Shown piece by piece: positions 1 to 40,715 of a DNA stretch of 40,715 bases. Below the pieces are notes generated by a model. It did not search any database and was not told where the DNA came from. It saw only the letters and a list, made by a program, of their open reading frames with translations. Position 1 is the first letter of the stretch; every line of letters starts with the position of its first letter. A program made the position numbers and the translations under genes. Source of the stretch: Candidatus Scalindua sp. (lineage in GTDB: Bacteria > Planctomycetota > Brocadiia > Brocadiales > Scalinduaceae); assembly GCA_018670825.1 (NCBI GenBank), contig JABHIW010000042.1, positions 1 to 40,715 on the forward strand, in the 5' to 3' direction.

Positions 1-268
1 ATAGAATTTACCTAAACGGGAAAAAATAAAAGAAACGTCAGTATTATTGGATTTTAAAAATTCTACCAACTTTAGCAATTACATACGGTATCAGGTATTG
101 GTATTATTTGTTCTCGGACAGCCTGTGATCTATTGACAAAAACAGCATAACCAGGTGTTTAACCAAATACTACAATTCTGAATTGGCTAACTTAACTATA
201 GGTTTTTCAGGTGCATATAATGGTGCATATAATATTAAGTAATATTCAATAATTATTTAGAATTAGAA

Positions 269-943
269 ATGGAAGAAAACTTAAGAATAGCCTGGACTGA
301 AGTGATCGTAGCTGATGAACTTGATGCTCACCTTGAAGAACTTGGCCAGGCAAAGATAAATGCATTATTAGTAAAACAAATGTTTGATGATTTCACTCTA
401 CCTGATAATCTGAAAATACTTATTCCTGGTTGCGGAACGGGTCAGATATTTGATTACCTATCACCAAAAGAATTTTGTAAATATCAGCTAACATTTTCAG
501 ATATAAATCAATCTTTTCTCGACAAACTTAAAAAAAGACTAAATGATAACGGTTGTCGTAATTTTCGTTGCATTATTGACGATGTTGAAAATACAATTCT
601 AACTGATCAATTTGACGTAATTGTACTAATTCTTGTTCTTGAACAAGTGGACTGGGAAAAGGGAATCAACACAATAATTAATTTTAATCCACAATATATC
701 TACTTGATCATTCAGGAGCAGGGTTTAGACATTGAAACAATAACGGTGAACGTTAAATCTCGCGACTCAATCCGTCGCTTTTCAGAAATGGCAGATCCTC
801 AATTAGTTCCAAAAGATCTAATTTATAGTTATTTATCTAAAAATAACTATAAATTAGTAAGAACTTACGAAAGGCCTGTTTTGAATCAAAAGGTTATGGT
901 TGGACTGGCTTTTCAAAGGAATCATGATATCAAAAATTACTGA
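269..943 (+). CDS. class I SAM-dependent methyltransferase, small
   Basis: A 224-residue protein with a glycine-rich SAM-binding motif I, ILIPGCGTG, at about residues 50-58. An acidic residue pair follows at the end of the next strand (TFSDIN), and a motif-IV-like segment FDVIVLILVLEQV sits near residue 115. This is the class I methyltransferase Rossmann order. The substrate cannot be read from the sequence. There is no signal peptide or membrane segment, so it should be cytosolic. The ATG at 269 has no good Shine-Dalgarno upstream. The gene stands alone in an AT-rich, repeat-containing stretch with broken genes downstream, so it may be accessory DNA. The fold is fairly certain and the function is unknown. 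Confidence 0.75.
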   Translation: MEENLRIAWTEVIVADELDAHLEELGQAKINALLVKQMFDDFTLPDNLKILIPGCGTGQIFDYLSPKEFCKYQLTFSDINQSFLDKLKKRLNDNGCRNFRCIIDDVENTILTDQFDVIVLILVLEQVDWEKGINTIINFNPQYIYLIIQEQGLDIETITVNVKSRDSIRRFSEMADPQLVPKDLIYSYLSKNNYKLVRTYERPVLNQKVMVGLAFQRNHDIKNY

Positions 944-1027
944 ATATAAATCTGACAAAATATTGTATGATCTTGGGAATCCTGGCAATCCACTGCACTA
1001 GAACTGCTGCAAGCGACAATCTGGTGT

Positions 1028-1201
1028 ATGAAGAGAAAAATGGGTCGGGTTGGTAAAACTTTAAAAAAAGCATGTAATCGTTTTATTATTAACTATTATA
1101 GAATCACAAGTGATAATACTCTTTCTAATCAGTTCATTCAGCCGACGCAAAAAACCTGTGCGGCTGATTTAAACGTTCTGCCCTTTAAACATGCTCCCTA
1201 A
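1028..1201 (+). CDS. possible small ORF, 57 residues, unrecognised
   Basis: An open frame begins ATGAAGAGAAAAATG and ends TAA at 1199-1201. The product starts MKRKMGRVGKTLKK, is basic at the N-terminus, and matches nothing I recognise. Its middle overlaps one copy of the 62-bp direct repeat seen again at 2854-2915, where the corresponding frame is also open but differs mainly by amino-acid-changing substitutions. That argues that DNA, not protein, is what is repeated. No convincing ribosome binding site is visible. It is listed as a low-confidence gene because it nearly abuts the 3' end of the next (minus-strand) gene. Confidence 0.2.
   Translation: MKRKMGRVGKTLKKACNRFIINYYRITSDNTLSNQFIQPTQKTCAADLNVLPFKHAP
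1076..1137 (+). repeat. 62-bp direct repeat, copy A
   Basis: This segment aligns without gaps to 2854-2915 with about 7 mismatches in 62 positions by eye. Both start AATCGTTTTATTATT and end AATCAGTTCAT. The two copies bracket the 5'-truncated regulator gene at 1212-2720. Confidence 0.8.
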
Positions 1202-1211
1202 TGTTTGAATA

Positions 1212-2720
1212 TCATTCGTATTCTTCCGACAATTGATATTTTGATGCAATGCCTTTACCGCTACGCTCAATCCATTCAATACCGCTCAAAAATCTACTTG
1301 TTGATTGACTTTGCTTGTAACCGAGCAAAGTAGACACGTCTTCATTGCTTACCCATTTATGTTTTTTTAGCATAAAAAAAAGCTTTACAAACTTATCGCT
1401 ATTAGGAGGTGGTTTAATAGTTTTATGCAAATCAAAAAAGTCAACGGAGTTGTCCTTAATCCTGAGTAAAATCCCTTCTTTTGTGCCACATATTTCTAAG
1501 TAAGTATCCCAACGGTTAGAAAAATCAATTATAGCCTTCGATGTATCTACCGTTACTTTTTTTATCATGTCGGAACATTCGGGAAGCGAGATATATGCTT
1601 TCTCTGATAGAGTATTTAGAAGAATAAGATCCGGTAAAAATAGTCGTTGCTTACCATGTGTTAATACAAAAATCGCTGGCCTAATATATTCAGCTTGCAT
1701 AGAAACATTTATAGAATCGGCAGTTTCTTCAAAAATAGGATATTTTCTGCCATACACGAGGGACTTTATTCCCATCCTTAAAACACCCATTCCAGCTCTA
1801 TCAACAAATCGGTACGTCATTAATATTCGTGCCAAGGCTTTATTTCTATGCCTAGGACTATGGTAAGCAATATTTTCTGTTGTAATCTCGCCATAAAATG
1901 TGCCTGGACTAGTTATAGATAATTCAGTTCCACTGAATTCTACTGTAATCATTCCATCAACAGCATAATCTCTATGTACAACAGCATTTAAAAATGCCTC
2001 ATGAAATGCTACGGGATCTAAATTAGGTACTTTGTATTTATTTCCTTTAAATTCAATAGCAATCTCTGTTACACATTTTTCAAAAAGTAATTTTGCCTTG
2101 TTTAATGAATTCCATATATTGCCAGACCAGACTTCGTTTATTTTAAGATCAGTTCCTTCCTTCCACGAGAATCTGTATTCGTAATCTCCGAGTTGTTCTC
2201 TAATAATGTTCTGCTTACCTAAAAAGAGCAGACCCCCTTTTGTTAAAATTCCATTATGAGTGACGCCAACTGATTCCAGAAAATTTTCTTTTGAAGGGTC
2301 TGTTTCTTGTTGCATTAAAGACTTGTACATTGAAAATGCTTCGTTAACATGGGTCTCATCTAAAGCAGATAATTCTACTCTTTGCAGAACGTCGGCACTC
2401 CAATCATAATTCTGTAGCGACTTCACAGCTCTTTCTACTTCTTCTGGTGTCATAGGCCTACTATCTCTACCTTCTCTTATGCAAACCTTTCCAGAAGTAG
2501 TTGCAACTAATGATTCCAAACTATGTATTACGTACATAGCGACATAATTTTTATCTTCAAAATTTATGTTTTCTATTCTCAGATTTACAAGGTTTTGAAG
2601 TTTTCCTTTAATCCTTTTTTCAGTCTCAGTTGTATCTACTTCTTGAAAGCCTGCTAGCTGCTCTTTCCAGTCCATACTCTGAAGATTACTCGTATCTTTT
2701 ACACCAACAATTAATACCAA
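1212..2720 (-). pseudogene. 5'-truncated AlbA_2 / HATPase_c_4 putative transcriptional regulator
   Basis: The 502-residue frame reads as the family often annotated as an ATP-binding, RecG-like or Schlafen-AlbA_2 regulator. Residues 1-10 (VLIVGVKD) match the middle of an AlbA_2 domain (usual form: GGVLLIGVxD). Residues 81-91 (IREGRDSRPMT) are the domain's C-terminal arginine-rich strand. A GHKL-type ATPase (HATPase_c_4) follows, with an N-box-like EAFLNAVVHRDY at 241-252 and a glycine loop RAGMGVLRM at 308-316. The C-terminal ~150 residues look like a winged-helix tail. The first half of AlbA_2 is missing: upstream in frame there are about eight codons and then TAG. The only start is a TTG with no ribosome binding site. 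I read it as truncated, though translation from TTG cannot be excluded. Direct repeats flank it. Confidence 0.7.
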
Positions 2721-2853
2721 TAAGTTATGACATTCTCGCTACGAGTAGTAGCCAACAAGAGTATTCTAGCACAAGATGAGATATAATGTATACCTATTAA
2801 AAAACAATGATATCAACAATATGATATTAATTAAGAAAAGGGTTCGAATATAC

Positions 2854-2915
2854 AATCGTTTTATTATTGACGATTATAGAGTCACAAGTAATACTATTCT
2901 TACTAATCAGTTCAT
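2854..2915 (+). repeat. 62-bp direct repeat, copy B
   Basis: Partner of the copy at 1076-1137, about 89% identical by eye. It lies about 130 bases upstream of the truncated 5' end of the minus-strand regulator gene. The rest of the 2721-3053 gap shows no other gene that I can support. Confidence 0.8.
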
Positions 2916-3053
2916 AGAGCAAACGGCAAATTTATCAGGCGTTGTTACCATAGTCTGATTATCTAATCATTATAATTGATTTCAGTAAATTTTGTTGTAG
3001 CTCATTGTACATTATGATGTGTGAAAAACAGTAACCATGGAGGAGGAGTAAGA

Positions 3054-3491
3054 ATTCCAACGATTTCAATGTTTTTACGGTCTGATACGCATGTTTTTTA
3101 ATAAGGGTGCTGATAAGCATAATCTGCCGCACATTCACGCTGAATATCAAGGAGAAGTGGCTGTTTATTCTATACCTGATGGAAATTTACTAGCAGGGAA
3201 AATACCTTCCAAAAAAGAAAAGCTGGTTATTGCTTTGATCAAATTCATCAAGAGGATTTGCTTGCCGATTGAGAACTTGCTGTTAGTGGTAAAGTTCCAC
3301 TTAAAATCATTACTGAAGATGGTATCACAGGTGTTTTTGATGTAAGTCCATATTTGGAACTTGAAGCTTTTCTAGAATTGAAAAATCAAGATGCTTTTCG
3401 TAAAGTAGTGAATGGTAAGTACTTTATTGAGTGGGATTGTGGCGCTGATTTATCAGCTAACACTATTGAAGCTCACTTGAAAATTACATAA
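3054..3491 (+). pseudogene. DUF4160-DUF2442 fusion, broken by two frameshifts and a nonsense codon
   Basis: The reading is reconstructed across frames. A strong ribosome binding site (GGAGGAG) precedes ATTCCAACGATTTCAATG, where the family normally starts MPTISMFYG; the ATG has become ATT. One extra T in the run at 3071-3075 shifts the frame. The frame then reads HNLPHIHAEYQGEVAVYS, the DUF4160 signature. Near 3240 one base is missing, and the next segment reads IHQEDLLAD followed by TGA at 3270-3272. The family has a conserved Trp there (ADWELAV). After the stop the same frame continues as a DUF2442 domain (GVFDVSPYLELEAF) up to TAA at 3489-3491. DUF4160/DUF2442 proteins often pair with toxin-antitoxin-like modules, and their function is not established. 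With three or four lesions this is a dead gene. Confidence 0.8.
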
Positions 3492-3677
3492 TAAAAGGTG
3501 CATTTCACTGGTATCCCGCCACACTCCATACCAACAAGTGGTACATATTCGTTAGTAATAGTACAAACTGAGTTGAATCACTATTGGCCATCCTGTTTCA
3601 CATTATCCGACCAAATCTGCATTTCAGCCACCCCCCTTTTGCATGATGATTGTAATTGCTGCATAGGTGCCGGGAAA

Positions 3678-4643
3678 TTATGTCTGCAACTTCGGCTTGC
3701 CTACAAACTTGAGCCAGAGGTGCCTGATAAGACTCTTTACTACGCGAATGAAATCAAAACCTATTGGTGCTAGTTCCGGAAAGATAAAGTCGTGTACTTT
3801 AGCGGAAGGCAGATTTTCACCGGCTATCTCTATCTTTGATAAATCCTGTTCGCCTATTCCCAGCCTTTTTGCTGCTCTGAGTATAGGAACGTCTTCCGGG
3901 CTGACCGAAAGCAGTTCTGCAACCACTCTATCTACCGCGATGACGTCTATTCCGCCAACAAGCAGTGAAACGTCTTTGGGGCGACCTCCGGTAGGCCCTT
4001 TCTCTTCCATAGCCGTGACAGCATCAACGATAGTGAATACCGGTTTAACCAACTGGTAATTGGCAATTAACATATCTGCATACCATTCCAGATTGTTTTT
4101 TGACTGTAAATGTCTCCATGCCTTTTGTTTGCCGCTGACACATCCATACAGGTTCTTGACTCCTGCGGTAAAGAGAACCTGAACATGGACCTTAAGCTTG
4201 GGAATGTTGATTATGGCATCAACATCAAGTGCCTTGCCAGAGACGGTCAGGGAAAAGTCCTTCCCACCGCAGTTAATGGATACTTTTCTGGGCTTATCCA
4301 GTTCGATTATATCAATACCATGCTTTTCCGCAAATTTATCCAGCCCTATACGACTGGCTATTTTTGCTACTGAGCCAAATGCAGGACTGTCTCCTATGAT
4401 TGGGGTTGCGCCTGCTTCAAGGACCGCTTCTGCTACTGCCTCAATAACAGCAGGATGCGTAACTATACATTTTTTAGGACTGCTCTCCTTTAAGAAGTTT
4501 GGTTTCAGCAGCACCTTTGATCCTTTTTTGATGACGTTTTCAATCCCGCCAAAAAAAGAGAATGTTTTATCCACTGCACTGCGTATATCTTCTTTAGAAT
4601 AATCTGTACATTTTACTACCGAAACCTTATTCAGATTTGTCAT
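3678..4643 (-). CDS. DUF362 domain protein without ferredoxin tail
   Basis: The product reads as a DUF362 family protein: KVLLKPNF near residue 45, then THPAVIEAVAEAV, GDSPAFGS, a central IINIPKLKVH, and GVKNLYGCVSG. The central motif carries the family's conserved Lys and His. Many family members end in a 2x[4Fe-4S] ferredoxin domain. This one ends at about 321 residues with no CxxCxxC cluster, so it is the stand-alone form. The reaction is unknown. I start it at the second ATG (4643) because GGAG lies 6 bases upstream of it, while the longer ATG at 4655 has no such site. It is divergent from mtaB, with a 277-bp shared upstream region. Confidence 0.85.
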   Translation of the reverse strand: MTNLNKVSVVKCTDYSKEDIRSAVDKTFSFFGGIENVIKKGSKVLLKPNFLKESSPKKCIVTHPAVIEAVAEAVLEAGATPIIGDSPAFGSVAKIASRIGLDKFAEKHGIDIIELDKPRKVSINCGGKDFSLTVSGKALDVDAIINIPKLKVHVQVLFTAGVKNLYGCVSGKQKAWRHLQSKNNLEWYADMLIANYQLVKPVFTIVDAVTAMEEKGPTGGRPKDVSLLVGGIDVIAVDRVVAELLSVSPEDVPILRAAKRLGIGEQDLSKIEIAGENLPSAKVHDFIFPELAPIGFDFIRVVKSLIRHLWLKFVGKPKLQT

Positions 4644-4845
4644 ATTGTTCTCCATGTATACACTTTTATAAGCATATCTTTGTTTTTCGTTTATCGCTAT
4701 ATTGCGTAAAGACTGTCCGGAAGTTTACCGTTGAATTATAGTCTATGTCTGTCGTAATATAGTGTCAAGTGTGTTTTAACCACGAAAGACAGGAAATACC
4801 ACAAAAAATATTTTTTTTGCCATAACTTTAGAGAACTTCAAGCTT

Positions 4846-4892
4846 CCTGCCCCCGCCAGAATGCACGTCGGGCTGGCGAACTGATTGGCAGG
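4846..4892. repeat. GC-rich imperfect hairpin in the DUF362/mtaB divergent region
   Basis: Two nested inverted arms: CCTGCC (4846-4851) with GGCAGG (4887-4892), and CGCCAG (4854-4859) with CTGGCG (4873-4878). The element is far richer in GC than its surroundings. Just upstream, at about 4778-4810, is an ACCACGAAAGACAGGAAATA-like stretch of the kind seen as dispersed repeats in many genomes. It could be a small palindromic repeat element; the copy number elsewhere cannot be seen. Confidence 0.55.
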
Positions 4893-4920
4893 CGTGTAGG
4901 CACTTTTAACTTTTTATAAT

Positions 4921-6273
4921 ATGAAGACTTGCAGCTTTATCACTCTGGGATGCAAAGTAAACCAGTACGAAACTCAGGCATTAAGAGAAGCTATTATATC
5001 AAGTGGGTATGAAGAGGCTCCCTCGAACGTCACTGTTGATTTGTGTGTCATAAATACGTGTACGGTTACATCCACGAGTGATGATAAGTCACGCCAGCAG
5101 ATCAGGAAGGTAATACGGAATAATCCTGATGCCACCGTCATCGTTACCGGCTGCTACGCGGAATCAGATGCAGAGGCAATTAAGAAGATAGAAGGTGTCG
5201 GCTATGTCTTTGAAAAGGGAAAAGAGGATAAGATAATTGATTTGATAAAAAACGGTTTTATTTCCAATAATAATCCCGTGTCGGTTTCCAGTAATATCAG
5301 AGATCCTCGCACAAAAAAGCTTCGTCGTAATGAATCTGCCTTCAACCTGAAGGTCAGTAAATTTGATGGCCACACAAGAGCATTTCTCAAGATTGAAGAC
5401 GGATGCGATGTTTTCTGTTCCTACTGTATCATTCCTTATGTCAGAGGTAAAGTTACAAGCAAAAAGTTAGACGATATTCTTTTTGAAGCAGAACAACTGG
5501 TAAGTAACGGCTATAAGGAAATTGTGCTTACCGGTATTCATCTGGGTGCGTATGGCAAGGAAACGGGATATCAAAGGAATATCATGGATGTATTAGAAAA
5601 ACTACAACACGTGCAGGGATTAGAGAGGATCAGATTAAGTTCGATAGAAGTAAATGAAGTTACGGATAGATTGATTGACATTGTTGCAGATTCGGATAAG
5701 GTCTGTCCTCATTTTCATCTGCCGCTGCAGAGTGGAGATGATTATATCCTGAAGAGGATGAACAGGAAATATAATGCCGCTCAATACCTCAAAACATTGG
5801 AAAAGATTAAAGGAAAGATGGAACTACCGTCAATATCGACAGACATAATGGTTGGTTTTCCCGGAGAGAATAGAGACCATTTTGAAAATACACTGAGACT
5901 TTGTGAACAGGCTGGATTCAGTAAAACACACATCTTCTCTTATAGTCCACGTGAAGACACTCCTGCTGCTAAAATGTCAGATCATTGTAAGCCTTCCGAG
6001 ATTAAGGCACGAAAAAAAGAACTTGAATCCCTGACAGCAGAAACCTCTCTCAGATACAAAAATTCATTTATTGGCAGGGAAACAAGTATACTGGTAGAAA
6101 AGGCAAGAGACAAGAAAACAGGGAAATTATGTGGTTATTCAGGCAGGTATATAAAGGTCTTATTTGACGGCACTGATGCTTTAATGAATAAAATTGTAGA
6201 TGTTCATATAAAAAGCGTTTCGCCTAAATTTGTTCTGGGGAAGCGCAGTTTTAATACAGACAGATTTAATTAA
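4921..6273 (+). CDS. mtaB: tRNA (N6-threonylcarbamoyladenosine 37) methylthiotransferase MtaB
   Basis: Radical-SAM methylthiotransferase that adds a methylthio group to t6A37 of tRNAs reading ANN codons. The order is standard. The N-terminal UPF0004 domain holds the auxiliary-cluster cysteines C11 (LGCKVNQYE), C47 (NTCTVT) and C78 (VTGCYAE). The radical SAM core has C162-x3-C166-x2-C169 (CDVFCSYC), and a C-terminal TRAM domain of about 65 residues closes the protein. At 450 residues it is normal length and looks intact. The opening motif LGCKVNQYE and this length favour MtaB over MiaB or RimO. The ATG follows an AT-rich leader with no obvious Shine-Dalgarno. A divergent copy of its last ~210 bp recurs at 12017-12262. 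Confidence 0.93.
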   Translation: MKTCSFITLGCKVNQYETQALREAIISSGYEEAPSNVTVDLCVINTCTVTSTSDDKSRQQIRKVIRNNPDATVIVTGCYAESDAEAIKKIEGVGYVFEKGKEDKIIDLIKNGFISNNNPVSVSSNIRDPRTKKLRRNESAFNLKVSKFDGHTRAFLKIEDGCDVFCSYCIIPYVRGKVTSKKLDDILFEAEQLVSNGYKEIVLTGIHLGAYGKETGYQRNIMDVLEKLQHVQGLERIRLSSIEVNEVTDRLIDIVADSDKVCPHFHLPLQSGDDYILKRMNRKYNAAQYLKTLEKIKGKMELPSISTDIMVGFPGENRDHFENTLRLCEQAGFSKTHIFSYSPREDTPAAKMSDHCKPSEIKARKKELESLTAETSLRYKNSFIGRETSILVEKARDKKTGKLCGYSGRYIKVLFDGTDALMNKIVDVHIKSVSPKFVLGKRSFNTDRFN

Positions 6274-6285
6274 AGGAAGAGCGCA

Positions 6286-6849
6286 ATGAATAATTCAAAC
6301 AAATCATTAAATTATTCTGAAAAATTAATTAAAGAATTAGACTTAACTCCACTTGAAGGAGAATCGGGTTACATCGGCTATATTTCGACCTCTAAGATAG
6401 TGGTGAAACAAGACGGGCGCGATCTTAAAGCCAATGGCTCGATTTATTACCTGCTTAATAAAGAGAGACCGATCAACTATTTACATTGGCTATCGCCTGA
6501 CGACACACACATCTTACTGGACGGCTGACCTGTTCACTATTACGAATTCCATGAGGAAGATGGGAAACATTATGCAACCCATCATCTTGTCGGCAGTGAT
6601 ATATTAAAAGGCGAACGTCCCGTTTTAATGATTCCAGGTGGCAGTTGGAAGGCCCTGGTCCTTCCCGTAGACGTAGAATATGCGTTACTGGCTACCATAC
6701 TTACTCCGGTATGGACTCGTGACCGCGTAAAAATAGGCGCGGGCCAGGAATTCATAGACAACTATAAATCGAAAGCCGGATGGGCAACGGAAGATTTTCT
6801 AAAGAAACTGATTGGGCCAAATTTCAAGCAGCCTGGGGATAAAAAATAA
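6286..6849 (+). pseudogene. DUF985 cupin protein, interrupted by in-frame TGA
   Basis: Two frames on the same phase, 6286-6525 and 6529-6849, are separated only by TGA at 6526-6528. Together they read as one DUF985 (YML079w-like) cupin of about 187 residues. Family marks include an ELDLTPLEGESGYI-like N-terminus, SIYYLL, a cupin strand THILLDG directly before the stop, PVHYYEF after it, IPGGSWKA, and the C-terminal KKLIGP. The product should be a small cytosolic beta-barrel of unknown substrate. The start has AAGGAAGAG upstream and lies 12 bases after mtaB, so it was probably cotranscribed. The stop falls where relatives have an ordinary, non-Trp residue. A point mutation or a sequencing error is the simplest reading; functional read-through would need proof. 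Confidence 0.75.
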
Positions 6850-7320
6850 ATGTTAACATTCAACAAAATCTTAAATTCCTTCTCCGTTTTTTTCTAAAGA
6901 AAATCAATTCAGGGTATGATTTAATATAACACTTGACTTATATAAAGTATTGAATTATAAGATCGAGTTCTTAGGCAGGGAAGCTTATTTTGATCAAATC
7001 AATCTAAACATGGAGGTTACCACAAAAAAACATTTCACCGGCAGTTGTACTCAAAACCACAAGAAGAATATGTAGTGACTACGTTACTTTTGGAGTGCAG
7101 TAACCGTGTTACTGCTTTAATACACATCATCCATGATGATGCACTCCATATTTATTACCTTAATGCAATGATTTGGGATTGCTCCTATTTGGAAGTTAAC
7201 CGTCATTTGGTAAGGAATAAGTGATAGGCTGATAATGTTCTTATTCGAAATTTCTCATCTTAAAACCTCGAAATAGCAAAATTGTATTGAATTCTAATGA
7301 ACATCTAACCGGAGAATGAA
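6850..7320. other. intergenic stretch between cupin and DUF2608 genes
   Basis: 471 bases without a supported gene. The one clear structure is the three-way-junction element at 7091-7148. A possible promoter-like TTGACT with TATAAA 5 bases later lies at about 6933, too closely spaced to be a normal sigma-70 pair. A GGAG at 7312-7315 serves the DUF2608 gene. Confidence 0.5.
7091..7148. repeat. structured element, closing stem plus two internal hairpins
   Basis: TGGAGTGC (7091-7098) pairs with GCACTCCA (7141-7148). Between them, GCAGTAA (7097-7103) pairs with TTACTGC (7109-7115), and CATCAT (7125-7130) pairs with ATGATG (7133-7138). All three inverted pairs are exact. GC at 7097-7098 is shared by two stems, so either the closing stem or the first hairpin loses two pairs. 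It is DNA- or RNA-level structure with no coding frame. Confidence 0.7.
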
Positions 7321-8259
7321 ATGAAAATATCACTATTAACGTTACTCGCTATTATTATGGGTGTGACCCTTTTATGTTCAGAAGCTTTTGCTTCAAGTAC
7401 TATGATTTCTGTTCACCGTTTTAAGGAGCTTGAACAAAAAGTCAATGAATTAGGTTTAGAGGACCTCCCTAATACTTTAGTTGTTATGGATGATGATGAC
7501 ACTCTAACAATGATGGGTTGTCAGGGACAAACAGGAGCTAATACTTGTCAATACCTTGGCGGACCTGCCTGGTTTAGTTGGCAAAGCGGACTGGCCAAAG
7601 ACTCTTCTTATTGCGTAGCAAACAGCTTTGAGGACTTACTTAAAGTATCTTCTTTGCTATTGGCTATCAACGATATGGTTTATACCGAACACGATGTACC
7701 TACCGTATTAAACTCCTTAACCGGATCAAAAGTCCACCTTTTAGTTCTGACCGCCAGAGGGCCGAGCAATTCATCTACCACAGCAAGACAATTTTCCGAT
7801 CTTCCTGTAACCGGACCAGAACATATGAATTTCTTAGAGTTAATCAGACATAATTCCTTGATTGGCAATAGAAGTCAAATACACAGTATCGCCAGCCCCT
7901 TCATACCCTGTGATGAGAGTAAAGCTAAATCAGTCAGTTATCAACAAGGCATTATGTATGTGGCCGGGCAAAATAAAGGAGAAATGTTGAAATGTCTGCT
8001 CAATAGTACTGAATCCTCTTTCATTAAACATATTTTTTTTATTGATGATACTCTAGAAAATGTTAAAGACGTTCATGCCGCATTCGAAGATAGTAAAAAA
8101 TACAATGTTATAGCTATTCATTATATGGCATTAGAAACCCATAAAAATGCTTTAACAAAAGGGCCAATGGCAAAGACCTATCAGAATAATGCAAAGGGTA
8201 GATGGGATAAAATCAAGAAAACATTAGATCTCGAATTACAAAACCCGGCCATTCCTTAA
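7321..8259 (+). CDS. secreted DUF2608 HAD-like phosphatase
   Basis: A 312-residue protein with a cleavable-looking signal peptide: charged start, a hydrophobic stretch at residues 4-20, then EAFAS around 21-25. It should therefore be exported. HAD-superfamily marks are motif I DDDDT (D57 nucleophile, D59 acid/base in DxDxT), motif II LTARG with T144, and a late FFIDDTLENV carrying the motif-IV acidic pair. The whole layout fits DUF2608, a HAD family known mainly from Legionella- and chlamydia-type bacteria; its substrates are unknown. GGAG 5-6 bases upstream supports the ATG. One hand-counted line is 35% GC, like the chromosome and unlike the next gene. It ends 52 bases before the fusion enzyme and may be cotranscribed with it. 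Confidence 0.8.
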   Translation: MKISLLTLLAIIMGVTLLCSEAFASSTMISVHRFKELEQKVNELGLEDLPNTLVVMDDDDTLTMMGCQGQTGANTCQYLGGPAWFSWQSGLAKDSSYCVANSFEDLLKVSSLLLAINDMVYTEHDVPTVLNSLTGSKVHLLVLTARGPSNSSTTARQFSDLPVTGPEHMNFLELIRHNSLIGNRSQIHSIASPFIPCDESKAKSVSYQQGIMYVAGQNKGEMLKCLLNSTESSFIKHIFFIDDTLENVKDVHAAFEDSKKYNVIAIHYMALETHKNALTKGPMAKTYQNNAKGRWDKIKKTLDLELQNPAIP

Positions 8260-8311
8260 TCGGGTCAAGATAGGAGAAGTTACAAACAATTTAAATTAAG
8301 GAGGAAAAGAG

Positions 8312-11300
8312 ATGAGCAACGAAAAATACGCGTTACAATTTAGCCAGATCGGTGTTCCCTATTCGCCGGACCACTCTATCTTTGCCACCTATTATTTGAA
8401 GGAAGGAGCCACGGACACCTATAAGCGGCTGAAAAAAGCGGCACAAATCACCCAAAAAGCCTGCGGGAAAACCGATTACAAATCCGTGGTGATCTGCGGC
8501 GTCAGTTTCGGCCAATGGGTACAATGGTGCAAGAATAGCGACCTAACCATTCCCAAAGGTTTCAGCGATACATCCATTTTAGATGTGTCTCCACCTTACA
8601 AGAACACGGGTGGGAATTTCCTGTTCCATATTAAATCCGACCGTTTCATAGAGTGCCAAAAACTTTTCGATCTGATTAAAGCAGAGCTATTAGACATCAC
8701 AGACCGCATCGACCATACAATCGGAGAACGCTTACACGACGGCCGAGTCTACGGAGGCAGATTGCTGCACGGTGTAATCCGTTCAGTTGACCCCATCAAT
8801 GTTTCCGCCCGTGCCATCGTGGGTGATGAAGACATCGATCACAAAGGCTCCTGCTATGCCATTACCCAAAAATTCGTACACAACTGGTCTAAACTGGATA
8901 ACATGACGGAAGACGAAATTGAGAACATGATCGGCAGGGATAAGAAATGCAACATTATCCTCAACAACGACAAAGGCAGCCACATCAAATCAGTGCGTGT
9001 TCTCAATGATGACCGTTACAATATCCGCCTCATGGGCCAGGCCCAACCTTTCGGTATCTCTCAAACAGGGAAAGGCCGGGAAAAGGGTGTCTACGTTCTT
9101 GCATACGCCAAAAGCGGACAGAATATCAATGCCGCCCTGGATGGAATGAGGGGAAAAGGCCACAACCAATTCAAGGACAGGCATTTATTGATTTCTCCAT
9201 CAGTTGGCGGGAACTTCTGGTATATTCCCAGCGCAGAAGAGTTAAAAGTCAAAAAAGATACAGAGACTCAGCATGTGACCATGAATAAGTTTTTCGCCGA
9301 ACGCAGCAAAAACGGATACATGTTCTACAATTCCAAAGATTATCTGTACCAAATCGGTATGGGAAAATACGACCCAAAACCCGGTTTGTCGGACCGGGTG
9401 ATCGAGTTGTTGGGAATAAATTTCTCCCGTTGGAACGAGACCTGGTACACGTATCGTACCACACCACCACTACCTCACCTGGAAGACTACTTAAGAGACA
9501 AAACAGACATGAGCGAAAAAGAGATCCAAAAGATCATGAATTCATCCGTAGCCATTCGCAAGGGGTTGGCCATCAAATACAGCCTTACCGGCGCATTGAT
9601 CGAGCCGGAGTACGCCGAGAAAGCAGACTTGTTTCGCCTGAACTCCAAAGAAATTATTGTAGGTGTAATGCCTGCACTCTCGTTGGGGACCGGAACGGTA
9701 GTGATGCGTTACCTGCGTCAGGATGAAAAGATCCCGGCATTCCTGAAAAACCTCAATGAATTCTCCGCCATGGGCCATAACCTTCCCAACCATAAAACCG
9801 TACTAGACAACGGCATCGGAAAATTGATCAAAGACGTGGAAAACAAACTTGCCAAATGCCCGAAGTCCCCCAACACCCGGGAGGAAAAGGACACAATAGA
9901 TTTCTACCAATCGGTGATATACTCCCTGGAGGGTGTGCGTGATTACTCTCTTAAATATGCGGAACTGGCCCTGAGGATCAAAAATCAATTGGCTGAAAGC
10001 CAGGTGGAAGAGAGGGCGAATTTGCAGTCAGTCCACGACCGCATGAAGAAACTGGCGACAGAGAAACCGGACACCTTCATTGAAGCTGCACAATTGGTCT
10101 TTACTATTCACTCAACCCTGCACCTCATCGGTGAACCCGTCAGCATTGGCCGCCTGGACCAGTATCTGAATCCCTTCTTTGAAAAAGACAACATCAGTGA
10201 ACAAGAGGCCCAGGAAATCATCGATTGTTTCTGGATAAAAATTAGTGAGAAAGTACTGTATAACCGTAGTCATTTTGATGATCATCTTACTTACGGTACC
10301 GGTGCCGTCTGCTACAGTGCAGGGAATTTCCCGCAAGGCTCTGCCATCAACCAATGGGTCATGCAAGTTACCGTCGGAGGGTACAAAGCGAATGATGCCA
10401 AGGACCCGGAAGACGCCTGTAACGACGTTACCATGATGTGCCTGCGTTCCTCCCGCCGATTGCCATTAAATGCACCTTGCTTATCATTGCGTGTACACGA
10501 TGCTATGCCTTCCAAAATTATTAAGGAAGCCGCAAAATGCATCTTAAGCGGCGGAGCACATCCGATTTTGATCAATGATGATGCATTATGTGAAGGTTTT
10601 GAGAAATTCAATACTCCCAAAGAAACGAAAGTACCGTTAAGAAGCCTGCGAAATTTTGCATGCGACGGATGTTATGAACCTCTGTTTGAAGGGCAGAGCG
10701 AATTTGCCTTCTCCTATGTGCCCGCGTTGGATGCGTTAGAAAAAGCCCTGAACCAGGGCACCATGTACATGGCTGCCGGACCTATTCATATCACTGGCAT
10801 GAAACTCTCATTCCAGTCAAAACATTGCAGCGAAATTGAAAGTTTTGATGAATTGCTGAATATCTTTTACCAACACTATTACTACGCCATCTGTTCCTTT
10901 TACAACATGATGTTGAACGGTTACGGCAGTTTGTGGGAAGTTTGTCCCAGTCCCTATCTTTCAGTACTGTTGGATGGCTGTATTGAGAGTGGACGGGATT
11001 TAAGTAACGGCGGGGCCTTGTACCATTTAATGTCGCCAATGATTCAGGGACTCAGCAATACCATTAATTCCCTGTGGGCCATCAAGCACATGGTTTTCGA
11101 ATCCAAACAGGCCATCAGCACCTTGCCTGAGCTATTGGAGTGCCTGTTCTGCGACTGGGGATACGAAATGATAGAGCCATTCCAGGATATCTATGCAGGT
11201 AAAGATCGGGCTGATGAACGGGCCGTACGTTTCAAGGACATGCGGGAACATGCATTGGGTCTGCCGCAGTTCGGGTTTGGACATAAAGAGATAGATAAGT

Positions 11301-11971
11301 TCGGGGCAGAGATCATCAAGAATCTACAAACAATTGTGATGGACACCTTCTATCCCCCTGGTCCTGATAAAGAGTATCAGTATCCCATGCTCAACATGCA
11401 TAAACTTCAGGTAAAAGAGTTCCAGGAATTGCGCAAAAAATTGGCAGACACCTACGGTACACCGAAAAAACCTTTCCACATATTGATGTTACCAGGTGTA
11501 GGGACCTTTGAGGAGGTGGTTGGACTGGGTCTGAATAATGGGGCCAGCGCAGATGGCCGTCGCAAGGGCATGCCGTTGGAATCAGATTTCAGCGCCACGC
11601 CGTCGCAACAGGACCTACCGGTTGACCATCAGTACAGGGACATCTTCAAAGCCTTGAAGTCCTGGACGCAATATGCCATTACCCGTGGTTTCACCAATGC
11701 AGCGCCTGTGGATGTGAACATCAGGGAAGACTTTCCGGAGAAGGACCTTGTGAAAGTGATCGAGAAATTCGCAAAGGGTAAGATCGGTTCCAACTTGATC
11801 ACCATCACCTGTGCTGATCCAGAGACCTTCGACGAAGCTCTCCAGTACCCCGAGAAATATGATCTGATACGGGTGAGAATGGGTGGATGGAGTGAGTTCT
11901 TCGTAGCCATGTTCCCGGACATCCAGCAGCAACATCGCAGGAGGCCGTTATTCTTGCCCAACAAAGAATAG
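8312..11971 (+). CDS. DyP-type peroxidase-like domain fused to a glycyl radical enzyme (PFL family)
   Basis: A single uninterrupted 1219-residue frame with AAGGAGG upstream of its ATG. Residues 1-315 follow the DyP/YfeX heme peroxidase pattern: a VVICGVSFGQW strand at 59-69, TGGNFLFHIKSDR at 99-111, HDGRVYGGRLLHG at 142-154, a W-x-KLDNMTEDEIENMIGRD helix at 192-210, the expected proximal heme His at H224 (KGSHIKSVRV), QPFG at 245-248, and WYIPS near 303. The distal catalytic Asp motif (GxxDG) is not conserved; the region reads GVIRSVDP. Residues ~365-1219 are a pyruvate-formate-lyase-type enzyme. The thiyl Cys is C787 with E789 (GCYEP), as in dehydratase or lyase enzymes rather than the CC of true PFL. 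The radical Gly is G1192 in RMGGWSEFF near the C-terminus. No signal peptide is seen. The substrate is unknown. One sampled line is 52% GC, against 35% in neighbours, which suggests transfer. No radical-SAM activase is in the window. Confidence 0.85.
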   Translation: MSNEKYALQFSQIGVPYSPDHSIFATYYLKEGATDTYKRLKKAAQITQKACGKTDYKSVVICGVSFGQWVQWCKNSDLTIPKGFSDTSILDVSPPYKNTGGNFLFHIKSDRFIECQKLFDLIKAELLDITDRIDHTIGERLHDGRVYGGRLLHGVIRSVDPINVSARAIVGDEDIDHKGSCYAITQKFVHNWSKLDNMTEDEIENMIGRDKKCNIILNNDKGSHIKSVRVLNDDRYNIRLMGQAQPFGISQTGKGREKGVYVLAYAKSGQNINAALDGMRGKGHNQFKDRHLLISPSVGGNFWYIPSAEELKVKKDTETQHVTMNKFFAERSKNGYMFYNSKDYLYQIGMGKYDPKPGLSDRVIELLGINFSRWNETWYTYRTTPPLPHLEDYLRDKTDMSEKEIQKIMNSSVAIRKGLAIKYSLTGALIEPEYAEKADLFRLNSKEIIVGVMPALSLGTGTVVMRYLRQDEKIPAFLKNLNEFSAMGHNLPNHKTVLDNGIGKLIKDVENKLAKCPKSPNTREEKDTIDFYQSVIYSLEGVRDYSLKYAELALRIKNQLAESQVEERANLQSVHDRMKKLATEKPDTFIEAAQLVFTIHSTLHLIGEPVSIGRLDQYLNPFFEKDNISEQEAQEIIDCFWIKISEKVLYNRSHFDDHLTYGTGAVCYSAGNFPQGSAINQWVMQVTVGGYKANDAKDPEDACNDVTMMCLRSSRRLPLNAPCLSLRVHDAMPSKIIKEAAKCILSGGAHPILINDDALCEGFEKFNTPKETKVPLRSLRNFACDGCYEPLFEGQSEFAFSYVPALDALEKALNQGTMYMAAGPIHITGMKLSFQSKHCSEIESFDELLNIFYQHYYYAICSFYNMMLNGYGSLWEVCPSPYLSVLLDGCIESGRDLSNGGALYHLMSPMIQGLSNTINSLWAIKHMVFESKQAISTLPELLECLFCDWGYEMIEPFQDIYAGKDRADERAVRFKDMREHALGLPQFGFGHKEIDKFGAEIIKNLQTIVMDTFYPPGPDKEYQYPMLNMHKLQVKEFQELRKKLADTYGTPKKPFHILMLPGVGTFEEVVGLGLNNGASADGRRKGMPLESDFSATPSQQDLPVDHQYRDIFKALKSWTQYAITRGFTNAAPVDVNIREDFPEKDLVKVIEKFAKGKIGSNLITITCADPETFDEALQYPEKYDLIRVRMGGWSEFFVAMFPDIQQQHRRRPLFLPNKE

Positions 11972-12016
11972 CATACTGGAGGGGAATATATACTAATGTA
12001 ATGAATAACGATCCAC

Positions 12017-12262
12017 AAAAACTCATTTATCGGCAGGAACATAAACATACTCGTAAAAAATACGAGAGACCAGAAAACAGGGAAATTATGTGGTTATTCA
12101 GACAGGTATATAAAGGTAATATTTGACGGTTCTGATGATTTAATGAATGAAATTGTAGATGTTCACGTTAAAAGAGTTTTGCCTCAGTTTGTTATGGACA
12201 AGTGTGATGCTAACACAGTCAGGTTTCGCATCACAAATGAAGGTCGGACAAAGATGGCCTGA
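12017..12262 (+). pseudogene. duplicated, divergent 3' end of mtaB
   Basis: Read in the mtaB frame, this segment encodes KNSFIGR, then KTGKLCGYS, RYIKV and IVDVH. It aligns without gaps to the last ~70 residues of mtaB, with about two thirds identity by hand, then runs on for some 11 codons to TGA at 12260-12262. The match covers the TRAM domain only; no start or upstream mtaB sequence is present. The frame is still open and many differences are conservative, so it derives from a once-functional gene, either an old duplicate or the mtaB of a related genome. It closes the block that begins right after the intact mtaB. Confidence 0.85.
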
Positions 12263-12317
12263 AAAAGAGACGCGCTTATCACTTAAATTCAGGATTTACT
12301 GAAAATTGAATTTCAAG

Positions 12318-12359
12318 ATATCCTTGAAATCAAAATTGTCAGGATATGATCTTTTTTTT
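12318..12359 (+). terminator. weak intrinsic terminator-like hairpin with alternative fold
   Basis: ATATCCT (12318-12324) pairs with AGGATAT (12341-12347), and eight T residues follow at 12352-12359. A competing perfect hairpin, ATTTCAAG (12310-12317) with CTTGAAAT (12323-12330), uses part of the same left arm. The two folds exclude each other. The long loop makes the terminator fold weak. Confidence 0.45.
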
Positions 12360-12470
12360 AAAACAAATATCACACTATTGTTAATAGATTTGGGTGTCCT
12401 CACATAGACCTGAATCTGCGAAAGACCGGGCTCAATATTAAAAACATAAACAATAATATGGAGAACAGAA

Positions 12471-13721
12471 ATGAATACAGTGACAGAAGGAAAAATGTGG
12501 TTTTTGCATTGCCAGCTTTTAACGAAAATAATGGCTAAAATCTTAGAAGAGACGAATGGGGATACTCACTTAGAGGGCATTATTCAAAAAAAAATAAATG
12601 TGCAGTTTGGTAAAATAATTGGGAACATTTCCGGCAGCCAGGATGACCTTGAATACGCTTTCTTTAGAGTGCATATTAAGCCAAAAAACGGAGATGACAG
12701 AAATCTCAAGAATGAAATAAATTCGATAATTGATGGTTTGAGTGGTCCCGCATACCGGGCTGCAAGCCACTTAGTGGGCAATGGTAATAATGAGAACGGG
12801 GTCAATACTCAATGTTCAATGAAAAAGTTACGATTCATTTTAACTATAGGATATTTAAATAGAAAATTATGCTTGGGAGCTGAAGGTGTGGTAAAAAAAA
12901 AGGGGAACTGGTACATTAAGAACAATGCTAAAAAAGTAGGTGAAATATTAAATGACAATGACAAAAATGCCATGCAGCTATTTTTAAATTGCCTAAGACC
13001 AAGGCTAAACTATATAGGGGCTGGCCCACATGATAAGAATCCGTTTAAAAAAAATGAAGATGGCGAGTATAAAATTGAAACAGAGTATACTGTTAAAATG
13101 CTCGTCGAATTATTTGACGGATTATCGATGGACGCAGAACTGGATGTGCCATTTTCAAAACTGATACATCGCCGAAGGGGATTTCCGGGGAACAATCCGT
13201 TGGATTCGCATTTACTTGGTATTGATGCGGGTGCCCATATCAACGCAATAACACCGGAGTCTACTTTAGGGAAAATCAGGCAGAGTTTGGGGTTGCCATT
13301 GAGGTGTGATATCTCCGGTACAACCGTGGACGCAATGGGATTTTGCGATACGTTCATAAAAAAAGGTCAGGAAGGCAGCAATAATAAAGAGGAAAGAATG
13401 ACATATTTGGTATCGTGCATGCTAAGCATGTGCCTGACAGGTCATCATTCTTTAGACGAGATGGCACTGGCTTTGAGTTTAGATGTGAAAGAAAAAAAAT
13501 ATGACCCATGTAATCCTGCAAGTGTAATAAAGTTGCTTGAGGAATGGTCAGGCTGGGATGGTTTTAGTTTTCCTGAGACGGACTATTTTAATAGTAAAGC
13601 CGAAGGAATCCTACGCATTGATAACCGGATACTAAAAAAATTAGAATTTACAAAAGAATTATGGGATGGTCTGGCGATACATAACAAAATAAAAATAATG
13701 AAAGCAAAGACGGACTCTTAA
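12471..13721 (+). CDS. hypothetical protein, 416 residues, unrecognised
   Basis: I do not recognise the family. The ATG has GGAG 7 bases upstream and the frame is clean, so it is probably a real gene. There is no signal peptide. The protein is rich in Lys and Asn in the first half (several KK and NDN runs). A better-ordered central segment at about residues 235-290 contains HRRRGFPGNNPLDSH, LLGIDAGAHINAI and LPLRCDISGTT. A hydrophobic stretch TYLVSCMLSMCLTGHHSLDE follows at about 308-327. HH within a small-residue context could bind a metal, but that is a guess. It sits alone after the mtaB remnant, next to a toxin-antitoxin remnant, so an accessory or defence role is possible but unsupported by motif. 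Confidence 0.6.
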   Translation: MNTVTEGKMWFLHCQLLTKIMAKILEETNGDTHLEGIIQKKINVQFGKIIGNISGSQDDLEYAFFRVHIKPKNGDDRNLKNEINSIIDGLSGPAYRAASHLVGNGNNENGVNTQCSMKKLRFILTIGYLNRKLCLGAEGVVKKKGNWYIKNNAKKVGEILNDNDKNAMQLFLNCLRPRLNYIGAGPHDKNPFKKNEDGEYKIETEYTVKMLVELFDGLSMDAELDVPFSKLIHRRRGFPGNNPLDSHLLGIDAGAHINAITPESTLGKIRQSLGLPLRCDISGTTVDAMGFCDTFIKKGQEGSNNKEERMTYLVSCMLSMCLTGHHSLDEMALALSLDVKEKKYDPCNPASVIKLLEEWSGWDGFSFPETDYFNSKAEGILRIDNRILKKLEFTKELWDGLAIHNKIKIMKAKTDS

Positions 13722-13904
13722 TAGCGGTAAAAACCTTACGTATCCTAATTAAAGACTCTAAGGGAAAACCACCTAGCTGTTGGATACCTATATCACTAAG
13801 GCCATTTTAAGCTTGCACCTACTCTTTGCACATTCTTATAATCTCCATATCAAAATAAAAAACAAAGTAACAGTTTTGTTTCTAAAATGAAAGGAGGTGA
13901 AAAG

Positions 13905-14090
13905 ATGACAACTGTAGAATCGATAGAAAAAGAGATAGAAAAGCTTTCTCCAGAGGAATTAGCAGAATTCCGACACTGGTATACCGAATTTGATGCAGAC
14001 GCCTGGGACGCACAAATTGAAGCCGATGCGGCATCCGGGAAGCTTGATGCGCTTGCTGAATATAAAGCAGGGAAAGCAAAAGAGATTTGA
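13905..14090 (+). CDS. antitoxin-like small protein of a RelE/ParE-type pair
   Basis: A 61-residue acidic protein beginning MTTVESIEKEIEKLSPEELAEF, with DAWDAQIEADAASGKLDAL in the middle and a short basic tail. This is a frequent antitoxin type that precedes a RelE/ParE-superfamily toxin. I start it at 13905 rather than at the in-frame ATG at 13887, because AAAGGAGGTG lies just before it and overlaps that earlier start. Its TGA overlaps the TTG start of the toxin frame by two bases, which implies translational coupling. With the toxin broken, it may now be an orphan. Confidence 0.8.
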   Translation: MTTVESIEKEIEKLSPEELAEFRHWYTEFDADAWDAQIEADAASGKLDALAEYKAGKAKEI

Positions 14091-14351
14091 AACATTACGC
14101 ATCAGCCAAATTTTGGATCTGTTTCGATTCTCTGCCGAAGGAAATCCGGAAACTTGCACGCCACAATTATACATTTATTGAAGGAAAATTCGGAGCCTTC
14201 GTTACATTTCAAGCCGGTTTGCAAAGGTCGTTATCGAAGTGTTCGGGTTGTTTTGCATTACCGAGCTCTCGGCGTGCCAGTTTCTGATGGCGTGCAATGG
14301 TTTTGGATTGGAAGCCATGCCAAGTATGACAAACTATCAAGCGCAAGTTAA
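14087..14351 (+). pseudogene. RelE/ParE-type toxin, frameshifted
   Basis: From TTG at 14087 the frame reads KHYASAKFWICFDSLPKEIR, the usual N-terminus of this toxin type, and continues to about ARHNYTF. The remaining half is in another frame: LKENSEPSLHFKPV, then GRYRSVRV, LHYRALGV and FWIGSHAKYDKL, ending TAA at 14349-14351. Joining the two needs removal of a single base near 14177, in ACATTTATTGAAGG. The joined product of about 87 residues would match the family end to end. One extra base in an AT-rich run explains the break. A sequencing error is the alternative. Confidence 0.8.
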
Positions 14352-14474
14352 GGGACGCTCACAATTAAGATGCGCAAGACTCCAGAATACATGCAATGAT
14401 AATCTAACAAACCGCATGGGAATCCATTGAGGCCACCTTGAGTTTGAAAATGCTTGATCAGCAAAGAAATACAT

Positions 14475-15071
14475 ATGAATAAACATACTAAAATAACAAC
14501 TTTATGTCTTGCCCTCATACTTTTTAATTTCATAGTATTATTATCCAGGGTGCAACTAGCCTACCCCTTGCCTGCGGATGACGTAATTCCCCTTGTTGAT
14601 GCAGAATATTTTCCGGCAGTCCACAAGGCATTTACCAATGCTCAAAAGTCCATATTATGTGTTATGTATATGGCGAAACTGGACAAAGGGCATACGGGAG
14701 GAGATGAATATCAACTGGTCCTTGATCTCATAAACGCACATAAAAAGGGAGTAAAGGTTCTGGTTATTTTTGACCAGAATGTTAAATTCTGGGAAAAAGG
14801 CAAAAAAAGGGACATAATGGAGAGAAGGAGTGAATATGCATACGATTTGCTATTACGAGCCGGTGTTCCTGTTTATTATGACTGCAAAAACAGGGTAACT
14901 CACAGCAAGGCGATAGTTATTGATAAATATATAACGATTGTTGGAAGCACTAACTGGACTTATGGCGCATTGAGAAAAAACCACGAAGCATCGGTAATGA
15001 TAAAATCCCGGGACGTTGCACGTGCGTTTGAGCGGAAATTAAAGAAAATAGACAAAATATCAGCTAAGTAG
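14475..15071 (+). CDS. secreted phospholipase D-like protein with a single HKD motif
   Basis: The protein has an N-terminal hydrophobic segment (TTLCLALILFNFIVLL) typical of a signal peptide or anchor. A PLDc_2-type domain follows: DEYQLVLDLINAHKKGVKVLVIFD, and the catalytic HxK with downstream residues, HSKAIVIDKYITIVGSTNWT, starting near residue 143. There is only one HKD motif, as in Nuc-type endonucleases that dimerise to build the active site. Activity could be a non-specific nuclease or a phosphodiesterase acting outside the cytoplasm. I use the ATG at 14475. A TTG at 14454 is in frame, but neither has a convincing ribosome binding site. It is the last gene before the conserved cmk-rpsA group. 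Confidence 0.8.
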   Translation: MNKHTKITTLCLALILFNFIVLLSRVQLAYPLPADDVIPLVDAEYFPAVHKAFTNAQKSILCVMYMAKLDKGHTGGDEYQLVLDLINAHKKGVKVLVIFDQNVKFWEKGKKRDIMERRSEYAYDLLLRAGVPVYYDCKNRVTHSKAIVIDKYITIVGSTNWTYGALRKNHEASVMIKSRDVARAFERKLKKIDKISAK

Positions 15072-15175
15072 TGTAACAATAGTAGCATAAAAATATCTTG
15101 CAATAATAAATGTGCTTTGTTATAAAAGAAAGTTTCGTAACTTCAGAAGGCTTATAATTATATAGGAGGTACCTG

Positions 15176-15844
15176 TTGATCATAGCGATCGATGGGCCGG
15201 CTGGGTCTGGTAAAAGTACTGCGGCAAAAGGGTTGGCTGAGCGTCTCGGTTTTACCTATCTTGATAGTGGTGCGATGTATAGAGCTTTTACCTGGAAAGC
15301 CTGCAGTTCTGGCATTGATTTCAGTGACAAGGAAGGGCTCTCTAAGCTGTTGGATGAGACCAGTATCAGGATAGAATGTTCGGCTGACGGCTCAGAGGTA
15401 TTTGTGGATGATGTTGACGTAACAAGTGAGATAAGACATCCGTCTATAACTGAAAACATACATCATATATCCTGTCTGGAGTTTGTTCGTAAGAAGATGG
15501 TTGAACTTCAAAGAGACTTTGCAAGAGGTAAGGACATTATTACTGAAGGCAGAGATATGTGCTCCGTTGTTTTTCCGGATGCAGATAAAAAGATTTACAT
15601 GGATGCCAATGTTAAGGAAAGAGCAAAAAGGCGGCATTCTGAGCTCAGAGCTATTAATGATGAGGGAAGTATAGACAATGTAATAGAGGACATTGTCCAG
15701 AGGGACCGGAGGGACTCGACAAGGCAGTTCGCACCGTTAAAAAGAGAACCTGATGCCCTTTATCTTGATACAACAAGCTTGGATGCAGTGGATGTTGTTG
15801 ATATTTTGATAAAAGAGATTGAAAAAGAGCAGCAGAAAGAATAA
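15176..15844 (+). CDS. cmk: cytidylate kinase
   Basis: Phosphorylates CMP and dCMP with ATP in pyrimidine nucleotide supply. The P-loop GPAGSGKST lies at residues 7-15, followed by a YLDSGAMYRA motif near 30-39. The CMP-specific middle domain is present, and the later GRDMCSVVFPDA and RRDSTRQFAPL segments are characteristic. 222 residues is normal. Translation starts at TTG, with AGGAGG 7 bases upstream. It leads the cmk-rpsA pair, a very common bacterial arrangement, with 73 bases between them. Confidence 0.95.
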   Translation: MIIAIDGPAGSGKSTAAKGLAERLGFTYLDSGAMYRAFTWKACSSGIDFSDKEGLSKLLDETSIRIECSADGSEVFVDDVDVTSEIRHPSITENIHHISCLEFVRKKMVELQRDFARGKDIITEGRDMCSVVFPDADKKIYMDANVKERAKRRHSELRAINDEGSIDNVIEDIVQRDRRDSTRQFAPLKREPDALYLDTTSLDAVDVVDILIKEIEKEQQKE

Positions 15845-15917
15845 TTCCTTAACAATATTTTACATTTAAAACTTTATTTAGCAGTTTTATTAACTTTACT
15901 TTTGGAGAACTTTTTTA

Positions 15918-17678
15918 ATGGTTAACAAACTTGTATTAGAACAGTACGATATCAAGCAAGAGGAAATAGAGAGAGAACTTGAAGAAATAGTAGGAAGTGA
16001 CAGCCTCGAAAAGATTGAAGCTGTATTTGACACTTCAATCAAAAACTTCGATTTAGGAACAATTCTAAAGGGTAGGATTTTAGGTGTCATTGGTAATAAT
16101 GTAATATTAGACACAGGATATAAATCTGAGGGAATCGTCCCGCTTTCGGAATTTGCCAGTCATGAAGAAGTCGAAGTTGGGAATGACATTGAGGTAATGC
16201 TTGAGTCGTTTGAAGACGATACCGGACTAATACAAATTTCAAAACAGAAAGCCGACCGTATACGTGGTTGGGAAAAAGTAGTTAATAAATACCAGGAAGG
16301 CGATGTTGTAACGGGTAAAGTTGTACGAAAGATAAAAGGAGGGTTACTGGTTGACGTAGGCATCCCAATCTTCCTACCTGCATCACAAATCGATATCAAA
16401 CCTCCCGGTGAGATTGCTGAATATATTGGTAAGGAAGTAACATGTAAGATATTAAAGATCGATGAGGTTCAACAGAACATTATCGTATCAAGAAGGAAAC
16501 TTATAGAGGAAGAGCGAAACAAACAAAAACGCGAATTCCTGGACAGTGTTGAGATAGGTCAGGTTGTAAAAGGCGAAGTTAAAAATATTGCAGATTTTGG
16601 CGCATTTATTGACCTTGGTGGCATAGACGGGTTGCTTCACATAACAGATATGAGCTGGGGCAGAATCAGTCATCCTTCAGAAATGTTAGCAATTGGAGAT
16701 CAGGTTGAAGTTAAGATACTTGATATTGATGCGGTAAAGGACAAGGTTTCTCTCGGGTTAAAACAAAAATCAGAGAATCCATGGACAAACGTAGGAGAGA
16801 AATATCCAATTGGCTCAAAGATAAAAGGCCAGGTGGTCAATATTATGTCATACGGTGCATTTATCAAACTGGAAACCGGTATCGAAGGGTTGGTTCATAT
16901 TTCTGAAATGTCGTGGACGAGGCGTATCAATCATCCTTCAGATGTTGTCGCTATCGGAGACTCTGTTGAGGCAATAGTGTTAAATATAAATAAAGAGAAA
17001 GAAGAGATTTCTCTAAGTATTAAGCAAGTCGAGCAAAATCCATGGACAAATATAGAAGAAAAATATCAGCCAGGGCATACGATAAAAGGAAGGGTCAGGA
17101 ATTTGACTAATTACGGTGCCTTTATAGAAATTGATGAAGGCATAGATGGCCTTCTTCACATTTCAGATATGTCATGGTCAAAGAAAGTTGCTCACCCTTC
17201 AGAAATAATTAAGAAAGGTGAAATGATAGAGGTTAAAATACTATCAGTTGATAAGGATAAAAAGAGGGTATCATTAGGAATTAAACAACTTACCGGTGAT
17301 CCATGGAAAAAAGAGATACCGGAGAAATACCATGTTGGTGATATCGTAAAAGGTAAGGTTGCTAAAATGACAGATTTTGGCGCGTTCATAGACCTAAGTA
17401 ATGGTTTGGAAGGATTATTACATATTTCAGAAGTTTCTAAAGAAAAGATTAAAAAACTTGAAAGCGTTCTTGCTATCGGACAGGAATTGGATGTTAAGAT
17501 TGTAAAGATAGAGCCGGAAGCAAGGAAGATAGGTCTAAGCCTTAAAGGTGTTGAGAATGCATCAGTGAAAGCAAGCGAGTCACAAGAAGTACCACCAGAA
17601 GAACAACCAGCTGAAGAAGCTACAGAAAATGTCGCTGAAGAGACAGCTGACGAGGTAAAAGAGGAAGATAACACATAA
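15918..17678 (+). CDS. rpsA: 30S ribosomal protein S1
   Basis: A 586-residue protein with six S1 (OB-fold) repeats, starting at about residues 48, 132, 215, 300, 387 and 474. Repeats 3-6 carry the clear pattern KGxVxxxxxxGAFIxLxxGxxGLLHISxMSW. The first two are divergent, as in other S1 proteins, where they dock to the ribosome. An acidic tail rich in Glu, Ala and Pro spans about 550-586. It helps mRNA bind to the 30S subunit. GGAG lies 11 bases before the ATG. The next gene, apt, starts 30 bases after its stop, so the two are likely cotranscribed. Confidence 0.96.
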   Translation: MVNKLVLEQYDIKQEEIERELEEIVGSDSLEKIEAVFDTSIKNFDLGTILKGRILGVIGNNVILDTGYKSEGIVPLSEFASHEEVEVGNDIEVMLESFEDDTGLIQISKQKADRIRGWEKVVNKYQEGDVVTGKVVRKIKGGLLVDVGIPIFLPASQIDIKPPGEIAEYIGKEVTCKILKIDEVQQNIIVSRRKLIEEERNKQKREFLDSVEIGQVVKGEVKNIADFGAFIDLGGIDGLLHITDMSWGRISHPSEMLAIGDQVEVKILDIDAVKDKVSLGLKQKSENPWTNVGEKYPIGSKIKGQVVNIMSYGAFIKLETGIEGLVHISEMSWTRRINHPSDVVAIGDSVEAIVLNINKEKEEISLSIKQVEQNPWTNIEEKYQPGHTIKGRVRNLTNYGAFIEIDEGIDGLLHISDMSWSKKVAHPSEIIKKGEMIEVKILSVDKDKKRVSLGIKQLTGDPWKKEIPEKYHVGDIVKGKVAKMTDFGAFIDLSNGLEGLLHISEVSKEKIKKLESVLAIGQELDVKIVKIEPEARKIGLSLKGVENASVKASESQEVPPEEQPAEEATENVAEETADEVKEEDNT

Positions 17679-17707
17679 ACAATGGTGGTAAGAAAGGAAG
17701 AGCAATT

Positions 17708-18217
17708 TTGCTTAAAGAATTAATACGTGATATCCCTGATTTCCCTAAAGAGGGAATTGTTTTTAAGGATATAACTCCAGTATTACAAAATGCTGCGGGT
17801 TTGAAGGAAATTGTAAACAGGTTCTCTGATCACTATGCGAATCAAAAAGTTGATGTCATCGTGGGTGCAGAGGCGAGAGGGTTCCTTTTTGGTCCCGCAG
17901 TCGCTATAAATCTAAATGCGGGTTTTGTACCGGTCAGAAAACCGGGAAAGCTTCCCTATGAAACAGCAAGCATGACATATGAACTGGAATACGGTACTGA
18001 TACACTTGAGATACACAAAGACGCGGTAAAAGCCGGTGATAATGTTTTGATGATGGATGATCTTTTGGCAACCGGTGGAACCATGGCTGCAAGTTGTAAA
18101 CTAGTCGAATCGCTTGGCGGTAAGATTATGGGATGTGCTTTCTTAATCGAACTGGGTTTTCTAAATGGAAAAGAGAAATTAAGCGAATATGATATCTTTT
18201 CTCTAATTCAATACTGA
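17708..18217 (+). CDS. apt: adenine phosphoribosyltransferase
   Basis: Converts adenine and PRPP to AMP and PPi in purine salvage. The marks are FPKEGIVFKDITP at residues 12-24, the VGAEARGFLFG loop near 57-67, and the PRPP-binding VLMMDDLLATGGTM near 112-125. 169 residues is the usual size. The start is TTG, with AGGAAGAG 6-8 bases upstream. It follows rpsA closely, and an intrinsic terminator stands about 30 bases after its stop. Confidence 0.95.
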   Translation: MLKELIRDIPDFPKEGIVFKDITPVLQNAAGLKEIVNRFSDHYANQKVDVIVGAEARGFLFGPAVAINLNAGFVPVRKPGKLPYETASMTYELEYGTDTLEIHKDAVKAGDNVLMMDDLLATGGTMAASCKLVESLGGKIMGCAFLIELGFLNGKEKLSEYDIFSLIQY

Positions 18218-18245
18218 AGTGATAGTTCAGGGTGTTCGATATTGA

Positions 18246-18277
18246 GGCCGGCATAGATGTTGATTGCCGGCCTTTTT
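18246..18277 (+). terminator. Rho-independent terminator after apt
   Basis: GGCCGGCA (18246-18253) pairs exactly with TGCCGGCC (18265-18272) across an 11-base loop, and TTTTT follows. It closes the cmk-rpsA-apt group just before the tRNA gene. Confidence 0.9.
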
Positions 18278-18302
18278 CAATTTGATATAAATAGTTGAAA
18301 AA

Positions 18303-18376
18303 GCGCCCGTAGCTCAGATGGATAGAGCAACGGTTTCCTAAATCGTAGGTCAGAGGTTCGAATCCTCTCGGGCGTA
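18303..18376 (+). tRNA. trnR-CCT: tRNA-Arg, anticodon CCT
   Basis: A complete cloverleaf of 74 bases. The acceptor arms GCGCCCG and CGGGCGT pair (first pair G-U), the D arm is GCTC/GAGC, and the anticodon stem ACGGT/ATCGT has loop TTCCTAA, giving anticodon CCT. The T arm AGAGG/CCTCT has loop TTCGAAT. The discriminator is A. The CCA end is not encoded. It reads AGG codons. Confidence 0.96.
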
Positions 18377-18424
18377 TTTATAATTCACAGATAATATAAT
18401 TTATTTTTTTTAACATTTTCGTGA

Positions 18425-19138
18425 ATGACAGGGTTTAGTCCCTGGCACAAGTTTGCGACATATAACAAACTACAAAATCCTATGGAAAACGTAAAAGTAA
18501 GACTTCATCATTTTTTTCAGTTTTTTAGTGACAATAAGTTATGGATAGCTATTGGCGTTGCCGTAGCCGTTGCGGCAGGTGTACCTTCATATTTGTATCA
18601 GCAGAAAGGAGCTAATGATCTTGGTGAAGTTTGGAGTCGGATTTACCGAATGAACTACGAAGTAGCGACTGCTCAACAAGGGGGATCCGAAAAAAAGAGA
18701 GAAGCATTAGAAGGTGCTATTAGTGAATATACATTTCTAAAGGATAATTTGTCAGCAACCGGTGCTACTCCCTGGTTGTTGTCAGAACTGGGTAACGCGC
18801 AGTATAACGTAAAAAAATATGATGATGCGATTCTTACGTACAGGGAATTCATTAACCGTTATGGCAACCACCCGTTAACTCCTGTCATAAGGCAATCTTT
18901 AGGATACGTTCTTGAAGAAAAAGAACAGTTGAAAGAGGCCATAGAACAGTTTGATATGATTGCGGAAGATCCGGAAGCCATATATCTTAAAGCACAGGTC
19001 AGGTTAGATGTCGGAAGATGTTATGAGAAATTGGAACAATTGGATTTGGCTGTAGCTACGTATAAAGATGTAATTGGTACCTTTCCTGAAAGTGGATACG
19101 CAAAAATGGCTAAGTATCGACTGGAAGACCTTGAATAA
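18425..19138 (+). CDS. membrane-anchored TPR protein (YfgM/BamD-like repeats)
   Basis: One N-terminal transmembrane segment (WIAIGVAVAVAAGVPSYLY, about residues 40-58) is followed by a helical domain with tetratricopeptide repeats. Examples are LSELGNAQYNVKKYDDAILTY, then the EQFDMI region, and VRLDVGRCYEKLEQLDLA near 195-215. It resembles periplasmic TPR scaffold proteins of the YfgM type; the partners are unknown. The start is uncertain: ATG at 18425 gives a long polar leader, while ATG at 18482 (MENVKVRL) would fit the membrane-anchor layout better. Neither has a clear Shine-Dalgarno. It ends 6 bases before rluD, so they are probably one operon. Confidence 0.75.
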   Translation: MTGFSPWHKFATYNKLQNPMENVKVRLHHFFQFFSDNKLWIAIGVAVAVAAGVPSYLYQQKGANDLGEVWSRIYRMNYEVATAQQGGSEKKREALEGAISEYTFLKDNLSATGATPWLLSELGNAQYNVKKYDDAILTYREFINRYGNHPLTPVIRQSLGYVLEEKEQLKEAIEQFDMIAEDPEAIYLKAQVRLDVGRCYEKLEQLDLAVATYKDVIGTFPESGYAKMAKYRLEDLE

Positions 19139-19144
19139 TAAGTT

Positions 19145-20200
19145 ATGAACTTAAACAGAATGGCTGTAATGGACGAAGACGAGACAGGTCAAATCCAGTT
19201 AGTAGTTAAAAAAAAACTCACTTCCAAGAGAATTGATAAATACCTTGTTTCACGATTACAGGATTTTTCACGTAGTCATGTTCAGCGGCTGATAAAGGAA
19301 GAGGCAGTTAAGGTAAATGATGTTGCGGTAAAAAGCAGTTATGAAATAAAGCTGAACGATACCATTTCTATAGATTTGCCGACGGAGAGCAGTGACCACA
19401 TTACTCCGGAAGATATTCCACTTAATATTATTTTCGAAGACGAATATTTGATGGTCCTGAATAAAACCCCGGATACGGTAGTACATCCCGCGCGTGGTCA
19501 TTCAAGTGGAACATTGGTAAATGCACTGGCCTTTCACTGTAACAATCTTTCTTCATTAAATGGCCCTTTGAGACCGGGAATTGTGCACCGGTTGGATAGA
19601 GATACCAGTGGCGCTATTTTAGTTGTTAAGGACGAAAAAGTACACAAACACCTGGCATTGCAGTTTGAAAACAGGGAAATAACGAAAGAATATCTTGCTG
19701 TTGTTAAGGGTGAAACAGAGCTTGATTCTGATAAGATTGATTTACCAATTGGAAAAGATAAAAGAGACAGAAAGAAGATGGCGATTCGCCATGACAATGG
19801 TAAGAACGCGGTCTCTATTTTTGAAGTACTGGAACGCTTTCCGGGTTTTACATTAGTGAAAGTTTTTCTGGAAACGGGAAGGACACACCAAATCAGGGTC
19901 CACATGAAAACGATTGGTCATCCTGTCATTGCGGATTCGGCATACAGCAATAGTGAAGCATGTTATATCGAAGATTTAATGGCGCCTGTTTTAAACAAAG
20001 ATATACATAACCTTGCAAAAGAGGCAGAATTGTGTAATAATGTTACCGATCCGATTATTGAGAGACAGGCGCTACACGCTTATAAGATTGGATTTATTCA
20101 TCCGGTTACTAATAAGGCCCTGGAGTTTACGGCTGAAATACCGGAAGATATGGGTAACTTGATTACAACGCTCAGAAAAATTAAGACTCTTTTAAACTAA
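19145..20200 (+). CDS. rluD: RluD-type pseudouridine synthase
   Basis: An RNA pseudouridine synthase of the RluA family. An S4 RNA-binding domain lies at about residues 25-90 (KRIDKYLVSRLQDFSRSHVQRLIKE), followed by the catalytic domain with HRLDRDTSG, whose Asp is the nucleophile, at about 147-155. Then come TKEYLAVV and GRTHQIRVHM. At 351 residues it is slightly longer than typical because of an insert rich in Asn/Glu at about 280-300, between the catalytic core and the C-terminal strand. Assignment to 23S rRNA positions (RluD) is by general similarity; RluA or RluC activity is not excluded. ATG at 19163 is an alternative start. Confidence 0.88.
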   Translation: MNLNRMAVMDEDETGQIQLVVKKKLTSKRIDKYLVSRLQDFSRSHVQRLIKEEAVKVNDVAVKSSYEIKLNDTISIDLPTESSDHITPEDIPLNIIFEDEYLMVLNKTPDTVVHPARGHSSGTLVNALAFHCNNLSSLNGPLRPGIVHRLDRDTSGAILVVKDEKVHKHLALQFENREITKEYLAVVKGETELDSDKIDLPIGKDKRDRKKMAIRHDNGKNAVSIFEVLERFPGFTLVKVFLETGRTHQIRVHMKTIGHPVIADSAYSNSEACYIEDLMAPVLNKDIHNLAKEAELCNNVTDPIIERQALHAYKIGFIHPVTNKALEFTAEIPEDMGNLITTLRKIKTLLN

Positions 20201-20218
20201 ATAACGGAGGAGAGAAAA

Positions 20219-20473
20219 ATGTTTGGTATGCCGGGTGGTATCGAATGGATCGTAATCCTTATTGTGGCTCTACTTATCTTTGGTAAGAGACTACCGGAGG
20301 TAATGAAGAATATGGGAAGAGGTATTGTTGAATTTAAGAAGGGTGTGAAAGGCGTAGAAGATGATGTGGAAGACGCAATGGAGAAGGATCCGGAAAAGCT
20401 GGAAGCTTCTAACAACAGCAATGAAAAGGTAGAAACAGATAATAAAGAACATTCTAAAGAAATGAAAGGTTAA
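20219..20473 (+). CDS. tatA: twin-arginine translocase subunit TatA
   Basis: An 84-residue Sec-independent export subunit. It has a short N-terminal hydrophobic helix (IEWIVILIVALLIFGKRLPE, residues 8-27) with the conserved FGKRLPE hinge. An amphipathic helix (MGRGIVEFKKGVKGVED) and a charged, disordered tail complete it. GGAGGAG lies 7 bases before the ATG. It follows rluD by 18 bases. No tatC is visible in the window. Its TAA is only 7 bases before a 32-codon basic ORF. Confidence 0.94.
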   Translation: MFGMPGGIEWIVILIVALLIFGKRLPEVMKNMGRGIVEFKKGVKGVEDDVEDAMEKDPEKLEASNNSNEKVETDNKEHSKEMKG

Positions 20474-20480
20474 AAATCTC

Positions 20481-20579
20481 ATGGCACAAAGCAATAAAAG
20501 AGGAAAACTCAAATGGCGCAGCAAAAAAGCAAATCATGGTAGAAAACCAAATAAGGGAAAACAGAGAGGGAAGATGTAA
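20481..20579 (+). CDS. 32-residue very basic microprotein
   Basis: ATG at 20481 to TAA at 20577-20579. The product begins MAQSNKRGKLKWRSKKANHG and ends KGKQRGKM. Half its residues are Lys or Arg and there are no acidic residues. A GAAAGG sequence inside the tatA end, about 11 bases upstream, can act as ribosome binding site, so it may be translated by coupling to tatA. Composition and size recall tiny ribosome-associated proteins (bTHX or COX24-type), but I cannot match a family. The frame closes cleanly just before a T9 run at 20583. Confidence 0.55.
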   Translation: MAQSNKRGKLKWRSKKANHGRKPNKGKQRGKM

Positions 20580-20752
20580 ATCTTTTTTTTTGCTGCCTGA
20601 TTGAATAGTATAAATCAAAACGAAAATTGAATCGGAGTGTTTATCCAGTTGCTATATGGACAAAATCAAAGAATTCCATAAAGTCTTGCTTTATTTGTTC
20701 ATTCACCACTTTCAATACCTTGCGTAAAATCATACCCTTGAGCCTCTTTGGC

Positions 20753-23700
20753 TTAAGGCGCTTCTACCCGGTTTCTGCCACTTTCTTTCGCTTTATAGAG
20801 CGCGCTGTCAGCAGAAGCTATCAGGGCGTTAGGATCAACCCCATGTTCCGGGAATGATGCTACTCCGATGCTTATAGTCATACTAAGAGTCTGCCCGGAC
20901 ACAATATTATCAAGAGCCATGGACTCAATATTGTGACGAACTGCGTCTGCTTTTTTAAGGGCATTTGATAAGCTGGCATCAGGCATAATAACGACGAATT
21001 CCTCTCCACCGTATCTTGCCAGTATATCCGATTCCCTTATGGATCCCTTTACACTCGTGGTCAATTGTTTCAATACACGGTCACCGGTAATGTGTCCATA
21101 TGTATCATTAAAATTCTTGAAGTGGTCTATATCCATAATGATAAGGCTCAAGGGCTTTTTATTCCGCCTGGCAAGGAGTATCTGCTTCTCCAGCATCTCG
21201 TCGAAAAACCTCCTGTTGTATACACCGGTAAGCCCGTCTGTTACTGCTGCACGCCGGGTCATGTCCATAAGCCTCACACCGTGTACAGCCGATGCCACCA
21301 AGCCAACATAGGTTGAGAAAAGTGATTGTTTCTCGTTACTGTCCCAGTAGCCAATCTCCTCTTTTACCAACAGGACCACTCCCGTTGTAGTGCCACCTGT
21401 TATCAGCGGATAGCACGCATATCCACCCTCCTTTATTTTAAGAGAAAGACACTCGCACGGAATGTCCTCATTTATGTCCTTCACAATGAGTTCATGTCCT
21501 GTTCTTAGCACACGGCATATTGAAGGGTTTATGAATATTTCGGATTTAATAAGTTTTTCCACGGGCATCTGCGGCTCAATAAGCGGTACATCAAGCATAT
21601 CGTTTTCCCTGTTCAGCATTAATACAACTATGATATCAGGGTCAAAATCCTTTTTTAAGGCGTGTGCCATATGTTTGATTAACTCAGATTCCTGTATCTC
21701 TTCTCTCATGATGACAGAGAAATCCATCAGATTCTTCAGGTTCTTAATAGTTTTCTCTCTATCTTCCATGGTATTCTTCTGTAATTGCTCCAGACCCTTA
21801 CGTGCAGTAATATCCTCCGTAATTCCAACAAAATGAGTTATGACGCCTTGCTTGTCCTTAACAGGCGATATAGACGCGGAAACCCAATAGGCCTCACCAT
21901 TTTTCTTCTTATTATGAAGTTCTCCAATCCACTCTCCTCCAGAAGTAATGGCATTCCATAACCGTTCGTATTCTTCCGGTGTGGTTTTACCGGATTTTAA
22001 GATGCGCGGGTTTTGTCCAATAATTTCTTGAGATGTGTAGCCTGTTACCTGTGTGAACTTCGGATTTGCATATTCGATATTACCGTAGGGATCAGTTATT
22101 ATTACCATAGCAGGGCTTTGTTCAACGGCGCGGGACAGTTTGTGACTTTTCCCTTCCGCCTGATTACGCTTGATGAATAGAGCAATCTGGTTACCGATAG
22201 CCGACATCATATTCAACAACTCTTCATCCGGCTCTTGTGGCTTCTGGCTAAAGAATTCGATTGCTCCAAGAACTTCTTTCTCAATAATAATGGGGAAACC
22301 AAAGGCCCCATGCAGCCCTGCTTTCGACGCAACTGACGCTCTTGGAAAATTTGGATCTTTGACAACATCAATAATCCAGGCTGGTTTGCCGCTTTCCCAT
22401 ACTCGACCGGGCAATCCGATTCCGTAAGAGAAGCTGATTTCTCTTGTCTTTTCTTTGAATTCCGATATTTCAATGGTTGAGACGTGCCAGAGGTCAGAAC
22501 AGCGCAAAACATCTTCCTGGTTGCTATAAACCCACATCCCTCCAAATTCCCAATGTAGAGCTTCGCATACAGCATGAAGGATTTTGTTAGAGGCCTCTTT
22601 AAGTGTAGTCGATACTGACAATATTTGTGTTATAGCGTGCTGGGCATTAAGACGTCTTTCAGATCTTTTACGTTCGGTAAGGTCCCGAATGATGGCCATG
22701 AAAGAGTACTTACCCTCTTCACTTTTTTGAAATGCTATAGACATTTCTATAGGCACTTCAATCCCCTTCTTAGTCATTCCGGAAATTTCTACTATACTAT
22801 TCATAATTCTGGGTTCACCGGTCCTTACAAACCGTTCTAATCCATCTTTATGTTGTGACCTGTATCTTTCAGGAATAATAGTCTTTATCTGTTGTCCTAA
22901 GATTTCGTCTTTCAAATATCCGAATATATTCTCTGCTGCTTTGTTCCAAACGTTGACTATTCCACTTTCATCAATACCGACAATTGCATCTCGCGCAACT
23001 TCTATCAAATTCTCAGAATAATCTCTCGCTTTTTTTGACTCTGTTAAGGCGTGTTCTTTATTGGCATTGGCTTCAACAAGGCTATCAGTCATTTTATTAA
23101 AAGAATTGGCTAATCTGCCGATTTCATCATTTGCTTTTATCTCTAACCTTCGGTCAAAATTACCCTTTGCTACAAGACCCATATATTCAATTAATTTCTC
23201 AATGGGAACGATAATACCCTTTGTTATAAACAGTCCATAAATAATCAAGACTATCATTACGAAACCAGATATGCTTAGCACGATAACCATGTTGCGGTAG
23301 AAGTGTGCGTTTATAACTTCAACTTCTTCAAGCACCTGCTGTCGACTGTTCTTATGTAGTTCATTCGCATCATCGATCATATTATCTGCCAATAAATCCA
23401 TCTCCTCCATAAGTTGCGCACCTACTACATTTCCTATGGGGTCAGTGAGGCTGAATATCTTATGGGAAAGAACCTTTATTTGAACATATTGGTCCTTCAG
23501 TTTGTTAAAAGTTTCTCGTCCTTCCATCATAGTATGTGTGGGAAAGGATCTGCCATCTAATAATGAAAAGTATTTATTAACATTGGCTTCGAGTTCTTCG
23601 AATGTATATCTCTCACTCTCATTGCCGTGTATAAGGTAGTCGTTGGCGGGCATGACGACCCTGTTAAGGGCTAATTCAAGTTGGGACAGCATCTCCAGCT

Positions 23701-23836
23701 CATTAGTATAGTTCAGAATATTATTAGTGGATTTAGAGGTAAGCGTGTGCAAGTAAAACGACATGCCCAAAACGGAGACACCAATAAGAGCAGTGAAAAT
23801 ATATATACTCCAGAGAAATTTCAATTTTATCTTCAT
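20753..23836 (-). CDS. multi-sensor diguanylate cyclase (HAMP-PAS-GAF-PAS-GAF-GGDEF)
   Basis: A 1027-residue membrane sensor that should make c-di-GMP. Helix 1 lies at about residues 9-30, an extracytoplasmic four-helix-like sensor at 31-180, and helix 2 at 182-205 (MVIVLSISGFVMIVLIIYG). A HAMP linker at 206-260 and a PAS domain from about 275 follow. A GAF domain at about 400-555, a second PAS (EQSPAMVIITDPYGNIEY onward, with a PAC tail) and a second GAF come next. The GGDEF domain begins near 865 and has an intact GGEEF active site. RESD lies five residues before it, the inhibitory I-site for product feedback. No EAL domain is present. It is convergent with the tatA group and has no ribosome binding site visible at its ATG. 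Confidence 0.93.
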   Translation of the reverse strand: MKIKLKFLWSIYIFTALIGVSVLGMSFYLHTLTSKSTNNILNYTNELEMLSQLELALNRVVMPANDYLIHGNESERYTFEELEANVNKYFSLLDGRSFPTHTMMEGRETFNKLKDQYVQIKVLSHKIFSLTDPIGNVVGAQLMEEMDLLADNMIDDANELHKNSRQQVLEEVEVINAHFYRNMVIVLSISGFVMIVLIIYGLFITKGIIVPIEKLIEYMGLVAKGNFDRRLEIKANDEIGRLANSFNKMTDSLVEANANKEHALTESKKARDYSENLIEVARDAIVGIDESGIVNVWNKAAENIFGYLKDEILGQQIKTIIPERYRSQHKDGLERFVRTGEPRIMNSIVEISGMTKKGIEVPIEMSIAFQKSEEGKYSFMAIIRDLTERKRSERRLNAQHAITQILSVSTTLKEASNKILHAVCEALHWEFGGMWVYSNQEDVLRCSDLWHVSTIEISEFKEKTREISFSYGIGLPGRVWESGKPAWIIDVVKDPNFPRASVASKAGLHGAFGFPIIIEKEVLGAIEFFSQKPQEPDEELLNMMSAIGNQIALFIKRNQAEGKSHKLSRAVEQSPAMVIITDPYGNIEYANPKFTQVTGYTSQEIIGQNPRILKSGKTTPEEYERLWNAITSGGEWIGELHNKKKNGEAYWVSASISPVKDKQGVITHFVGITEDITARKGLEQLQKNTMEDREKTIKNLKNLMDFSVIMREEIQESELIKHMAHALKKDFDPDIIVVLMLNRENDMLDVPLIEPQMPVEKLIKSEIFINPSICRVLRTGHELIVKDINEDIPCECLSLKIKEGGYACYPLITGGTTTGVVLLVKEEIGYWDSNEKQSLFSTYVGLVASAVHGVRLMDMTRRAAVTDGLTGVYNRRFFDEMLEKQILLARRNKKPLSLIIMDIDHFKNFNDTYGHITGDRVLKQLTTSVKGSIRESDILARYGGEEFVVIMPDASLSNALKKADAVRHNIESMALDNIVSGQTLSMTISIGVASFPEHGVDPNALIASADSALYKAKESGRNRVEAP

Positions 23837-24137
23837 ACTGATTTCAGGATATTTTCTGCTTTAATGTAATATGAAATTGTGATAATGGCAATAGGTATGA
23901 GTGAGATGCAGAGTGTAAATGGGAGTAGTTTTTTCTTAATTGACAAGACCATTGATTTATTTCACAAAAAGATATTTACCTTTTACTTTATTAAAATCAA
24001 ATCTTGCAGGGACATATGTACGAGAATAATTTTTCGTATACTATAGCTATACGGCAAAAAATACAATATCAAAATTTGAGTATATGACAAGCATTATAAA
24101 GACCTCCTGATTGTATTAGATAATCTTGATCGAACTA
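23837..24137. other. intergenic region upstream of the sensor gene
   Basis: 301 AT-rich bases. The only structure I see is the inverted pair CGTATA (24035-24040) and TATACG (24048-24053) with a 7-base spacer, flanked by T- and A-runs. It could be an operator or a weak hairpin for the macrodomain transcript. No gene is supported. Confidence 0.4.
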
Positions 24138-24680
24138 TCAAGTAATAACTCCTTTTAATGCTTTCTCATAAACTTGCAAGTCCATTTCGCTAAACAGTAC
24201 AAATCGAACTTCAGCAAAGTTATGTTCTAGAATAAATTCTTTTACTATTGTAAGGGCAATCCTTGCAGCTTTATCTATCGGAAACCGGTAAACTCCTGTA
24301 CTGATAGATGGAAACGAGATGGACTTGATGCTATTTTTTTTTGCCAGATTCAGACTGTTGTAATAGGCATTGCGAAGAAGTTGTTCTTCGTTGCGGTTTC
24401 CTCCTGACCAGACAGGACCTACTGTGTGTATCACATATTCAGTCGCCATATTTCCACCAGTGGTTATTACAGCTTCTCCCGTAGGGCAACCTTCCTGTTT
24501 TGCACGGAGTTCCTTACACTCTTCGAGAATCTTCGGTCCACCCGCACGGTGGATGGCACCATCGACACCACCTCCTCCAAGCAGGCTTCTGTTTGCTGCG
24601 TTGACGATAGCCTCAGTCTCCTGTAAAGTTATATCACCCTGGACCAGACTCAGTTTTGTCTTACCAACCATTTTTTCCAT
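24138..24680 (-). CDS. macrodomain protein, probable O-acetyl-ADP-ribose deacetylase (YmdB/MacroD type)
   Basis: The 180-residue protein is a stand-alone macrodomain. It shows LVQGDITLQETEAIVNAAN at about residues 12-30, the substrate loop GGGGVDGAIHRAGG at 36-49, and a second binding loop SISTGVYRFP near 127-136. The conserved Asn and Asp residues of MacroD-type hydrolases are present (NAAN; the Asp of GGVDGAIH). It should remove acetyl or ADP-ribose groups from O-acetyl-ADP-ribose or mono-ADP-ribosylated targets. AAGGAG upstream supports ATG at 24680; a second ATG three codons on is possible. It stands alone. Confidence 0.92.
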   Translation of the reverse strand: MEKMVGKTKLSLVQGDITLQETEAIVNAANRSLLGGGGVDGAIHRAGGPKILEECKELRAKQEGCPTGEAVITTGGNMATEYVIHTVGPVWSGGNRNEEQLLRNAYYNSLNLAKKNSIKSISFPSISTGVYRFPIDKAARIALTIVKEFILEHNFAEVRFVLFSEMDLQVYEKALKGVIT

Positions 24681-24980
24681 TTTGTCTGATCTCCTTTAAA
24701 GTGTTTGAGATTATAAGCCTGTCAATGTTTGTGCTATACCCATATCAAAATGGTTTTTAGTATACTTTCACATACAGGTACAACAATGTGGCATTGCGTC
24801 AATGTTTGGAGGCAGAACTGCCATTTGTTTTTACAAAACTCAAAGAAAGAAACATTTTTCATTCTAAGTAAGTTCTGATATGATAACACTAAACTTTGAA
24901 GCTTTGCTAATAGTAATATTTCAAGACGTTGGCATAGCTTAATAAATTGTCAATTCTAAAGACCGTTTTAATTCTTACTA
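24681..24980. other. divergent intergenic region, macrodomain / O-antigen ligase
   Basis: 300 AT-rich bases carrying the ribosome binding site of the macrodomain gene at its left end. I see no ORF, clear terminator or strong promoter match. Confidence 0.4.
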
Positions 24981-27569
24981 ATGCCTGATAGTAGAGACAA
25001 TCAACCCATACCGATAGAGCACAAATTAGTCCCATACTGTAATCAAGTAATAATAGCGACCTTGATCGTCATCATTATTGCAGTGCCACTCTATTTTGAT
25101 ATCCATCTTCATAGCGTTTTCGACCTGAGTAAGATTACTGTACTGTATATATTGACCTTCACCATGCTGGCAGCATGGTCTATAAAGATCCTACTTACCC
25201 GTCGGCAATTACGACCTGAGAACACTGTCGAAGGCAATGATATCCCCGCTTCCACATCTTACGTACAGCAACTCTTAAGGCAACCATTAAGTTTACCGAT
25301 TATAGCTTACCTGCTTGTTAGTGGACTGGCAACGATCTTTTCTATAAATCCTTATTTAAGTCTGGTCGGTAATTACACAATGTACGGAGGTTTTATATCA
25401 ACAATTGTATACATCTCACTATTCTTTGTAATAATAGATTTTATCGACAAAAAAAGATTAGGCTTGCTCCTGAACATAATTATCTTAACTGCATGTATTG
25501 CATCTATATATGGCATCTTACAACATTTTGGATTAGATTTTCATCCTTGGAATACATCTTTTGGCCACAGAGTTCCTTCTACCTTTGGACACCCCGCATT
25601 CTTTTCTGCATTTCTCACTATGGTTATACCGCTTGTACTGATTAAAATTTTCTTCAATTCGCATTTAAGATATTCAGCATTGCTCTATATAGGAATACTG
25701 ACACTCTTGATGATCGCATTTTACTACACAAGAACACGTGCTTCCTTTTTGGGACTTATTATATCAAATTTGTTTTTCTTTTCTTTTGTTGGGAAAGAGA
25801 ATCTCTTGGCAAATAAGATAAAAACAATTGCCACCATAACTATCATAATCGGCATTTCAGTCTTTTTTAATGTAAGTAATGAGGCATCTGTTATTGGAAG
25901 GTTCGTAGGTGATATAGAGCCTGCTCTTTTAGATAATAAACAATCCTCTTCCTCTCTGGGAGATACCAAAACAGCACTAAGTTTGCAACAAGATCTTTCT
26001 AATGATGGCATTGGTGTTGCGAATCAACTAGGGGGTACCATGCGAATGAGGGTTTTCCAATATCTGACGGGTCTTAAGATCATTCATGATTATCCTATCC
26101 TGGGAATCGGACCTGATACATTAGGTATGATATACCCTCAATACCTCTCAAAGGTGTTCAAGGAAAAAGACGAACATAGATATTTCGGAAACAAGAAAAC
26201 TGCAGAAAGGATTCATAATGATTTTTTAGACGTGACCGTATCCAGAGGTTTACCAGGACTGGGAGTATATGTGTGGTTCCTCTTTGCTTATGCAAGGATG
26301 GTATGGAAAGGATGCAGGAAGGGCAATAACAGTGACAAACTTCTCATAATAGGTTTTTGTACCGGCTGTCTGGCATATTTTGTTCAAAATCAGTTTAGCT
26401 TCGGACATATATCCATAGTCACGCCCTTCTGGTTTCTTGTTGCTATGTCAGTTATAGCCAGTCCTGTTAGATATTCTCTATCTAATGGGAGGGGTTTCCT
26501 CAGATATTTGCCATCTAACGATATTCGAGATCCGATAGCACATGATCCAGACAGAATCAAATTGGATGACAATCTCTTTTCTGGAAAATTTGTAAAACAG
26601 ATTTCCTGTGGAATTATTGTATGTTTAATGATCCTGCTTGTCATCCTTAGTCTGTTTCGCTATAAAGCAGATCTTAATTTTGAAAACGGAAGAAGATTAC
26701 TTTACAAAAGAGAAACAACAGAAGCAATTCAAAGTTATGAAATGGCAGTAAAGCATAATCCTTTAGAGAGGAATTATCGTAACATGCTCAATCGTATTTA
26801 TCTGAAAATGGCAATAATTGGTTTTAACAAAGGCCAGGGGAGTATCACAGGAGACCGGACAAACATATTTACACGTGAGCAAACTACAATGTTGATTGAG
26901 AGCGCAATTGCAGGTGCAGAGGAAGTGCAAGGACTTTATCCCGGAGATTACCATTCGGCTTTCACCCTTGGACAGGCTTATCATCTCCTTGATAAAATTT
27001 CGCTTACTCGGCAAAATCATTCAGGCGGGGACGAAGATACGAGTAAAGATGCCATCAAATACTACAAAAAAGCGATGGTGTTGCGTCCGTTTAAGTTTGA
27101 GTTTCGGAATAAATTGGCACAATTTTATGCAGAAAAAGGCCGGAATCAGGATGCCATTATTGAGTTAAAAGAAGCAATAGATATTTCACCTGAGGAGCAA
27201 GAACCTTACTTAAACCTTGCTAAAGTATATATGAATGATAATGAGAGGTATGAGGAAGCAGAAGCCACTCTTCTTGAATTCATCAAAAAAAATCCTGACC
27301 ATGCAATGATAGATGTGTACAGACTTTTAAACTACGTTTACATCCAGACTGAAAAATGGGATGAAGTCTTGAGCCAATCAAAAAAGATAATTCAACTCGA
27401 TGAGAAAGAGTTAAACGCCTATAAATATGCAATTATGGCAAACTTAAAGCTTGAGAGATATAATGATGCACGAAATTTTTGTAATCGTATTCTGGATTTA
27501 TCAGGATCACAGGATAACACGCACAGCAAATATGCTAAAGAGATTCTTGCACGCTTATCAGAAAAGTAA
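24981..27569 (+). CDS. O-antigen ligase/polymerase-like (Wzy_C) membrane protein with C-terminal TPR domain
   Basis: An 862-residue protein. The first ~530 residues hold about ten membrane helices. The Wzy_C region, with the large loop typical of WaaL/Wzy enzymes, is at about 340-430; TGLKIIHDYPILGIGPDTLG and the downstream RIHNDFLDVTVSRGLPGLGVY carry the family's conserved Arg and His. After a further helix near 540-560 come TPR repeats to the end (NGRRLLYKRETTEAIQSYE, QFYAEKGRNQDAIIELKEAI, YLNLAKVYMNDNERYEEAE). It acts in the inner membrane on lipid-linked glycans; the actual glycan is unknown. No glycosyltransferases are next to it. Its stop is one base from the stop of the convergent TauE gene. 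Confidence 0.88.
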   Translation: MPDSRDNQPIPIEHKLVPYCNQVIIATLIVIIIAVPLYFDIHLHSVFDLSKITVLYILTFTMLAAWSIKILLTRRQLRPENTVEGNDIPASTSYVQQLLRQPLSLPIIAYLLVSGLATIFSINPYLSLVGNYTMYGGFISTIVYISLFFVIIDFIDKKRLGLLLNIIILTACIASIYGILQHFGLDFHPWNTSFGHRVPSTFGHPAFFSAFLTMVIPLVLIKIFFNSHLRYSALLYIGILTLLMIAFYYTRTRASFLGLIISNLFFFSFVGKENLLANKIKTIATITIIIGISVFFNVSNEASVIGRFVGDIEPALLDNKQSSSSLGDTKTALSLQQDLSNDGIGVANQLGGTMRMRVFQYLTGLKIIHDYPILGIGPDTLGMIYPQYLSKVFKEKDEHRYFGNKKTAERIHNDFLDVTVSRGLPGLGVYVWFLFAYARMVWKGCRKGNNSDKLLIIGFCTGCLAYFVQNQFSFGHISIVTPFWFLVAMSVIASPVRYSLSNGRGFLRYLPSNDIRDPIAHDPDRIKLDDNLFSGKFVKQISCGIIVCLMILLVILSLFRYKADLNFENGRRLLYKRETTEAIQSYEMAVKHNPLERNYRNMLNRIYLKMAIIGFNKGQGSITGDRTNIFTREQTTMLIESAIAGAEEVQGLYPGDYHSAFTLGQAYHLLDKISLTRQNHSGGDEDTSKDAIKYYKKAMVLRPFKFEFRNKLAQFYAEKGRNQDAIIELKEAIDISPEEQEPYLNLAKVYMNDNERYEEAEATLLEFIKKNPDHAMIDVYRLLNYVYIQTEKWDEVLSQSKKIIQLDEKELNAYKYAIMANLKLERYNDARNFCNRILDLSGSQDNTHSKYAKEILARLSEK

Positions 27570-27570
27570 G

Positions 27571-28326
27571 TTACGGGATTAAGCCTGAAAGTTTTATCAC
27601 CATTGCCACTACACAGATTGTAAGCAACATCCTTAGCCAGCGTTCACCTTTTTTAACAGCCCAATGGCTTCCAATCCACCCCCCAAGTCCCATCCCGGCA
27701 GCCAGGCACAATCCAATTTCCCAACACACTTTACCATTGAAGGCAAACACAACTAATGCAAAGATCGTATAGATACCGGCAATAAATACCTTGTGGCTGT
27801 TCGTAACCACAAGATTAAATTTCGTAATGGTGGTCAGGGCGGCAATAATTATGAAACCAACACCAACCTGTATAAACCCTCCGTAGATTCCGATAAAGAA
27901 GAAGACTGTCATTGCAGTAATGAGCTGGCGGCGTCCTAAACTACTTGAGTTACCACCACCCTCCTGACGAGGGTTCCAGAGGATAAGTCCGAGCACGAGC
28001 AGCATTATAACGGCAAGCACTCTTTTGAACAGGAGGTCGGATATGTCGATGGCAATGTAGGCGCCGATGATGGCACCTATGATTGCAGGTATTGAAAGGA
28101 GGAGGCTCAGTTTAAAATTGGAAACACCGTTCCTCTTAAAGCCGGCAACCGCAAATCCGCATTGAGCGACGATTGCAATACGGTTAGTTCCATTTGCTAC
28201 TGCTGTTGGCAAGCCAAGAAAGATGAGTATCGGCAGGGTAAGCAGTGAACCACCACCCGCAATGGTGTTGATGAATCCGGCCAGTATGCCAGCGAAAAAT
28301 ACAACAGGTATGTGCCAAATTTCCAT
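27571..28326 (-). CDS. TauE/SafE family sulfite-exporter-like permease
   Basis: A 251-residue polytopic membrane protein of the TauE/SafE (DUF81) family. The N-terminal FFAGILAGFINTIAGGGSLLTLPIL signature is present, with the repeat-half equivalent IYGGFIQVGVGFIIIAAL about 150 residues on. About seven or eight helices are predicted by eye. Members export sulfite, sulfoacetate or other organosulfur anions; the substrate here cannot be told. The ATG has no good ribosome binding site. It lies downstream of the TldE-like gene on the same strand, but 282 bases apart. Confidence 0.9.
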   Translation of the reverse strand: MEIWHIPVVFFAGILAGFINTIAGGGSLLTLPILIFLGLPTAVANGTNRIAIVAQCGFAVAGFKRNGVSNFKLSLLLSIPAIIGAIIGAYIAIDISDLLFKRVLAVIMLLVLGLILWNPRQEGGGNSSSLGRRQLITAMTVFFFIGIYGGFIQVGVGFIIIAALTTITKFNLVVTNSHKVFIAGIYTIFALVVFAFNGKVCWEIGLCLAAGMGLGGWIGSHWAVKKGERWLRMLLTICVVAMVIKLSGLIP

Positions 28327-28334
28327 TTAAATAA

Positions 28335-28375
28335 GTGAGCTAAAGTTTAAAGTGAGCTAAAGTGAACTAAAGTTG
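28335..28375. repeat. short tandem GTGAGCTAAAGT units
   Basis: GTGAGCTAAAGT occurs twice, followed by GTGAACTAAAGT, within about 40 bases. A reverse-oriented GCTCACTTTAGTCAC stands at about 28589-28603, next to the TldE-like gene's stop. The inverted arms frame the short TauE/TldE gap. Confidence 0.6.
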
Positions 28376-28608
28376 TAAGAAAGACACTCACCGTTTTTCG
28401 GACAAAAGACGCCGAGGAGAAACCCTTAGCTGAGGAAAGTATGAACTCAGAAAAAAAACTTACAGAATAAATTAGCCACAGATATACACGGATTGAGAAA
28501 TTAAGAAATTTAAGAATTAACGAAAAACTAATGTCAACGCTCAATATTAATTCTTTGACCACCATAACTTTAGGCATTTCAAACTTTTGCTCACTTTAGT
28601 CACTTCTG

Positions 28609-29925
28609 TTAGTTCTTATTTCCGGCAAGATTTATGGACCTGAAATAGAAAGGTGGTACTTTCAGGGACCCATGCCAATCAGACTTGTCACCGAGTGCTA
28701 CTATATTATTAAATACGTCAAAAACATTTCCGGCAACCATGCAATCCTTAACCCTTCCAACAATTTCTCCGTTTTCTACAAGATAGCCTAAATCTATATT
28801 TACAGAAAACTCTCCGGCAAGAACGTTACTCTGGCCTCCTCCAAGGACCTGGTCTACCAGTATCCCCTTCTTCATATCTTTAGTCATATCTTCAAATTTC
28901 ATTTCTCCTGGTCCAACTATTACATTAGAGTTTCCCGGAGAAGGTTGAGACGCAAAACTTCTTGTTCCGTTTCCGGTAGATTTGGCATTCATAATACCGG
29001 CAGTTTGCAGGTCATATATATAATTCTTAAGTACACCTGATTCAAAAAGCGGGGTTCGTCGGGCAGAAACACCTTCATCGTCGCATACGTAACTGCCATC
29101 AGCATAATCAATAGTTGGATCATCATATATGGTGATCCTTTCATCCATTATCTTCTCTCCCAGTTTGCCTGTCAGCGGAGAGACTCCTTTCTGTACCAGT
29201 TTCCCATTACAGCCGGATTCAAACGTTGATAACAAAGTTCCGACAGCCTTGGAAGTAAAGACTACAGGATAAGCGGAGGTTGATATTTCTACCTCCTTCT
29301 CTGCTAATTTCAAATCACTAAGGGATTTCGTTATATGTTTATCAATATTATCAACCACTTTTGCTGAACTCTCACCTTCTCCAACCCACAATAACCCTTT
29401 ATCTTCAACAAGTAATATGTCAAAACCTGTTCCAAAAGAGGTTGATTGAGTACTAACATCTAACCCTTTTGAGTTGATTAAGCGGCTTTTACCAACACCT
29501 TTTCCGATACTGACTCCACATTCATAATCCGGATTTACTGATAAGGCTCTTTCGATTGCCTCTTCACCAATTTGAATACCTTTTTCGATAGGATAGTCCA
29601 CTACATTTTCATCATACAACTTGATATCCTTAAATTGACTTTTCGGTTGAAATTCAAATTTTGCCTCCTGTCCGAATTTAGCACTCTCCAACGCATTTGT
29701 AACAAGCTGTTCGGGTTTTCTGAAATCGGTAGTACTTGAAAACCCAATCTTTCCGTCCTTGATTATGCGCAAGCCGATGCCCCTGATTGACTTGGTATAA
29801 ACAGATTTTAATTTATTATTTTCGAAACTGATAGACCTGGACTCTCCCTCTTCATATATCACCTCTGCTGAATCAGAATTTTTTAATGCCAGATCTAATA
29901 TCTTTTCTTCAATGTTATTTTTCAT
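28609..29925 (-). CDS. pmbA: TldE/PmbA-like modulator of DNA gyrase peptidase family
   Basis: A 438-residue protein of the TldD/PmbA family. The N-terminal IEEKILDLALKNSDSAEVIYEEGESRSISFENNKLKS is typical, and C-terminal marks include the SPLTGKLGEKI, DDEGVSARRTPLFESGVLKNYIYD and GGGQSNVLAGEFSVNIDLGY blocks. The HExxxH zinc motif of TldD is absent, as expected for the TldE (PmbA) partner. Known TldD-TldE heterodimers process peptides such as microcins; no tldD lies in this window. I start at the ATG at 29925, because the longer frame to 29991 would overlap the upstream ATPase gene and encodes an atypical basic extension. Confidence 0.88.
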   Translation of the reverse strand: MKNNIEEKILDLALKNSDSAEVIYEEGESRSISFENNKLKSVYTKSIRGIGLRIIKDGKIGFSSTTDFRKPEQLVTNALESAKFGQEAKFEFQPKSQFKDIKLYDENVVDYPIEKGIQIGEEAIERALSVNPDYECGVSIGKGVGKSRLINSKGLDVSTQSTSFGTGFDILLVEDKGLLWVGEGESSAKVVDNIDKHITKSLSDLKLAEKEVEISTSAYPVVFTSKAVGTLLSTFESGCNGKLVQKGVSPLTGKLGEKIMDERITIYDDPTIDYADGSYVCDDEGVSARRTPLFESGVLKNYIYDLQTAGIMNAKSTGNGTRSFASQPSPGNSNVIVGPGEMKFEDMTKDMKKGILVDQVLGGGQSNVLAGEFSVNIDLGYLVENGEIVGRVKDCMVAGNVFDVFNNIVALGDKSDWHGSLKVPPFYFRSINLAGNKN

Positions 29926-29929
29926 TTTT

Positions 29930-31042
29930 TTATTTTCTAATTTTAAAAGTAGGTTTCTCTTTTGTGTTTTCCTCCTGGTCAGGAGTCTCAAGTTTTATTC
30001 TCAAACGTAAATCATTTGCGCTATCTGCATATGCTATCGCAGTTTCATAATTAATTTTCCCCTGTACATAAAAGTTGTAGATAGCCTGATCGAAGGTTTG
30101 CATACCTTCATGTTCTCCTTTTTTCATCGCTTCCTTCAAGAGGCCAATATCCTTTTTAAGGATAAGGTCCTTTACCCTGGGAGTATCCAGCAGTATCTCT
30201 ACGGCAGCAATTCTCTTATCTTCTACCGTTGGAATAAGCCGTTGGGAAACAATACTCCTGAGATTAAGTGAAAGAAGCAAGAATATCTGTTCTTGTCTCT
30301 CGGCAGGAAAAAAAGTTACAATGCGTTCTATAGATTGATTGGCATTATTGGCATGAAGAGTCGCAAGGCAGAGATGGCCGGTTTCTGCAAAGGATATGGC
30401 CGCCTCCATAGTGTAAGAGTCACGCACCTCACCTATCATGATAACATCCGGAGCCTGTCTCAGTGCGCTTTTTAAACCATCACCAAAAGAATGTGTATCA
30501 AGCCCCACTTCCCTATGGGTAATAATAGAACGTTTGTGTTGATGTACAAATTCTACAGGATCTTCTATCGTGATTATATGCCCTGCCGAATTTTCATTTC
30601 TATAGTCTACCATGGCAGCCAATGTAGTAGATTTACCAGACCCCGTTGCCCCTACTACTAATACCAGACCTCTTTTTGTCATAGAAATATCTTCTAAGGC
30701 TGAAGGTAGTCCCAATTGTTCAAAGGACTGAATTGGGATTTTTAACTGGCGAATAACGAGGCCTACACTATTCATTTGATAAAATATATTCACTCTGAAA
30801 CGCCCAATAGATGGAGCTAAAGCAAGGTTCATCTCCTTTTCTTCAATAAAGATGGTTTTTTGTTTTTCGCTCATTATTGAAAAGGCAAGTCTTTTCGTGT
30901 CTTCCGGGCTCAATGCTTCTGCCTCTCCAGATATGGGTTCCGTTTTGCCTCCCACCCGAAAAGTAGGAGGAATACCTGCTGATATATAAATATCTGAGGC
31001 ATCCCTCTCCATCATTAATTTCAATAATTCTTCTAAATTCAC
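29930..31042 (-). CDS. pilU: PilT/PilU-type pilus retraction ATPase (second copy)
   Basis: A 370-residue secretion ATPase with the PilT-family plan: N-terminal PAS-like domain, Walker A GATGSGKSTT near residue 131, the Asp box ITIEDPVEFVHQHK, Walker B APDVIMIGEVRD, and the His box SFAETGHLCLATLHANN. The PilT AIRNLIRE motif is replaced (PRVKDLILK), as expected for PilU-like copies that depend on PilT. The start is GTG with AGGGG about 5-8 bases upstream. It follows the other PilT gene by 21 bases and is clearly one operon with it. The C-terminus ends in a charged tail. Confidence 0.9.
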   Translation of the reverse strand: MNLEELLKLMMERDASDIYISAGIPPTFRVGGKTEPISGEAEALSPEDTKRLAFSIMSEKQKTIFIEEKEMNLALAPSIGRFRVNIFYQMNSVGLVIRQLKIPIQSFEQLGLPSALEDISMTKRGLVLVVGATGSGKSTTLAAMVDYRNENSAGHIITIEDPVEFVHQHKRSIITHREVGLDTHSFGDGLKSALRQAPDVIMIGEVRDSYTMEAAISFAETGHLCLATLHANNANQSIERIVTFFPAERQEQIFLLLSLNLRSIVSQRLIPTVEDKRIAAVEILLDTPRVKDLILKKDIGLLKEAMKKGEHEGMQTFDQAIYNFYVQGKINYETAIAYADSANDLRLRIKLETPDQEENTKEKPTFKIRK

Positions 31043-31063
31043 TTTTTCCCCTAAATTAAGTAT

Positions 31064-32116
31064 TTATTCGCCATAGGCAGTTAAGGCAGAAGGATTAGTC
31101 AAGTATGGAATTATTGTCTCTTGAGAAACAATACCTTGTTTGTATAGATCCACAAGGGTTGCATCCATTGTTTGCATTCCAAACTTCTTTCCAGTCTGCA
31201 TCATTCCCGGTATCTGGGATATTTTGCCTTCTCTTATGAGGTTTCTTACCGCAGGTGTCCCTATCATTATCTCTATAGCCGCTACTCTGCCTTTACCATC
31301 CATCGTTTTCAACAGGTTCTGGGTAACGACTGCTAATATGGACTCTGAGAACATGGCTCTTACCTGATTCTGTTGCGCATGAGGGAATACATCTATAATT
31401 CGGTCTATAGTTTTTGCGGCACTTGATGTGTGCAGGGTGCCAAGGACCAAATGGCCGGTTTCAGCGGCAGTCATAGCCAAAGAGATAGTTTCCAGATCTC
31501 TCATTTCACCAACCAGGATAACATCGGGATCTTCTCTCAGGGCAGAACGTAAAGCATTGGCAAAACTATGTGTATTGGTCCCCAATTCTCTCTGGTTTAT
31601 GAGGCAAAGCTTTGGATCATAAACAAATTCTATGGGATCCTCTATGGTTAAAATATGCAACTTTTTATTCTGATTTATATAATCTATCATAGCTGCCAGT
31701 GTCGTGGATTTACCAGAACCGGTAGGACCTGTTACCAGAATAAGTCCTTTGGTTTTTTTTGTAAGATCAGCAAGTATTTCGGGGAGACCCAACTCTTCCA
31801 GTGACATTATTTTTGTAGGAATTGTCCTGAAAACAATTGCCTCTCCCTTAGATTGATAGAAAGCATTTATTCTGTATCGGGCTATCCCCTTTAGATCTAT
31901 GGCAAAGTCTATTTCCTTATCTCTCTCAAAAGCTTTAAGCTGTTGATCATTGAGAATATCATAGAGCATTGTATGTACCTCTTGTTGGGAGAGGGAAGGC
32001 ATATCTACCTTCTGAATATCACCGTGGATTCTAATTATGGGAGGTTCGCCTGAGCTTATGTGTAAGTCTGAAGCTCCTTGTTCTTTTGTAAAGGTAAGAA
32101 TTTCACTTATATCCAT
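31064..32116 (-). CDS. pilT: type IV pilus retraction ATPase PilT
   Basis: A 350-residue hexameric ATPase driving pilus depolymerisation. Walker A GPTGSGKSTT lies at about residues 130-139, the Asp box is ILTIEDPIEFVYD, Walker B is DPDVILVGEMRD, and the His box is AAETGHLVLGTLHT. The PilT-specific motif is present as AVRNLIREGK near 285. Length and motifs are canonical. AAGGA about 10 bases before the ATG serves as ribosome binding site. It lies downstream of pilB, with a 165-bp gap. Confidence 0.94.
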   Translation of the reverse strand: MDISEILTFTKEQGASDLHISSGEPPIIRIHGDIQKVDMPSLSQQEVHTMLYDILNDQQLKAFERDKEIDFAIDLKGIARYRINAFYQSKGEAIVFRTIPTKIMSLEELGLPEILADLTKKTKGLILVTGPTGSGKSTTLAAMIDYINQNKKLHILTIEDPIEFVYDPKLCLINQRELGTNTHSFANALRSALREDPDVILVGEMRDLETISLAMTAAETGHLVLGTLHTSSAAKTIDRIIDVFPHAQQNQVRAMFSESILAVVTQNLLKTMDGKGRVAAIEIMIGTPAVRNLIREGKISQIPGMMQTGKKFGMQTMDATLVDLYKQGIVSQETIIPYLTNPSALTAYGE

Positions 32117-32281
32117 AATTTCTATTCCTTTTTTTACTCACGAGTTCTATAAAATAGCTCTAATGTACGCGTTGTTATCACTTGTTCCGTAAGGAACATA
32201 TTCCTGACAATAGTTTAAGTTCTTAATCTCTTTGTAATATATAGAGTAAAGAATTTCAAGAGAATATGTGTCGTGGTTTTT

Positions 32282-34027
32282 TTACACCGCAGAGGCAACG
32301 GTAAGGATCTCCTCCACAGAGGTTAATCCATTTTTCACTTTATCAACACCATCATCTACCAGGGTTTTAAAATTCTGTGTTTCTCTGGCTACCTTTGCAA
32401 TAACGTGCGGGGTCTCTCGATTTATTATTAAATCCCTTATGGTATTATCCATTACGAGTATTTCGTAAAGACCGATTCGTCCTTTATATCCGGAATTTCT
32501 GCAATGATCACAGCCTTTTCCTTTTGAAAATGTAATGCTTTGCTCATCTTGTAATCCAATACTCTTAAGCAATTTCTCATTAGGTATGTAGTCTTCAGTA
32601 CAATGTTTACAGTTGGCCCTTACTAGTCTTTGTGCCACTACTCCTATTACGGATGACGCGATAAGAAACGGTTCTACACCCATATCTATCAAACGGCTGA
32701 CTGCCCCTGGGGAGTCATTGGTGTGAAGTGTGCTGAAAACCAGATGACCCGTCATAGCAGCTTGAACGGCAATTTCAGCCGTTTCACGGTCTCTCATCTC
32801 TCCTATCATAATTACGTCAGGGTCTTGTCGAAGAATAGCCCTTATTGCGGAAGCAAAAGTGATCCCTGCCTTAGCATTAATCTGGGTCTGTCTGATATAT
32901 CTCAGGCGGTATTCCACAGGATCCTCCACAGTAATGATATTTATATCCGGGGAATTAATTTTGTTTAGAGAAGCATAGAGTGTAGTGGTCTTTCCACTAC
33001 CAGTAGGTCCTGTCATAAGAATTATGCCGTTCGGTTTTTCTATAAGTGATTGATACATACCAAGAGAATTTTCTGAGAATCCCAATTGTTCTAACTTCAT
33101 AGAGGCTGTTCTTTTGTCCAGGACACGCAGAACCACACTCTCGCCATAAACGGTAGGCATGGTGGAAACTCGGAAATCATACTCATGTCCCGCACTTTTT
33201 ACCTTAAAGCGTCCGTCCTGTGGCGCCCTGCTCTCTGCAATGTTCATACCTGAAAGGATCTTTATTCTGGACACCAGTGTCGTGCGGAGGGTTCTTGGCA
33301 AGGTTGCCGCCTGATATAAAACACCATCCAGCCTATACCTGATAATCATAGCATCCTCTTCCTGCTGAATATGAATATCACTTACTCCTTCTCTAATAGC
33401 ACGGTGGATAATAGTATTTAGCAGTTTTACAACAGGGGCCTTGTCAAGCATCTCCTCTGAAATTGCCTCGAGGTCTACTTCTCTAACCTTTTCTACCTCT
33501 ACATCATCATCAATGTCACCAAACTCACTCAGGACAATCTCATCCACTATATCTGTCAGATCACCTGTTTTGTTGGTACTACCGTAATAACGGTCAAGGG
33601 CCTGAAGTATTTGGTCTTCCGTAGACACCGTAAGTTCAATATCACAGTCCAATATGTCCCGGATTTCATCAATACCAAACAGATTCCTGGGATTTGAAAT
33701 AGCTATAGTCAGGTTATTTACTATTTTGAAGAGAGGCAAGAATTTGTATTTACGTGCCAGTCTCTCGGATACTAATTTTAGTACCTTTGTATCAATATCG
33801 TAATTGTCTAAGTCTACATATGGTACGTTGAAATAGGCGCCTACAGCATCGGAAATCATCTTCCTGGTTGCAAATTCCTTCTCTAGAATAATTTGTTCAA
33901 TGGAAGAATCAGACTTCTTTTGCTCCGCATCACATTGCTTTACCTGGTCATTGGTTAGTATTCTCTGACCCACCAATATGTCTACTAGCGTGATTTTCAG
34001 TTCTTTTTTAACAGATGTTTGGATCAT
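32282..34027 (-). CDS. pilB: type IV pilus assembly ATPase PilB
   Basis: A 581-residue extension ATPase. The N-terminal T2SSE_N (MshEN) domain covers about residues 15-150. A linker follows, then the ATPase core with Walker A GPTGSGKTTT at 340-349, Asp box VEDPVEY at 367-373, Walker B DPDVIMIGEMRD at 402-413, and a His box TGHLVFSTLHTND. The zinc-binding Cys tetrad (C473, C476, C506, C509) is intact. It powers pilin polymerisation at the inner membrane. No platform gene (pilC) or prepilin peptidase gene is in the window. The ATG has only a weak AGAG upstream. Confidence 0.94.
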   Translation of the reverse strand: MIQTSVKKELKITLVDILVGQRILTNDQVKQCDAEQKKSDSSIEQIILEKEFATRKMISDAVGAYFNVPYVDLDNYDIDTKVLKLVSERLARKYKFLPLFKIVNNLTIAISNPRNLFGIDEIRDILDCDIELTVSTEDQILQALDRYYGSTNKTGDLTDIVDEIVLSEFGDIDDDVEVEKVREVDLEAISEEMLDKAPVVKLLNTIIHRAIREGVSDIHIQQEEDAMIIRYRLDGVLYQAATLPRTLRTTLVSRIKILSGMNIAESRAPQDGRFKVKSAGHEYDFRVSTMPTVYGESVVLRVLDKRTASMKLEQLGFSENSLGMYQSLIEKPNGIILMTGPTGSGKTTTLYASLNKINSPDINIITVEDPVEYRLRYIRQTQINAKAGITFASAIRAILRQDPDVIMIGEMRDRETAEIAVQAAMTGHLVFSTLHTNDSPGAVSRLIDMGVEPFLIASSVIGVVAQRLVRANCKHCTEDYIPNEKLLKSIGLQDEQSITFSKGKGCDHCRNSGYKGRIGLYEILVMDNTIRDLIINRETPHVIAKVARETQNFKTLVDDGVDKVKNGLTSVEEILTVASAV

Positions 34028-34073
34028 TATACTCTATTCTCTTAAAACTTCGACACTGGTAACTTTCAACTCC

Positions 34074-34955
34074 TTAATATGCCTGGTTGCCTCCCGGAAA
34101 GACACTGATTTCTTTTTTTCTTACTACTTCAAAACTGGAAACTTTCAAATCCTCAATATGCCCGGCTACCCTTTCTGCCAACTCAGGATAACCTTGACCG
34201 GCATTTTGGACAAAACGTGTATAGTGCTGTATGGCCGCTTCCAGGTGCCCCAGTTCCTCATAAAGTATTGCCAGGTTATAATGTGCTTCTGCTTGAAACG
34301 GTTCTATTGTCAGGATTGTCTCCAAGGTCTCTATGGTTTTTAATCCCATTCCCTGCGCCTTATAAACAAGCCCCAGATTTACGAGACACATGAGATTGTC
34401 AGGGTTAAGCTCAAGGGCCTTCTGGTATTCTTTCACCGCTTTCTCATGATCACCTCTAAGGTAATATATTACCCCAAGGTTATTATGAACTTCATCCATT
34501 CCAGGGTTCGATGTCATAACAAATTGGTAATGCTCCAATGCCTTATCCAGATTACCTTGCTCCTTGTAGATGGCCCCAAGATTATTGTGTGCCTCTGCGT
34601 TGTCCGGGTCTAACGTTAACACATTTTCATACTCTTCGATGGCCTTTATCGCGTCCCCTCGCTTCTGGTGGTCGACTCCCAGATTAAAATGATCAATTGC
34701 GTCCTTACCGGGTGTGCGACTCTCTTGAGAAACGGTAATTTCCGGAGCTACAGCTCCTGCTGGTTCAGCATGAGTATCACTCATACTGAAGTTATGACAG
34801 AAAATACCTGCAATTAATGTAACAACACATACACATCTGACATACCGCTTTGTTAATAATTTAGACAAAAACAGGACTATATTAACAATAGATATAATCC
34901 GCAGAAATTGTTCCTTAATCGCCTTTAAATATGAACGAATAATAGTTTGTGACAT
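34074..34955 (-). CDS. TPR protein, PilF/PilW-like, membrane-anchored
   Basis: A 293-residue protein with one hydrophobic segment near residues 38-55 (YVRCVCVVTLIAGIFC). About five tandem TPRs span residues 85-275, with units such as FNLGVDHQKRGDAIKAIEEYE, AHNNLGAIYKEQGNLDKALEHY and VHNNLGVIYYLRGDHEKAVKEY. Its place between the secretin and pilB genes suggests a role like PilF/PilW, which help the secretin assemble. It has no clear lipobox, unlike classical PilF. AGGAGG 5-6 bases upstream supports the ATG. It is probably in one transcript with pilB, 46 bases downstream. Confidence 0.82.
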   Translation of the reverse strand: MSQTIIRSYLKAIKEQFLRIISIVNIVLFLSKLLTKRYVRCVCVVTLIAGIFCHNFSMSDTHAEPAGAVAPEITVSQESRTPGKDAIDHFNLGVDHQKRGDAIKAIEEYENVLTLDPDNAEAHNNLGAIYKEQGNLDKALEHYQFVMTSNPGMDEVHNNLGVIYYLRGDHEKAVKEYQKALELNPDNLMCLVNLGLVYKAQGMGLKTIETLETILTIEPFQAEAHYNLAILYEELGHLEAAIQHYTRFVQNAGQGYPELAERVAGHIEDLKVSSFEVVRKKEISVFPGGNQAY

Positions 34956-35185
34956 AATTACCTCCTAATCAATTTTATTGAATGCTTTCTTTTGTATGGT
35001 TAAACTCGTTTGTCTATACAATCCTTAAAGGAACTATACCCAGACTCATAGGGAGTTCACTTTAATTTATTCTCATACAGTAATAAAAAATAAATCCAAA
35101 TTGGATACTCGGATGTTTTCATACTTACTTTTCATTGCCTGCTCAACAAATACAATCCCACTGCTAATCCACCACTTCTTGGTCC

Positions 35186-36721
35186 TTACTTAGGAGGAAA
35201 CAGTTTGCTTAGTAGCTTGAATTTTTCTCTGGCATCACCAAAATCTTTAGCCCTGGGGCCTACTAGAGTAGGATTAATAAGTATAATAAGCTCCGATTTC
35301 CGTGTATTTATTATTTCTCTGCGAAAGAGCCTGTTGATATAAGGAATATCACCCAAAATAGGGAACTTAGAAATATTTTTAATAACATCATCAGACATCA
35401 AGCCTGCTATAAGAACAGTCTCTCCTTCCGCAATAGTTGCTACAGTCTCTGTCTCACGGGTATCTATAATAGGTTTCTGTGCAGTTCCTGATGTCTTTAA
35501 TCCTTGCAAGGAGGAAACACTTGGATGTATGTCCATGGTAATCATTCCCTCTGAGTCCACATGCGGAGTCACGTCCAGGAATACGCCATAGCTAAAGGGT
35601 TCAGCGGTTGTAGTAGCAATTGGATTTCCACTTGATCCTGTACTTTGCTGGGACTGAAAAATTACGTCTTCTCTCACACTGCGGATTATGGCCTTTTGAC
35701 CATTCAGGGTGGAAACCTGTGGGGAAGAGAGCACAGTAACATCTCCATATACCTCCATCGCCTTAATGGTGGCGGTCAAATCTCCTCGATTGATTATACC
35801 CGTAATCGGATTGGCAAAAGTAGAAAAAGTATTTAAGGACGTGTCAAGAGGGGCAAATGACTGAGCAAGGGACCCAGGGGCGTTATTTCCAGTGGACCCT
35901 ATGGCTTTAAGACCTGAGAACGTAGCAGTCCAATCTATGCCAAAGTCAGACCCTTCTGTAAGTTTTATTTCAATTATCTTCGCCTTGATAAGTATCTGTT
36001 TTTTTGTCTCTCTCTTAAAATCAGCTAAAAAGGATGCTATTCCCTTCATATTTGAACGGTAGTCTGTAACGGATATGCGGCCAATTCTCTTACTGATACT
36101 AAATTTTCCTTTCTCAGAAAGAAGGTCTATAATTCCGCTCTCCAATTCTCCCCATACATCTATTTTCTCCATTGTTGAGACAGAACCGAAGCTGGCAGAG
36201 CTGCTGCCTGAACCCTCACCACCTGATGTCTCTCCTCCACCACCGGTCATAGCTACAAGTGAAGTTGCGGCACTCCTGTTTGTGGTACTGTAAACAAATT
36301 CAAAGATACGTGTCACCATCCTTGGTTTCGATATCCTGAGGATATCATTTTCTAATACATACTCAAGACCTAAAGGACCCAGTAAGATTGTCATTACATC
36401 ATCCAGGGGAAGTTCCTTTAAATCCACCGTTACTCTTCCGGATACGTCAGGGTCTACCACGACGTTATACTCTGGCAGCTCCTCAGCAAACAGAAAGAGT
36501 ATTTTTCTCAATTCCATGTCCTTTACTGACAAACTATAGAGTTTTTCTCTCTCCTTCATCTTCTCTACCACCTGAGTCACAGGCATTACTTCTAATTGAC
36601 TAATTGCTGCCTCTTGGGTCGCAACTTGAGTAATGGGCATCTCTTTCAAGCCTAAGAGTTCAGGGACCTTGCATCCTGCAAGAAACAAGATGGTTACGGA
36701 TAAAATAATAATTTTCCTCAT
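35186..36721 (-). CDS. pilQ: secretin, PilQ/GspD-like outer-membrane lipoprotein
   Basis: A 511-residue precursor with a lipoprotein signal (ILFLAGC, lipobox Cys at 17). A secretin/TonB N0-type domain lies at about residues 60-135 (LSVKDMELRKILFLFAEE... VTVDLKELPLDDVMTILLG). A Ser/Gly-rich loop spans 160-182, an N1-like domain follows, and the secretin C-domain holds TVLSSPQVSTLNGQKA, DVTPHVDSEGMITMDIHPSV and VATIAEGETVLIAGL, plus a terminal ELIILINPTLV strand. It is shorter than typical PilQ (~700) and lacks AMIN domains, so it resembles the compact secretins called MshL/PilQ-like. AAGGAG precedes the ATG. It forms the outer-membrane pore for the pilus. Confidence 0.88.
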   Translation of the reverse strand: MRKIIILSVTILFLAGCKVPELLGLKEMPITQVATQEAAISQLEVMPVTQVVEKMKEREKLYSLSVKDMELRKILFLFAEELPEYNVVVDPDVSGRVTVDLKELPLDDVMTILLGPLGLEYVLENDILRISKPRMVTRIFEFVYSTTNRSAATSLVAMTGGGGETSGGEGSGSSSASFGSVSTMEKIDVWGELESGIIDLLSEKGKFSISKRIGRISVTDYRSNMKGIASFLADFKRETKKQILIKAKIIEIKLTEGSDFGIDWTATFSGLKAIGSTGNNAPGSLAQSFAPLDTSLNTFSTFANPITGIINRGDLTATIKAMEVYGDVTVLSSPQVSTLNGQKAIIRSVREDVIFQSQQSTGSSGNPIATTTAEPFSYGVFLDVTPHVDSEGMITMDIHPSVSSLQGLKTSGTAQKPIIDTRETETVATIAEGETVLIAGLMSDDVIKNISKFPILGDIPYINRLFRREIINTRKSELIILINPTLVGPRAKDFGDAREKFKLLSKLFPPK

Positions 36722-37699
36722 TTTTTCTCCTTATATTTTGATAGTATGGTAGTGATTGAATACTCCCATACTATGGTATACATGTTGAGCTAAATCCTTG
36801 CTAACATACGGTATATGCCTAAATAGTCAAGTATATTATTTCGCTGTTTTGTTAAATATAGCTATCGTAAATTTCAAAAAATTCTCCTCGGAATTTTATT
36901 AATAATACATTATTAAGATGTAAGGATTACTTAGGAACCGCAAACTAATTGCCAAAATAATGAGAAAACTCAATTTTTCGTAAGGCATTAGTATAACAGC
37001 TTATGCAAACGGCAATGTTAACCTGGCTTCATCCCAATTAGTTTTAACAGGTACCATTCTGGGGCAATCAGGGTTATTATGTACTTTAACGATAAAGTGA
37101 TCATCTTTTTTTATATATACGTAGCGTAATAAACGGTATATCTACTCCTTTCCGGTCAGATTTTCTCAACTCGATATATTTTCCGTACGAAGTCCTTGTA
37201 AACCATTGAATGTACCTTAAAAGACAACTCTACAAGGTGGAGTGGGGTGGAGAGTAGCGAAAGCAGGGAGAGCGCTTGCAAATTGGATACGCTTTCTTGG
37301 AAATTGATAAATCTTAACTAAAGCACGGTGTCTACTACTTTAAGAATTAAGATATTTACTTTTTTCAAAAAATATAGAGATCGTAGGTATTATTAAATTT
37401 ACAATTTTGTCCATTAATTAAATATATGCATAGGAATTTCAATGTTTGTGATGTTGAGATTCTTCGGTCGTTCCTTTCACGCCAAAGGCGGATCTGCCTC
37501 CCGACTGAGTCGGATCTAAGAGGCTACCCGCAGGGTTGTCCTCAGGAGACTGGCACGACCTCAGAATGACATACAGAAATGTCATTCTGAATGTAACGAA
37601 GCGGAATGAAGAATCTAACTTGACGATTTTACCCATTAAGATAAACATAAAATCGCAATATCATCATACATTGAGAGACACACATCTAATTTTGATTTG
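36722..37699. other. 978-bp gene-free gap inside the pilus cluster
   Basis: No frame here looks coding on either strand. It separates pilP from pilQ, which adjoin in most pil operons. Its right part (37456-37618) is a composite of nested palindromes, listed separately. The rest is AT-rich, with no recognised gene, tRNA or strong terminator. It must hold the promoter for pilQ, but I cannot point to a convincing one. Confidence 0.6.
37456..37618. repeat. composite dispersed-type repeat with nested palindromes
   Basis: Outer arms: AGATTCTTC (37457-37465) and GAAGAATCT (37609-37617). Inside is an exact 12-bp inverted repeat, TCAGAATGACAT (37561-37572) and ATGTCATTCTGA (37579-37590), with a 6-base loop. 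The middle carries several small palindromes (GACTGAGTC, ACCCGCAGGGT, TCCTCAGGA). The TTCATTCTGA...GAAGAATCT style is that of repeats scattered in many bacterial genomes. Confidence 0.75.
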
Positions 37700-38230
37700 T
37701 CAATACCCCGATCTAACAAGCTCAACAACTTTCACTCCATTTTCAATGTTTCGCAATGGGAGATTTCTTTTTTCATTTTCTTTCCCTATTAATACAACGT
37801 TTTCTGCTTCTATCTCTAGCACCTGTTCTTCTCCTAACCAATCCCCTTTCTTGACCCATATACCGTTAATATTTGCACTGACTATATTACCGCTTTGAAA
37901 GATTCCGTTTACACTGCTGGCGACAACCCCCTCTTGCCATTCTGTATATTCTGAATAGTCGCTTACCGCTTCTGCTCTTTCCTCAAATCTTACACCTGAA
38001 GGTAGCGAGAATGGGTTACGGTACACAGTTACTTTCTCTGCAGAACTGTTATTGGCTTTTACCTCTTCAGCGTTTAATGTTGTGAAACAGGCACTTAAGA
38101 CCCCTGATATGATAACGGCCGGTATAAGGAAAAACTGAGTTCTCATTCGGGTTGCATGTCGGTACGACATACATCTTCTTAATTTCCAATATACTAAGTC
38201 ACTTAATAATCTAATTCTGAGCAATCGCAT
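37700..38230 (-). CDS. pilP: PilP-like pilus assembly protein
   Basis: A 176-residue protein whose N-terminal ~25 residues are basic, followed by a hydrophobic segment with a lipobox-like LSAC. The C-terminal domain starts near YRNPFSLPSGV and contains VNGIFQSGNIVSANINGIWVKKGDWLG, the small beta-domain shared by PilP and GspC HR proteins. PilP links PilNO to the secretin. I choose the ATG at 38230 because AAGGAG lies 9 bases before it; TTG at 38239 is too close to that site. It overlaps the pilO stop by about 20 bases, so the two are translationally coupled. Confidence 0.8.
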   Translation of the reverse strand: MRLLRIRLLSDLVYWKLRRCMSYRHATRMRTQFFLIPAVIISGVLSACFTTLNAEEVKANNSSAEKVTVYRNPFSLPSGVRFEERAEAVSDYSEYTEWQEGVVASSVNGIFQSGNIVSANINGIWVKKGDWLGEEQVLEIEAENVVLIGKENEKRNLPLRNIENGVKVVELVRSGY

Positions 38231-38837
38231 TATTATCAACTCCTTTCTCTTTCTGACTATACAGGTTTATTTCCATATTCGATGTAAGCCTGGGATATAA
38301 CTCTTCAGCACCACTTAAATCTAATTTCTCAACAACAATGAAGGTTTCCAGATGCTGAATAGTCTCCATGAACTCTTCCAGTTTATCATATTTGCCTTGC
38401 AGACTTATATGAAGAATAGTCTTGGTAAAGGTGGGTCTTTTGACTTCAGGAGATTCTCCCGCTTCTTTTCCGGTCGGTTGTTGTGGTGGCGGTTCCTGGA
38501 CAATAGAAGACATGTTTACCACTTTCAAATTCAGCCTTTTAGCCTCATCCTCTATGGTTTTAATCAGTGGAATTATCTCTCCGCTTTTAGCTGTTTTCGT
38601 CCTGAGACTAACTAGTTGTTCCTCCATCTTTGCGACTTGCTCCTTAAGAGGCTTGAAGGCGGCAACCTGAATTTCGGCATTTCTTATCTCCTTGTCTTTT
38701 ACTTCGATATCCTTACGGATTTGGACCATTTGTTTCTGTGAGGGGTCGTAATAGAGCATATAAAACCCTGTTAACAAGGCTATTGCAACAATAGTACCCA
38801 TCATAATACTCTGTTTTCTGTCTAACTTTGAAATCAT
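38211..38837 (-). CDS. pilO: PilO-like inner-membrane pilus assembly protein
   Basis: A 208-residue protein with a short cytoplasmic start, one transmembrane helix (MMGTIVAIALLTGFYMLYY, about residues 12-30), a coiled coil (VRKDIEVKDKEIRNAEIQV... KMEEQLVSLRTK, about 38-80), and a ferredoxin-like C-terminal domain (ILHISLQGKYDKLEEFMETI). This is the PilO layout. It pairs with the PilN part of the preceding gene to form the inner-membrane alignment complex. AGGAGG 9 bases before the ATG. The pilMN stop is 5 bases upstream. Confidence 0.9.
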   Translation of the reverse strand: MISKLDRKQSIMMGTIVAIALLTGFYMLYYDPSQKQMVQIRKDIEVKDKEIRNAEIQVAAFKPLKEQVAKMEEQLVSLRTKTAKSGEIIPLIKTIEDEAKRLNLKVVNMSSIVQEPPPQQPTGKEAGESPEVKRPTFTKTILHISLQGKYDKLEEFMETIQHLETFIVVEKLDLSGAEELYPRLTSNMEINLYSQKEKGVDNNAIAQN

Positions 38838-38842
38838 AAGGC

Positions 38843-40543
38843 TTAACCTCCTATGTAATTATATTGACAGCTAAGAGTGAACCTTAAGCCGTCCGTAGTA
38901 TAACTCTCTTCCTCCGCTACGGAAACCATACGTACATCATCAAATAGTGGAGAATCTTTCAACGCGGCCATAAAATTAGACAGGGCCGGCCCTCTTTCAT
39001 CCAGGGAGAATGCAGTGCCTTTTACCATGACAAATCTTTTTCCCTCCTGTTCGAAAACATTTATTCCTTCCAAACGTGTATTGTCAGGGGAGCAAAGCCT
39101 GAGGGCTTCTAATATCCCAGCCGGATCCATACTTCCTCTAACAAGATCCATAGGAAAGGAGTTCATTTCTGCCTGCAGCATCCTCTTTTTTGCGCTTAAA
39201 GCTTTCGTCGCAGCACTTAATGGATTCAGCCTCGTAAGTTCTTTTGTTTTCATGTCTAACTCAGCACTACTACTGGTCAGATGAGTAGAGACACTCCAGT
39301 AAAAAATAAGTATAAGTATAACTGCAACACCACTCGGGGCGAGTAAAGGCTTAATAAGACCGAGTTTTTTCTTTGCTGCCTTCTTTTTCATACGAAGGAA
39401 ACTCATATCTCCTTTCTCCCATGCGGCTAACCCAAGTGGCATAGTGAATGCGGTAGTAATATCCATGAAATCATCTTTCGATATTCTTCCCGCAAAATCT
39501 GCTGATTGAAATGGGTCAGCCAGCTCTACCTCTATTCCCAGGTCTTCGACAAGGAATTCCTTCAAACCTTTCAATCCCGCACCACCACCGGACATAATAA
39601 TCTTTTCTACCTTAGGTATTTGAAATTCTGACATATAAAAATCAAAACTGGTCCTGATCTCACTTAATAGCCTCTCCAGAAATGGACTCATGAGCCTTGG
39701 TATTTGATTGAGCAACACGCCTTCCTTTGCCGTTGCACCAGTTGCTGTAGATGGCGGTAATCCATATTCACGTTTAATGTTTTCAGCTTCGTTGTAAGTG
39801 AGCGTACGCGGACTTCCCTCTTCCGTTACCAAAGGCTCTGTCATTAGGGATCCTGTAACCTCGTTGCCACCTAAGTTGACAGTCCTCGTAAACTCCAATA
39901 TCCCATTATTTAATAAACTAATGGTTGCCCTCTCGTAACCTATATCCAACAGGGCTATTACTTTCTCTTTATACGCTTTTTTGCTAAGCTGGAATGATTT
40001 CCATAGGACCATAGGGGCTACCGTTACCGCTACAGTCCTCAGACCTGCTGCACTGATTATAGATTTTTGTTGTTCTACTACATCTTTGTGTGCTGCTACA
40101 AGGAGAATATCCTGGTTTATTACGCCTTTTACCTCTTTCTCACCAACAATTGTGTAATCCACTTCTAATTGTTCCACAGAAAAGGAGACCTGTTTTGATG
40201 CTTCATAGGGAATAACTTCGTCAAGCTCTTCCGGTGGCATTGGAGGCATGGTAATACGCCTTATAAAAACCTGAGGTCCTGATACCATAACAACCACATC
40301 CCTGGCTGAAATATTCCCTTCAGCCAGACACTCTTTAATCAACTCTGCTACTGCCTCTGGATCCCTTCCGGCTTTTCTCAGTTCGAGAGGTAACTCCTTC
40401 TTTGCCAGGCCCTTAATCTCGGGACCTGTGCCGGTAAGGCGGAATTCCATTACTTTTATCCAATAGCTGCCGATATCAATGCCCAGTATCGTGCGTCCAC
40501 TACCTTTTTCCCGATTGAATGATGAAAAAAATTGTCCTAACAT
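38843..40543 (-). CDS. pilM: PilM-PilN fusion protein
   Basis: A 566-residue protein. Residues 1-~370 are a PilM actin-like ATPase: GIDIGSYWIKVMEF near 22-35, a VAAHKDVVEQQKSIISAAGL block, LLDIGYERATISLL, and IIMSGGGAGLKGL near 315-327. It then runs without a stop into a PilN-like part: basic linker KKKAAKKK, one transmembrane helix (about 408-425), a short coiled coil, and the PilN fold. PilM and PilN are usually separate, with PilM binding the PilN cytoplasmic tail; here the contact is made covalent. GAGG 6 bases before the ATG. It is the first gene of the pilMN-O-P group. Confidence 0.9.
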   Translation of the reverse strand: MLGQFFSSFNREKGSGRTILGIDIGSYWIKVMEFRLTGTGPEIKGLAKKELPLELRKAGRDPEAVAELIKECLAEGNISARDVVVMVSGPQVFIRRITMPPMPPEELDEVIPYEASKQVSFSVEQLEVDYTIVGEKEVKGVINQDILLVAAHKDVVEQQKSIISAAGLRTVAVTVAPMVLWKSFQLSKKAYKEKVIALLDIGYERATISLLNNGILEFTRTVNLGGNEVTGSLMTEPLVTEEGSPRTLTYNEAENIKREYGLPPSTATGATAKEGVLLNQIPRLMSPFLERLLSEIRTSFDFYMSEFQIPKVEKIIMSGGGAGLKGLKEFLVEDLGIEVELADPFQSADFAGRISKDDFMDITTAFTMPLGLAAWEKGDMSFLRMKKKAAKKKLGLIKPLLAPSGVAVILILIFYWSVSTHLTSSSAELDMKTKELTRLNPLSAATKALSAKKRMLQAEMNSFPMDLVRGSMDPAGILEALRLCSPDNTRLEGINVFEQEGKRFVMVKGTAFSLDERGPALSNFMAALKDSPLFDDVRMVSVAEEESYTTDGLRFTLSCQYNYIGG

Positions 40544-40691
40544 AGATTACCTCACTCCGTTAATTACTTTGTTGTAATTAGTTTCTGTACGGGAATTCCT
40601 AAGCGTAATAATAGTCGTATGTTATGTATAGTATGAGGCAGTAGAAACCCTTGCAAATTGGGAGTAAACTGATACAATTCAATTCCTTAAG

Positions 40692-40705
40692 TTGTTGTAC
40701 AACAA
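40692..40705. promoter_or_regulatory. 14-bp perfect palindrome upstream of pilMN
   Basis: TTGTTGTACAACAA is its own reverse complement. It lies about 150 bases upstream of the pilMN start, in the presumed promoter region. It could be an operator for a dimeric regulator; no regulator gene points to it. Confidence 0.35.
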
Positions 40706-40715
40706 TGAATTATAT

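Follow-up and report, generated by a model that had tools for sequence, protein, structure and literature searches.

The window, that is, the whole stretch of 40,715 nucleotides of the Candidatus Scalindua contig JABHIW010000042.1 analysed here, carries a gene that fuses a DyP-type heme peroxidase domain with a glycyl radical enzyme (GRE) of full length (Table 1). The initial annotation had described a single open frame with a single good ribosome binding site, and this description is borne out by the 1219 codons that follow an AAGGAGG motif.

Table 1. Features of the fusion gene and its upstream neighbour, in window coordinates.
Feature	Position	Strand	Basis or remark
DUF2608 gene	7321..8259	+	PF11019, E 1.3e-33; 52 nt upstream of the fusion, same strand
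Shine-Dalgarno-like AAGGAGG	8298..8304	+	ATG 7 nt downstream; read in the sequence
DyP-GRE fusion gene	8312..11971	+	Intact, 1219 aa, open frame from ATG to TAG
DyP-type heme peroxidase domain, residues about 1-315	8312..9256	+	Profile matches, alignment with DypB, AlphaFold model
H153, position of the catalytic distal Asp (DypB D153)	8768..8770	+	DypB alignment
H224, predicted proximal heme ligand	8981..8983	+	His in 53/53 fusions
G242, position of the distal Arg (DypB R244)	9035..9037	+	DypB alignment
Conserved inter-domain segment RSKNGYMFYNSKDYL, residues 331-345	9302..9346	+	Alignments; Y339 invariant in 53 fusions
GRE domain, residues about 350-1219	9359..11968	+	PF02901 match at 9743-11335; fold matches
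C787-Y788-E789, thiyl Cys and Glu of the CxE-type GRE active site	10670..10678	+	C787 and E789 invariant, 66/66
G1192, radical glycine in RVRMGGW	11885..11887	+	Invariant, 66/66

The joined frame would lose its meaning if it were an artefact of assembly or annotation, a condition that was checked and that has already been refuted: the fusion is also intact at 50 other genome loci, on one complete plasmid and on one IMG/VR contig, and both halves of the gene share the same unusual base composition. This composition is foreign to the window, given that the gene has a GC content of 47.4% (39.8% for the window) and a GC3 of 0.57, against 0.32–0.38 in five other window genes. The gene seems to have been acquired horizontally.

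The presence of a DyP domain at the N-terminus, as originally proposed, was confirmed by profile and by fold. Residues 165–309 match PF20628 (Dyp_perox_C) above its cut-off (E 1.6e-14), residues 39–311 match TIGR01413 (Dyp_perox_fam) with an E of 2.6e-21 and a score of 76 bits, below the curated cut-off of 100.5, and the AlphaFold model of residues 1–320 (pLDDT 87.4) matches DyP structures, the best being DtpB (TM 0.79, 22% identity). The protein therefore shares its fold with the B-type or class P DyPs (DypB, DtpB), and also their proximal histidine, since H224 lies where it had been claimed and aligns as the proximal heme ligand. The distal side of the pocket is a different matter. The HDGRVYGG segment, a landmark in the initial annotation, is not the catalytic GXXDG motif: column 143 (HDGRV) was considered as the distal Asp and rejected, because the alignment with DypB puts the distal residue at position 153, which is a histidine in the window protein, and the distal Arg at position 242, which is a glycine. 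Consequently, the window protein has the fold and the proximal His of a DyP-type peroxidase and lacks its distal Asp and Arg.

Most fusions have Glu and Arg as the distal pair. Across the 53 fusions column 153 contains Glu in 44, Asp in four and His in five, and column 242 is Arg in 48; the same five fusions (the window protein and four others) combine H153 with Gly or Ser at position 242, and retain the proximal His. It has been reported that in a B-class DyP the replacement of either the distal Asp or the distal Arg by Ala slows the formation of Compound I about 1000-fold (PMC6153280). Since both residues are changed, the peroxide chemistry of the window protein is doubtful as judged from its atypical pocket, and its oxidant may be something other than plain hydrogen peroxide, or the heme may only relay electrons or act in sensing.

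The remainder of the protein belongs to the GREs. Residues 478–1008 match the PFL-like profile PF02901 with an E of 2.7e-98, and the barrel predicted by the profile is also found in the fold, together with an active-site Cys and a radical Gly in the C-terminal loop, so that the full-length GRE with C787, E789 and G1192 stands as first described. The Gly_radical Pfam domain reaches only 14.0 bits, below its cut-off of 22.2; the HMMER alignment, however, places RMGGWS opposite the RVAGWS of the solved GRE 2f3o, and the loop residues R1187, R1189, G1191 and W1193 are as invariant as the three catalytic residues in the 66 aligned rows, which cover many phyla. The loop RVRMGGW differs from the usual GRE loop, RVxGY. 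In structure the full model comes closest to eliminases of the CxE type, namely 1,2-propanediol dehydratase (5i2a/5i2g), glycerol dehydratase (1r8w) and choline TMA-lyase (5fau), with TM values (target length) of 0.73–0.76, 18–20% identity and an rmsd of 6–7 Å. The Cys-x-Glu and the radical Gly of these enzymes are retained in the window protein, and E608, compared by eye, presumably occupies the position of the glycerol dehydratase His. It is well known that the CxE-type eliminases require a radical-SAM activase and have no heme domain.

The family was delimited by genome scans. A first scan, with a two-sequence alignment as query, returned 253 pattern matches and no confirmed relatives, while the 60 C-terminal residues, used as query, returned 71 loci. 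The scanning gave 50 further intact fusions and a sister group of separate GREs. In total there are 53 intact fusions, and the fusion genomes counted below are 51 (that of the window and 50 others); one genome (G404) has two fusions and another (G419) has a fusion and a separate GRE. In phylogeny the clade forms one group, with a support of 100 and a long stem. Its hosts include two Nostocaceae cyanobacteria, Acinetobacter and Pedobacter, and a complete Asticcacaulis plasmid carries a fusion labelled ‘Dyp-type peroxidase’. The IMG/VR contig was rejected as evidence of a virus, its fusion being 99.7–99.8% identical to the copy of Burkholderia cepacia LK29.

The separate GREs are also tied to DyPs, for a DyP gene lies directly downstream in all 12 loci in which this could be tested; the link between this GRE clade and DyP is thus made either by fusion or by a neighbouring gene. 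The best PDB matches of the separate DyPs are of the DtpA/EfeB type and those of the fused DyPs are of the DypB/DtpB type, and therefore one GRE clade has been paired with two kinds of DyP. Asp, His and Arg are all kept in the 13 separate DyPs that are readable in one frame across the three sites, as well as in the DyP of locus L057. In other genomes the cassette consists of GRE, DyP, PLD, HAD-like and cytidine deaminase genes. The DUF2608 gene of the window was considered as its HAD-like member and gave no match by hhalign, and a search of the window's own genome for the cassette PLD, run without a positive control, found no match. A phage-defence reading of the fusion is unsupported, there being no PADLOC model for the fusion protein.

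The idea that no enzyme with this architecture had been described does not survive, since a “fused DyP-PFL” was reported in 2016 from the fungus Chaetomium cochliodes (Ccochdyprx), with its function left open (PMC5041501). The same report places fused DyP-PFL proteins in distantly related prokaryotes and eukaryotes, infers the transfer of the fungal gene from bacteria, describes its induction by H2O2 (3-fold) and peroxyacetic acid (18.5-fold), and reports that the fungus also has a putative PFL activase (PMC5041501). A second fungal fused gene is Xylaria grammica g1956 (PMC8469222). By their description, these ascomycete proteins have an N-terminal DyP and a C-terminal PFL in one frame, as in the window. 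The portions of the two papers considered here contain transcription data and no enzyme assay, and say nothing of bacteria that lack the activase, of separate genes or of a changed heme pocket (PMC5041501; PMC8469222). What is new in the present analysis is the 50 further fusions, the sister group of separate GREs with its downstream DyP genes, the invariance of the GRE residues and the counts of oxidases and activases.

The activase count begins with the ordinary PFLs, of which a full-length copy is present in five of the 51 fusion genomes and missing from the other 46. All five genomes with an ordinary PFL have a PFL-type activase (TIGR02494, curated cut-off) near it, and none of the 46 has one over the cut-off, in a comparison that relies on profile cut-offs and partly on draft genomes, so that a divergent activase could escape it (Fisher p 4e-7, relatedness ignored). 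The window's own genome is among those with no PFL-type activase over the cut-off, and so are all 14 genomes with separate GREs. As a positive control, the activase was found in 8/8 genomes that belong to the window's phylum and have ordinary GREs, and both PF02901 and TIGR02494 were over the cut-off in the same three of 14 named controls. One of the 46 genomes (G415) has an activase-like remnant (136 aa, 74 bits). Five of the 46 have an NrdG-like activase, with one over its cut-off and the domain by itself scoring about 100 of 126 bits in the other four (PF13353 matches); these proteins might activate the GRE, and 41 have neither type. The flanks that were fetched (up to 10 kb) contain an activase-like frame only at locus L046, beside an ordinary PFL.

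GREs are regarded as anaerobic enzymes that depend on an oxygen-sensitive iron-sulphur activase. The conflict between oxygen and a glycyl radical, to which the initial annotation drew attention, is real: the heme-copper oxidase COX1 is present in 49/51 fusion genomes, those of the two Nostocaceae, of Acinetobacter and of Pedobacter among them, and the two in which it was not found (Gemmatimonadota and Desulfobacca MAGs) are both among the five with an ordinary PFL. Enzymes with intact catalytic residues, in genomes that mostly have heme-copper oxidases and mostly lack an activase, raise a direct question, namely where the radical comes from.

Our tentative answer, which we hold at somewhat less than even chances, is that this GRE clade, of which the window gene is a member, does without a PFL-type radical-SAM activase, and that the heme domain joined to it acts as the source or the relay of the radical. 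Heme occupancy, radical transfer and the substrate are inferred. The heme domain, once oxidised by peroxide, would take a hydrogen or an electron from the GRE domain, and in this way would install a glycyl radical on G1192 or, directly, a thiyl radical on C787; C787 and E789 would then catalyse, on a small substrate with a hydroxyl group, an elimination or a lyase reaction like those of diol dehydratases or choline lyase. A radical made on demand from peroxide, and not stored, would explain the existence of a GRE in aerobes. The initial annotation had offered the N-terminal domain as a guard of the radical, a means of delivering an activated substrate or a channel for electrons; because the usual activase is missing, the comparison favours radical-making or electron-channelling, and a guard role is still conceivable.

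That role belongs to a rival proposal, which we consider rather unlikely, according to which a divergent, unrecognised radical-SAM activase starts the GRE and the DyP domain guards the radical, either by repair or by clearing peroxide from its surroundings. The invariance of the catalytic residues agrees with it, as do the putative activase of the fungus with the fusion (PMC5041501), the 63 radical-SAM matches (E <= 0.001) in the window's own genome and the few NrdG-like activases. On the other hand, it has to contend with the count of none in 46 set against a control in which every genome was positive, and with flanks that are empty of activases save beside one ordinary PFL. In addition, a glycyl radical that can be stored would still be exposed to O2 in aerobic hosts. 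Another reading is that the GRE domain has lost its radical chemistry and serves as a scaffold or a substrate-binding partner of the peroxidase; the 46/51 genomes with no PFL-type activase over the cut-off, the prevalence of COX1 and the sub-threshold Gly_radical score would all be accommodated, but the invariance of Cys, Glu, the radical Gly and the four surrounding loop residues across many phyla makes this improbable.

Scarcely less improbable for the family is a non-catalytic heme domain that senses peroxide, NO, O2 or heme and regulates the GRE. It draws on the five fusions in which the distal pair is altered and the proximal His is kept, and its most plausible application, going by the pocket residues, would be to the window protein and those like it (distal His, with Gly or Ser); against it, the Arg and an acidic distal residue are each kept in 48/53 fusions, and the DyPs adjoining separate GREs preserve the complete set of Asp, His and Arg.

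Returning to the preferred reading, in which the heme domain supplies the radical, its more specific form is a glycyl (or thiyl) radical enzyme driven by peroxide: a heme peroxidase would have taken the place of the radical-SAM activase, and GRE chemistry would in this way have reached aerobes and even organisms that produce oxygen. We regard this form as possible, with chances closer to one in three than to even. If it is true, PFL-type GREs would have a second starting route besides radical SAM. If the heme domain makes the radical, the radical chemistry of lyases and dehydratases would be possible in air, with peroxide as the trigger, and genes labelled ‘Dyp-type peroxidase’, such as that of the Asticcacaulis plasmid, would be something else.

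The finding of weight is a clade of glycyl radical enzymes (GREs) linked to dye-decolorizing-type heme peroxidases (DyPs); most of its members have no PFL-type activase, and most occur in genomes that encode aerobic oxidases. In its window member, P0001, the initial annotation's single frame with a good ribosome binding site is confirmed (see the table), and Pfam searches of both halves find PF20628 at residues 165–309 (E 1.6e-14), PF02901 (PFL-like) from residue 478 (E 2.7e-98) and a sub-threshold Gly_radical match. The NCBIfam profile TIGR01413 covers residues 39–311 (E 2.6e-21, under its curated cut-off), so that the profiles place a DyP-type peroxidase in the first 311 residues, and in a phmmer search of the PDB, DyPs align up to residue 312 and GREs from about 470. 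The AlphaFold model of residues 1–320 (pLDDT 87.4, pTM 0.89, 31 sequences) best matches DtpB (TM 0.79, 22% identity) and also DypB (TM 0.74–0.78). The model of residues 15–1214 (pLDDT 82.4, pTM 0.88, 34 sequences) resembles diol dehydratase, choline TMA-lyase and glycerol dehydratase (target TM 0.72–0.76), a likeness claimed for the fold only because the rmsd is mostly 6–7 Å.

The observation thus holds, and the architecture is already known in outline, contrary to the claim that no such enzyme had been described. PMC5041501 reports a fused DyP-PFL in C. cochliodes and notes the fusion in distant prokaryotes and eukaryotes, and PMC8469222 mentions it too. PMC5041501 also gives the fungal DyP-PFL a bacterial origin, records a putative PFL activase in C. 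cochliodes, describes induction of the fusion 3-fold by H2O2 and 18.5-fold by peroxyacetic acid, and calls its significance elusive.

Features of the window and of related loci
Feature	Location	Strand	Remarks
DyP-GRE fusion gene	8312-11971	+	intact frame, 1219 aa
AAGGAGG, ribosome-binding-site-like	seven bases 5' of fusion ATG	+	sequence
416-aa frame 3' of fusion	12471-13721	+	no Pfam match at E <= 0.01
Single-domain PLD protein, 2.5 kb 3' of fusion	14454-15071	+	signal-peptide-like start (by eye); much shorter than the cassette's two-domain PLD
Frame-split fusion (Saccharopolyspora spinosa)	L031:6082-10207		GRE gene in two frames, broken by frame change; sequencing error or real break
GRE gene in two frames (Hymenobacter plasmid)	L014:11503-14048		sequencing error or real break
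Fragments (7)	L034, L036, L042, L069, L071, L084, L090
Trypsin-like plus non-specific endonuclease or PLD domain, one protein	L029:10341-12338; L038:14270-16249; L067:11472-14273
HAD-like stretch then glyoxalase/VOC-like domain, one frame, adjoining GRE	L063:6415-7614		Pfam
HAD-like stretch then glyoxalase/VOC-like domain, one frame, adjoining GRE	L064:6428-7609		alignment

A genome scan with the C-terminal alignment, which detects only contigs carrying one of two short patterns and is therefore not an exhaustive census, gave 71 loci: 50 intact fusions (1200 aa or longer), 13 separate GREs, one frame-split fusion and seven fragments. Plasmid searches by tblastn found a complete fusion, labelled 'Dyp-type peroxidase', in Asticcacaulis and a Hymenobacter plasmid with the PFL in two frames, then a separate DyP gene. 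Adding P0001, the plasmid of Asticcacaulis and a single IMG/VR contig brings the fusions to 53, near-copies included (L022/L049, several Pedobacter). By record title they come from Actinomycetota, Cyanobacteriota (Amazonocrinis, Anabaena), Myxococcota, Bacteroidota, Pseudomonadota, Acidobacteriota, Planctomycetota, Chloroflexota, Gemmatimonadota and a Desulfobacca. In a GRE-domain tree of 78 rows (built by a quick method with SH-aLRT as the sole support measure; 12 ordinary GREs as outgroup), all 66 DyP-linked rows fall into a single group (100) with a long stem, within which the 53 fusions (99) and the 13 separate GREs (96) each group together; P0001 is long-branched, near loci L033 and L052 (90). 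The contig IMGVR_UViG_3300043778_000135 (L022), filed as viral, is probably a host or mobile-element contig; its fusion is 99.7–99.8% identical to that of Burkholderia cepacia LK29 (L049) and has an integrase-like frame 5' of it (by eye). The Actinophytocola loci L023 and L028 have open frames of ~1590 codons, some 300 of them ahead of the DyP domain.

In Scalindua the composition of both fusion halves looks foreign to the window, and the gene appears horizontally acquired: the halves are alike (GC 47–48%, GC3 0.56–0.57), compared with 40% GC for the window and GC3 of 0.32–0.38 in five other window genes. The fusion is the sole PFL-like gene of its genome at E <= 1e-10 and is present in one of 17 searched genomes of the family. 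Nine of 392 sampled genomes of the phylum match P0001 at E <= 1e-30, the window's own at full length and the other eight via GRE parts alone.

A DyP gene lies directly 3' of the separate GRE in 12 of 13 cases, the contig of the thirteenth (L092) stopping within the gene; the same order is found in fragments L069 and L071 and on the Hymenobacter plasmid. The separate DyP of L067 best matches DtpA/EfeB-type DyPs, with whose Asp, His and Arg its own align, and the matches of the fused domain are of the DypB/DtpB type; a single GRE clade is therefore paired with two kinds of DyP. After the separate DyP of L047, L059 and L086, a HAD-like stretch (by motif; Pfam E 0.007 only, under cut-off) continues in the same frame.

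The thiyl Cys (C787), radical Gly (G1192) and heme His (H224) were correctly placed by the initial annotation. C787, E789, G1192, R1187, R1189, G1191 and W1193 are kept in 53/53 fusions and 13/13 separate GREs, and H224, the predicted proximal ligand, in 53/53 fusions; since the GRE part has 67 fully invariant columns in all, the conservation of the seven GRE residues is meaningful yet not unique to them. The distal pocket varies among the 53 fusions: column 153, the place of the distal Asp of DypB, holds E in 44, D in 4 and H in 5, and column 242, that of the distal Arg, holds R in 48, G in 4 and S in 1. His at 153 and no Arg at 242 occur together in five, the window protein and loci L032, L038, L044 and L048. 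For two DyPs of class P, PMC8197335 reports this distal Arg to be the key residue. Among the separate DyPs, D, H and R are retained in the 13 rows that can be read in a single frame and, judged by eye, in L057; the DyP gene on the Hymenobacter plasmid is spread over more than one frame.

Acinetobacter and Pedobacter live aerobically, and Nostocaceae produce oxygen. COX1 (PF00115) is found in 49 of 51 fusion genomes, with two copies in that of the window; the two without it, G410 and G422, both carry ordinary PFL and activase. The activase profile TIGR02494 has no match over cut-off in the window's genome (best 32 of 174 bits) and is matched in five of the 50 others, L031's genome included. Exactly these five (G401, G410, G421, G422, G424) hold an ordinary full-length PFL (PF02901), in each case with an activase match no more than about 1 kb away from a match to ordinary PFL; a further pair in G410 is separated by 3.5 kb. 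The other 46 have neither ordinary PFL nor TIGR02494 over cut-off, a split of 5/5 versus 0/46 (Fisher p 4e-7, relatedness of genomes ignored). Among the 46, extra DyP-linked GREs occur in G404 (two fusions) and G419 (fusion and separate GRE), and G415 has an activase remnant (74 bits, 136-aa frame). No match over cut-off was found in the 14 genomes with separate GREs, a set that includes two via fragments L069 and L071, omits those of the five other fragments and shares G419 with the fusion set; as positive controls, all eight phylum genomes with ordinary GREs have the activase.

The wider net of PF13353 gave matches in 48 of 51 fusion genomes. Eight stand out (108–174 bits), and the rest, known activases aside, reach at most 45 bits. 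Five of the eight fall within the 46 and best match NrdG, one over cut-off and four at 100–103 of 126 bits (domain alone), which leaves 41 of the 46 with no PFL-type activase over cut-off and no NrdG-like activase either. Activation of the GRE by heme is the likeliest single reading, put forward tentatively and at somewhat less than even chance; the altered distal pocket of the window protein is the main caveat to it there. Searches of an open-access library, with subscription journals lying mostly outside it, turned up no paper on the lack of activase in DyP-linked GRE bacteria.

A recurrent neighbour set surrounds the separate GREs as well as certain fusions (L032, L038, L048, L055; L070 on the opposite strand). 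It includes a two-domain PLD-like protein, which clustering places at 13 loci, and a HAD-like protein in which the motifs FDxDDN, TARGH and SDDDPxN are visible by eye; in the four HAD-like proteins run against Pfam, the HAD part gave no match. Trypsin and non-specific-endonuclease proteins also occur, as does a cytidine deaminase whose cluster spans 4 loci, one of them checked with Pfam. Cluster c0 (16 loci) also pulled in trypsin, endonuclease and glyoxalase proteins and is not a HAD count. The cassette PLD flanks 5/53 fusions and is absent from the window. Varying sets of two-domain PLD-like, HAD-like (by motif) and sometimes cytidine deaminase genes are seen at L032, L038, L048, L055, L047, L063, L072, L086, L088, L089 and L091, a nucleic-acid-flavoured combination that could point to a substrate derived from a nucleoside or phosphodiester.
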